Shown: piece by piece, positions 1 through 39,999 of the stretch
How the letters are laid out: each line of letters opens with the position of its first letter
How positions within the stretch are numbered: the first letter of the stretch is position 1
Notes under the pieces: model-generated
The model's database searches: none
Seen by the model: the letters and a program-made list of their open reading frames with translations, nothing else
Told to the model about the DNA's origin: nothing
Assembly: GCF_013449685.1 (NCBI RefSeq)
Contig: NZ_JACDSF010000041.1
Span: 458-40,456, forward strand
Reading direction: 5' to 3'
Length of the DNA: 39,999 bases
Origin: Pectobacterium brasiliense
GTDB taxonomy: Bacteria > Pseudomonadota > Gammaproteobacteria > Enterobacterales > Enterobacteriaceae
Translations under genes and position numbers: made by a program

Positions 1-184
1 TGCCGCGCCGGGAGCGCGTCACAGGCGGTCCGGGTAGCGGGCATGAACACCGAAGGTACCGCAAAGCGGCGTGATTCCCCGCGAAAAGCCGGGGGTCACG
101 GGGCGGCGGCGATTGAGCCGCACCGTGTCGGGCGCATGCGACAACGGTTACAGAAAACCACGAGAGCAAACGCGCACGAAACAT
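1..184 (-). other. Unassigned GC-rich reading frame running off the left edge
   Basis: On the minus strand an ATG at 184 opens a frame with no stop for at least 61 codons, to the window edge. It is rich in Arg, Pro and Ala. A second ATG at 189, in another frame, gives 13 codons, a TAA at 148-150, then a further open stretch in the same frame. I cannot tell which frame, if either, is used. The stretch is much more GC-rich than the AT-rich spacers elsewhere in the window. Small Arg/Pro-rich frames of this kind are common in prophage remnants of enterobacteria, but I recognise no family. The overlapping plus-strand frame starting at 71 runs into the 3' end of the AEC permease gene and looks like a shadow. 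Confidence 0.2.
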
Positions 185-239
185 GACATAACACTAACAG
201 AGTGCCTAACCACAGGCTTCCTCAGCCAAGCGTGGCTGG

Positions 240-1196
240 CTATAACCGCACACCCATCAGCGTCAGAATCAACGGCGTGGTTAACGCCGCCATCGCCGTT
301 GATAGCAGCAGGCTGGAGGCCACCGGGCCGCCCAATACATCAAACTGGCGCGACATCAGATAGACGTTGACGCCCACCGCCATCGACCCCAGCAGCACGA
401 CCGCACGCGTTTCCATTTCCGGCAGGCCGAGTGCAATCGCAATCCCCCAGATCACCAGCGGCTGTACCAGCAGTTTGATCGTGCAAATCGCCGTACTGAT
501 CTGCCAGCCGTCACGCACGCGGTATTCCGCCAGCCCCATTCCCAGTGCCACCAGCGACAGCGGTGCGGCAATCTGCCCCAGCATGGCAAGCGGCTGATCG
601 ACATACGACGGCAGCGGCAGGCCCGTCAGGCTGAATAAGGTCCCGGACAGAATGCCGATAATCAGCGGGTTCTTCAGCACGCCCAGCGCGGTTTTGGTAA
701 AGCCCTGTAGCGACAGCGCCCCGTTACGCGCCCATTCCACCGACACCGTTACCAGCGTCCACAAAATCAGCCCGTTAAACACCACGACCAGCGCGACAGA
801 CGGAATCGCCTCTTCGCCCAGCATCAGCGTGGCAATCGGCAGCCCCAGCATCACGTTGTTGGAGAAGATACCGCTCAGCGCAAACAGCGAGCCAGAGACG
901 CCATCAAGATGAAAGACCTTGCGCGCCACGATGCGGCCTAAGACAAACACCAGCAGGCAGCCGCCAAAAAAGGCGATCAGCAGCCGGGCATCCACCACCG
1001 GACGTTTGGAAAAATCCGACATCAGGCGGAACAGCATCGCGGGCATGGCGACGGAGAAGACAAAGCGCGTCATGCCGTCGGTCACGGTGGTCGGCCATTT
1101 ACCATAGCGAATCAGGCTATAGCCGAGGGCGATAAGAACAAAGAGGGGTAACGACAGAAAAATCTGGTGCCAAAGCGAAACAATAAATGCGGGCAT
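240..1196 (-). CDS. AEC-family (auxin efflux carrier-like) permease
   Basis: The 318-residue protein is almost entirely hydrophobic, with about ten predicted membrane segments in the two-halves layout of the AEC family (PF03547). The N-terminal half carries the helix followed by the conserved polar stretch around 'GIFSNNVMLGLPI', and the C-terminal half ends with 'STAMAALTTPLILTLMG'. Its length matches the family. AEC proteins move small organic anions or related metabolites across the inner membrane by a secondary mechanism; the substrate cannot be read from sequence. The start at 1196 is preceded by AAGGAAG at normal spacing. It lies downstream of ugpQ on the same strand but is separated by a 250-bp gap holding a palindromic repeat, so it is probably not part of the ugp operon. 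The plant-hormone name of the family does not imply auxin transport here. Confidence 0.85.
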   Translation of the reverse strand: MPAFIVSLWHQIFLSLPLFVLIALGYSLIRYGKWPTTVTDGMTRFVFSVAMPAMLFRLMSDFSKRPVVDARLLIAFFGGCLLVFVLGRIVARKVFHLDGVSGSLFALSGIFSNNVMLGLPIATLMLGEEAIPSVALVVVFNGLILWTLVTVSVEWARNGALSLQGFTKTALGVLKNPLIIGILSGTLFSLTGLPLPSYVDQPLAMLGQIAAPLSLVALGMGLAEYRVRDGWQISTAICTIKLLVQPLVIWGIAIALGLPEMETRAVVLLGSMAVGVNVYLMSRQFDVLGGPVASSLLLSTAMAALTTPLILTLMGVRL

Positions 1197-1254
1197 GACG
1201 CCACTTCCTTATTACCGGCACCGAGTCAGAAAGGGGATCCGTTATTACGGAGAT

Positions 1255-1380
1255 ATACCCTAAATAATTCGAGTTGCGTGAAGGCGGCAACTGCGAGAAT
1301 CCCCAGGAGCTTACTCAGGTAAGTGACTGGGGTGAGCAAAGGCAGCCAACGCACAAGCAGCTTGAAGTATGACGGGTATA
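1255..1380. repeat. Palindromic intergenic repeat of about 126 bp
   Basis: The outer arms form an imperfect inverted repeat: the left end reads ATACCCTAAATAATTCGAGT and the right end ends CTTGAAGTATGACGGGTAT. Inside lie short complementary blocks around 'CCCCAGGAGCTTACTC' and 'GTGACTGGGGTGAG'. From memory this matches a dispersed, non-coding, ERIC-like repeat class that is frequent between genes in Pectobacterium, Serratia and Yersinia. It sits between ugpQ and the AEC gene, where it could fold in the RNA and separate the two units. No second copy occurs in this window, so its repetitive nature rests on recollection and on its palindromic form. Confidence 0.6.
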
Positions 1381-1389
1381 AGGCAGACC

Positions 1390-2139
1390 TCAGCCGGTCG
1401 CGAAGTGTGCCCCGATTAAATCTATCCGGTCAGTACAGATACAGTCAACGCCCCAATCCAGCAAAGTTTGCGCGCGATCAGGTTGGTTGACGGTATAAAC
1501 CAGAATGCGCAAACCTGCAGCTTTCAGCGCCGCAACGCGTTCTGCCGTCAGCAGTTTGTGATTCAGGTGGATGGACACACAATCCAGACGCTGTGTTAAC
1601 ACCAACCAGTCCTCTTCCCATTCATCCAGCAGCAGCCCACGCGGCAGTTCTGGCACCGCCTGCTGCGCCGCTTCCAGGGCTTCGATAGAGAACGATGACA
1701 GCAGCGGTGCGACCGGATGATCGGCCCACAGCTGGCGCGCCGCCAGCGCAATCACCCGCCCGGTTTCTGTTTCATATCCGGTGGTGGGCTTAATTTCGAT
1801 GTTGGCCGCCATGCCGTACTGCACGCAGCGTTTTGCCACTTCCGATAGCAGCGGCAGACGTTCACCGACAAATTTATGACCGTACCAGCCGCCGACATCC
1901 AGCCCGACCAGCTTGTCCCACGGCAATTCACCTGCAATGCCCCAGCCGTTGCTGGTGCGCTCAAGCGTGTCGTCGTGTAGGAGGAAAATCTGGCCGTCCT
2001 GCGACAGCTTGGCATCAAATTCGATCATCTTGTGACCGAGGCTGGCACCAACATCAATCGCCGCCAGCGTGTTTTCCGGTGCCAGTGAACCGCCGCCGCG
2101 ATGGGCGACAATGCTCGGGTAAGGCCAGATTGTTTCCAT
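1390..2139 (-). CDS. ugpQ: Cytoplasmic glycerophosphodiester phosphodiesterase UgpQ
   Basis: UgpQ hydrolyses glycerophosphodiesters to sn-glycerol-3-phosphate and an alcohol as they enter through the UgpABCE transporter. The 249-residue protein (E. coli about 247) shows the GDPD (PF03009) signature: catalytic His13-Arg14 in 'AHRGGG', 'PENTLAA' at 21-27, metal ligands Glu40 and Asp42 in 'IEFDAK', and His55 in 'LLHDD'. No signal peptide is visible, in line with a cytoplasmic enzyme. The gene is last in ugpBAECQ: its ATG shares one base with the ugpC stop (TAATG), so translation is probably coupled. No clear terminator follows; the palindromic repeat begins ten bases after the stop. Confidence 0.97.
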
Positions 2140-3212
2140 TATTCCATCCGTAATCCGCTTTGCGAATCAAACAGGTGCCATGATGACGTCGGTAAGTGTA
2201 ACCAAAGCGTCGAGCCGATCGCGGGGCAGTGCTCATAAGAGAGCCGCGCGATCACGTTCTGCCCACCCCACTTGCCGTGCGCTAAATTGTCTGCGCCCAG
2301 CAGTTCGAGTGTTGAAATCTGCAACGGGATACCGCCGGTTTCGCTCGTCGCCAGCTGAATATGCTCTGGTCGAACCCCCAGCGTCAATGCTTTACCGCGC
2401 CATTGCGGCTTCGGTTCAGGCAGCGCCAGCGCGATGTCACCATCGATTTCAAAGCGGCAGCCGTCATCGCTAATGCGACCTGACCACAGGTTCATGGCCG
2501 GTGAACCAATAAAGCTGGCCACAAACAACGATGCCGGGCGGCGATAAATCTCAGCCGGCGCACCGATTTGTTCGGCGATCCCTTTGTTCATGACGATAAC
2601 GCGCTGTGCCAGCGTCATCGCTTCAACCTGATCGTGCGTGACGTACAGGCTGGTGGTTTTCAGGCGCTGGTGCAGTTGCTGTAACTCGAGCCGCATCTGT
2701 ACGCGCAATTTGGCATCCAGATTCGACAACGGTTCGTCGAACAAGAACACCGCCGGTTCACGTACAATCGCCCGCCCCATCGCCACGCGCTGACGCTGGC
2801 CGCCCGATAGCTCACGCGGTTTGCGTTGCAGCAGCGGCATCAGCTCCAGAATTCGCGCCGCATCTTCCACGCGCTCGCGGATCTGCGCCTTGCCGAAGCC
2901 ACGAATTTTCAGGCCGTAAGCCATATTGTCGAACACGTTCATATGGGGATAAAGCGCATAGTTCTGGAACACCATCGCAATACCGCGATCTTTCGGTTCC
3001 AGATTGGTGACCCGCTGGTTATCAATGTAGATATCACCACTGGTGGTGCGTTCGAGACCTGCGACCATGCGTAGGAGTGTCGATTTGCCACAGCCTGACG
3101 GCCCGACCATCACCACGAATTCGCCGTCCGCAACGTCCAGATCGATAGGTTGGATAATCTGTGTTTTGCCATCGTAAGACTTGGTGACGGCCTGAAGTTT
3201 TAAACATGCCAT
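2139..3212 (-). CDS. ugpC: Glycerol-3-phosphate ABC transporter ATPase UgpC
   Basis: UgpC is the ATP-hydrolysing subunit that powers import through UgpA/UgpE. In the 357 residues I can place Walker [10 protein letters not shown] at 37-45, the Q-loop glutamine at 83, the LSGGQ signature at 135-139, Walker B ending in Asp159-Glu160, and the switch histidine at 193. The C-terminal 120 residues form the regulatory (TOBE) domain of the MalK/UgpC subfamily; in E. coli this domain mediates control by inorganic phosphate. The gene follows ugpE after 25 bases and overlaps ugpQ by one base. Sequence alone separates it poorly from other MalK-like ATPases, but the operon context fixes the assignment. Confidence 0.97.
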
Positions 3213-3237
3213 AAGCGTTTCCGAAATTCGTCTCGAT

Positions 3238-4083
3238 TTATTTTTCGCTGTCGACCAGACCGCGAACGAACCAGCGCTGCATCAGTAGCACGACCAGCAG
3301 CGGCGGCAACATGGTCAGCAGCATGGCCGCCATCACCTGATTCCACTGCGTGGCCCCATCGCCGGAGGCAATCATGCTTTTAATCCCAGCGACTGCGGTG
3401 CCCAGACTGGCATCGCTGACAATCAGCAGCGGCCACAGGTATTGGTTCCAGCCGTAGATGAACGTGATCACGAACAGCGCCGCCAGATTGGTCTTCGACA
3501 GCGGTAACACCATGTCGAAGAAGAAACGCATCGGGCTGGCACCGTCGATACGCGCCGCTTCCATCAATTCATCCGGCAGCGTCATAAAGAACTGACGGAA
3601 CAGGAAGGTCGCGGTCGCCGAAGCCATCAGCGGCAGCGTTAAACCGGTGTAGCTGTCCATCATGTCCAGCCGCGCGATCACTTCCACCGTCGGGAAAATA
3701 CGCACTTCCACCGGCAGCATCAGCGTCAGAAAAATCATCCAGAAGAACAGGTTGCGCAGCGGAAAACGGAAATAGACGATGGCGTAAGCGGACAGGATCG
3801 ATACGGTGATTTTTCCTATCGTAATCGCCAGCGCCATCACGAAGCTGTTGAGCAGCATCAGTCCGAACGGCGTGGTGTTGTTGCCCGCACCGTGCAGCCA
3901 GATATAACGCAGGTTTTCCCACAGGTGAGAACCGGGGATGAGCGTCATCGGAGCCTGAAAGACTTCCTGATTATCCAGCGTGGCGGCCACAAACCCCACG
4001 TACAGCGGAAACAGTACGGCGAGAATGCCGACGATCAGCATGACGTGGCTGAAAATATCTAACCCGCGACGATTCTCAATCAT
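3238..4083 (-). CDS. ugpE: Glycerol-3-phosphate ABC transporter permease UgpE
   Basis: This is one of the two inner-membrane channel subunits. It has six predicted membrane segments and the EAA coupling motif '[10 protein letters not shown]' about two thirds of the way along, which contacts the UgpC ATPase. I chose the ATG at 4083, two codons inside the longest frame, because 'MIENR' matches the E. coli N-terminus as I remember it and gives 281 residues, the usual family length. The upstream ATG at 4089 is possible. It lies between ugpA (gap about 25 bases) and ugpC on the same strand. Confidence 0.96.
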
Positions 4084-4108
4084 TGGCATTGACCTTGTAG
4101 ATTTATCT

Positions 4109-4996
4109 TCATTGGTAATTCACCTTCCGCTCAACAAAACGGAACTGAATCACGGTCAGCCCGATAACCAGTATCATCAGTACCACCGACTGCGCTGCCG
4201 AACTGGACAGATCCAGCCCTGCGAAGCCTTCACGATAAATTTTGTAGATCAGCGTGGTCGTCGACTGCACAGGCCCACCGGCCGTTGCGGCATCGATAAT
4301 CGGGAAGGTATCGAAAAAGGCGTACACCAGATTGACCACCAGCAGGAAGAAGCTCACCGGAGAAATCATCGGCAGCACCAGATTGAAGAAGCGCCGCACG
4401 GGGCCAGCACCATCAATCGCGCCCGCTTCCACCAGCGAACGGGGGATCGATTGCAGCGCGGCAAGGAAGAACAGGAAGTTATAGCTAATCTGTTTCCAGA
4501 CCGATGCCAGCACGACTAAAAACATCGCCTGACCGCTGTTCTGTGCGTGGTTCCACGTATAGCCCAGCAGCCCGAGAAAGTGGGTGATCAGCCCCAGACC
4601 GGGGTTAAACAAGAACATCCACAGCACGGCAGCAACGGCCGGTGCCACGGCATACGGCAGGATGATCAACGTCTGGTACAGGCGGCTGGCACGGATCACG
4701 TAGTCCACCAGCGCGGCCAGAAAGAGTGAAATCAGCATGCCAAACCCTGCCACCAGAAAGCTGAATATCAGCGTGGTGTAAAACGAATCAAGGTAGTAAG
4801 GGTTATTAAGCAGTTGCCTGAAGTTTTCCATGCCGACAAATTCGCTGGATAACCCAAATGGATCCAGGTTCTGCACCGAATACCACAGCGCCTGACCAGC
4901 AGGCCAGATAAAGAAAATCACGGTAATCAGCAGTTGAGGTAACACCAGCACGTAAGGCAACCAACTGCTGCGAAAAACGGGGCGGGATGATGTCAT
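4109..4996 (-). CDS. ugpA: Glycerol-3-phosphate ABC transporter permease UgpA
   Basis: UgpA is the partner channel subunit to UgpE. It has six membrane segments, the first at about residues 12-32, and an EAA motif '[10 protein letters not shown]' in the last third. The start at 4996 gives '[12 protein letters not shown]', close to the E. coli N-terminus, and 295 residues, the E. coli length. The longest frame begins four codons earlier at 5008, but no ribosome-binding site is visible before it. A short hairpin (5028-5045) lies between ugpB and ugpA. The following ugpE begins about 25 bases downstream. Confidence 0.96.
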
Positions 4997-5027
4997 GCGG
5001 TAACTCATTGCAAACAGAAAAGAAACA

Positions 5028-5045
5028 GGCCGATTCCCTTCGGCC
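5028..5045 (-). other. Short hairpin in the ugpB-ugpA gap
   Basis: GGCCG and CGGCC pair perfectly around an 8-base loop, in the 72-base gap between the ugpB stop and the ugpA start. No T-run follows in the direction of transcription, so it is not a classical terminator. In ABC transporter operons such hairpins after the binding-protein gene often protect the upstream message and lower expression of membrane subunits. That role is inferred here. Confidence 0.4.
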
Positions 5046-5068
5046 CGATATTGCTCAACAGAAGCGTA

Positions 5069-6403
5069 TTACTTCGTCGATTGTTCAAAGCGACGCAGCA
5101 GTGCGTTACCGCGTTCTACTGCGCTATCCAACGCCTGTTGTGGCGTCTTCTTATTGGTCCATACGCTTTCTAATTCTTCATCCACAACGGTACGAATTTG
5201 CGGCATGTTGCCCAAACGCAGACCTTTGGTGAACGGCAACGGTGGCTTGTTCAGCATCTGACGCGTGGCGATATCCGCACCTGGGTTTTTCTCGTAGAAG
5301 CCCTGCTTCTGCGTCAGTTCGTACGCCGCAGTAGTGATTGGCAGGTAACCGGTTTTCTGATGCCATTCAGCGGCATTTTCCGGCTCGGCCAGGAACTTCA
5401 TAAACTCAGCGACGCCTTTGTAGGTCGCGGCATCTTTACCGCCCATCACCCACAGGCTGGCACCACCGATAATGGCGTTCTGCGGTGCACCTTTCGCATC
5501 GGCGTCATACGGCATCATGCCAACACCGTAATTGAACTTGGCGTGTTCCCGAATGTTCGCCAGCGAACCGGAAGAGGCGGTCGTAATAGCGCAGTCGCCG
5601 TTATAGAACTTCTCGGTCGGCTCATCCTTACGCCCAAAATAGGTGAAGTCACCCTTCTTGTTCATGTCCTGCAACAGCTGGATGTGCTTAACCTGCGTTG
5701 GTTTGTTGAATTCCAACACGGCATCGGTGCCGTCAAAGCCGTTATTTTTGCTCGCAACGGGCAGACCGTGCCAGGCACTGAAGTTTTCAATCTGAATCCA
5801 GCCCTGCCAGCCGCTGGCGTAGCCGCACTTCATCCCAGTTGCACGCAGTTTGGCGGTGTATTCAGCCATCTGCTGCCAGGTTTTCGGCGGCTGCTCAGGA
5901 TCTAAACCGGCCTTCTTGAAGGCATCTTTGTTGTAGTACAGCACCGGCGTGGAGCTGTTAAACGGCTGCGACAGCAGGTGACCGCTCTTCGCATCGGTGT
6001 AATAACCGGAGACAGTCGGTACAAACACCGATTCATCGAAATTAATGCCTGCGTCTTTGAAGACTTCATAGACAGGCTTGATGGCTTTACTTGCCATCAT
6101 GGTCGCCGTACCGACTTCATAGACCTGCAAAATAGCGGGCGCATTCCCCGCACGATAGGCCGCAATCCCGGCGGCCAGATTCTGTTCGTAGTTGCCTTTA
6201 TAGACCGGAACAATTTTTACATCGCTGTGCGCTTGGTTAAAACGGTCAGCCAGAGAATTCACTTCTTTCCCTAATTCGCCTTCCATGGAGTGCCAGAAAG
6301 GAATTTCTGTCGCGGCTTGCGCACTGGCGCTCATCAGCGCTAATGCCACACACGCCGCGGCGGTGCGAATAGCATGTGTTTTACGAATTGTGTTGTTGAA
6401 CAT
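5069..6403 (-). CDS. ugpB: Periplasmic glycerol-3-phosphate binding protein UgpB
   Basis: UgpB captures sn-glycerol-3-phosphate and glycerophosphodiesters in the periplasm and delivers them to UgpAE. From the ATG at 6403 the protein has 444 residues (E. coli about 438), with a Sec signal peptide: basic 'RKTHAIR', hydrophobic '[17 protein letters not shown]', cleavage probably after AQA, then mature '[18 protein letters not shown]', typical of family 1 solute-binding proteins (PF01547). The longest frame begins with a TTG at 6418, but the ATG at 6403 has a clear AGGAGA six bases upstream. It is the first and probably most expressed gene of ugpBAECQ, and lies directly below a PhoB-type promoter (6475-6518). 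Confidence 0.97.
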
Positions 6404-6474
6404 GCCTGTCTCCTGCAATCAATTAAATGCGCCATCATCACGGCGTTTTTTATGCGAAGGTAAACATGACATGA

Positions 6475-6518
6475 GCGCATGACAGAAAAATAACTGGAAG
6501 ATGACGGGAAAGTGACAA
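6475..6518 (-). promoter_or_regulatory. Four tandem 11-bp Pho-box half units upstream of ugpB
   Basis: Read on the minus strand, four consecutive 11-mers follow each other: TTGTCACTTTC, CCGTCATCTTC, CAGTTATTTTT, CTGTCATGCGC. A PhoB box is two direct repeats of CTGTCAT plus four A/T-rich bases, so this is room for two boxes in tandem, with the third unit the weakest. A CATAAA -10-like element lies about 20 bases downstream, and ugpB starts about 70 bases downstream. This fits the known phosphate-starvation control of ugp in E. coli, where PhoB replaces the -35 contact. Confidence 0.8.
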
Positions 6519-6534
6519 GGAAGGAGGGAAAGCT

Positions 6535-7200
6535 CTAAATTTTAATTGGATAGAGTAGCATCAGGGGCTGCACTGGCGAGGGCTCAAAAGCGAATTTAAG
6601 GTAGAAATTGCGCACGTTCTCATCCAGCGCGTGAACGACTAATGCCCTCACACCCACTTGCAAAGCAATATTCTCAGTCCGAAATATCGCGTCTTTTAAT
6701 AAAGCCACACCCAAACCTTTACCAGAATACGCCAGATCAATGGCAAGCCGCCCAAGGACAATGACTGGTAGTGATTCGGGGGCATTACGTCTATATGCAC
6801 CAGGCGCTGTATTTCTCCAGGGCGAGATCTAACTCACTTTGTGTGGTTATTATGCTCAAAATAGATACGATTTCAGTTCAAAGAATGCACGTCAGATACA
6901 TAATTACCGATTGATAAAAGGTTATTAATATATGGGTATTATCAAATTTCTTGAATTGTATGCGTTTTAAGCAAAGTGGAATCCCGCCCTGGTATTTCTC
7001 TGAACGCTACCTGTTGATAAACAATAATATCCAATCACCTGATGTGTGCCTTCAGCGCAAATCACATATACACGAGAAATCCCTGCACTATGATTTTTTA
7101 GCGCTTTCTTTTTTAGCCATTCATTCAAGCTCGGTTCTTGGCTGCAAAATTCAGCAAGATTATGGCTGGAAGATAATGGCTCTGGCGCAGTTATTCCCAT
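6535..7200 (-). pseudogene. TacT-like GNAT toxin split by a MITE
   Basis: The N-terminal part (7200 down to 6992) reads 'MGITAPEPLSSSHNLAEF', 'LNEWLKKKALKN' and 'VIGYYCLSTGSV'. The C-terminal part (6817 down to 6535) reads 'LPVIVLGRLAIDLAYSGKGL', 'RALVVHALDENVRNFYLKF' and ends 'YPIKI'. Removing the 174-bp insert at 6818-6991 and one 9-bp target copy joins the two in one frame of 160 residues plus stop, the usual length of TacT-type acetyltransferase toxins. These acetylate aminoacyl-tRNA. The GNAT acetyl-CoA loop (SGKGLG) and the conserved Tyr of 'NFYLKF' lie in the detached C-terminal part. As it stands translation ends at 6967-6969 after 77 residues, with no acetyl-CoA site, so the toxin should be inactive. 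The start overlaps the antitoxin by 10 bases. Confidence 0.88.
6818..6991. mobile_element. 174-bp MITE with 9-bp target duplication
   Basis: The element is flanked by GTATTTCTC at 6809-6817 and again at 6992-7000, a perfect 9-bp direct repeat. Its ends are inverted repeats: left CAGGGCGAGATCTAACTCAC, right (complement) CAGGGCGGGATTCCACTTTG. These match at 10 of the first 11 bases and, after a short indel, again at ACTTTG. The interior is AT-rich and has no coding frame, so movement would need a transposase supplied in trans. Ends beginning CAGGG and an 8-10 bp target duplication would suit the ISAs1/H-repeat group, but that link is from memory. Excision in silico restores the host gene exactly, which supports both boundaries. 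Confidence 0.85.
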
Positions 7201-7475
7201 GGCGATTTGCGGCTCATTAGATCGTTAATGCGAGCCTGACGCTCTGCGGTGATAGGCGCATCCAACTCGGCCAAAAATTCGTCAAACTGTTCGTTATCCA
7301 AAATAAACAAACGTTGATCCAACAAAATGTCCTGCGCCTCGCGGCAGGCTGCTTCAAGCATAAAATCGGTACGCGATTTTGACACAAGGTTTGCAGCCAT
7401 ATCGATCAAATCCCGTTGGGAGGCTTTGGCCCGAATATTGATTGGCGCTTCTTTAGTTTCAGGTTTCATCATCAT
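7191..7475 (-). CDS. TacA-like DUF1778 antitoxin
   Basis: This is the antitoxin partner of the disrupted GNAT toxin. From the first of three adjacent ATGs (7475, 7472, 7469) it has 94 residues. The N-terminal half, 'INIRAKASQRDLIDMAANLV' and 'SRTDFMLEAACREAQ', is the ribbon-helix-helix region of DUF1778 (PF08681), which dimerises and binds its own operator. The C-terminal tail, 'FDEFLAELDAPITAERQARI', is the part that wraps the toxin in TacA-TacT complexes. The stop overlaps the toxin start by 10 bases. A longer frame reaches 7550, but its extra N-terminus is unlike the family and crosses the promoter region. The antitoxin is intact although its toxin is broken, so it may persist as a stand-alone repressor or protect against related toxins. 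Confidence 0.88.
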   Translation of the reverse strand: MMMKPETKEAPINIRAKASQRDLIDMAANLVSKSRTDFMLEAACREAQDILLDQRLFILDNEQFDEFLAELDAPITAERQARINDLMSRKSPWE

Positions 7476-7491
7476 GCCCGTGTAGTGAATC

Positions 7492-7519
7492 GCTATACAA
7501 CTATACATGATGTGTACAA
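7492..7519 (-). promoter_or_regulatory. Probable promoter of the DUF1778/GNAT operon
   Basis: On the minus strand TTGTAC (-35) and TATAGC (-10) are separated by 16 bases, about 17 bases before the first antitoxin ATG. The region is rich in short palindromic words (TGTACA, and GTGTAG...TACAC further upstream), as expected where a ribbon-helix-helix antitoxin binds its own promoter. Match to consensus is only moderate. Confidence 0.4.
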
Positions 7520-7578
7520 AAATGCTACACACCGGAACATCACCATACATTCAAATGCGCTTGCTGCTTTATTCAGGC

Positions 7579-7995
7579 CTATTTTCGAATGACATCAACG
7601 ATAACGGTTTTAGGATCGTTGATGATTCCTATATGTATCGTTTTATCTGAATCCGTAGACTTCCAATACTCACCCGTTGTGTCTGTGTAGCTCAGCGTAA
7701 AGCCAAGCGACGCTAGATAGCCGCGTATGTTTGTCGCGTCATTGGTGTTTTGAAACGTAATATTACTGACTTCCAATGCAGGGCCATCAACGGTTGCATA
7801 GCCAAAATCATAGATAGAAGAAATACGCGGGCAATTTTTAATGATCTCATCCGTCAGCATTTCATATCGTCGGGTGTCCTGTTCCGTGTAGCGAGAACTC
7901 CCCTCCGTCAGAATAACCATGGCAGGCCAATAATAGATAAGCGGCAAGGCAATGAGGAGCGATATGACGAGTGGTATAATTATCTTTTTTTTCAT
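7579..7995 (-). CDS. Small membrane-anchored protein of unknown function
   Basis: I do not recognise this 138-residue protein. It begins 'MKKKIIIPLVISLLIALPLI', a lysine-rich start and one hydrophobic helix (about residues 4-24) that is either an anchor or an uncleaved signal, followed by a roughly 110-residue soluble domain with one cysteine, probably periplasmic. The ATG at 7995 comes one base after the TAA stop of the upstream DUF4056-like gene, so the two are almost certainly translated together. The longest frame starts at 8043 inside that gene and is less likely. Its tight link to the DUF4056-like gene suggests a joint function. An effector/immunity or lipoprotein-processing role is conceivable, but nothing in the sequence shows it. 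Confidence 0.7.
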   Translation of the reverse strand: MKKKIIIPLVISLLIALPLIYYWPAMVILTEGSSRYTEQDTRRYEMLTDEIIKNCPRISSIYDFGYATVDGPALEVSNITFQNTNDATNIRGYLASLGFTLSYTDTTGEYWKSTDSDKTIHIGIINDPKTVIVDVIRK

Positions 7996-7996
7996 G

Positions 7997-8692
7997 TTAT
8001 TTAAAGAAATTTGTTGTGAGTTCAGTGCCATCGTAGGATGCAATACCTACGTTTCCTGACTTAAAATCATTATAGGGTTGTATTGTTTGCATAAAAGAGG
8101 GGAGATACCCCAATCGAGGTTGAGCATGCGGCATCTTCTCAGGGTCTGGAAATAAAATAGGGCGGAATCCTATGTTTTTAAAATTTCCTATAGGGCCATA
8201 AAAATCCCATCGTTTTAATGCTTCTTCTTTACTCACTGGCCGTAATAAATAAAAAGGATTAGGAGTAGAAACCACTCGGTAAAAACCTAATAAATCTGAA
8301 ACAAGATCTTCCCCACTAAATCCACTATCTGTAACTAAATTGAATGGAAAAGAAGCCTGCATAGATTCAAACCGTTTCGCTACGGTGAGCATCATAGCAA
8401 GAGCAATGCGATGTCTTTCTTGAAGAGATCTTCCTTTTTTTATCCGCCACTTAATAAACCGGTTGATAGTGACACTTCTTCTGAGTCCAATCATGCCTTG
8501 TTTATAGGTAACATCGTAGTATGGCATTCCGTCTTCAGTATTCTCCCCGACATACATTTGTTGAATAATATCCTTAATGTCGTCCCCTTTCGCATGGCCT
8601 AAATCAATCCAACCTAGCACCTCGGTATAAATCAAGCCATATGTCACACCCGAGGCTTGTCGGCCATCAATGATTTCACTACGCACGCTCAT
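7997..8692 (-). CDS. DUF4056-like protein
   Basis: The protein has 231 residues. Two stretches resemble DUF4056 proteins (PF13265) as I remember them: 'YGLIYTEVLGWIDLGHAKGD' near the N-terminus, with the typical Gly-Trp/Phe-Ile-Asp-x-Gly/Ala-His core, and 'SGFSGEDLVSDLLGFYRVV' in the middle. Usual family members are longer and carry an N-terminal lipoprotein or secretion signal. Here the protein begins just before the first conserved block, and an in-frame TAA two codons upstream excludes extension, so this is a short or N-terminally truncated version. AAGGA precedes the ATG at suitable distance. Function of the family is unknown to me; the conserved Asp and His hint at a hydrolase-like site, which is inference. 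It heads a two-gene unit. Confidence 0.65.
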   Translation of the reverse strand: MSVRSEIIDGRQASGVTYGLIYTEVLGWIDLGHAKGDDIKDIIQQMYVGENTEDGMPYYDVTYKQGMIGLRRSVTINRFIKWRIKKGRSLQERHRIALAMMLTVAKRFESMQASFPFNLVTDSGFSGEDLVSDLLGFYRVVSTPNPFYLLRPVSKEEALKRWDFYGPIGNFKNIGFRPILFPDPEKMPHAQPRLGYLPSFMQTIQPYNDFKSGNVGIASYDGTELTTNFFK

Positions 8693-8777
8693 TATTTACA
8701 TTCCTTTGTTTTTTCATGAGGTTATTTAATTAATCACATTGCGATAATACGTTTATTTACAGATGAAACTCAAGGCA

Positions 8778-8976
8778 TTAAAGAATCCGCTCAGGTAAAC
8801 GCCCGCCACCTGCACCTCCCCCCATTTTGCTCAAGGTTTCTTTGGCGGCGGCGGGCAGGCCATCGTCGGTGATGATGCTGTCGAAGACGCTGAGCGGCGT
8901 GGCGAGATGGGTGGCGATGCGGCCGTATTTTGAGGTGTCGCATAGCAGTACGCACTTACTGCTGGCTGAACATCAC
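8778..8976 (-). pseudogene. Truncated duplicate of the DeoR regulator 3' end
   Basis: Bases 8820-8966 match 9927-10073 of the intact DeoR-type regulator gene over 147 positions with about 8 mismatches by my count. On the minus strand the fragment encodes 'CDTSKYGRIATHLATPLSVF' and 'SIITDDGLPAAAKETLSKMG', then diverges to a Gly-rich tail ending at a TAA at 8778-8780. At 8959-8976 the copy jumps to sequence found at 10431-10448 of the intact gene. The two join at CTGCTGGC, present at both 10066-10073 and 10431-10438, so a deletion of 365 bp between 8-bp direct repeats explains it. The helix-turn-helix and most of the sensor domain are missing. Confidence 0.85.
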
Positions 8977-9054
8977 GGCGTTTTTTGGGCGAAAACAAGC
9001 ATGGCATACGCGTATGACAGAAAAAACAACTGGAAAATGACGGGGAAATGGCAA
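8971..9054 (-). repeat. Degenerate second copy of the ugpB promoter region
   Basis: This stretch aligns with 6438-6518 almost without gaps (one extra base), at roughly three-quarters identity by eye. Shared blocks include CATCACGGCGTTTTTT and TATGACAGAAAAA (CATGACAGAAAAA in the first copy). Pho-box-like units survive on the minus strand: CCGTCATTTTC at 9033-9043 and CTGTCATACGC at 9010-9020, with a one-base expansion between units. It joins the DeoR fragment at a shared CATCAC. Any remaining promoter activity would point left, toward the DeoR fragment and the DUF4056-like gene. Confidence 0.7.
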
Positions 9055-9115
9055 AGAGAGGGAGAGATAAAAGCACCGATTAAACATACTATTTCGTGCC
9101 ACTACGATTGCACTA

Positions 9116-9159
9116 TTGCAGAAAACCCGTAATTTAGACTATAGTTATTATTACTAGTC
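9116..9159 (+). promoter_or_regulatory. Promoter and probable operator of the RelE/XRE pair
   Basis: TTGCAG (9116-9121) and TATAGT (9140-9145) are 18 bases apart and lie just upstream of the toxin GTG at 9177. An inverted repeat GACTA (9137-9141) / TAGTC (9155-9159) covers and follows the -10 element, a suitable place for autorepression by the XRE antitoxin. Assignment rests on pattern only. Confidence 0.45.
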
Positions 9160-9176
9160 ATGTTTAAGGATTAACC

Positions 9177-9602
9177 GTGGCGGTATACACAACTAAGCTC
9201 TTCGATAAAAAACTAAAAAGCGAAATACTTTCTGATAGTTATCTTTGTAAGATTGCTCATGAGGTGATGAATGGCCGTTTTGAGGGTGACCTTGGCGGTG
9301 GCGTGCTTAAAAAACGAATTGCATTGAATGCCGGAAAGAGTGCAGGAGCCAGAACAATCATCTTTTTCAAGCTGGGCTCTAATCTATTTTTTGCCGATGG
9401 ATGGAAAAAAAATCAGGTCAGGAAAGGCGTTAAAGAAATTCAAGATGATGAGCTGGCTGTTTATAAAGACATTGCTGGTGACCTATTTCAACTCACCGTT
9501 CAACAACTAGCTCAATTAGTAAAAGTGAAAGAACTACGAGAGGTGGAATGCGATGGCTGCAAAGATGAAAGAGCTACAGGAAATGGCGAAAAGCCTGCAT
9601 GA
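9177..9602 (+). CDS. RelE-like (PF06296 type) toxin
   Basis: This is the toxin of a reverse-order (toxin first) type II module. Its 141 residues contain the family core: 'GDLGGGVLKKRIAL', 'GKSAGARTIIFFKL', 'LFFADGWKKNQ' and a C-terminal 'DLFQLTVQQLAQLVK'. PF06296 proteins belong to the RelE/HigB group, which cleave mRNA at the ribosome; the target of this one is unknown. The start is a GTG, with AAGGA at 9166-9170 six bases upstream. The last 50 bases overlap the antitoxin gene, so the C-terminal 'VECDGCKDERATGNGEKPA' is encoded in the overlap and makes this protein slightly longer than is usual. No frameshift or missing core motif is visible, so the pair may be active. Confidence 0.85.
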   Translation: MAVYTTKLFDKKLKSEILSDSYLCKIAHEVMNGRFEGDLGGGVLKKRIALNAGKSAGARTIIFFKLGSNLFFADGWKKNQVRKGVKEIQDDELAVYKDIAGDLFQLTVQQLAQLVKVKELREVECDGCKDERATGNGEKPA

Positions 9603-9882
9603 ACATGGAGGTATCACTGATACCACGATGGAACACATCAATAATCGGGTTGCAGCAAGGGAATTCCGTGAACGCATTGAGCAAGCTCACGCAATGAGCG
9701 GAGCAGACATTCAGAACATGCGTTCCCGTTATAAAATGTCGCAATCTTCTTTAGCTTATGCTCTCAATATGTCCGTTGAGAGCGTCTCAAAATGGGAACG
9801 AAATGAGAAGAAACCCTCAGGGGCTGCACTACGTCTTCTCAATATAATCAACGAGAAAGGTCTGGATATTTTTGCCAGTTAG
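9553..9882 (+). CDS. XRE-family antitoxin of the RelE-like toxin
   Basis: The protein has 109 residues: a helical N-terminus, then a C-terminal helix-turn-helix of the XRE/HigA/NadS type, 'MSQSSLAYALNMSVESVSKW' followed by 'ERNEKKPSGAALRLLNIINE'. Such antitoxins bind the toxin and repress the shared promoter. The ATG at 9553 has GAGAGGTGGA just upstream, inside the toxin gene, and the 50-base overlap supports coupled translation. An ATG at 9565 could also serve. No terminator follows; the convergent DeoR gene ends 24 bases downstream. Confidence 0.88.
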   Translation: MAAKMKELQEMAKSLHEHGGITDTTMEHINNRVAAREFRERIEQAHAMSGADIQNMRSRYKMSQSSLAYALNMSVESVSKWERNEKKPSGAALRLLNIINEKGLDIFAS

Positions 9883-9905
9883 ACAAACAGACATAACCCC
9901 CTCCT

Positions 9906-10664
9906 TCACGCCACAAGCACCTCAACCCCCATTTTGCTCAAGGCGTCTTTAGCAGCGGCGGGCAGGCCGTCGTCGGTGATGATGCTGTCGAAGACGCTGA
10001 GCGGCGTGGCGAGATGGGTGGCGATGCGGCCGTATTTTGAGGTGTCGCATAGCAGGATGCATTTACTGCTGGCGTCTACCGCCGCGCGTTTCACGACCAC
10101 TTTGTCTTCATTCGGCGTGGACAGCCCGCGCAGGCTCCAGGAAGACGCGGAAATAAACGCAATATCGATAAACAGGTTGCGCAGCGCCTGTGCCACCGCT
10201 TCGCCAATGCAGGAGCGGTTTTCCCGACACAGCGTGCCGCCCGTGTGGATCATGCGGCACTGGCTGGACTCAATCAGAAAGGCAGCAATCACAAAGTCGT
10301 TGGTGACAATCAGCAGATCGTCACGATCGGCCAGTTCGCGCGCCAGCGATAGCGTGGTAGTGCCCGCATCCAGATAAATGCAGCTATTGAACGGGATATG
10401 CTGCGCCGCCAGTTTACCAATTGCCTCTTTCTGCTGGCTGAACATCACTGATTTATCCTGATGCGACGGCTCAATCGCCAGCCGTTCAGGCGAGCGCACA
10501 CCGCCGGAGACACTCAGCAGCAGGCCGTCCTGCTCCAGCTTTTGCACATCGCGCCGTACCGTCATGTGCGACACGCCCAGTCGCTCGGTCAGTTCGTTAA
10601 TGCTTACCGCACCGCGCTCGGCGATCAGCGCCAGAATCTGTTGATGACGTTCTACTGGAATCAC
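9906..10664 (-). CDS. ygbI: DeoR-family regulator of the threonate operon (YgbI-like)
   Basis: From a GTG at 10664 the protein has 252 residues and begins '(M)IPVERHQQILALIAE', the normal start of DeoR repressors. The N-terminal winged helix-turn-helix (about residues 5-58) includes 'VSINELTERLGVSHMTVRRD'. The C-terminal DeoR sensor domain shows 'YLDAGTTTLSLARELADRDD', 'HTGGTLCRENRSCIGEAVAQ' and 'LLCDTSKYGR', the sugar-phosphate-binding fold. The longest frame reaches 10733, but its first 23 residues are unlike the family and extend into the promoter region. The gene is divergent from ltnD-otnKCI-ygbN, as ygbI is from ygbJKLMN in E. coli, so it probably senses a pathway intermediate and represses the operon. 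The 3' end exists again as a truncated copy at 8778-8976. Confidence 0.88.
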   Translation of the reverse strand: MIPVERHQQILALIAERGAVSINELTERLGVSHMTVRRDVQKLEQDGLLLSVSGGVRSPERLAIEPSHQDKSVMFSQQKEAIGKLAAQHIPFNSCIYLDAGTTTLSLARELADRDDLLIVTNDFVIAAFLIESSQCRMIHTGGTLCRENRSCIGEAVAQALRNLFIDIAFISASSWSLRGLSTPNEDKVVVKRAAVDASSKCILLCDTSKYGRIATHLATPLSVFDSIITDDGLPAAAKDALSKMGVEVLVA

Positions 10665-10911
10665 GCTATCCGTTCCCTGTTTGATTGTGCTGGTCTGATA
10701 AATAGGGGGGCTGATAAATATTGTGAGAAACACCCCGTTTGATGACGATAATTATCATAAATTCACGTCATAAACCACGCCAGACATAACAACCTTTCTC
10801 ATCACTCAATGCCAAAATAGAAATAATATACTGATATGTAAAGATAATAATGGAAATCACCTTCCCAGCGAGGTTCAACTACACTGAATCATCACGATCT
10901 CAATGTTAATT

Positions 10912-10931
10912 TATGTGATAAAAATCACCAC
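10912..10931 (+). promoter_or_regulatory. CRP-cAMP site of the threonate operon
   Basis: TGTGA (10914-10918) and TCACC (10925-10929) are separated by six bases, an almost complete CRP half-site pair. A TATATT -10 element lies at 10951-10956, which places the likely transcription start near 10963 and the centre of the site at about -41.5. That is a class II activating position and agrees with the poor -35 element (CCACAA at 10928-10933). It implies glucose repression of threonate use. Confidence 0.75.
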
Positions 10932-10934
10932 AAT

Positions 10935-10972
10935 TTGTTCTGGTAGTCCTTATATTTAACACCAGAGAACAA
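10935..10972 (+). promoter_or_regulatory. Inverted repeat over the ltnD -10 region, probable YgbI operator
   Basis: TTGTTCTGGT (10935-10944) is mirrored by ACCAGAGAACAA (10961-10972), matching except for a two-base insertion. The arms flank the -10 element TATATT and cover the likely start of transcription. A DeoR-type repressor bound here would block RNA polymerase. Assignment to YgbI is inferred from divergent gene position. Confidence 0.5.
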
Positions 10973-11002
10973 AAAATCACTAATTTTAACAAGGCAACCA
11001 CG

Positions 11003-11917
11003 ATGAAAAAGACTTCTGATTATGCTGTCGCCGTTATCGGTCTGGGTTCCATGGGCTTTGGCGCTGCGGCGTCCTGCATCAACGCTGGCCTGACGACATA
11101 CGGTGTCGATATCAATCCGCAGGCACTGGAACGCTTACGTCAGGCGGGTGCGGCGCAGGCTGACACACGTATTGATGCCTTCGCTGACAAGCTGGATGCC
11201 GTCGTGCTGCTGGTGGTGAACGCCGCGCAGGTTAACGGGATTCTGTTCGGTGAGCCGCTGGTCGCAGCGAAACTCAAGCCCGGCACCGTGGTCATGGTGT
11301 CCTCCACGATCTCCGCGCAGGATGCCAAAAACATTGAACAGCGTCTGGCTGAGCATCAGCTCATCATGCTGGATGCACCGGTATCCGGCGGTGCGGTGAA
11401 AGCCGCCGCAGGCGATATGACGGTGATGGCATCCGGTTCCGATCTGGCTTTTGAGAAACTGAAACCCGTGCTCGACGCCGTCGCCGGCAAGGTCTACCGC
11501 ATCGGTGAAGAGATCGGGTTGGGTGCGACCGTTAAAATTATCCACCAGCTGTTGGCAGGCGTACACATCGCCGCCGGCGCAGAAGCGATGGCGCTGGCCG
11601 CGCGTGCGGATATCCCGTTGGATATTATGTACGACGTGGTGACCAACGCTGCCGGGAATTCCTGGATGTTTGAAAACCGCATGCGCCACGTTGTGGACGG
11701 CGACTACACGCCTAAATCCGCCGTTGATATCTTCGTGAAAGATCTGGGGCTGGTCACCGACACCGCCAAATCTCTCCATTTCCCGCTGCCGCTGGCCTCC
11801 ACGGCATTCAACATGTTTACCGCCGCCAGCAACGCCGGATTCGGTAAAGAAGACGACAGCGCGGTCATCAAGATTTTTAACGGCATTACGCTGCCGGAAA
11901 AGAAGGAGGCACCATGA
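11003..11917 (+). CDS. ltnD: L-threonate dehydrogenase LtnD
   Basis: LtnD oxidises L-threonate to 2-oxo-tetronate with NAD+, the first step of the pathway encoded here. The 304-residue protein (E. coli YgbJ about 302) is a 3-hydroxyisobutyrate dehydrogenase family enzyme. It has the Rossmann loop GLGSMG at 13-18, the substrate-binding 'DAPVSGGAVKAAAGDMTVMA' at 124-143 and the catalytic lysine at 178 in 'GATVKIIHQLL'. It is the first gene of the operon, behind the CRP-dependent promoter, and overlaps otnK by four bases (ATGA). Family members differ in sugar-acid specificity; the complete otnKCI set behind it makes the threonate/erythronate assignment strong. Confidence 0.92.
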   Translation: MKKTSDYAVAVIGLGSMGFGAAASCINAGLTTYGVDINPQALERLRQAGAAQADTRIDAFADKLDAVVLLVVNAAQVNGILFGEPLVAAKLKPGTVVMVSSTISAQDAKNIEQRLAEHQLIMLDAPVSGGAVKAAAGDMTVMASGSDLAFEKLKPVLDAVAGKVYRIGEEIGLGATVKIIHQLLAGVHIAAGAEAMALAARADIPLDIMYDVVTNAAGNSWMFENRMRHVVDGDYTPKSAVDIFVKDLGLVTDTAKSLHFPLPLASTAFNMFTAASNAGFGKEDDSAVIKIFNGITLPEKKEAP

Positions 11918-13188
11918 TCAAGCTAGGTGTGATTGCCGACGATTTTACCGGCGCCACAGATATCGCCAGCTTTCTGGTGAACAACGGGCTGCCGACCGTG
12001 CAGCTCAACGGCGTACCGCCGTCCGATTTTAAGGTCGACACGCAGGCCGTGGTGATTAGTCTGAAGTCACGTTCTTGCCCGGCGGAACAGGCCGTGGCGG
12101 ATTCACTCAAGGCGCTGGCTTGGCTGCAACAGCAGGGCTGCCAGCAGTTCTACTTTAAATATTGTTCCACCTTCGACAGCACCGCGAAAGGCAACATCGG
12201 TCCGGTGACCGATGCGCTGTTAGAGCAGCTCGGCGAAACGCAAACCATCATCTCTCCGGCGCTGCCGGTGAACGGCAGAACCGTCTATCAGGGTCATTTA
12301 TTCGTGATGGATCAGCTGTTATCTGAATCCGGAATGCGCCACCATCCCGTCACGCCGATGACGGACAGCAACCTGATGCGCGTCATGGAACAGCAGGCAG
12401 CCGGACGTTGCGGGCTGGTGCCGTATGCCGTGATGGATCAGGGTGCAGAGGCAGTTAAGCAGCGGCTGACGCAGTTGAAAGAACAAGGCATACGCTATGT
12501 GGTGCTGGATACGCTGAACGAACAGCATCTGTTAACGCAGGGCGAGGCGCTGCGCGATATGAAGCTGGTCACCGGGGGTTCCGGCCTGGCGATTGGCCTG
12601 GCACGCCAACTGGCAGACTCAACAAAACAAACCGGTTCCGCCACCGAGGCAGGTAAGCCACAATCCGGCGCAGGCGTTGTACTGTCCGGTTCCTGTTCGG
12701 TGATGACCAACAAGCAGGTCGCTCACTACCTGAAACAGGCAGCGGGCCGCGCGATTGATGTCGCGCGCTGCTTAGAAAGCAATGACGCTCAGCAAGCCTA
12801 CGTGCAGGAATTGGCTGACTGGGTGAAGGCGCATCGTGAGGACGCGCTCGCACCGCTGCTGTACGCCACTTCATCACCCGATGAACTAGCGCAGATTCAG
12901 CAGCGCTGGGGCGCAGAAGCCAGCAGTCAGGCGGTGGAGAAACTGTTTGCCGCCGTCGCCCGCCAGCTTCAGCAGGATGGCTTCCAGCGCTTCATCATCG
13001 CGGGCGGGGAAACCTCCAGCATCGTGGTGCAAACGCTGGGCATTCACGCGTTCCATATCGGGCCGTCCATTTCTCCCGGCGTGCCGTGGGTGCGTTCGAC
13101 CAATCATCCACTCTCGCTGGCGTTGAAATCCGGCAATTTCGGTGATGAAGACTTCTTTGCCCGCGCCCAAAAGGAGTTTGCTGCATGA
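11914..13188 (+). CDS. otnK: 3-oxo-tetronate 4-kinase OtnK
   Basis: OtnK phosphorylates 3-oxo-tetronate at O4 using ATP. It belongs to the four-carbon acid sugar kinase family formerly called DUF1537. The 424-residue protein has the N-terminal sugar-binding domain with 'GVIADDFTGATDIASFL' at 5-21, and a C-terminal nucleotide-binding domain with 'AGGETSSIVVQTLGIHAFHI' and 'SISPGVPWV'. Its length agrees with E. coli YgbK (about 420). It overlaps both neighbours by four bases (ATGA at each end), showing tight translational coupling in the order dehydrogenase-kinase-decarboxylase. AAGGAGG precedes the start. Confidence 0.93.
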   Translation: MIKLGVIADDFTGATDIASFLVNNGLPTVQLNGVPPSDFKVDTQAVVISLKSRSCPAEQAVADSLKALAWLQQQGCQQFYFKYCSTFDSTAKGNIGPVTDALLEQLGETQTIISPALPVNGRTVYQGHLFVMDQLLSESGMRHHPVTPMTDSNLMRVMEQQAAGRCGLVPYAVMDQGAEAVKQRLTQLKEQGIRYVVLDTLNEQHLLTQGEALRDMKLVTGGSGLAIGLARQLADSTKQTGSATEAGKPQSGAGVVLSGSCSVMTNKQVAHYLKQAAGRAIDVARCLESNDAQQAYVQELADWVKAHREDALAPLLYATSSPDELAQIQQRWGAEASSQAVEKLFAAVARQLQQDGFQRFIIAGGETSSIVVQTLGIHAFHIGPSISPGVPWVRSTNHPLSLALKSGNFGDEDFFARAQKEFAA

Positions 13189-13841
13189 GTGAAAAACACC
13201 ACAGCACCGAGGCGGCGCTAAACAGCGAACAACGCGCACGCGCGGAAATGGTCAAGCTGGGCGCGTCCTTTTTCCAGCGCGGCTATGCCACCGGTTCCGC
13301 AGGCAACCTCTCACTGTTACTGGATGACGGCACGCTGCTGGCAACGCCGACCGGCTCCTGCCTTGGCGAACTGGATGCCGAGCGGCTGTCCAAAGTTAGC
13401 CTGAGCGGCGAGTGGATCTCCGGGGATAAGCCGTCGAAAGAGGTTAGCTTTCATCTGTCGATTTACCGTAACGATCCTGACTGCAAAGCGATTGTCCACC
13501 TGCACAGCACTTACCTGACGGCGCTCTCGTGTCTGGAAGGGTTGGACACGCAGGATGCCATCAAGCCGTTCACACCTTATGTGGTCATGCGCGTCGGTAA
13601 AGTGCCCGTCGTGCCTTATTACCGCCCCGGCGATGCCCGGCTCGGTGAAGATCTGGCGAAGCTGGCCTCGCGCTACAAGGCGTTCTTATTGGCTAACCAC
13701 GGCCCTGTCGTCACTGGTAAAGATCTGCGAGCGGCGGCGGACAACATGGAAGAGCTGGAAGAAACCGCCAAGCTGATTTTTATTCTCGGCGATCGAAAAA
13801 TTCGCTACCTCACCGCTGACGATATTGCAGAGCTATCTTGA
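13185..13841 (+). CDS. otnC: 3-oxo-tetronate 4-phosphate decarboxylase OtnC
   Basis: OtnC is a class II aldolase-fold enzyme that decarboxylates 3-oxo-tetronate 4-phosphate to dihydroxyacetone phosphate, which enters glycolysis. The 218-residue protein shows the zinc ligands His105 and His107 in 'IVHLHSTYLTALS' and His172 in 'LLANHGPVV', plus the acid Glu86 in 'PSKEVSFHLSIYR'. 'GSAGNLSLLLDDG' at 38-50 is the phosphate-binding region of the family. The start overlaps the otnK stop (ATGA); the next gene follows after 33 bases. The first eight residues (SEKHHSTE) are a weakly conserved extension relative to E. coli YgbL. Confidence 0.92.
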   Translation: MSEKHHSTEAALNSEQRARAEMVKLGASFFQRGYATGSAGNLSLLLDDGTLLATPTGSCLGELDAERLSKVSLSGEWISGDKPSKEVSFHLSIYRNDPDCKAIVHLHSTYLTALSCLEGLDTQDAIKPFTPYVVMRVGKVPVVPYYRPGDARLGEDLAKLASRYKAFLLANHGPVVTGKDLRAAADNMEELEETAKLIFILGDRKIRYLTADDIAELS

Positions 13842-13874
13842 TGAGCCATTTTTTGCTGAGCCAAGGAGTTAACC

Positions 13875-14663
13875 ATGCCTAAGTTTGCTGCCAATCTTTC
13901 TATGCTGTTTACCGATGTGCCGTTTCTCGACCGTTTTAAAGCCGCTGCCGATGAGGGTTTCACCTCGGTTGAGTACCTGTTTCCTTATGACTATCCGGCA
14001 CCGCTGCTAGCGGAAAAGCTGCGGGAAAATGGCCTGAAGCAGGTGTTATTCAATACCGCGCCCGGCAATATTGCTGCGGGTGAATGGGGCGTTTCTGCGC
14101 TGCCCGACCGCATTGAAGATGCCCGCTGGGATATCGATAACGCGCTGGAATATGCGCTAGCACTCAACTGCCCGTCGGTGTTGGTGATGGGGGGCGTCGT
14201 GCCGCCCGGTGAAGACCGCGCGGCCTATCAGCAAACCTTTATCGATAACCTGCGCTATGCCGCCGATAAATTTGCGCCGCACGGCATCAATATCATGATT
14301 GAGGCGCTGAGTGCGAAAGTGAAACCGAATTATCTGTTCGCCAGTCAGTATCAGGCGCTGGAATTAGCCAATCTGATCGACCGACCGAATGTGTATATCC
14401 AGTTGGATTTCTTCCACGCGCAGATTGTCGATGGCAATCTGACGCAAATTATTCACGATTTGGCTGACCGTATCGGACATATTCAAATTGCTTCAGTTCC
14501 TGCGCGACATGAACCCGATGAAGGGGAAATTAATTATCCGTTCATCTTTGCCGAATTGGATCGCGTGAATTATTCCGGCTGGGTTGGCTGTGAATATAAC
14601 CCACGCGGTAAAACGGAAGACGGATTGGGATGGGCTAAACCTTGGCTGGAGAAAAAACACTAA
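13875..14663 (+). CDS. otnI: 2-oxo-tetronate isomerase OtnI
   Basis: OtnI converts 2-oxo-tetronate, the LtnD product, to 3-oxo-tetronate, the OtnK substrate, and so links the two enzymes. The 262-residue protein is of the hydroxypyruvate-isomerase-like xylose isomerase TIM-barrel type (PF01261): '[20 protein letters not shown]' at the start, '[20 protein letters not shown]' with a metal-ligand Glu, '[16 protein letters not shown]' with a metal-ligand Asp and His, and '[18 protein letters not shown]' with the last Glu. Length agrees with YgbM (about 258). AAGGAGTTAACC precedes the ATG. A hairpin and a 187-bp gap separate it from ygbN. Confidence 0.92.
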
Positions 14664-14739
14664 TTCACTTATCCAGGATAATAATGTCAACACCAGAAAC
14701 ATAGTCGTTAGACGCGAATAAATAAAAAAGAATAAGTCA

Positions 14740-14764
14740 GACTCCTGTATATATTGCAGGAGTC
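14740..14764 (+). other. Perfect 8-bp hairpin between otnI and ygbN
   Basis: GACTCCTG and CAGGAGTC pair perfectly around a 9-base AT-rich loop. On the plus strand no T-run follows directly. On the minus strand a T-rich tract follows about seven bases after the stem. It may stabilise the 3' end of the enzyme message and lower ygbN expression, or end stray antisense transcripts. Full termination would cut the permease from the operon promoter. Confidence 0.5.
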
Positions 14765-14850
14765 GAGGCATCCCTTTATTCAAATAACAAACAGATACCC
14801 ACTACCTTTTCAGCCTCTGAATTGAAAAATGGGTCAATGAGGATAAGAAC

Positions 14851-16209
14851 ATGGCCACCTCGCTCTTACTCTGCATCGCTATCGCCGGGGTATTACTCCT
14901 GCTGCTGATGGTCATTAAATTTAAAATTCAGCCCTTTGTCGCCCTGCTGGTTGTCAGTCTATTGGTTGCATTAGCAACCGGAATACCCACAGAAGAAATA
15001 ATGAAAGTGATGTCCAGTGGAATGGGCGGGGTACTCGGTTCGATCACCATGATCATTGGGCTAGGTGCCATGCTAGGCAGAATGATCGAGGTTTCTGGTG
15101 GTGCTGAGTCTTTGGCAAAGAAATTCACGCAAACACTGGGAGAAAAACGCGTCATTGCCGCATTGACCATGGCGGCATTTATTCTCGGCATTCCGGTATT
15201 TTTTGATGTCGGCTTTATTATTCTGGCACCTATTATTTATGGATTCGCAAAAGTCGCCAAGGTCTCTCCACTTAAATTCGGTCTGCCCGTCGCGGGTGTG
15301 ATGTTGACGGTTCACGTCGCCCTGCCCCCTCATCCTGGACCGGTTGCGGCAGCCAGTTTGTTAAAAGCCGATGTGGGCTGGTTAACCATATTGGGGCTGG
15401 CGATTTCTATTCCTGTCGGCATTATCGGTTTCTGGGTTGCAAAATATATTAACCGTCGGCAGTACGCGCTATCTGTTGATGTGCTGGAGCAACTGCAATT
15501 AGCAAAAACTGAAGAAAAAAATGAGGTGACGCCACATAAGAATGCGCCTTCCGCCAGTCTGGTTACGGCGCTGATTGTCATCCCTATCGCCATTATTATG
15601 CTCGGCACCGTGGCGGCGACGCTGTTCCCAGCAGGCCACCCGCTGCGTAATATCACCACGTTGGTCGGTTCCCCTGCGGTTGCGCTACTGATTGCCCTGG
15701 CACTCGCCTTTTACTTTATCGCTATGCGTAGAGGCTGGTCGCTTGAAAAGACCGGCAACATTATGGGCGATGCCATGCCTGCCGCGGCGGTCGTCATCAT
15801 GGTGACCGGTGCGGGCGGCGTATTCGGTAAAGTGCTGGTGGAATCCGGTGTCGGTAAGGCGCTGGCGGATACGCTGACCAGCATTCACCTGCCGCTGGTG
15901 CCTGCCGCGTTTCTTTTGTCGCTGGCGCTGCGTGCCTCGCAAGGTTCGGCTACCGTCGCCATTCTCACTACCTGCGGCCTATTGAGCGAAGCTGTCAGCG
16001 GTCTGAACCAGATGCAGCTGGTGCTGGTGACGCTCTCTGCCTGCTTTGGCGGACTGGGCCTGTCGCACGTCAATGACTCCGGCTTCTGGATTGTCACCAA
16101 ATATCTGGGGCTGTCCGTCGCCGACGGCCTGCGCACCTGGACGGTGCTGACGACGATCCTCGGGCTGGCTGGGTTCCTCTTCACCTGGGCATTGTGGCTG
16201 GTGCTGTAA
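14851..16209 (+). CDS. ygbN: GntP-family permease YgbN, probable threonate importer
   Basis: This is an inner-membrane proton symporter of the gluconate permease (GntP, PF02447) family, 452 residues with about 12-14 membrane segments. It contains family stretches such as 'GIPVFFDVGFIILAPIIYGF', 'HVALPPHPGPVAAASLL' and, near the C-terminus, 'ACFGGLGLSHVNDSGFW'. As the last gene behind ltnD-otnKCI it most probably imports threonate or a related four-carbon acid; specificity is inferred from context. The stop codon lies in a 17-bp tandem duplication. The start at 14851 follows AGGATAAGAAC. Confidence 0.9.
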   Translation: MATSLLLCIAIAGVLLLLLMVIKFKIQPFVALLVVSLLVALATGIPTEEIMKVMSSGMGGVLGSITMIIGLGAMLGRMIEVSGGAESLAKKFTQTLGEKRVIAALTMAAFILGIPVFFDVGFIILAPIIYGFAKVAKVSPLKFGLPVAGVMLTVHVALPPHPGPVAAASLLKADVGWLTILGLAISIPVGIIGFWVAKYINRRQYALSVDVLEQLQLAKTEEKNEVTPHKNAPSASLVTALIVIPIAIIMLGTVAATLFPAGHPLRNITTLVGSPAVALLIALALAFYFIAMRRGWSLEKTGNIMGDAMPAAAVVIMVTGAGGVFGKVLVESGVGKALADTLTSIHLPLVPAAFLLSLALRASQGSATVAILTTCGLLSEAVSGLNQMQLVLVTLSACFGGLGLSHVNDSGFWIVTKYLGLSVADGLRTWTVLTTILGLAGFLFTWALWLVL

Positions 16210-16231
16210 TAGCGCTGGTGCTGTAATAGCG
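16198..16231 (+). repeat. 17-bp tandem duplication across the ygbN stop
   Basis: CTGGTGCTGTAATAGCG occurs twice back to back. The unit contains the last codons and the TAA stop of ygbN, so the second copy is a non-coding echo of the gene end. It looks like a recent slippage duplication and should vary between strains. Confidence 0.85.
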
Positions 16232-16245
16232 TGAAATTTCACAAT

Positions 16246-16265
16246 GGGGAGGCTGCGGCTTCCCC
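16246..16265 (+). terminator. Hairpin after ygbN
   Basis: GGGGAGGC and GCTTCCCC form an 8-base stem (one G-T pair) around TGCG, 37 bases after the ygbN stop. The stem is strong but no T-run follows (GTTGG), so it is at best an imperfect intrinsic terminator of the threonate operon. Confidence 0.45.
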
Positions 16266-16541
16266 GTTGGTATCAACTGAATAATGCATGTACATACCTC
16301 CTTTATGCTGAAAAATGCGCCCTTTTTACTCCCGTATTCCACATCTACCCGTTTTTATTCTGCCTTTATAATATCTTCAGGTAAGAAACAACGCGTTTTC
16401 CTGCCTACTCTCGCAAATTGGCATACCGCACACATTAATGTAATTAATCAGAAGTGCACCCAATTCCTGACCTGTCGCAAAGGATGCCCAATCTATAAGG
16501 CAAAGCCTGCATCAATCAATGAAAAATAATAAAGGAACATT
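16266..16541 (+). other. Upstream region of the first chemoreceptor
   Basis: No gene is seen. A TATAAT lies at 16367-16372 without a good -35 partner. I found no convincing flagellar sigma-28 promoter (TAAA, 15 bases, GCCGATAA), which chemoreceptor genes often have. A ribosome-binding AAAGGAAC precedes the chemoreceptor ATG. Confidence 0.4.
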
Positions 16542-18221
16542 ATGAATTTTCTATCAAAAATGAAACTTGGTGCCATGCTTGGCGCAGGTTTCGCTTCTGT
16601 CATCATTATCGGTCTGATGGTTGCCATTCTGGGGCGCGTCCATCTCGCCAATCTGGGTAAAGATATTGAATCACTCTCTGAAAAGAATCTGGCCAACCTG
16701 CTTCTGATTCAGGATACCAAGAGTGGCTTTGAGGTTGTCGCCCGTGTTGTCCGTAATATCGGGCTGTCACAAGACAGCGCGCGTATCCAGGAAGAAAAAC
16801 GCATTTTAGATCAGCAAATTACCCGTAATAGTGAAGCGCTGGAAAAAGTCTATAAACAGCTTGCCGAACCGGAGGCGCGTGCCTTGCTGGAACAACTTAC
16901 GCAGGCTCGGCCGGTTTATCTGAAAGCGGTGAATAAAGCTATTGCATTAAGCCTCTCTGGGGTGCCGGAAGAAAAAGTGCAGGCCGCGTTAGTTATGGTC
17001 AATGAATTACCCCCCGCACAGGCGTCAGTTTTTGCGGCTCTAGACGGGCTGACGGCGTTGCAGAAAAAACAAACGATGGAAACGACGACCAACGCCATGC
17101 ATAAAGCCAGAGACGATGGCAATACGCTGCTGCTGTTCGCTGCGTTCGCAGTCTTCGTCGGGATTTTTATCTCCATCTTGATTACCCGCACGATAAAAAA
17201 TCTGCTGGGTGGCGAAGTCGCTTACGCCGCATACATCGCGCAAGAGGTTGCACAGGGAAATCTGGCCGTCAGCGTCGATCTGCGCACCGGCGACAACCAC
17301 AGCGTGCTGGCCGCCATGAACGGTATGCGCAAAAGCCTGAGTGGGATTGTTGAACAGGTGCGTGAGAGCAGCGAATCGATCGCAACCGGTGCCAGCGAGA
17401 TTGCCGCAGGCAGTACCGATCTTAGCCAGCGCACAGAAGAGCAGGCGGCCAATCTGCAACAAACCGCCGCCTCAATGGAAGAAATAAGCCAGACCGTGCG
17501 CCAAAACACCGAGACGGTGCGTAATGCCACACAGCTGGCACAGGCCACCAGCGATACCGCAGCCAAAGGAGGCAAAGCCGTTGGCAATATCGTTGTCACC
17601 ATGAAAGAGATTACCGACAGTTCGCGTAAAATTGGCGATATCATTAGCGTCATTGACGGCATCGCCTTCCAGACCAACATTCTGGCGCTCAACGCCGCGG
17701 TGGAAGCCGCACGGGCTGGCGAACAAGGCCGTGGTTTTGCGGTGGTTGCGGGTGAAGTGCGTTCTCTGGCACAACGCTCCGCTTCTGCGGCAAAAGAAAT
17801 CAAAGAGCTGATCGGCCACAGCGTCGAGAAGGTGGAAGCCGGTTCCGCCATGGTAGACAGCGCTGGCGCGACGATTGAAGAGCTGGTACGTCAGGCACAC
17901 AATGTTGCGGGTCTGCTTAACGAAATTGGCGTCACCACGCAGGAGCAAGAATCCGGCGTCTCGCAGATTCATGATGCCGTGAACCAACTTGACCAGGTCA
18001 CACAGCAGAACGCCGCACTCGTTGAGCAATCCGCTTCTGCCGCCGATAGCCTGAGCGATCAGGCTGCCCGTCTGGTCGAACTGATGAAAGTGTTCGTCGT
18101 TGAAGGCGGATCGTCACAGCGTATTACACCGCCGTTGAAACGGCCTGACAGCGCCAAACTCTCTCTCGCTAATCCTAAAAGCAGCACGAGAAGCGATAGC
18201 CAAAACTGGGAAACTTTTTAA
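16542..18221 (+). CDS. Methyl-accepting chemotaxis protein (first of a pair)
   Basis: The 559-residue receptor has membrane segments at about residues 12-31 and 194-215 enclosing a roughly 160-residue periplasmic, mainly helical domain of the four-helix-bundle type. A HAMP linker follows (about 215-270), then the methyl-accepting coiled coil with the signalling tip '[20 protein letters not shown]' near 373-392, and the CheR/CheB docking pentapeptide NWETF at the very end, as in Tar and Tsr. Ligand is unknown; the periplasmic domain lacks the Arg pattern I would need to call an aspartate or serine receptor. It lies next to a second receptor with near-identical signalling core but different sensor. 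A strong terminator (18242-18270) follows, so it is its own transcription unit. Confidence 0.93.
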
Positions 18222-18241
18222 CAGCCAGCCCAAAGTCCCCC

Positions 18242-18270
18242 AAAACCGCTGAGCGATCGGCGGTTTTTTA
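18242..18270 (+). terminator. Intrinsic terminator after the first chemoreceptor
   Basis: AAAACCGC (18242-18249) and GCGGTTTT (18260-18267) form a perfect 8-base stem with a 10-base loop, running into TTTTTT, 20 bases after the stop. Confidence 0.9.
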
Positions 18271-18985
18271 TCCCTTTATGACCAGAACATCTCACGTTAC
18301 CACGCTTCCCCCTTCCACCACACATCAAGAAACGAGCAAAAAATTTTCAATAGGAAAAAACAATGAATAAAGAGAAAAACGAACAATGCGTTTTATATTA
18401 AGTACGATGGAATAAAATCAATAAAAAACAAGAGGAATGACGATCTGCGATGATAAAAACATCAAATATATAGTGGTAAAAATACCAAATCTTTCGAAAA
18501 AAAAGAATAAATAAGAAATAGCATCGCTATTAAAAGCTGAATAAACAAACAAAAATCATCATCACCGTGTTTATTAACATGGCTGTCAATTTAACATTAC
18601 ATCCTGACATCCGTTTATTTTCTCTCTAATCCATAGAGATATTGCGACTTTTACCGCCGCCTTTTATACTCCAGCGCCATCATTTTCCTGTTATCAGAAT
18701 AGATTTTATTGCAGCAGACTCACCAGACGTTGCGAAAAGTGTAACAGGATAACGTCAATACAGAACAGGGGTATTCACTAAGGGCAACAGACAACGATGA
18801 TGGGAAAGGATAGACCCGTCATCCTACAAGCCCTTATTTATTCCTCTTACTGCGACTCACATTTTGAGGTGTATCAGCGTGATGGTATTTGCAAAATAAA
18901 TACGTTTGCGCAATGCCTATTTCACATTTAAAGCACGCCGACGCCAACCATATCCATTCTCAACCTATAAATAATAAGGGACACA
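18271..18985 (+). other. Long AT-rich gap between the two chemoreceptor genes
   Basis: About 715 bases without a supported gene. It is strikingly A-rich around 18340-18560. A 12-codon frame at about 18363 has an AGGA upstream, but it is too short to call. Near the right end TAAA, 14 bases, GCCTATTT (about 18897-18922) faintly resembles a sigma-28 promoter and could serve the second chemoreceptor; spacing and -10 are off consensus. Nothing else was recognised. Confidence 0.4.
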
Positions 18986-20656
18986 ATGAATCTCATCAAA
19001 AATAGTAGCCTGGGTAAAATGCTAGGGACTGGCTTTACCCTGGTCATCGCTATCGGATTTCTGGTGGCGGTATTTGGCCGTATCCAGCTCGACAAACTTG
19101 GGGAAAACATCCAACTGCTGTCGCAGTTCCGCATTACCAACCTCATGATGATGAAGGAGTTTAAAGACAACGTAAACACCAATGCCATCGCCATTAGAAA
19201 CCTCACGATGCTGGAAGACAGCCGGAAAATTCAAGAAGAGAAAACCCACATCGAGGAAATGGTCGCCCGTAATAACGCATTACTTGCCAAAATACGCGAC
19301 CGCGCTATCGATCAACATTCACAAGAACTGATTGCAGCACTGGATCGCGTACGACCAACCTATAACGACAGCATCGCAAACGCCATCGCACTGGCCATGG
19401 CACACAGGAACAAAGAAGCTCAAGATCTACTATTAACCGACGTTCAGGCTAAGCAGGGTATCGTCTTCAACTCTCTGAATGAGATGGTTGGCTGGCAAGA
19501 GAAGATCACGGTTGATGCTGCCAACCAGTCTTTAAAGAATGCCACCAGCGCAGGTACATTGATGATCATCATCGCCCTGCTTGCTGTTGTGTTGGGCGCA
19601 ATGATCTCTTGGTGGATTACCCGAACCATTAAACGTCAGCTAGGGGGAGAACCCGCCTACACGTTGGAAGTCACGCGTCAGGTTGCGCAAGGGAATCTGG
19701 CTGTCGCGATTGAACTGCGCGACGGTGATACCACCAGTGTGCTGGCCGCAATGGAAGAGATGCGTCAAAACCTGAGCAACCTCGTCGGTCAGGTGCATCA
19801 GAGCAGTGAATCTATCGCTACGGGCGCAACGCAGATTGCGATGGGCAACACCGATCTAAGCCAGCGCACGGAAGAACAGGCCGCGAACCTTCAAGAAACC
19901 GCGGCCTCAATGGAACAAATGAATACCACAGTGAAGCAAAATGCGGCGACCGTGCGCACCGCAACGGAGTTAGCCCATTCCGCCAGCACGACGGCGCAAA
20001 AAGGCGGCGATGCGGTCAATAACGTTGTGCGTACCATGGAAGATATTATCGCCAGTTCACGTAAGATTGGCGATATTATTGGTGTGATTGACGGCATTGC
20101 CTTCCAGACCAACATTCTGGCGCTCAATGCTGCCGTTGAAGCCGCCAGAGCCGGTGAACAAGGCCGTGGCTTCGCCGTGGTTGCCGGTGAAGTGCGTTCT
20201 CTGGCGCAGCGTTCCGCTTCCGCCGCGCGTGAAATCAAAGATCTGATTAGCGTAAGTGTGGCTAACGTAGAAATGGGTGAGAAGCAGGTTAACGATGCGG
20301 GTATCACCATTAAAGACATTGTCGAAAAATCTCAGCAGGTTGCCAACCTGCTCAATGAGATCGGCCTGACCACGCACGAACAGGAACAGGGCGTTTCTCA
20401 GGTGAATGATGCGGTGAATCAGCTCGATCAGGTGACGCAACAGAACGCCGCGCTGGTTGAAGAATCCGCCTCCGCTGCCGACAGCCTGAGTGAGCAGGCC
20501 AGAACGCTGCTGGAATTAATGGGCGTGTTTAAAATCAGTGGCGTTCAGACGCCAGCACCACGGCTGACGTCAAAGACGAAGCAGCCGGCTGCACCGAGGC
20601 TAGCTCTGGCTGGTCAGTCAGGCAGCACAAACCGTGATAACTGGGAAACCTTTTAA
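18986..20656 (+). CDS. Methyl-accepting chemotaxis protein (second of a pair)
   Basis: The 556-residue receptor has the same layout as its neighbour: membrane segments at about 12-31 and 190-211, a helical periplasmic sensor, HAMP, methylation helices, the tip '[20 protein letters not shown]' and the C-terminal NWETF. The cytoplasmic half is nearly the same as that of the first receptor, while the periplasmic halves share only scattered positions (for example a similar 'SRKIQEEK'/'SARIQEEK' segment), so the pair probably arose by duplication and then changed ligand. The signal output should reach the normal CheA/CheW array. The start follows AAGGGACACA. Ligand is unknown. Confidence 0.93.
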   Translation: MNLIKNSSLGKMLGTGFTLVIAIGFLVAVFGRIQLDKLGENIQLLSQFRITNLMMMKEFKDNVNTNAIAIRNLTMLEDSRKIQEEKTHIEEMVARNNALLAKIRDRAIDQHSQELIAALDRVRPTYNDSIANAIALAMAHRNKEAQDLLLTDVQAKQGIVFNSLNEMVGWQEKITVDAANQSLKNATSAGTLMIIIALLAVVLGAMISWWITRTIKRQLGGEPAYTLEVTRQVAQGNLAVAIELRDGDTTSVLAAMEEMRQNLSNLVGQVHQSSESIATGATQIAMGNTDLSQRTEEQAANLQETAASMEQMNTTVKQNAATVRTATELAHSASTTAQKGGDAVNNVVRTMEDIIASSRKIGDIIGVIDGIAFQTNILALNAAVEAARAGEQGRGFAVVAGEVRSLAQRSASAAREIKDLISVSVANVEMGEKQVNDAGITIKDIVEKSQQVANLLNEIGLTTHEQEQGVSQVNDAVNQLDQVTQQNAALVEESASAADSLSEQARTLLELMGVFKISGVQTPAPRLTSKTKQPAAPRLALAGQSGSTNRDNWETF

Positions 20657-20703
20657 CGAACGCGGCCAAGCGATGGATTCCTCGGCAACTTAGCACACAA
20701 CAT

Positions 20704-20731
20704 AAAGCCGCTGACTCTTCAGCGGCTTTTT
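20704..20731. terminator. Bidirectional terminator between chemoreceptor and aminotransferase
   Basis: AAAGCCGCTGA and TCAGCGGCTTT form a perfect 11-base stem around CTCT, followed by T residues on the plus strand and, because of the AAA arm, also by T residues on the minus strand. It lies between two convergent genes and probably serves both. Confidence 0.92.
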
Positions 20732-20759
20732 ACATTAACGAGCGATTCATTATCGGCGA

Positions 20760-21950
20760 TTACAGCGCCCGACGCAGGCGAGCCACCGCTTCATGCATTT
20801 GCTCATCCGTTGCTGTCGCAAAGGACAGACGCAGCGTTGAGTAATCGAGATTGTCTGGGAAGAAGAACTCGCCCGGCACGAAGACCACGCCCTGATCCAG
20901 CGTCTTCTTCAGCCATTCCGTCGTATTGAAATCGTCCTGACGGAACTTCGCCCACAGGAACATCCCACCTTTCGGCTGGTTGAAGGTGATGACATCACCC
21001 AGTTCCTTCTCGACCAGCTGTGCCAGCAGTTCACCTTTGTGCTTATACGCGTGGCGAATTTTCTCGATCTGCGTATCCAGACGTCCCAGCCCCAGATAGC
21101 ATTCCGCGACGGTCTGCGACAATGCGCTGGCATGCAGGTCAGCGGCCTGTTTGATAATCGCTACTTTGTGCAACAGCCAATCCGGCAGAATCGCCCAGCC
21201 GAGACGTAATCCCGGAGCCAGCACCTTCGAGAACGTAGAGGTATACAGCACGTATTCCGTGCTACCCAGTTGCTCCTGCGCCAGTTGGAACAGCGTCGGG
21301 TTGCGCTCTTCGGTGAAGCGCAGCTCGCCATAGGGATCGTCTTCGATAATGACAAAACCGTAGCGTTCTGCCAGTTGAACCAATTTCAGGCGACGTTCAT
21401 AGCTCAGCGTCACGCCGCTCGGGTTACCGAAGTTCGGAACGATATAAACGCCTTTGATGCGCTGTTTCGTCAGCAGCTCTTCCAACTCGTCAACGACCAT
21501 GCCGTCGGCATCGGATGACACCGACATCACCTGCGCCTGCGCCAGCTCCAGCGTTTGCAGCGCTGCCAAATAAGTCGGACGTTCAACGACGAACACGTCG
21601 CCCGGATCGACGATCGAGCGCATGATCAAGTCCAGCGCCTGCTGCGAACCCGCCGTCACCACAATATCGTCACCGCGCGTTTTTACGCCGCGCACAGCAC
21701 ACAGCTCGGCAATGCGATCGCGCAGCACGCCGCTGCCTTCGGTCAAGCCATACTGGAATGCCGTTTTCGGCTGTTCGGTAATCGCTAACTGCGTGGCCTG
21801 ACTTAACCCTTCGAAATCAAATAATGCATCTGACGGAATCCCGCCAGCCAGCGAGATAATATTTTCCATCTTGCTGTGTTTCAGCAGTTCACGGATGGCG
21901 GAACTTTTTAACTGAGCGATGCGGTGCGCTAACAACCCTTCAATGGCCAT
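20760..21950 (-). CDS. PLP-dependent class I/II aminotransferase
   Basis: This is a 396-residue fold-type I aminotransferase of the family that includes 2-aminoadipate and branched-chain/aromatic transaminases (PF00155). The PLP lysine is Lys242 in 'YTSTFSKVLAPGLRLGW', with Asn176 in 'PNFGNPSG', Asp205 and Tyr207 in 'DDPYGEL', and substrate-carboxylate Arg at the C-terminus in 'STLRLSFA'. There is no N-terminal GntR domain, so it is not a MocR regulator. It follows livF on the same strand after 29 bases with AAGAAGAG as binding site, which suggests it is the last gene of the liv operon. The link suggests transamination of imported leucine, isoleucine or valine, or of a related amino acid; exact substrate is inference. 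Confidence 0.9.
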   Translation of the reverse strand: MAIEGLLAHRIAQLKSSAIRELLKHSKMENIISLAGGIPSDALFDFEGLSQATQLAITEQPKTAFQYGLTEGSGVLRDRIAELCAVRGVKTRGDDIVVTAGSQQALDLIMRSIVDPGDVFVVERPTYLAALQTLELAQAQVMSVSSDADGMVVDELEELLTKQRIKGVYIVPNFGNPSGVTLSYERRLKLVQLAERYGFVIIEDDPYGELRFTEERNPTLFQLAQEQLGSTEYVLYTSTFSKVLAPGLRLGWAILPDWLLHKVAIIKQAADLHASALSQTVAECYLGLGRLDTQIEKIRHAYKHKGELLAQLVEKELGDVITFNQPKGGMFLWAKFRQDDFNTTEWLKKTLDQGVVFVPGEFFFPDNLDYSTLRLSFATATDEQMHEAVARLRRAL

Positions 21951-21979
21951 CTCTTCTTAACCCTTCTACGAAACTTTAA

Positions 21980-22681
21980 TTATCCGCCCAGATAGGCTGA
22001 ACGTACCGCTTCATTAGCTAACAATGCCGCACCGGTATCTTCCAACACGACATGACCGTTTTCAAGTACATAACCCCGATCAGCCAATTTCAGCGCCTGA
22101 TTGGCATTTTGTTCCACCAGGAAGATGGTCATGCCCTCTTCGCGTAGTTGCTGGATCGTGTCGAAAATTTGCAGGATGATGATCGGTGCCAGACCCAGCG
22201 ATGGTTCGTCCAGCAACAGTAAACGCGGCTGGCTCATCAGCGCACGGCCAATCGCCAGCATCTGCTGCTCACCGCCGGACATCGTGCCGGAACGCTGAGC
22301 GCGTCGCTCATACAGACGCGGGAACAGATCGTAAACGCGCGCAATGCGTTCCTGATACTGATCGCGTTCGGCAAAGAACCCGCCCATCGCCAGATTTTCT
22401 TCTACCGTCATGCGGGAAAAGACGCGACGCCCTTCCGGCACAATCGCGATAGCTTCACGCATAATCTGCGCAGTCTGCCAGTTTGTGATGTCCTTACCGT
22501 CAAACGTAATGGTGCCTTCCGTTGCGCGCGGGTCACCGCATAGCGTGCCCAGCAGCGTGGTTTTACCGGCACCGTTCGCGCCGATCAGCGTAACAATCTC
22601 GCCCTGATTAATATGCAGGCTCACCTGATGCAGCGCCTGAATTTTTCCGTAGTGGGCAGAAACCTGATGTAATGACAGCAT
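21980..22681 (-). CDS. livF: Branched-chain amino acid ABC transporter ATPase LivF
   Basis: LivF is one of the two ATPases that power LivHM. The 233 residues contain Walker A GANGAGKTT at 34-42, the signature MSGGEQQ at 134-140 and Walker B with Asp158-Glu159. The stretch 'AIVPEGRRVFSRMTVEENLA' is characteristic of LivF. The gene follows livG after 5 bases with GGATAA as ribosome-binding site. Its product ends with '...EAVRSAYLGG', the usual LivF C-terminus. Confidence 0.96.
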   Translation of the reverse strand: MLSLHQVSAHYGKIQALHQVSLHINQGEIVTLIGANGAGKTTLLGTLCGDPRATEGTITFDGKDITNWQTAQIMREAIAIVPEGRRVFSRMTVEENLAMGGFFAERDQYQERIARVYDLFPRLYERRAQRSGTMSGGEQQMLAIGRALMSQPRLLLLDEPSLGLAPIIILQIFDTIQQLREEGMTIFLVEQNANQALKLADRGYVLENGHVVLEDTGAALLANEAVRSAYLGG

Positions 22682-22686
22682 AAACG

Positions 22687-23457
22687 TTATCCTTCACCCA
22701 GATACGCACGGATGACATCCGGGTTGTTACGAATTTCAGCTGGGGTGCCTTGTGCCAGCGGCGTTCCCTGATTGACGACATAAATCCGGTCGGAAATGCC
22801 CATGACCAGCTTCATATCATGTTCAATCAACAACACAGACACCTGATGGCTATCGCGCAGTTCCGCAATCAGCTGATTTAACTCGTCAGTTTCTTTCGGG
22901 TTCAGGCCAGCCGCAGGCTCATCCAGCATCAGCAGCTCAGGGCGCGTCACCATGCAGCGGGCAATTTCCAGACGGCGCTGCTGGCCGTAAGCCAGATTCC
23001 CCGCCTGACGGTTCGCTAAATCTAACAGACCGATACGCTCCAGCCACACCGCAGCGCGCTCTTGCGCATCGGCTTCCGCACGACGAAAGCCCGGCGTTTT
23101 CAATAGCCCGGCAAACACGCCGCTTTTCAGGTGCTGATGTTGCGCGACCAGCAGGTTCTCGATCACCGTCATTTCACGGAACAGACGAACGTGCTGGAAT
23201 GTGCGCACCACGCCCATACGGGCAATAGCCTGTCCGGGTAACCCTTCCAGATGACGATCGCGCAGCATGATGGTGCCGCCGCTTGGGCGATAAAAACCGG
23301 TCAGGCAGTTAAAGACTGTCGTCTTCCCCGCCCCATTCGGGCCGATCAGCGAGACAATTTCGCCCGCATGAATATCCATTTCAACGTTGTTGACCGCCAG
23401 CAGGCCGCCAAAACGCATCATCAGACCTCTGACTGATAGTAGTGGCTGCGTGCTCAT
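22687..23457 (-). CDS. livG: Branched-chain amino acid ABC transporter ATPase LivG
   Basis: LivG is the second ATPase of the system. In 256 residues it has Walker [10 protein letters not shown] at 39-47, the degenerate signature [13 protein letters not shown] at 155-167, which is typical for LivG, and Walker B ending in Asp179-Glu180. Its ATG overlaps the livM stop by four bases (ATGA on the coding strand). C-terminal '[13 protein letters not shown]' is also typical. Confidence 0.96.
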
Positions 23458-24728
23458 GCTTGCTCTTCCTTCTTCGCGACTTTCAACTTCATCTCAGGAC
23501 GCTTCATCGGCAGCAGGCCTTGCGGACGCCAAATCATCATCAGAACCATCAACGCACCCAGCAGCAGCATGCTGTATTCATTCAGATCGCGCATCAGCTC
23601 GCGGGACACCACCAGCAAGATTGCCGCAAGAATGACCGCAAACTGCGAGCCCATTCCGCCCAGTACGACGATGGCCAGTACAAAGGCAGACTCAGCGAAC
23701 GTGAATGATTCCGGGCTGACAAAGCCCTGACGCGCGGCAAACAGCGTACCGGCAAAACCCGCGAACGCGGCGCTGATGGTAAACGCAGTCAACTTAATGC
23801 GCGTTGGGCTCAGCCCCAGAGAGCGACAGGCGATTTCATCATCCCGCAGCGCTTCCCAGGCACGTCCTAACGGCATCCGCAGCAGACGATTAATCACAAA
23901 CAGGGTCAACACGACCAGCAGCAGCGCGACCAGATACAGGAAGATAATACGGTCACTCGGGTCGTATTGCAGACCGAAGAAATTGTGGAACGTATCCCAA
24001 CCGCCATCGCGCGCGCTGCGGCCAAATTCCAGACCAAAGAAGGTCGGTTTAGGGATCTGGCTGATGCCGTTCGGGCCACCGGTAATTTCAGTGTTATTCA
24101 GCAGCAGGATACGGACAATCTCGCCGAATCCGAGCGTCACAATCGCCAGATAATCGCCGCGCAAACGCAGCACCGGGAACCCCAGCAGGAAGCCGGACAG
24201 CGCCGCCGCCATGCCCGCCAGCGGCAGACTTTCCCAGAAGCCCAATCCGTAATAGTGATTCAGCAGCGCATAGGTATACGCACCAATGGCGTAAAACCCG
24301 CCATAGCCCAATACCAGCAGACCGGACAGGCCAACCACGACGTTCAGGCCCAGACCCAGCATCACGTAAATCAGCGTGAGGGTGGCGATATCTACCGTAC
24401 CGCGCGACACCAGAAACGGCCAGGCGATAGCGGCGATAATCAATGCCACCGCTACTATCTTCTGCCGTGGCGTACTGCCATCAAAGCTCGGCAGCACAAG
24501 CGCAAGCGCAGAAAATTTCTTGATGCTTTGCTGGAAAAGCGGGCGAATCAACTGGAAGAAAAACACCACGATGCAGCCCGCGCCAATCCAGTACCAACGG
24601 ACTTCATCAGCACCGCGCACCACCAATTTGGTACCGTCCAGCGCCAACTGCATGCCCATTAAGAACGAGGCCAGCACCAGCAGCATGAGCGCGGAAACCA
24701 ACGCATTAAACAGGTTGAGCTGTTTCAT
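23454..24728 (-). CDS. livM: Branched-chain amino acid ABC transporter permease LivM
   Basis: LivM is the larger inner-membrane channel subunit, 424 residues (E. coli about 425). It has about ten membrane segments, with the N-terminal extra segments found in enterobacterial LivM, and the coupling region '[20 protein letters not shown]' that contacts the ATPase. It overlaps livH upstream and livG downstream by four bases each, so livH-livM-livG are translationally coupled. Confidence 0.96.
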
Positions 24729-25651
24729 ACTTTCTCAACCTCCGGACGACCCAGAATACCGGTTGGCATCACCAACAGCACCACAATCAGCAGCGCAAAC
24801 GACACCGCATCTTTGTATTCCGTGCTCAGGTAAGCAGACGTCAGCGCTTCGGCTACGCCCAAAATCAGCCCACCGATCATTGCACCTGGAATACTACCAA
24901 TTCCGCCCAGCACCGCCGCCGTAAAGGCTTTCATCCCGGCCATAAAACCGATATAGGGGTTGATGACGCCGTAGAATTGCCCCAACAGCACGCCAGCAAC
25001 AGCGGCCATGAGCGCGCCAATGACGAAGGTCAGAGAGATCACGCGATCGGTACTGATACCCAGCAGGCTTGCCATTTTCAGGTCTTCTGCACAGGCGCGA
25101 CAAGCGCGCCCCATGCGGGAATAGCGAATAAATAGCGTCAGCGCCAGCATGGCGAGGAACGTCACGATCCAGATGGTCAACTGCATGGTGCTAATCGTCG
25201 CGGCAAAGCCATTGCTTTCGCCCAGCACCCACTGACCGGTCACCAGACTCGGCAGCGCAACATCACGCGAGCCCTGATTCAGGCTGACGTAGTTTTGCAG
25301 GAAAATTGACATCCCGATGGCAGAAATCAGCGCAATCAGACGCTTTGACGTTCGAACCGGTCGGTAGGCCACCCGTTCGATACTCCAGCCATAGGCGCTG
25401 GAAACCACCACGGCGGCAATGAAGGCGACACCAATCAGGAGCCAGCCAGCATCGATGCCCATCATCATCAGAGCCGCAATCACAATAAAGGAGACGTAGC
25501 TACCGATCATATACACTTCGCCGTGTGCGAAGTTAATCATGCCGATAATGCCGTAAACCATGGTGTAGCCAATGGCGATCAGCGCATAGGTGCTGCCCAA
25601 CGTCAGGCCGTTGAACATCTGCTGAAAAAAGTAAAGGAACTGCTCGGACAT
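24725..25651 (-). CDS. livH: Branched-chain amino acid ABC transporter permease LivH
   Basis: LivH is the smaller channel subunit, 308 residues as in E. coli. It shows about eight membrane segments, the family start '[20 protein letters not shown]' and the coupling region '[20 protein letters not shown]'. It is separated from livK by 157 bases that contain a GC-rich hairpin, and overlaps livM by four bases. Confidence 0.96.
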
Positions 25652-25670
25652 ACCTTAAACCTTAAATGCT

Positions 25671-25697
25671 GCCCCCGCGCCTTGCGGCAACGGGGGC
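25671..25697 (-). other. GC-rich hairpin between livK and livH
   Basis: GCCCCCG and CGGGGGC pair perfectly around a 13-base loop. No T-run follows, so it may act as a partial terminator or as an mRNA-protecting hairpin that keeps the binding protein in excess over the membrane subunits. Confidence 0.5.
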
Positions 25698-25808
25698 TTC
25701 GGTATTGAGGGATTAGTAGTGGTACACATGCAGCAGGCGGAGAATGCTCTCCACGCCGAAGAAGCAGACAGCGGTATCTTCAACCGCTCCCCGCCTCGGG
25801 CATGATGA

Positions 25809-26921
25809 TTATTTCACTGCGCTGGAAGTACCGTCTTTGTGCCACTCAAATACGCCAAATTCAAACCCTTTCAGGTCGCCTTTTGCATCCCAGCTTAATG
25901 GCCCCATTACGGTATCCACGGAGTTCGCTTTCAGACTTGCGACCAATTTTTCCGGTTCATCGCTACCGGTACGTGCCATCGCGGTGGTCAGCGATTGCAG
26001 TGCTGCGTAGGTTGTCCAGACGAACGGACCGGTTGGATCCAGTTTCTTGGCTTTCAGGGCATCGACAATCGGCTGGTTAGCAGGAACCTGATCGTAACGC
26101 TTCGGCAGCGTCACCAGCATGCCTTCAGACGCATCGCCTGCGATGTTGGACAGCGATGAGTTACCCACGCCTTCTGGACCCATGAATTTGGTGGTCATGC
26201 CAGCCTGGCGCGCCTGACGCAGAATCTGCCCCATTTCCGGGTAGTAGCCGCCGAAATAGACGAAATCGACGTTCTCTTTCTTCAGACGCGCAACCAGCGT
26301 AGAGAAATCTTTATCACCCGCCGTCACACCTTCAAACAACACAACATTCGCACCGGCTTTTTTCAGGCTATCCTGAACAGAGCGGGCCAAGCCTTCACCA
26401 TACTGCTGTTTGTCATGAACCACGGCAATACGCTGCGGTTTGATGGTTTCGACAATGTATTTTGCTGAGGTTGGCCCCTGATCGGAATCCAGCCCCGTCG
26501 TGCGCAGCACCATTTTGTAGCCGCGCGTAGTCAAGTCGGCGTTGGTTGCCGCAGGCGTAATCATGATCACGCCTTCTTCTTCATAAATATCAGACGCAGG
26601 CTGCGTGGAGGAGGAACACAAATGACCAATCACATAGCGGATACCGTCATTGATGACTTTGTTCGCGACGGCAACGGCCTGCTTAGGGTCGCACGCGTCA
26701 TCATATTCAACGCCAACCAGTTTGTTACCGTTTACGCCGCCTTTTGCGTTAATATCTTCAATGGCCTGACGCGCGCCAATGAACTCCATATCGCCATACT
26801 GCGCAACTGGGCCAGACATTGCCCCTACAACCGCAACCTTAATATCGGCAGCGCTGACCGCGTGACTCAACGCCGCAGCCATACAACCCATCAGCAATAC
26901 TTTACCTTTATTGAATTTCAT
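25809..26921 (-). CDS. livK: Periplasmic branched-chain amino acid binding protein LivK/LivJ
   Basis: This is a leucine/isoleucine/valine binding protein of the periplasmic type (PF13458), 370 residues from the ATG at 26921 (E. coli LivK about 369). The signal peptide '[20 protein letters not shown]' is cleaved probably after residue 24, giving mature '[19 protein letters not shown]'. The two cysteines in '[11 protein letters not shown]' and '[11 protein letters not shown]' form the conserved disulfide. I preferred this start to the ATG at 26942 because TGGGG lies about ten bases upstream and the signal peptide then has normal length. In E. coli two such proteins (LivJ, LivK) flank panM; here only this one is present, in the livK position. 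It could have either specificity. Confidence 0.95.
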
Positions 26922-27018
26922 TCTTTTTACCCCATCTGTCATTATGGATATTGCCGAAAACCTGACCGCCTTCTGTCATAACCTGCTATTTTCTTATAAG
27001 TAAGAAAGGCTTAGGTTA

Positions 27019-27041
27019 TTATTAGTAATCTTTTCTAATAA
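27019..27041. other. Inverted repeat in the livK-panM intergenic region
   Basis: TTATTAG and CTAATAA form a perfect 7-base inverted repeat with a 9-base spacer, about 100 bases upstream of livK. The 404-bp region between the divergent livK and panM genes is AT-rich, as expected for Lrp-controlled liv promoters, but I could not define a firm -35/-10 pair. The repeat may be a protein-binding site. Confidence 0.3.
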
Positions 27042-27075
27042 GGCTTTATTTTTCATATTATTAAACAGGAATTTT

Positions 27076-27165
27076 ATGCTGCAAATCAACTCAGACTGTC
27101 AGAAACAAGCGGAGCAAACAGCACAAAACACTAGATGCAAAGACCAGCATTCAATTTATATATAG
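27076..27165 (+). CDS. Possible 29-residue small ORF upstream of panM
   Basis: An ATG at 27076 follows CAGGAATTTT, a good ribosome-binding site and spacing, and opens 29 codons ending in TAG at 27163-27165. The peptide is polar ('SDCQKQAEQTAQNTRCKD') with no membrane segment. It could be a leader peptide or chance. I recognise no homologue. Confidence 0.2.
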   Translation: MLQINSDCQKQAEQTAQNTRCKDQHSIYI

Positions 27166-27325
27166 TCAGATATTCTACTTTGTGCATTAATTGTTGATGG
27201 ATTACTCGAAAAACAAAGAATGAGAAAAACATTTGCCCTATTAACCATAACGCTCAAATTACACAACTGATCCACTACAAAACAACTACATTATTCTTCA
27301 CTCATATGATGGAGTGCCGATAAAA

Positions 27326-27775
27326 ATGAAACTAACCGTTGAATGCCTCACCCAATTCAGCCCTCAAGATAAAATTGATCTGGCAAAAATCTGGCCACAT
27401 CAGAACATTGATTTATTAGAAGAAGACCTCTCACTCGATTGGCGATTATTTGCTGCCCGTTTTAACGATCGGCTGTTAGGTGGTGTGCTGGTCGAAATTG
27501 AAGGGGACTATGCAGAGCTAAGCGATCTGATGGTGAGAGACGTCACGCGGAGGCGGGGCGTAGGGAAACTGTTGATTGATGAAGTACGTCGTCAACTTCC
27601 TGAAGTGAAAGAGTGGTGGCTGGCAACAGCCAATCATGCGGCGATCAAAGAGGAAGTGCTGGCGCGATTTATGTTGTCTTGCGGCTTTTCACCCGTATCC
27701 GGCGGCTGGCGCTTCATTCGTAGAAAAGAAACGCCGCTAATTCTTAACGAACTCAACCCAGATAAACCGGACTGA
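27326..27775 (+). CDS. panM: PanD maturation factor PanM (PanZ)
   Basis: PanM is a GNAT-fold protein that binds acetyl-CoA and triggers self-cleavage of aspartate decarboxylase PanD, needed for beta-alanine and coenzyme A synthesis. The 149-residue product starts 'MKLTVECLTQFSPQDKIDLA', close to E. coli, and has the acetyl-CoA loop 'VTRRRGVGKLL'. I chose the ATG at 27326; an in-frame GTG at 27314 would add four residues but leaves no room for a binding site. The protein is about 20 residues longer than E. coli PanM (127), with a charged C-terminal tail 'FIRRKETPLILNELNPDKPD'. Neighbouring livK and rpoH agree with the E. coli locus. Confidence 0.92.
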   Translation: MKLTVECLTQFSPQDKIDLAKIWPHQNIDLLEEDLSLDWRLFAARFNDRLLGGVLVEIEGDYAELSDLMVRDVTRRRGVGKLLIDEVRRQLPEVKEWWLATANHAAIKEEVLARFMLSCGFSPVSGGWRFIRRKETPLILNELNPDKPD

Positions 27776-27783
27776 CCCCAGAC

Positions 27784-27814
27784 AAAAACAAAACGACCGG
27801 GCATTACCCGGTCG
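27784..27814 (-). terminator. Intrinsic terminator of rpoH
   Basis: On the minus strand CGACCGGG and CCCGGTCG form a perfect 8-base stem with a 5-base loop, followed by TTTTGTTTTTG. It begins 25 bases after the rpoH stop. Confidence 0.9.
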
Positions 27815-27839
27815 CTACAGAAAGAAACGATGAGAGCGA

Positions 27840-28697
27840 TTAGGCTTCTATCGCCGCTCGCAGTTTTTTCATCGCATTCTTTTCTAACTGACGCACACGC
27901 TCTGCGGAAACACCGTATTGATCGGCGAGCTCCTGCAAGGTGGATTTGTTGTCATCATCCAACCAGCGGGCGCGAATAATGTGCTGGCTGCGTTCGTCCA
28001 GCCCTTCCAGCGCGTAGGTGAGCTTATCGGCCGCATGCGTTTCCCAGTTATCTTCTTCAATGCCATCGGCAAAGTCAGACGATTTATCCTGTAGGTAAAG
28101 CATCGGCGACATCGCCTTGCCGTCGTGTGAATCTTCTTCCGGCGTCGGATCGAATGTCATGTCCTGCGCCGCCATGCGGGATTCCATCTCGCGCACGTCT
28201 TTGCTCGTCACGCCAAGTTCACGCGCAACCAGCTCGACTTCATCCTGATTAAACCAGCCGAGACGCGTTTTAGACTTACGCAGGTTAAAGAACAGCTTAC
28301 GCTGTGCTTTAGTGGTCGCGACTTTCACGATACGCCAGTTACGCAGCACGTATTCATGAATTTCGGCTTTGATCCAATGCACGGCGAAAGAAACCAGACG
28401 CACGCCAACTTCAGGGTTAAAGCGACGTACCGCTTTCATCAGGCCAATGTTTCCTTCCTGAATCAGGTCCGCCTGCGGCAGGCCGTAGCCGGAATAGTTA
28501 CGGGCAACATGAATAACAAAACGCAGGTGTGACAGAATCAGGTGCTTAGCAGCCTCCAGATCGCCCTGATAATGCAGCCGTTCAGCCAGCGCCCGCTCTT
28601 CCTCCGCCGTCAGCATCGGATAGGCATTGGCGGCACGAATATACCCTTCCAGACTGCCCTGGGGAACTAAGGTGAAAGTTTGCATATCTTTGGTCAT
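27840..28697 (-). CDS. rpoH: Heat-shock sigma factor RpoH (sigma-32)
   Basis: RpoH directs RNA polymerase to heat-shock promoters. The 285-residue protein (E. coli 284) is nearly collinear with the E. coli one: region 2 at about 52-120, including '[20 protein letters not shown]' and '[20 protein letters not shown]', the RpoH box QRKLFFNLR at 132-140 (core and FtsH/DnaK control), and region 4 helix-turn-helix '[20 protein letters not shown]' near the C-terminus. The ATG follows GAGAGGG. A sigma-E promoter lies about 180 bases upstream. The gene lies downstream of ftsYEX, as in E. coli. Confidence 0.98.
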
Positions 28698-28804
28698 TCA
28701 ACCCTCTCAGTTGCTCTACTCGTCATATTGCAGTTGACTATCTTAGCACTGCTTCACCGCATCGTTTTGCGCGAAGATGGCAAAACACGGCGCCTTAACG
28801 CTTA

Positions 28805-28845
28805 TTTTATGAAAAACCCTAAAAGTTTTATGAAAAACCCTAAAA
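28805..28845 (-). repeat. 21-bp tandem repeat upstream of rpoH
   Basis: TTTTATGAAAAACCCTAAAAG is repeated back to back (the second copy lacks the last G). It lies between the sigma-E promoter and the rpoH start, so both copies would be in the sigma-E transcript and may overlap other rpoH promoters. It looks like a short slippage duplication. Confidence 0.8.
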
Positions 28846-28876
28846 CCCGATTAATCAAATCCTAAAATCTGTCTCT

Positions 28877-28904
28877 TCAGACTGTGATTTCGCTCGCAAG
28901 TTCC
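28877..28904 (-). promoter_or_regulatory. Sigma-E promoter of rpoH
   Basis: On the minus strand GGAACTT is followed after 15 bases by GTCTGA, which matches the extracytoplasmic stress sigma-E consensus (GGAACTT, about 15 bases, GTCTAA) in six of six core -35 positions and nearly all of the -10. It corresponds in sequence and place to E. coli rpoH P3, which keeps sigma-32 made at lethal heat. Confidence 0.88.
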
Positions 28905-29073
28905 TCTCATTTTATTCACCTCATGCCAGAGATCAAGCAGGAGAAAAACGCGTCACTCACACATGAGAGACCAAGGGGAAAACACAGCGGGAAGAACAAA
29001 GAAGAGATGTCGCTGAGGAGATTTCCCCTGCAATACGGTCTGAATTACAGGGGATGATTATACCAGAAAACGC

Positions 29074-30042
29074 TTACTGTGGTGTAAAACGGCGTAAATG
29101 TTGCACCGTTGCCAGCCAGGCGGCCAACCAGCCAATCATGCCAGCGATTAACAGCAGCAGCAGGGATTCATCCCAGCTTAATCCTTTGACGGCAAACGTC
29201 GTACCGAATACGGAAGCCACCTGCGCCACCACGGCACCCAGCTTCCAAACCAGCGCTTGCGATAAAATCAGCGACAGCACCGCGCCGCCTACGCCCATTG
29301 CTGCCCCGCCATTCAGGAACGGACGCAGAATAAAGCCGTCCGTCGCGCCAATCAGCTTCATCACGTTGATGGTTTCGCGGCGGCTGAAAATACTCAGGCG
29401 CACGCTGTTGCCGATCACCAAAAAGACGGCAACCACCATCAGGACGCCAATTGTCACGGAAATTTGCCCAACCAGATTGGTCAATGCCACCAGCCGCGCA
29501 AACCAGCTGTCATCCATCCGTACTTCATCCACGCCCTGCGTCGCCGCCACGCGGTCACGCAGCGTCGTCAACGTGGTGGAATCCTGAAAACTCATTTTCG
29601 GCGTGATAATCGCTACGGCTGGCAGCGGATTCTCTTCCAACATATCGAGCGCGCCGCCGAAACCGGACCAGTTGCGGAATTCGCCCATCGCTTCATTGCG
29701 CGACAGGTAATTGACTTTATCAACGCCCTCTTCAGATTGAAGCTGCGTGATCACCGCCTGCGCCGCGTTGTCATCCAGCGATTTATCCAGATACACCGTC
29801 AGTTGCGGCGAGGGATACCACTGTGTGGCCGCCTGACTGACGTTTTTCCATACCAGATAGCAGATGCTGGGCAACGCCAATGAGATGGCGATGACCATCA
29901 CGGTCAGGAAAGTCGCCAACGGCTGGCGCAACATATCAGCCAGCGTATTCATCCAGGCATAGCGCCACTGTTCCTGCCAGCCGCCGCGCAGCGCTTTCGC
30001 TTTTGCGACAGGCTTTTTCGCGTTACGGACGTTATTCGCCAT
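29074..30042 (-). CDS. ftsX: Cell division protein FtsX
   Basis: FtsX is the membrane partner of FtsE. The complex sits in the septal ring and activates murein hydrolases through EnvC. From the ATG at 30042 the protein has 322 residues (E. coli 352, with a longer N-terminal tail). It has four membrane segments: one after a basic cytoplasmic tail (about 41-61), then a large periplasmic loop of about 120 residues with '[19 protein letters not shown]', and three in the C-terminal half. The start lies 11 bases inside the ftsE end and follows GGGGGGA; the longest frame starts at 30069 but without a site. Confidence 0.95.
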
Positions 30043-30703
30043 TGTGGTTTCCCCCCACCATGCGGCCATCCGACAGCGTCAGCACACGGTAATTACGGCG
30101 GGCGATCAGCCCAGTGTCATGCGTCGCCATCAGAACGGTAACACCAACGCGATTGAATTCTTCAAACAGGCGCAAAATGCCTTCTGACAGCGCTTCGTCC
30201 AGGTTGCCGGTCGGTTCATCCGCCAGCAATACGGCGGGTTTGTTCACCACCGCGCGCGCAATGCCAACGCGCTGCTGCTCACCACCGGACAGCTGGATAG
30301 GATAGTTTTTCGCTTTATCCAGCAGACCAACCTTGTCCAGCGCGGCGGATACCCGACGACGGATATCCTCACTGCTGGCACCCGCGATGATGAGCGGCAT
30401 CGCGACGTTGTCATAGACCGTGTGTTCCATCAACAGATGGTGATCCTGAAAGATCATGCCGATCTGGCGCCGCAGGAACGGAACTTCGCGTTTTTTCAGG
30501 CGACTGATATTGTGGCCGCCAAAAAAAATCTGACCCGCGCTGGGACGTTCAATGCCACAAATCAGTTTCAGCAGAGTACTTTTCCCTGCGCCGGAATGAC
30601 CGGTCAGGAACGCCATTTCCGCGGGGCGCAGATGGAAATCCACCCCTTGTAATGCCTGACGCCCACCGAGGTAAGCTTTACTGACCTGTTCAAAACGAAT
30701 CAT
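30032..30703 (-). CDS. ftsE: Cell division ATP-binding protein FtsE
   Basis: FtsE is the ABC-type ATPase of the FtsEX complex. In 223 residues it shows Walker [10 protein letters not shown] at 35-43, signature LSGGEQQ at 138-144 and Walker B with Asp162-Glu163, followed by '[14 protein letters not shown]'. It begins 5 bases after ftsY with AGGATTAAAACGG upstream and overlaps ftsX by 11 bases, so the three genes form one operon ftsYEX. Confidence 0.97.
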
Positions 30704-30708
30704 CCGTT

Positions 30709-32043
30709 TTAATCCTCTCGGGCAAAAAGTGCCTCAATAAAATCGTCGGCCTTGAATGGCCGTAAATCTTCAATACCTTCACCTACCCCAATATAGCGGA
30801 TAGGAATAGCGAACTGGTCGGCAATGGCGAAAATCACCCCGCCTTTCGCGGTACCGTCCAGCTTAGTTAAGGTAATACCCGTCAGCCCAACCGCTTCATT
30901 AAACAGCTTGGCCTGACTCACTGCGTTCTGCCCGGTGCTCGCATCCAGCGTCAGCATCACTTCATGCGGTGCGTCTTCATCCAGCTTCTTCATCACGCGC
31001 ACAATCTTTTTCAGCTCTTCCATCAGGTGCGCTTTGTTCTGCAAGCGACCCGCGGTGTCCGCGATCAGGACATCAACGCCGCGCGCTTTCGCTGCCTGAA
31101 TCGCATCGAAAATCACCGAGGCCGAATCTGCACCCGTATGCTGTGCGACCACCGCCACGTTATTGCGCTGTCCCCAGACCTGAAGCTGCTCGACCGCCGC
31201 CGCACGGAAGGTATCCCCCGCTGCCAGCATCACGGATTTGCCCTGCGCCTGGAACTGACGTGCCATTTTCCCGATGGTGGTGGTTTTACCCACGCCATTA
31301 ACGCCAACCATCAGAATGACATACGGCGTTTTGCCTTCGATATTCAGCGGGGCATCCACCTTAGCAAGAATCTCCGCCATTTCTTCTTTCAGCTTCACAA
31401 AAAGCGTATCAGCATCTTTCAGTTGGCGGCGGCTGGCGTGCTCCGTCAGGCTGCCGATGATCTTACGGGTCGTCTCGACCCCGACATCCGCAACCAGCAG
31501 TTGTTCTTCCAGTTCATCAAACAGATCGTCGTCGATTTTCTTACCGCGAAACAATCCGATAAATCCTGAACCGAGGTTCTGGCGCGTTTTTACCAGACTG
31601 CGTTTCAGGCGAGCAAAGAAACCTTCTTTCGTCGGACGTTCCTGCTCTTGCGCCACAGCAGGCACATCATCTGGCTGTGCAGGTTCTGGCTCTTCGTATT
31701 CTTGTTCTTCCTGCTGCGCAACGTCCGGTTCAGCATTAGCCACCGTCGCGCTGTCGGCGATCTCGGTCTGTACGATCGGATCGACGACATCCCGATCGAG
31801 AACGTCATGATCGTCTGTTTCAGAGATAATGGGGGCCGATACGGCTGGTTCAGGGACAGCGACGGTCGGTTCGTCAGCCGCTGACGGCTGTTCTTCAACA
31901 ATCTTCTCTTGAACAGTCAGCTTCTCTTGAACAGTCGGCTTCTCTTGAAAAACAGGCTGCTCTTGCGGCTGTTCCTGTTGCTTTTCTTCCTGTTTCCCTA
32001 ATCCCAGCCAGGAAAAAAAACCGCGCTTCTTTTCTTTTGACAT
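30709..32043 (-). CDS. ftsY: Signal recognition particle receptor FtsY
   Basis: FtsY docks ribosome-SRP complexes at the membrane. From the ATG at 32043 it has 444 residues (E. coli 497). The N-terminal acidic A domain (about 20-140) is rich in Gln, Glu and Pro and contains a short tandem repeat near 33-47, 'QEKPTVQEKLTVQEK', which makes it both repetitive and shorter than in E. coli. The N and G domains follow: 'GFFARLKRSLVKTRQNLGSG' at 141-160 (membrane-binding helix), GTP loops GVNGVGKTT at 247-255, GDTFRAAA at 276-283, DTAGR at 329-333 and TKLD at 393-396. The longest frame adds 13 unlikely residues. It is first in ftsYEX. Confidence 0.97.
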   Translation of the reverse strand: MSKEKKRGFFSWLGLGKQEEKQQEQPQEQPVFQEKPTVQEKLTVQEKIVEEQPSAADEPTVAVPEPAVSAPIISETDDHDVLDRDVVDPIVQTEIADSATVANAEPDVAQQEEQEYEEPEPAQPDDVPAVAQEQERPTKEGFFARLKRSLVKTRQNLGSGFIGLFRGKKIDDDLFDELEEQLLVADVGVETTRKIIGSLTEHASRRQLKDADTLFVKLKEEMAEILAKVDAPLNIEGKTPYVILMVGVNGVGKTTTIGKMARQFQAQGKSVMLAAGDTFRAAAVEQLQVWGQRNNVAVVAQHTGADSASVIFDAIQAAKARGVDVLIADTAGRLQNKAHLMEELKKIVRVMKKLDEDAPHEVMLTLDASTGQNAVSQAKLFNEAVGLTGITLTKLDGTAKGGVIFAIADQFAIPIRYIGVGEGIEDLRPFKADDFIEALFARED

Positions 32044-32392
32044 GTGCGATCGCGCTCCACGCTGCTCACCGCAGCGAATCAATCAATGAAAACCATATTT
32101 AAACAATAAGTTTAACACTTTCCAGCCAACAGCAACACGCAGCCAACGGGGGCAATGCCGGACAATTCTCGGCGCGGCCGACAATCTTCGTAACGAAAGG
32201 CAATGTCCGTAACGAAGTGTGTCAAACGCTGCGCGTTATCGAAAGCCCGTAGATAGCACAAAATGTTGGGTTAAGCGCTTTAACACCCATCTTAACATTC
32301 CCTCTACACGTAACCGCCGCTAGAATAGCGCCAGAAATTTCCTGCCCGTATCCACACCACGATGATGCGGCACAACAATAACCCTGTGAGCT
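32044..32392. other. Divergent intergenic region between ftsY and rsmD
   Basis: No gene is seen in 349 bases. It must carry promoters for both directions. A TAGAAT at about 32321 could be the rsmD -10 but lacks a matching -35. CGTAACGAA occurs twice (near 32190 and 32210). A near-palindrome GTTAAGCGCTTTAAC lies at about 32271-32285. No RNA gene was recognised. Confidence 0.4.
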
Positions 32393-32968
32393 ATGGCTAA
32401 AAAAAATGCATCGTCAGCCGCCGGACAAATCCGAATCATCGGTGGTCAATGGCGCGGCAGAAAACTTCCGGTTCCTGATAGCCCCGGTTTACGTCCCACC
32501 ACCGATCGCGTGCGGGAAACACTGTTTAACTGGCTGGCTCCCGTCATTCAACAGGCACGCTGTCTGGACTGCTTTGCCGGCAGCGGCGCGCTCGGGCTGG
32601 AAGCCTTATCCCGTTATGCCGCACACGCCACATTATTGGAGATGGAGCGTGCAGTCGCGCAGCAGTTAACGCAAAATCTGGCACTGCTTCGGGCGGAAAA
32701 CGCCGAGGTGATCAATACGGATGCCCTGAGCTGGCTGGCGAAGCCGGGCACGCCGTTTGACGTCGTGTTTCTCGATCCACCGTTTCGCAAAGAACTGCTG
32801 AACAACACGCTTGCCCTGCTGGAACAACAGGGTTGGCTGGCACCCGACGCGTGGATTTACGTGGAAACCGAGGCGGAAAATGCGCAACTGACTATTCCGG
32901 AAAATTGGCAACTGCACCGTGAGAAAATCGCGGGTCAGGTCGCCTACCGTTTATACATTCGTCAATGA
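32393..32968 (+). CDS. rsmD: 16S rRNA (guanine-966 N2) methyltransferase RsmD
   Basis: RsmD methylates G966 of 16S rRNA in assembled 30S subunits using S-adenosylmethionine. The 191-residue protein (E. coli 198) has 'IIGGQWRGRKLPVPD' and 'LRPTTDRVRETLFNWL' at the N-terminus, the SAM motif 'CLDCFAGSGALGLEALSR' at 57-74 and the catalytic DPPF at 128-131. It is divergent from ftsY, as in E. coli, and followed by yhhL. Confidence 0.96.
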   Translation: MAKKNASSAAGQIRIIGGQWRGRKLPVPDSPGLRPTTDRVRETLFNWLAPVIQQARCLDCFAGSGALGLEALSRYAAHATLLEMERAVAQQLTQNLALLRAENAEVINTDALSWLAKPGTPFDVVFLDPPFRKELLNNTLALLEQQGWLAPDAWIYVETEAENAQLTIPENWQLHREKIAGQVAYRLYIRQ

Positions 32969-32994
32969 TCTTCGCAGCAACGTAAGGGTAAGAG

Positions 32995-33273
32995 ATGATT
33001 TTGATTAACCTTGGCAGGCTATTGATGCTGGGCGTGTGGGGATTTTTGTTGCTTAACCTGATTCAGCCGTTCCCCAAGCCGTTGAATATTTTTATGACCG
33101 TGGCGATGGTGTTTATGATCCTGATGCATGGTTTTCAACTGCTGCTGTTAAAATCCAGCCAGCCGAAAGACAGCCCCGCGCTGACCCGCGCGCTTCAGGC
33201 TCGCATTTTCCTTTTTGGCGTGTTTGAACTGCTGGCGTGGCAGAAAAAGCAGCCTAAGCCACCGAAACCGTAA
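32995..33273 (+). CDS. yhhL: DUF1145 membrane protein YhhL
   Basis: This is a 92-residue inner-membrane protein with two clear hydrophobic helices (about 6-22 and 28-52) and a basic, proline-rich tail 'QKKQPKPPKP'. Size and position after rsmD match E. coli YhhL (DUF1145). Function is unknown. The start follows AAGGGTAAGAG, 26 bases after rsmD, so the two are probably co-transcribed. Confidence 0.88.
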   Translation: MILINLGRLLMLGVWGFLLLNLIQPFPKPLNIFMTVAMVFMILMHGFQLLLLKSSQPKDSPALTRALQARIFLFGVFELLAWQKKQPKPPKP

Positions 33274-33306
33274 TCGCTCCCTCTGCTGGGGCACAATCCG
33301 AATTGA

Positions 33307-33332
33307 GGCACAACGCGAATAAAGCGTGTGCC
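33307..33332. terminator. Hairpin between convergent yhhL and DUF1820 genes
   Basis: GGCACAACGC and GCGTGTGCC pair with one bulged base around a 7-base loop, followed by CTTTCGCTC on the plus strand. The T-run is weak, so it is only a probable terminator for yhhL and possibly for the convergent gene. Confidence 0.5.
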
Positions 33333-33361
33333 CTTTCGCTCAAAGGACACGCGCCGAAAAA

Positions 33362-33682
33362 TCAGGGTTTCTTGCTGGGAAGATAAGGGAACGCGGTAAC
33401 GTTGTCGCCTAAATCAGAAATGCGCGCGCTGCCTTTTTCCGTCACGGCATCAATGCGAATGATCGCCTGTAGAGGAATGAAGCTGCGGCTAACGCCGGAG
33501 AATTCCGTTTTCAGTTTCTCGGTTGACGGGTCAACCAGCACCGTAGACTGGCTATCAAACACGAAGTCGGCAATTTCAATAAAACCGAACAGGCTGCTCT
33601 GCACCAACTCACGCACGTAAAGCTGGTAATTCTTACCGTTATTTATAAATTGAATACGATAAAGCGCGGATTCATTACTCAT
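33362..33682 (-). CDS. DUF1820 family protein
   Basis: The 106-residue soluble protein begins 'MSNESALYRIQFINNGKNYQ' and contains 'FGFIEIADFVFDSQSTVLVD' and 'FSGVSRSFIPLQAIIRIDAV', which match DUF1820 (PF08850) proteins as I remember them. No membrane segment or signal peptide is present. Function is unknown. In E. coli the place between yhhL and yhhN is taken by yhhM (DUF2500), a different membrane-anchored protein on the other strand, so this is a local replacement or an ancestral gene lost in E. coli. GGGAG precedes the ATG. Confidence 0.85.
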   Translation of the reverse strand: MSNESALYRIQFINNGKNYQLYVRELVQSSLFGFIEIADFVFDSQSTVLVDPSTEKLKTEFSGVSRSFIPLQAIIRIDAVTEKGSARISDLGDNVTAFPYLPSKKP

Positions 33683-33873
33683 TCAACACAATGCTCCCTT
33701 CTAGACTTCACGGCGCCCATCTACAATAAAAACAGGCGATAACATACCATGAAGCTCACAGAAGTCGCATCCGTCTCGCCCCGTGTTGTTTAACTTCCCC
33801 ACAATCCCCTACACTGAATAAAGAACGGTTTATTTTTATCCTGACACAAACAAAAACACAAAAAGGACACGCT

Positions 33874-34503
33874 ATGCTTTGGTCATTTATTGCTGTGCTT
33901 TTTTCTGGTTGGTTGTATGTAGACGCCAGCTACCGTGGTCCAACGTGGCAACGTTGGTTATTCAAACCGGTCACAATGCTACTGCTGCTGGCTCTGGCCT
34001 GGCAGACGCCGCTGCTTGGCGTGCCGGGCTATCTGATTGTACTGGGGCTGCTGGCAACGCTGGTCGCAGACACCCTGCTATTGCTGCCAACTCAGCGCCT
34101 GCTTTACGCGTTTGGTGCTTATTTCCTCTCCCATCTGCTGTACACCATTAGCTTTTTTACCGGACAGATTTCACTCACGTTCTTTTGGCCGCTGGCATTA
34201 ACGCTCATCATTCTGGCCGCGATCTTGATCGCCATTATCTGGGGACGATTAGAAACACAGCGTTGGCCCGCCTGCGCATTCATCATCATGACGACGTTAA
34301 TGGTCTGGATTGCTGGCGAGCGGTATTTTGCGCTGGGGACAAACGCGAATTTCTCCCTGCTGACGGGCACCGTGCTGCTGTTTATCGCCCATGCGGCCTG
34401 GCTGATTCACCATTACCGTTTCCCATTCCGTGCCCATCAGGCGATTGTGGCTGCGGGCTATTTTGGCGGCCATTTCCTGATCGTTCGCTCCCTCTATTTC
34501 TGA
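33874..34503 (+). CDS. yhhN: YhhN/TMEM86-family membrane protein
   Basis: The 209-residue protein has about seven or eight membrane segments and belongs to the YhhN family (PF07947), whose animal members (TMEM86) are lysoplasmalogenases. The bacterial substrate is not established. E. coli YhhN has about 208 residues and the same neighbour, zntA. The start follows AAAAGGA. The stop is 94 bases before zntA; an inverted repeat lies in that gap. Confidence 0.9.
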
Positions 34504-34509
34504 CGTTGA

Positions 34510-34546
34510 CGCCGCTCACGAAAATCTGGCTAAGCATTGAGCGGCG
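34510..34546 (+). other. Inverted repeat between yhhN and zntA
   Basis: CGCCGCTCA and TGAGCGGCG form a perfect 9-base inverted repeat around a 19-base spacer. No T-run follows. It overlaps a possible TTGACG -35 (34505-34510). I do not see the dyad bound by ZntR in the E. coli zntA promoter, so this could be a different operator or a weak terminator for yhhN. Confidence 0.4.
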
Positions 34547-34597
34547 GTGTAAAGTTCCTGATGAGAATGGCTATCACTAATCACCCAGGAGGAAGAC

Positions 34598-36961
34598 ATG
34601 CACTCTCATCAGCACCACAGCGCTGAGAAATCAGCCTGCTGCAATAACGGCGTTCACCACGCGCCACGCAGCACCGCACACAGCACCAAAAGCTGCTGCA
34701 ACGAGCACGCGCAGCATTCGAACCACGCCGACCACAGCTGTTGTTCAACCAAACACACCTCTGACGCCGCAGTACAGAGCGTCTGCGGCACAGAGCAGCA
34801 CTCGTCAGACAGCGGCGGCAGCGCGGATTCAGACGACCCCGACGGCGGAGACGGCGACAGGCCCCGATCCAACCAGCGTTTCAGCTGGAAAATCAGCGGG
34901 ATGGATTGTCCCAGCTGCGCACGTAAAATCGAAAATGCAGTAAAAAATCTCACCGGAATTGAACAAGCCAAAGTGCTGTTCGCCACCGAAAAACTGGTTG
35001 TTGATGCCTACACCGACATTCGTCCTCAGGTTCAACATGCCGTCCAGCAAGCGGGCTTTACCTTGCAGGACACCGCACTCCCCGTCGTTCCCCCGAATAC
35101 ATCTACCGTGCGTCGTTTCGTGCACGAATATGGTTTCTTACTTCTTTTCACTTTGCTGGCTGCTGCAAGCTGGGGGCTTTCCCTGCTCAGCGAGCGTGGC
35201 GGGCAGATCGCGTTTATCGCGACCACAATTGTCGGATTGATGCCAATCCTGAAAAAAGCGATACAACTCATTCGCACAGGCACCCCCTTCGCGATTGAAA
35301 CGCTGATGAGCGTGGCTTCCATCGGGGCACTCTTGATTGGTGCCACCACCGAAGCGACGGTCATTTTGCTGCTGTTTATGCTGGGCGAATATCTGGAGTC
35401 TTACGCGGCCAACCGCGCACGACGGGGCGTAACGGCACTGATGGCGCTGCTTCCCGAAGACGCCACGGCGATCGTCAACGGGCAACGGCGTCTCGTGCCT
35501 GTCGCCAGTCTGGTTCCCGGCGATGTGATTGAAGTCGCGCCCGGTGGACGTCTTCCCGCCGATGCGGAGCTTTTGAACAGCGACGCCAGCTTTGATGAAA
35601 GCGCCCTGACCGGCGAATCGGTACCCGTTGAGCGCACACCCGGTGAAAAAATTGCTGCTGGCAGCCTGTGTGTCGATCGGGTTGTGCAGTTGCGCGTGGT
35701 TTCACAGCCGGGCAACAGTGCGATCGACCGCATTCTGCAACTGATAGAAGAAGCGGAAGAGCGCCGTGCGCCGATAGAACGCTTCCTCGATAAATTCAGC
35801 CGCTATTACACGCCAGCCATCATGCTGCTGTCGCTGCTGGTGATTCTGGTGCCGCCGTTGCTGCTGGCGCAGCCGTGGCAAGAGTGGATTTATCGCGGCC
35901 TGACGCTGTTGTTAATCGGCTGTCCGTGTGCGCTGGTGATCTCAACACCTGCGGCGATTACGTCCGGGCTAGCCGCCGCAACGCGCCGTGGAGCGCTGAT
36001 TAAAGGTGGCGCGGCGCTGGAGTCGCTGGGCAACATCAAGACTATCGCGTTCGATAAAACGGGTACGCTGACGGAAGGCAAGCCGCAGGTAACGGACGTA
36101 TTGCCCGCCGCGGGCGTGAGCGCAACGGCGCTGCTGACACGCACCGCCGCCGTGGAGTCCGGTTCGCACCATCCGCTTGCCAAAGCGATCGTCCAGCATG
36201 CGCGATCCAGCAGCACGTTCCTGCCAATGGCGGAAAACCGCAAAGCGCTGGCGGGTGTCGGCGTGGAAGGTACGATTGGCGGCAAGCGGATTCAGGTCAG
36301 CGCGCCGACTCGTGTCGCACCCGACTTGCTTGATACCGACTGGTTACAGCGGGTTGAGGCGCTGGAAAACCAAGGAAAAACCGTCGTGGTGGTGCAAGAG
36401 GACGATAGCCTGCTCGGCGTGCTGGCGTTGAGCGATACGCTACGTCACGATGCGCGTGAAGCGCTGGATGCCTTACAGCAGTTGGGGATTCGTGGGGTCA
36501 TGCTCACGGGCGATAATCCCCGCGCAGCGGCGGCGATTGCGGCGACATTAGGGATTGATTACCGTGCCAGCCTGCTCCCCGCCGATAAGGTCACGGCGGT
36601 CAGCGAATTGAGTCAGCAGCATCCTGTGGCGATGGTCGGCGACGGCATCAACGACGCACCGGCGATGAAAGCCGCAACGATCGGGATTGCAATGGGAAGC
36701 GGTACGGATGTGGCGCTGGAGACGGCCGATGCAGCCTTAACGCACAGCCGCCTGACTGGGCTGGCGGCAATGATTAGCCTGTCGCGGGCGACGCAGCGCA
36801 ATATTCGGCAGAACATTGCCATCGCACTGGGGCTGAAAGCCGTATTCCTAGTCACCAGTATTCTGGGCATTACCGGGTTGTGGCTCGCCGTGCTGGCGGA
36901 TTCCGGCGCAACCGCGCTGGTCACCGCTAACGCGCTGCGGCTCTTGAGAAAACAGAACTGA
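34598..36961 (+). CDS. zntA: Zn/Cd/Pb-exporting P-type ATPase ZntA
   Basis: ZntA exports Zn2+, Cd2+ and Pb2+ from the cytoplasm with ATP. The 787-residue protein is about 55 residues longer than E. coli ZntA (732). The excess is an N-terminal tail of about 90 residues rich in His and Cys, with pairs at Cys14-15, 33-34 and 48-49, then an Asp/Gly stretch. Next come the heavy-metal-associated domain with GMDCPSC at 101-107, transmembrane CPC at 442-444, actuator TGES at 338-341, phosphorylated Asp486 in DKTGT, nucleotide-binding His525-Pro526, GDGINDAP at 681-688, and Asp768 in the last helix pair, equivalent to the Zn-binding Asp714 of E. coli. AGGAGGAAG precedes the ATG. Confidence 0.97.
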   Translation: MHSHQHHSAEKSACCNNGVHHAPRSTAHSTKSCCNEHAQHSNHADHSCCSTKHTSDAAVQSVCGTEQHSSDSGGSADSDDPDGGDGDRPRSNQRFSWKISGMDCPSCARKIENAVKNLTGIEQAKVLFATEKLVVDAYTDIRPQVQHAVQQAGFTLQDTALPVVPPNTSTVRRFVHEYGFLLLFTLLAAASWGLSLLSERGGQIAFIATTIVGLMPILKKAIQLIRTGTPFAIETLMSVASIGALLIGATTEATVILLLFMLGEYLESYAANRARRGVTALMALLPEDATAIVNGQRRLVPVASLVPGDVIEVAPGGRLPADAELLNSDASFDESALTGESVPVERTPGEKIAAGSLCVDRVVQLRVVSQPGNSAIDRILQLIEEAEERRAPIERFLDKFSRYYTPAIMLLSLLVILVPPLLLAQPWQEWIYRGLTLLLIGCPCALVISTPAAITSGLAAATRRGALIKGGAALESLGNIKTIAFDKTGTLTEGKPQVTDVLPAAGVSATALLTRTAAVESGSHHPLAKAIVQHARSSSTFLPMAENRKALAGVGVEGTIGGKRIQVSAPTRVAPDLLDTDWLQRVEALENQGKTVVVVQEDDSLLGVLALSDTLRHDAREALDALQQLGIRGVMLTGDNPRAAAAIAATLGIDYRASLLPADKVTAVSELSQQHPVAMVGDGINDAPAMKAATIGIAMGSGTDVALETADAALTHSRLTGLAAMISLSRATQRNIRQNIAIALGLKAVFLVTSILGITGLWLAVLADSGATALVTANALRLLRKQN

Positions 36962-36983
36962 CGGTCGAGATACACGGAGCGAC

Positions 36984-37025
36984 CACGGGGCGAGGCCTCC
37001 CTACGGGAACCTCATCCCCGTGTTT
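36984..37025 (+). terminator. Terminator hairpin after zntA
   Basis: CACGGGG and CCCCGTG form the outer stem with an inner GAGG/CCTC pair, followed by TTT. It begins 23 bases after the zntA stop and lies between the convergent zntA and tusA genes. Confidence 0.7.
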
Positions 37026-37068
37026 CTCCTAATAACAAACTTCAGCGTACAGAATAACGCACTGAGTA

Positions 37069-37314
37069 TCAGTGACCCTTGCGCAGTAGATACCGATAGG
37101 GAAGCTGTTCGGTCTCCTGCGCCAGAAGCTCATGCTCCATGTACACGCAAAAACCGGGAATATCGCGGGTGGTGGCCGGATCGTCGGCAATAATCAGCAG
37201 CGTTTGCCCGGTTTCCATCTGGCGTACCGTCTTACGCACCATCATTACAGGTTCAGGGCAGCGCAGCCCCTGTGCATCAAGGGTTTTATCCGGGTTGGTA
37301 AAGGGATCGGTCAT
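37069..37314 (-). CDS. tusA: Sulfur carrier protein TusA
   Basis: TusA takes sulfur from IscS and passes it to TusBCD for 2-thiouridine in tRNA. From the ATG at 37314 it has 81 residues, the E. coli length. The sulfur-carrying cysteine is Cys19 in '[20 protein letters not shown]', and '[20 protein letters not shown]' is the rest of the family signature. The longest frame begins with a TTG eight codons earlier, which is unlikely. It is divergent from yhhQ and convergent with zntA, as in E. coli. Confidence 0.95.
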
Positions 37315-37445
37315 CAACGTTCTCAGTACAGGAATCAAAAAACCGCCTTAGTTTACGCTGAGGATTTCCCGACGCAAGCGACGACAACGTTTGCGCAGAA
37401 AACAACCATTTTTTCCTGGCAAAGCACATACCCGTAGCGAAATAA

Positions 37446-37473
37446 TTGCATTAGCGAAACAATTGCGTATTAT
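37446..37473 (+). promoter_or_regulatory. Sigma-70 promoter of yhhQ
   Basis: TTGCAT (37446-37451) and TATTAT (37468-37473) are 16 bases apart, with a 70-base leader to the yhhQ ATG. No preQ1 riboswitch pattern was recognised in the leader. Confidence 0.5.
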
Positions 37474-37547
37474 GCCGCCGCGTTGCAGCATAAATCTGCA
37501 CGTTATCTCTTGGGTTCCCTAACCCCAATAACCAAAAAGGTCACATT

Positions 37548-38225
37548 ATGTATCGTTTTACTCCCCAGCAGCGGCTTACGGCGCTGATCTGGCTATCGTT
37601 GTTCCATGTCCTGATCATTACGTCGAGTAATTATCTGGTTCAGCTCCCGGTATTGATTTTCGGTTTTCATACCACCTGGGGCGCGTTTACCTTCCCGTTT
37701 ATTTTTCTGGCAACTGACCTGACGGTACGGGTTTTCGGTGCGCCGCTGGCGCGTCGTATCATTCTGACCGTAATGGTGCCTGCTCTGGTCATTTCCTATC
37801 TGGTGTCGAGCCTGTTTTATCAGGGATCGTGGCAGTCGTTCGAGGCATTCAATCAGATAAATATCGTCGTGGCACGTATCGCCTGTGCCAGCTTCATGGC
37901 TTATGTTCTCGGCCAGATTCTGGATGTTCACGTCTTCAACCGCCTGCGCCAGAAACGCGCGTGGTGGATCGCGCCGACTGTGTCGACCGTATTTGGTAAT
38001 TTCAGCGATACGCTGGCCTTTTTCTTCATTGCGTTTTACCGCAGCACCGATGCCTTCATGGCGGCAAACTGGGTTGAAATCGCGATGGTGGATTATGCCT
38101 TCAAGCTGCTGATCAGTCTGGCGTTCTTCCTGCCGATGTACGGTGTCATGCTGAACATGGTGCTCAAACGTCTGAGCGAGCAGAAAGACACACCCGACTA
38201 TCACTCCGTCAGCAGCCACCATTAA
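37548..38225 (+). CDS. yhhQ: Queuosine precursor transporter YhhQ
   Basis: YhhQ is an inner-membrane ECF-type (DUF165, PF02592) carrier for the queuosine precursors preQ0 and preQ1. The 225-residue protein (E. coli 221) has six membrane segments and conserved stretches 'FHTTWGAFTFPFIFLATDLT', 'RQKRAWWIAPTVSTVFGNF' and 'SDTLAFFFIAFY'. AAAAAGGTCACATT precedes the ATG. It has its own promoter and a terminator. Confidence 0.94.
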   Translation: MYRFTPQQRLTALIWLSLFHVLIITSSNYLVQLPVLIFGFHTTWGAFTFPFIFLATDLTVRVFGAPLARRIILTVMVPALVISYLVSSLFYQGSWQSFEAFNQINIVVARIACASFMAYVLGQILDVHVFNRLRQKRAWWIAPTVSTVFGNFSDTLAFFFIAFYRSTDAFMAANWVEIAMVDYAFKLLISLAFFLPMYGVMLNMVLKRLSEQKDTPDYHSVSSHH

Positions 38226-38234
38226 TGCCTGTCA

Positions 38235-38257
38235 GGCGGCCATTTGCGCCGCCTTTT
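38235..38257 (+). terminator. Intrinsic terminator after yhhQ
   Basis: GGCGGC and GCCGCC form a 6-base GC stem with a 7-base loop, followed by TTTT, ten bases after the yhhQ stop. Confidence 0.85.
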
Positions 38258-38412
38258 CTCATCAAGTCACTCATCGTTTTGTAAAAATAACGCAGGTACT
38301 AACAACGGTTTGCAACAACAAAATGCTTGTTTTTGCTATCTGAATAGGGTGCCATACTGTTATTACCTGTTTAAAACGATTATCTGTTTCAAAAACGAGA
38401 GAAAGGGATCCC

Positions 38413-38979
38413 ATGTCGAATATCATAAAATACCTCGGTGTCGGCTTGCTTGTCGGCCTGCTTGCTGCCTGTGATGGCAAAACGGATGACGCCGCAAAAG
38501 CGGGCGCGCAAGATAAACCTGCCGCAGAAGCCAGCGCAGGTCAGAATATTGAATTAATGGATGGCAAGATTGCGTTTACTCTGCCGGCCGATATGCGTGA
38601 CCAGAGTGGAAAAGTGGGAACGCAGGCGAACAACATGCACGTTTACGCCAATGACAATGGGCAGAAAGCGGTCATCGTGATTCTGGGCGACAACACCACG
38701 GACGAGCTGGCCGTGCTGGCGCAGCGGCTGGAAAATCATCAACGCACGCGTGACGCCAACCTTCAGGTTGTCACCAACAAGACCATCGACGTTGACGGCA
38801 AGAAGCTGCAACAACTCGACAGCATTATCACCAGCAGCGGGCAGCAGGCTTATTCCTCTATCGTGCTGGGCAAAGTGGAAAACCAACTGCTGACCTTGCA
38901 GATCACACTGCCAGCCAGCAATCAACAGCAGGCACAGAGCGAAGCAGAAGGCATCATCCACACCCTGAAGCTGAAATAA
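38413..38979 (+). CDS. dcrB: Lipoprotein DcrB
   Basis: DcrB is a periplasm-facing inner-membrane lipoprotein first known as needed for infection by phages C1 and C6, later linked to envelope lipid homeostasis. The 188-residue precursor (E. coli 185) has the signal '[20 protein letters not shown]' with lipobox LAAC and lipidated Cys20 followed by Asp, the inner-membrane retention residue. A polar linker and the DcrB domain follow ('[20 protein letters not shown]', '[20 protein letters not shown]'). AGAAAGGGATCCC precedes the ATG. The position after yhhQ matches E. coli. Confidence 0.94.
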
Positions 38980-39000
38980 TCCCCCCATCAGTCTCTTAAT

Positions 39001-39024
39001 AAATCCCCAGTTCACTGGGGATTT
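39001..39024 (+). terminator. Intrinsic terminator after dcrB
   Basis: AAATCCCCAG and CTGGGGATTT form a perfect 10-base stem with loop TTCA, 21 bases after the dcrB stop. The A/T-rich arm ends give U residues in either direction. Confidence 0.85.
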
Positions 39025-39543
39025 ATGCTCCTGCCAGCTTAGTATTTAACCTGAGAACCTTGCCTATACCAACGTGGGAGAAAGAGTCGCTCTCTCTCTA
39101 TGTTTTTACTTAAAAATGAAATTATTTCAATATTAATCAATTGATTGACCTGTTTTCAGTCCTTTCTTCATACTATTGGTTTTCACTTCGCTTGTTATCC
39201 TTCCCTCGCTGTTATTTATCAACAGGACCTGCGCCAAGGATGTGACAGGGGACGTTTTTAGTATTCTGCCTACCGCCTAAAACCTGCGCTCTGTTTGCTT
39301 TTTACCGTGTGGTGAACACACCGAATCGCTGTTCAACTTAAATTCCTGCGCTTTTCTCTAAAGCCGCGTTTTCTCTTTCATGGTGTTTAGCCAGCGTCGT
39401 GTTTTATCAACATGCACTGTGGTGTGAGCAGACTCAGACCATAGCTCAGGTTTTTATTTTAATCAGGATAGTGACGTGCCGCTCCGGGAAAACCCGAGGC
39501 GTGCGGTAGCCATGGCAACGGCGAAGGAAGAAGGAGAGGACGG
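39025..39543. other. Long leader region upstream of vgrG
   Basis: About 520 bases without a supported gene. It begins AT-rich and becomes GC-rich just before vgrG. GTGTGGTGAACACAC near 39307-39321 is a small inverted repeat, and CGGGAAAACCCG near 39485-39496 is a short hairpin. I could not find a convincing promoter. The change of base composition marks the border between the core yhhQ-dcrB block and the type VI secretion region. Confidence 0.4.
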
Positions 39544-39999
39544 GTGGCAAACAGTACAGGATTACAGTTCACCGTAAAGGTCGGTGCCCTGGAAGCAGGC
39601 ACTTTCGCGGTGGTGGATTTCAGGCTGGATGAAGGGCTGAACCGGCCTTTCAGCCTGTCACTGAGTCTGGCGAGCGCGTTGCCGGATGTCGATTTCGGCG
39701 CGGTGCTGGACCAGCCGTGCGAGCTGATGATTTGGTATGAAGGCGAACTGAAACGTCGGGTCAGCGGGATTATCAGCGGCTTTACGCAGGGTGACACCGG
39801 TTTTCGGCGCACGCGCTATCAGATAGAAGTCCGTCCGGCCCTGTGGCGACTGGAATTACGCACCAACGCCCGCATCTTTCAGGCGCAGAAGCCGGAGGCG
39901 ATTATCGGGGCGCTGCTGGAAGAAGCCGGTATCACCGACTACGCCTTTGCGCTGCGTAACGAGCATGCGGTGCGAGAATACTGCGTGCAGTATCGGGAA
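39544..39999 (+). CDS. vgrG: Type VI secretion spike protein VgrG (5' part)
   Basis: The gene is cut by the window end; 152 codons are visible. A GTG at 39544 with GGAGAGGA just upstream starts '(M)[18 protein letters not shown]', followed by '[20 protein letters not shown]', '[20 protein letters not shown]', '[20 protein letters not shown]' and '[20 protein letters not shown]'. This is the gp27-like N-terminal domain of VgrG/TssI (PF05954). VgrG trimers form the tip of the type VI secretion needle and carry effectors. Whether this one has a C-terminal effector extension or cargo genes cannot be seen. An upstream ATG at 39512 is out of frame. It is the first gene of a likely vgrG-effector-immunity island after dcrB. 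Confidence 0.92.

Follow-up and report, generated by a model that had tools for sequence, protein, structure and literature searches.

The interval between ugpB and ygbI in Pectobacterium is a hotspot for toxin/immunity cassettes, probably driven by recombination, and duplication of a flank would have opened a second slot in it. From a 39,999-nucleotide stretch of Pectobacterium brasiliense DNA (the window; its genome is G000 below) and the corresponding interval in other species of the genus, we consider it about 80% probable that cassettes replace one another at this site and that the form carrying two of them, the double, arose once, by the joining of two flanks and a 365-bp deletion that left two slots. 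The locus offers a nucleotide-level view of a passage from one alternative toxin/antidote allele to two with no integrase seen: a tiny microhomology joint would set flank copies in tandem, a deletion would shrink one of them, and the remnant would become the inner boundary. This step is traceable across the genus because six species share the scar. Among the titles and abstract openings retrieved, including those on Pectobacterium toxin-antitoxin systems, type VI secretion (T6SS) and defence islands, no paper title concerned the ugpB-ygbI interval.

Between positions 6436 and 10664 the window carries, in this order, the ugpB promoter region, cassette X, a fragment of the DeoR-family gene ygbI, a second copy of the ugpB promoter region, cassette Y and the intact ygbI. 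The left core flank, ugpB (5069–6418, minus strand; NF008211 UgpB, 915.2 bits, cut-off 411), is present in all 25 genomes of the genus, as is the original copy of its promoter region, P1 (6436–6532, minus strand), whose mean pairwise identity is 95.7% over about 76 nt; the right core flank, the intact repressor gene ygbI (9906–10664, minus strand; NCBIfam NF040890 YgbI, 473.6 bits, cut-off 400), is found in 24. The internal duplicate of the right flank, a ygbI 3′ fragment (8804–8966, minus strand) present in 6 of the 25 genomes, aligns with the 3′ end of the intact gene (from 9909) at 92.7% identity over 165 columns, while the duplicate promoter region P2 (8971–9066), which forms the left edge of Y, is 79.6% identical to P1 over 98 columns. 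Both duplications are genuine and far above chance: the similarity scores of 242 bits for the ygbI copies and 81.5 bits for the promoter copies did not fall to background on alignment, the maxima reached in 200 dinucleotide shuffles each being 25.6 and 24.7 bits. The segment order with both flanks duplicated, as put forward in an initial annotation of this DNA, is therefore borne out; the DeoR-like part, which had been placed from 8778, actually starts at about 8804, and the stretch preceding it is the tail of X, also present in the X-only genome G024. It had further been proposed that the promoter copies are more diverged than the ygbI copies and that the flank copies may come from different sources. 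The first part holds, in G000 as in the other five doubles, and the six P2 copies share seven fixed substitutions that are absent from all 25 P1 copies. Unlike P2 and P1, the fragments and the ygbI genes are not set apart, with mean identities within and between groups of 90.0, 90.3 and 89.8%. Since the fragments are as close to the ygbI genes as those are to each other, while P2 stands apart from P1, different sources are not needed.

The part of X described earlier as a TacA/TacT cassette has only tacA intact in the window, the GNAT toxin gene tacT (6535–7200, minus strand) being interrupted by a 174-bp element (6818–6991). Aligned to its intact 160-aa homologue in G008, which has GNAT Pfam hits, tacT shows a 183-nt gap that corresponds to the element plus a 9-bp target duplication, GTATTTCTC. 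The antitoxin gene tacA (7191–7475, minus strand, in its 94-aa reading) matches PF08681 TacA1 with 67.5 bits, scanned as the longer ORF 7191–7550. Across the 25 genomes tacA is intact in nine and tacT in three, and G008, G015 and G016 have both intact. Cassette Y comprises a RelE-family toxin gene (9177–9602, plus strand; PF06296 RelE, 107.4 bits) and an antitoxin gene with an HTH of XRE type (9553–9882, plus strand; PF01381 HTH_3, 26.7 bits, cut-off 23; below the cut-offs of TIGR03830 and NF041265), and the 50-nt overlap of the two ORFs fits a type II toxin-antitoxin layout. The RelE gene occurs at no less than 89% identity in 9 of the 25 genomes, always within the ugpB-ygbI interval; remoter RelE genes (at most 45% identity) sit elsewhere in these genomes.

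The 25 Pectobacterium genomes compared, G000 included, represent one genome per species, and the variation described here is thus between species. The two core genes are contiguous in 22 genomes, 863–5302 bp apart, with cargo that differs from one to the next (ParDE, TacTA, SymE, retron, Fic, Hcp, Feo, X or Y), and none of these 22 intervals is empty. In Dickeya oryzae and Prodigiosinella, which belong to other genera, the same gene pair lies about 0.4 kb apart and has no match to the cassette segments. The hotspot foreseen by the initial annotation is thereby upheld, although its restriction to alternative toxin-antitoxin cassettes is not, other cargo being present too. Strains with a single cassette in the same place, which that annotation had named as the test of its model, do exist: X (Xu1 and Xu2) is found without Y in G004, G006 and G024 and Y without another cassette in G013, with the caveats that G004 has a partial ParD-like remnant and that the RelE gene of G013 contains a stop codon. 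In G007 and G012, Y is accompanied by a different left cassette. The right edge of X and the left edge of Y in the single forms are the same as in the double, and the double, far from being common to all relatives, is found in 6 of the 25 genomes.

The scar itself (8955–8976) consists of the repeat CTGCTGGC, a short internal piece of ygbI and then the CATCAC microhomology into the ugpB promoter. This joint matches positions 10427–10448 inside ygbI, and the internal piece that it contains thus reveals an internal deletion; CTGCTGGC, or a longer repeat, occurs as a pair 365 bp apart in 17 of the 24 ygbI genes. To judge from its sequence, the scar fits both a joint at 6–8 bp of microhomology and a 365-bp deletion between repeats of 8–12 bp. 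The scar 22-mer, CTGCTGGCTGAACATCACGGCG, is found exactly once in each of six of the 25 genomes, and because the joint is identical in all of them, the tandem is not private to the window strain. These six genomes do not group together in the species tree: on the rpoB+gyrB tree, several deep nodes of which have low support (34–64), the distribution of the double needs five changes, no fewer than chance, as 816 of 2000 label shuffles need five or fewer. The identical 22-nt scar and this scattered distribution suggest a single origin of the double, followed by spread or by repeated loss.

In the scenario that we favour, toxin/antidote, effector/immunity and defence cassettes would swap at ugpB-ygbI, most likely by homologous recombination acting on the conserved flanks. 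The double would have come about when ygbI, as right flank of an X-type allele, was joined at the microhomology to the ugpB promoter belonging to a Y-type allele or to a duplicate of the X-type allele itself; the first ygbI copy would then have been shortened by the deletion to about 165 nt. Slot 1 would thus lie between ugpB/P1 and the ygbI fragment, and slot 2 between fragment/P2 and the intact ygbI. The earlier suggestion that two alleles were placed in tandem by recombination and then shortened is supported, one 365-bp deletion and one microhomology joint being what it needs; duplication followed by replacement and direct fusion of two alleles are indistinguishable as routes to the double. 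The order of these events is inferred, and the benefit may be that several modules are held and old antidotes kept.

Exchange at an identity above that of the core genes crosses species, in few pairs. The tract shared by G009 and G019 is 1096 nt long, starts at nt 32 of the fragment, ends at nt 27 of ygbI and is 99.7% identical, compared with 95.4% for their core genes and 90.6% for ygbI; G007 and G008 are 99.6% identical over Y versus 95.9% over core genes; and G003 and G009 are 99.6% identical over ygbI versus 95.6% over core genes. The X tail of G000 is 99% identical to that of G024, and 78–82% to those of the six other X carriers compared. A scan of 27 loci for tracts no shorter than 250 nt and no less than 98.9% identical, which missed the G007/G008 tract, listed only seven, two of them at the conserved ugpB/P1 end, so that few pairs give evidence of recent exchange. 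The tree of ygbI 3′ ends proposed by the initial annotation, built on about 165 nt from 24 genes and 6 fragments, has mostly low support, so that the proposed continued exchange of fragments with ygbI is argued from the identity averages given above. The G009/G019 tract was also considered as proof of a circular intermediate and dropped: its two crossover points coincide to within a few nt, yet the alleles at those points are not discriminating, and its right end may have been set by a subsequent G003/G009 exchange of ygbI.

Part of this picture is compatible with an ancient double inherited mostly vertically, in which an early ancestor had X-scar-Y and the single forms are later deletions, P2-Y being lost through recombination between fragment and ygbI, and X between P1 and P2. 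Such a recombination would yield exactly the X-only form, and deletion remnants are indeed seen in G018, where tacA has been joined to the final 104 nt of the Y antitoxin gene, and in G021, which has kept the scar with the X pair almost wholly deleted; an ancient double with repeated loss could still apply to genome pairs that lack a recent exchange tract. However, the promoter copy of the Y-only G013 is P1-like (96%) and not P2-like (81%), its Ypre is only 87.6% identical to that of the window, and G009 and G019 share scar and Y far above core identity, so that at least part of the spread was horizontal. We therefore hold this history to be a possible but rather doubtful account of the locus. 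Much less probable is the arrival of Y on a mobile element together with its flank copies, the fragment being a remnant of transfer and not of local duplication. Defence hotspots of E. coli are reported to be filled mostly by mobile elements (PMC10121019), and plasmids do hold weakly Y-like DNA (67–70% identity over 22–25% of the query), 9 of the 10 records being predicted conjugative among the matches listed. Yet the plasmid and phage searches gave short or distant matches, with no record covering 80% of the query, Y at 89% identity or above is confined to the ugpB-ygbI interval in the 25 genomes, and P2 and the fragment keep their native order beside their cassettes; furthermore, no integrase or transposase family was detected among 27 Pfam-scanned proteins, the remaining ORFs having been inspected by eye. 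Although the draft assembly of the window genome comprises 169 contigs, the same scar is present in six assemblies, one of which (G003) is a single contig, and with similarities so far above the shuffles an explanation by assembly artefact or by chance repeats is practically negligible.

Beyond the preferred scenario of replacement and a single flank joining, slot 2 may have its own homology arms: since the recycled ygbI fragment supplies them, P2-Y could be acquired, lost or swapped independently, also in the form of a circle made by recombination that enters a bare ygbI, and the locus would be an integrase-free array growing by flank copying. We regard this extension as unlikely.

A close parallel lies in the T6SS effector-immunity arrays of Vibrio cholerae, in which homologous recombination in conserved sequence is reported to replace modules, immunity genes persist after their effectors have been displaced, and additions are proposed to occur via homology-facilitated illegitimate recombination, gene duplication being argued against (Kirchberger et al. 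2017, PMC5361080). The ugpB-ygbI locus would resemble these arrays in module replacement by homologous recombination, retained immunity genes and additions by homology-facilitated illegitimate recombination (PMC5361080). The V. cholerae array is described within a T6SS cluster with an anchor upstream of the effector-immunity module, whereas here a pair of metabolic genes serves as anchors, toxin-antitoxin, retron and Fic genes are part of the cargo as well, and the two complete cassettes are kept apart by a duplicated flank whose scar can still be read (PMC5361080). Intact antidotes outnumber intact toxins 41:26 for the four protein toxin/antidote pairs in the 25 genomes, and the locus suggests that orphan immunity genes are kept, as in the V. 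cholerae arrays, in a plant-associated genus whose cassettes are a mixture of toxin-antitoxin and effector-immunity types. In the defence-island hotspots of E. coli, too, the defence cargo varies while the core genes around it are fixed, but prophages, integrative elements and transposons are described as its main carriers, and the sites as mostly unoccupied per genome (PMC10121019); here, by contrast, none of the 22 contiguous intervals is empty and the scanned proteins include no mobile-element gene. The core defence hotspots of Pseudomonas aeruginosa, compared in outline only, also place defence genes between core genes (PMC10250203).

The remaining genes of X, encoding Xu1 (7997–8692, minus strand) and Xu2 (7579–7995, minus strand), probably specify a T6SS-linked CapCone (lipocone) effector and its immunity protein. 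Xu1 matches PF13265 DUF4056 weakly (E 0.0075; 16.1 bits, under the cut-off of 23.6); fold searches gave it no match at E 0.001, and PDB sequence searches with Xu1 and Xu2 nothing trustworthy. The reported CapCone signature comprises a Gly six residues before the active-site His of H2 and an S/GxxSxx motif upstream of the H4 Asp, the Ser often following an aromatic residue (PMC12419801). Xu1 likewise carries both features: G27, H33, S123, S126 and D129 are invariant and F125 nearly invariant among 25 aligned homologues, G27 and H33 matching the Gly-six-before-His feature, and S123, S126, D129 and F125 the SxxSxxD feature. Position 133 is a nearly invariant Asp, also in the window protein, with Asn only in L175 and L184 of the 25 homologues; an Asn four residues after the H4 Asp is 'usually' present in the clade (PMC12419801), and because this feature is usual and not defining, the missing Asn does not exclude Xu1 from CapCone. 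CapCone-1 and CapCone-2 toxins have been reported, with a T6SS link for CapCone-1 (PMC12419801), and in Salmonella Kentucky one ORF of a two-gene unit within the SPI-6 T6SS locus, a DUF4056 protein gene that resembles Xu1 by description, has been proposed as a new candidate effector (PMC11669294). An Hcp gene (PF05638) lies directly upstream of the Xu1-like gene at three of 28 homologous loci (L160, L165 and L181; 1.5-kb flanks), not including the window; other neighbours, judged by eye, include an Xu2-like gene beside the Xu1-like gene at 27 of the 28 loci. Xu2 is modelled (pLDDT 87.4) as a long N-terminal hydrophobic helix (residues 4–34) followed by a small alpha/beta domain of mixed strands. 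It has no Pfam or NCBIfam match at E 0.01, and the best row of its fold search (E 0.031) is not significant; MOG1 and DcrB appear among the weak rows only, and CapCone-1 genes are reported beside a PsbP/MOG1-type domain (PMC12419801). Xu2 is intact in the absence of an intact Xu1 in 8 of its 15 carriers.

The interval between ugpB (5069-6418, minus strand) and the intact DeoR-family gene ygbI (9906-10664, minus strand) carries in the window two cassettes, each set between copies of the same core flanks. Rightward of the ugpB promoter region (P1, 6436-6532) lie a broken tacT, tacA, Xu2 and Xu1, together cassette X, followed by a 3' fragment of ygbI (8804-8966), a second copy of the ugpB promoter region (P2, 8971-9066) and cassette Y, in which a RelE-family toxin gene and then an HTH antitoxin gene precede the intact ygbI. 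The flank similarities on which the initial annotation had built its stacked-cassette reading hold, with 92.7% identity over 165 columns between fragment and ygbI, 79.6% over 98 columns between P1 and P2, and scores far exceeding those of 200 shuffles for each pair. Within X, tacT is interrupted at 6818-6991 by a 174-bp element that has imperfect inverted ends of 11 bp (CAGGGCGRGAT) and is flanked by the 9-bp target duplication GTATTTCTC. Eight full-length copies at 99-100% identity, the tacT copy included, are present in this genome (G000, a draft assembly of 169 contigs), which suggests that the element is a MITE with recent activity. A further stretch of 57 nt (8277-8333) matches at 87.7% an unannotated 2034-bp record entitled "Escherichia phage ECO95 1-6-1".

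Comparison of 25 genomes of the genus, one per species and G000 included, revealed single-cassette forms at the same place. Xu1 and Xu2 occur without Y in G004, G006 and G024; Y is found without another cassette in G013, where the RelE gene contains a stop, and together with a parDE-tacA left part in G007 and G012, while just the last 104 nt of its antitoxin gene remain in G018. The close relatives G004 and G005 differ in cargo, G004 having X and G005 Feo. X abuts the real ygbI in X-only genomes and the fragment in doubles (X-scar-Y), and Y begins after P1 in G013 and after P2 in doubles; thus both cassettes of the double keep their native neighbours, as had been proposed from the sequence of the window. 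We consider it likely, with a probability of about 80%, that cassettes at ugpB-ygbI are alternatives that would replace one another via the core flanks, and that a single fusion created a second slot.

The scar between X and Y indicates how this fusion may have occurred. Read rightward, the fragment tracks the ygbI 3' end to about nt 160-168 and then switches to internal ygbI (10427-10448), before a second switch, at CATCAC, to the ugpB promoter. In 17 of 24 intact ygbI genes, CTGCTGGC is present at both points of the first jump, exactly 365 bp apart, the identical stretch being 8 nt long in 4 of these genes, 9 nt in 7 and 12 nt in 6; one or both copies are altered in the other seven (G006, G007, G010, G013, G015, G018 and G024). 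Microhomology at the second jump amounts to 6 bp (CATCAC) with G000's own ygbI and to 8 bp (CATCACGG) with that of lineages such as G004, G012 and G019. Given these repeats and this microhomology, two small events would therefore suffice for the scar: a joining of right flank to left flank, either by tandem duplication or by fusion of two alleles, and one repeat-mediated deletion inside the first ygbI copy.

A 22-mer spanning the scar is present in single copy in six of the 25 genomes (G000, G003, G008, G009, G019 and G021), and seven substitutions are common to all six P2 copies and absent from all 25 P1 copies; judged from these sequences, the double is of a single origin. It does not follow the rpoB+gyrB tree, on which G000 groups with G008 as its sister and the remaining four carriers are placed elsewhere, since its distribution requires five changes and 816 of 2000 label shuffles need five or fewer, several deep nodes of this tree being weak (support 34-64). 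An old double followed by repeated loss, the main rival explanation, is partly compatible with the swapping of cassettes, since spread and loss both occur, and we hold it to be rather unlikely in itself. Traces of exchange are found at several places: G009 and G019 have in common 1096 nt at 99.7% identity, bounded by nt 32 of the fragment and nt 27 of ygbI, against 95.4% for core genes and 90.6% for ygbI; Y of G007 and G008 is 99.6% identical (core 95.9%), as is ygbI of G003 and G009 (core 95.6%); and the tail of X in the window (8690-8789) is 99% identical to that of the X-only G024 but 78-82% to those of the six other X carriers compared. Introduction of Y by a mobile element is disfavoured, because Y at 89% or more is confined to the ugpB-ygbI interval in the 25 genomes and the plasmid and phage records searched include none covering most of X or Y.

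The flank copies are unequally diverged, as correctly recognized in the initial annotation (79.6% for the promoter against 92.7% for ygbI in the window). Fragments are as close to ygbI genes (89.8%, with one fixed difference) as fragments are to each other (90.0%) or genes to each other (90.3%), whereas P2 and P1 share 81.0% identity against 91.9% within P2 and 95.7% within P1. Most simply, the fragment would still be exchanging sequence with ygbI alleles and the promoter copies, being shorter and more diverged, would not, and the unequal divergence would follow from this; a tree from 165 nt of the ygbI 3' end gave no resolution.

Antidotes outnumber toxins in most pairs. With intact genes defined as 90% of the length in a single match without a stop, the 25 genomes hold nine tacA versus three tacT, 15 Xu2 versus seven Xu1, nine Y antitoxin versus eight RelE, and eight parD versus eight parE; over the four pairs, an intact toxin without intact antidote is never seen and an antidote without intact toxin is seen 15 times, these figures being genomes and not independent events. 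SymE, which has a non-protein antidote, was left out. Orphan Xu2 genes look constrained, as their mean dN/dS is 0.19, against 0.15 for Xu2 genes accompanied by intact Xu1, and values for tacA (0.17 without tacT, 0.03 with it, the latter from three genomes) hint at some relaxation after toxin loss; both sets of means also cover time before that loss. In G008 (L034), a frameshift appears to have divided Xu1, and Xu2 is intact.

Of 392 genomes at family level, 60 contain relatives of Xu1, and many of these have several. In 28 such loci taken with 1.5-kb flanks, inspection by eye showed a Xu2-like gene along with Xu1 in 27 (in one case displaced), and in three the gene immediately upstream encodes Hcp (PF05638). 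Residues G27, H33, S123, S126 and D129 are kept in 25 aligned homologues and match the signature that PMC12419801 gives for the CapCone lipocones, which include toxins; Xu1 has Asp in place of the Asn that usually follows the H4 Asp. PMC11669294 describes a two-gene DUF4056 unit in a Salmonella T6SS locus as a proposed candidate effector. Against an effector role of this kind, the Pfam match of Xu1 to DUF4056 falls below the cut-off, three of four relatives rescanned have no Pfam match, and fold searches gave none at E 0.001. The structure predicted for Xu2 opens with a single long helix at the N-terminus, followed by a small alpha/beta domain, and its mean column identity is 45% versus 71% for Xu1, the row sets being different. 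Altogether, Xu1 is probably an antibacterial effector whose target, by analogy with TelC (PMC12419801), would be a lipid-linked intermediate of the envelope, with Xu2 as its putative immunity protein.

Such systems are known in kind: PMC5361080 describes Vibrio cholerae T6SS arrays growing by recombination and keeping old immunity genes, and PMC10121019 and PMC10250203 describe defence hotspots between core genes. As far as our searches show, the ugpB-ygbI locus, its mixed cargo and a readable stacking scar common to six species are new with respect to the literature searched. This cargo, called by Pfam on 18 interval or flank proteins besides nine of the window and by PADLOC on 10 proteins (seven from relatives, three from the window), other ORFs being judged by eye, comprises ParD/ParE, Fic, an ABC transporter, SymE, FeoB, Hcp with DUF4225, beta/cll and M78-peptidase proteins, and a retron-type RT with an NDT-type partner (RT_II-A, NDT_II-A). 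In eight loci (L027, L028, L033, L037, L039, L043, L045 and L046), parDE sits at the place of tacT beside a tacA copy, intact in five of them; dS in the eight genomes with parDE is 0.016 for parE versus 0.100 for parD. G004, G009, G017 and G019 carry in addition an incomplete ParD-like sequence, with 47-50% identity along roughly half of the length.

Outside the genus, the Samsonia erythrinae site holds ORFs resembling those of G001 (parDE, Fic and ABC, judged by resemblance) and a Xu2 remnant. In Dickeya oryzae and Prodigiosinella the ugpB-ygbI gap is about 0.4 kb and cassette segments were not matched there, and the Brenneria record has ygbI with no ugpB in the 7 kb that it covers. The two core genes lie about 56 kb apart in G011 (L048, L049) and on separate contigs in G022 (L050, L051), a large rearrangement with its breakpoint in the hotspot. 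In both genomes an aminotransferase-like ORF adjoins ugpB and liv-type ABC transporter ORFs are near ygbI. In G023 (L052), ygbI was unmatched genome-wide at the cut-off used, and ugpB is followed by different genes, of which two resemble chemotaxis receptors when judged by eye. Finally, P1 of G013 (L038) and G007 (L033) contains, just upstream of ugpB, an insert longer than 100 bp that has a copy of the P1 start on either side.
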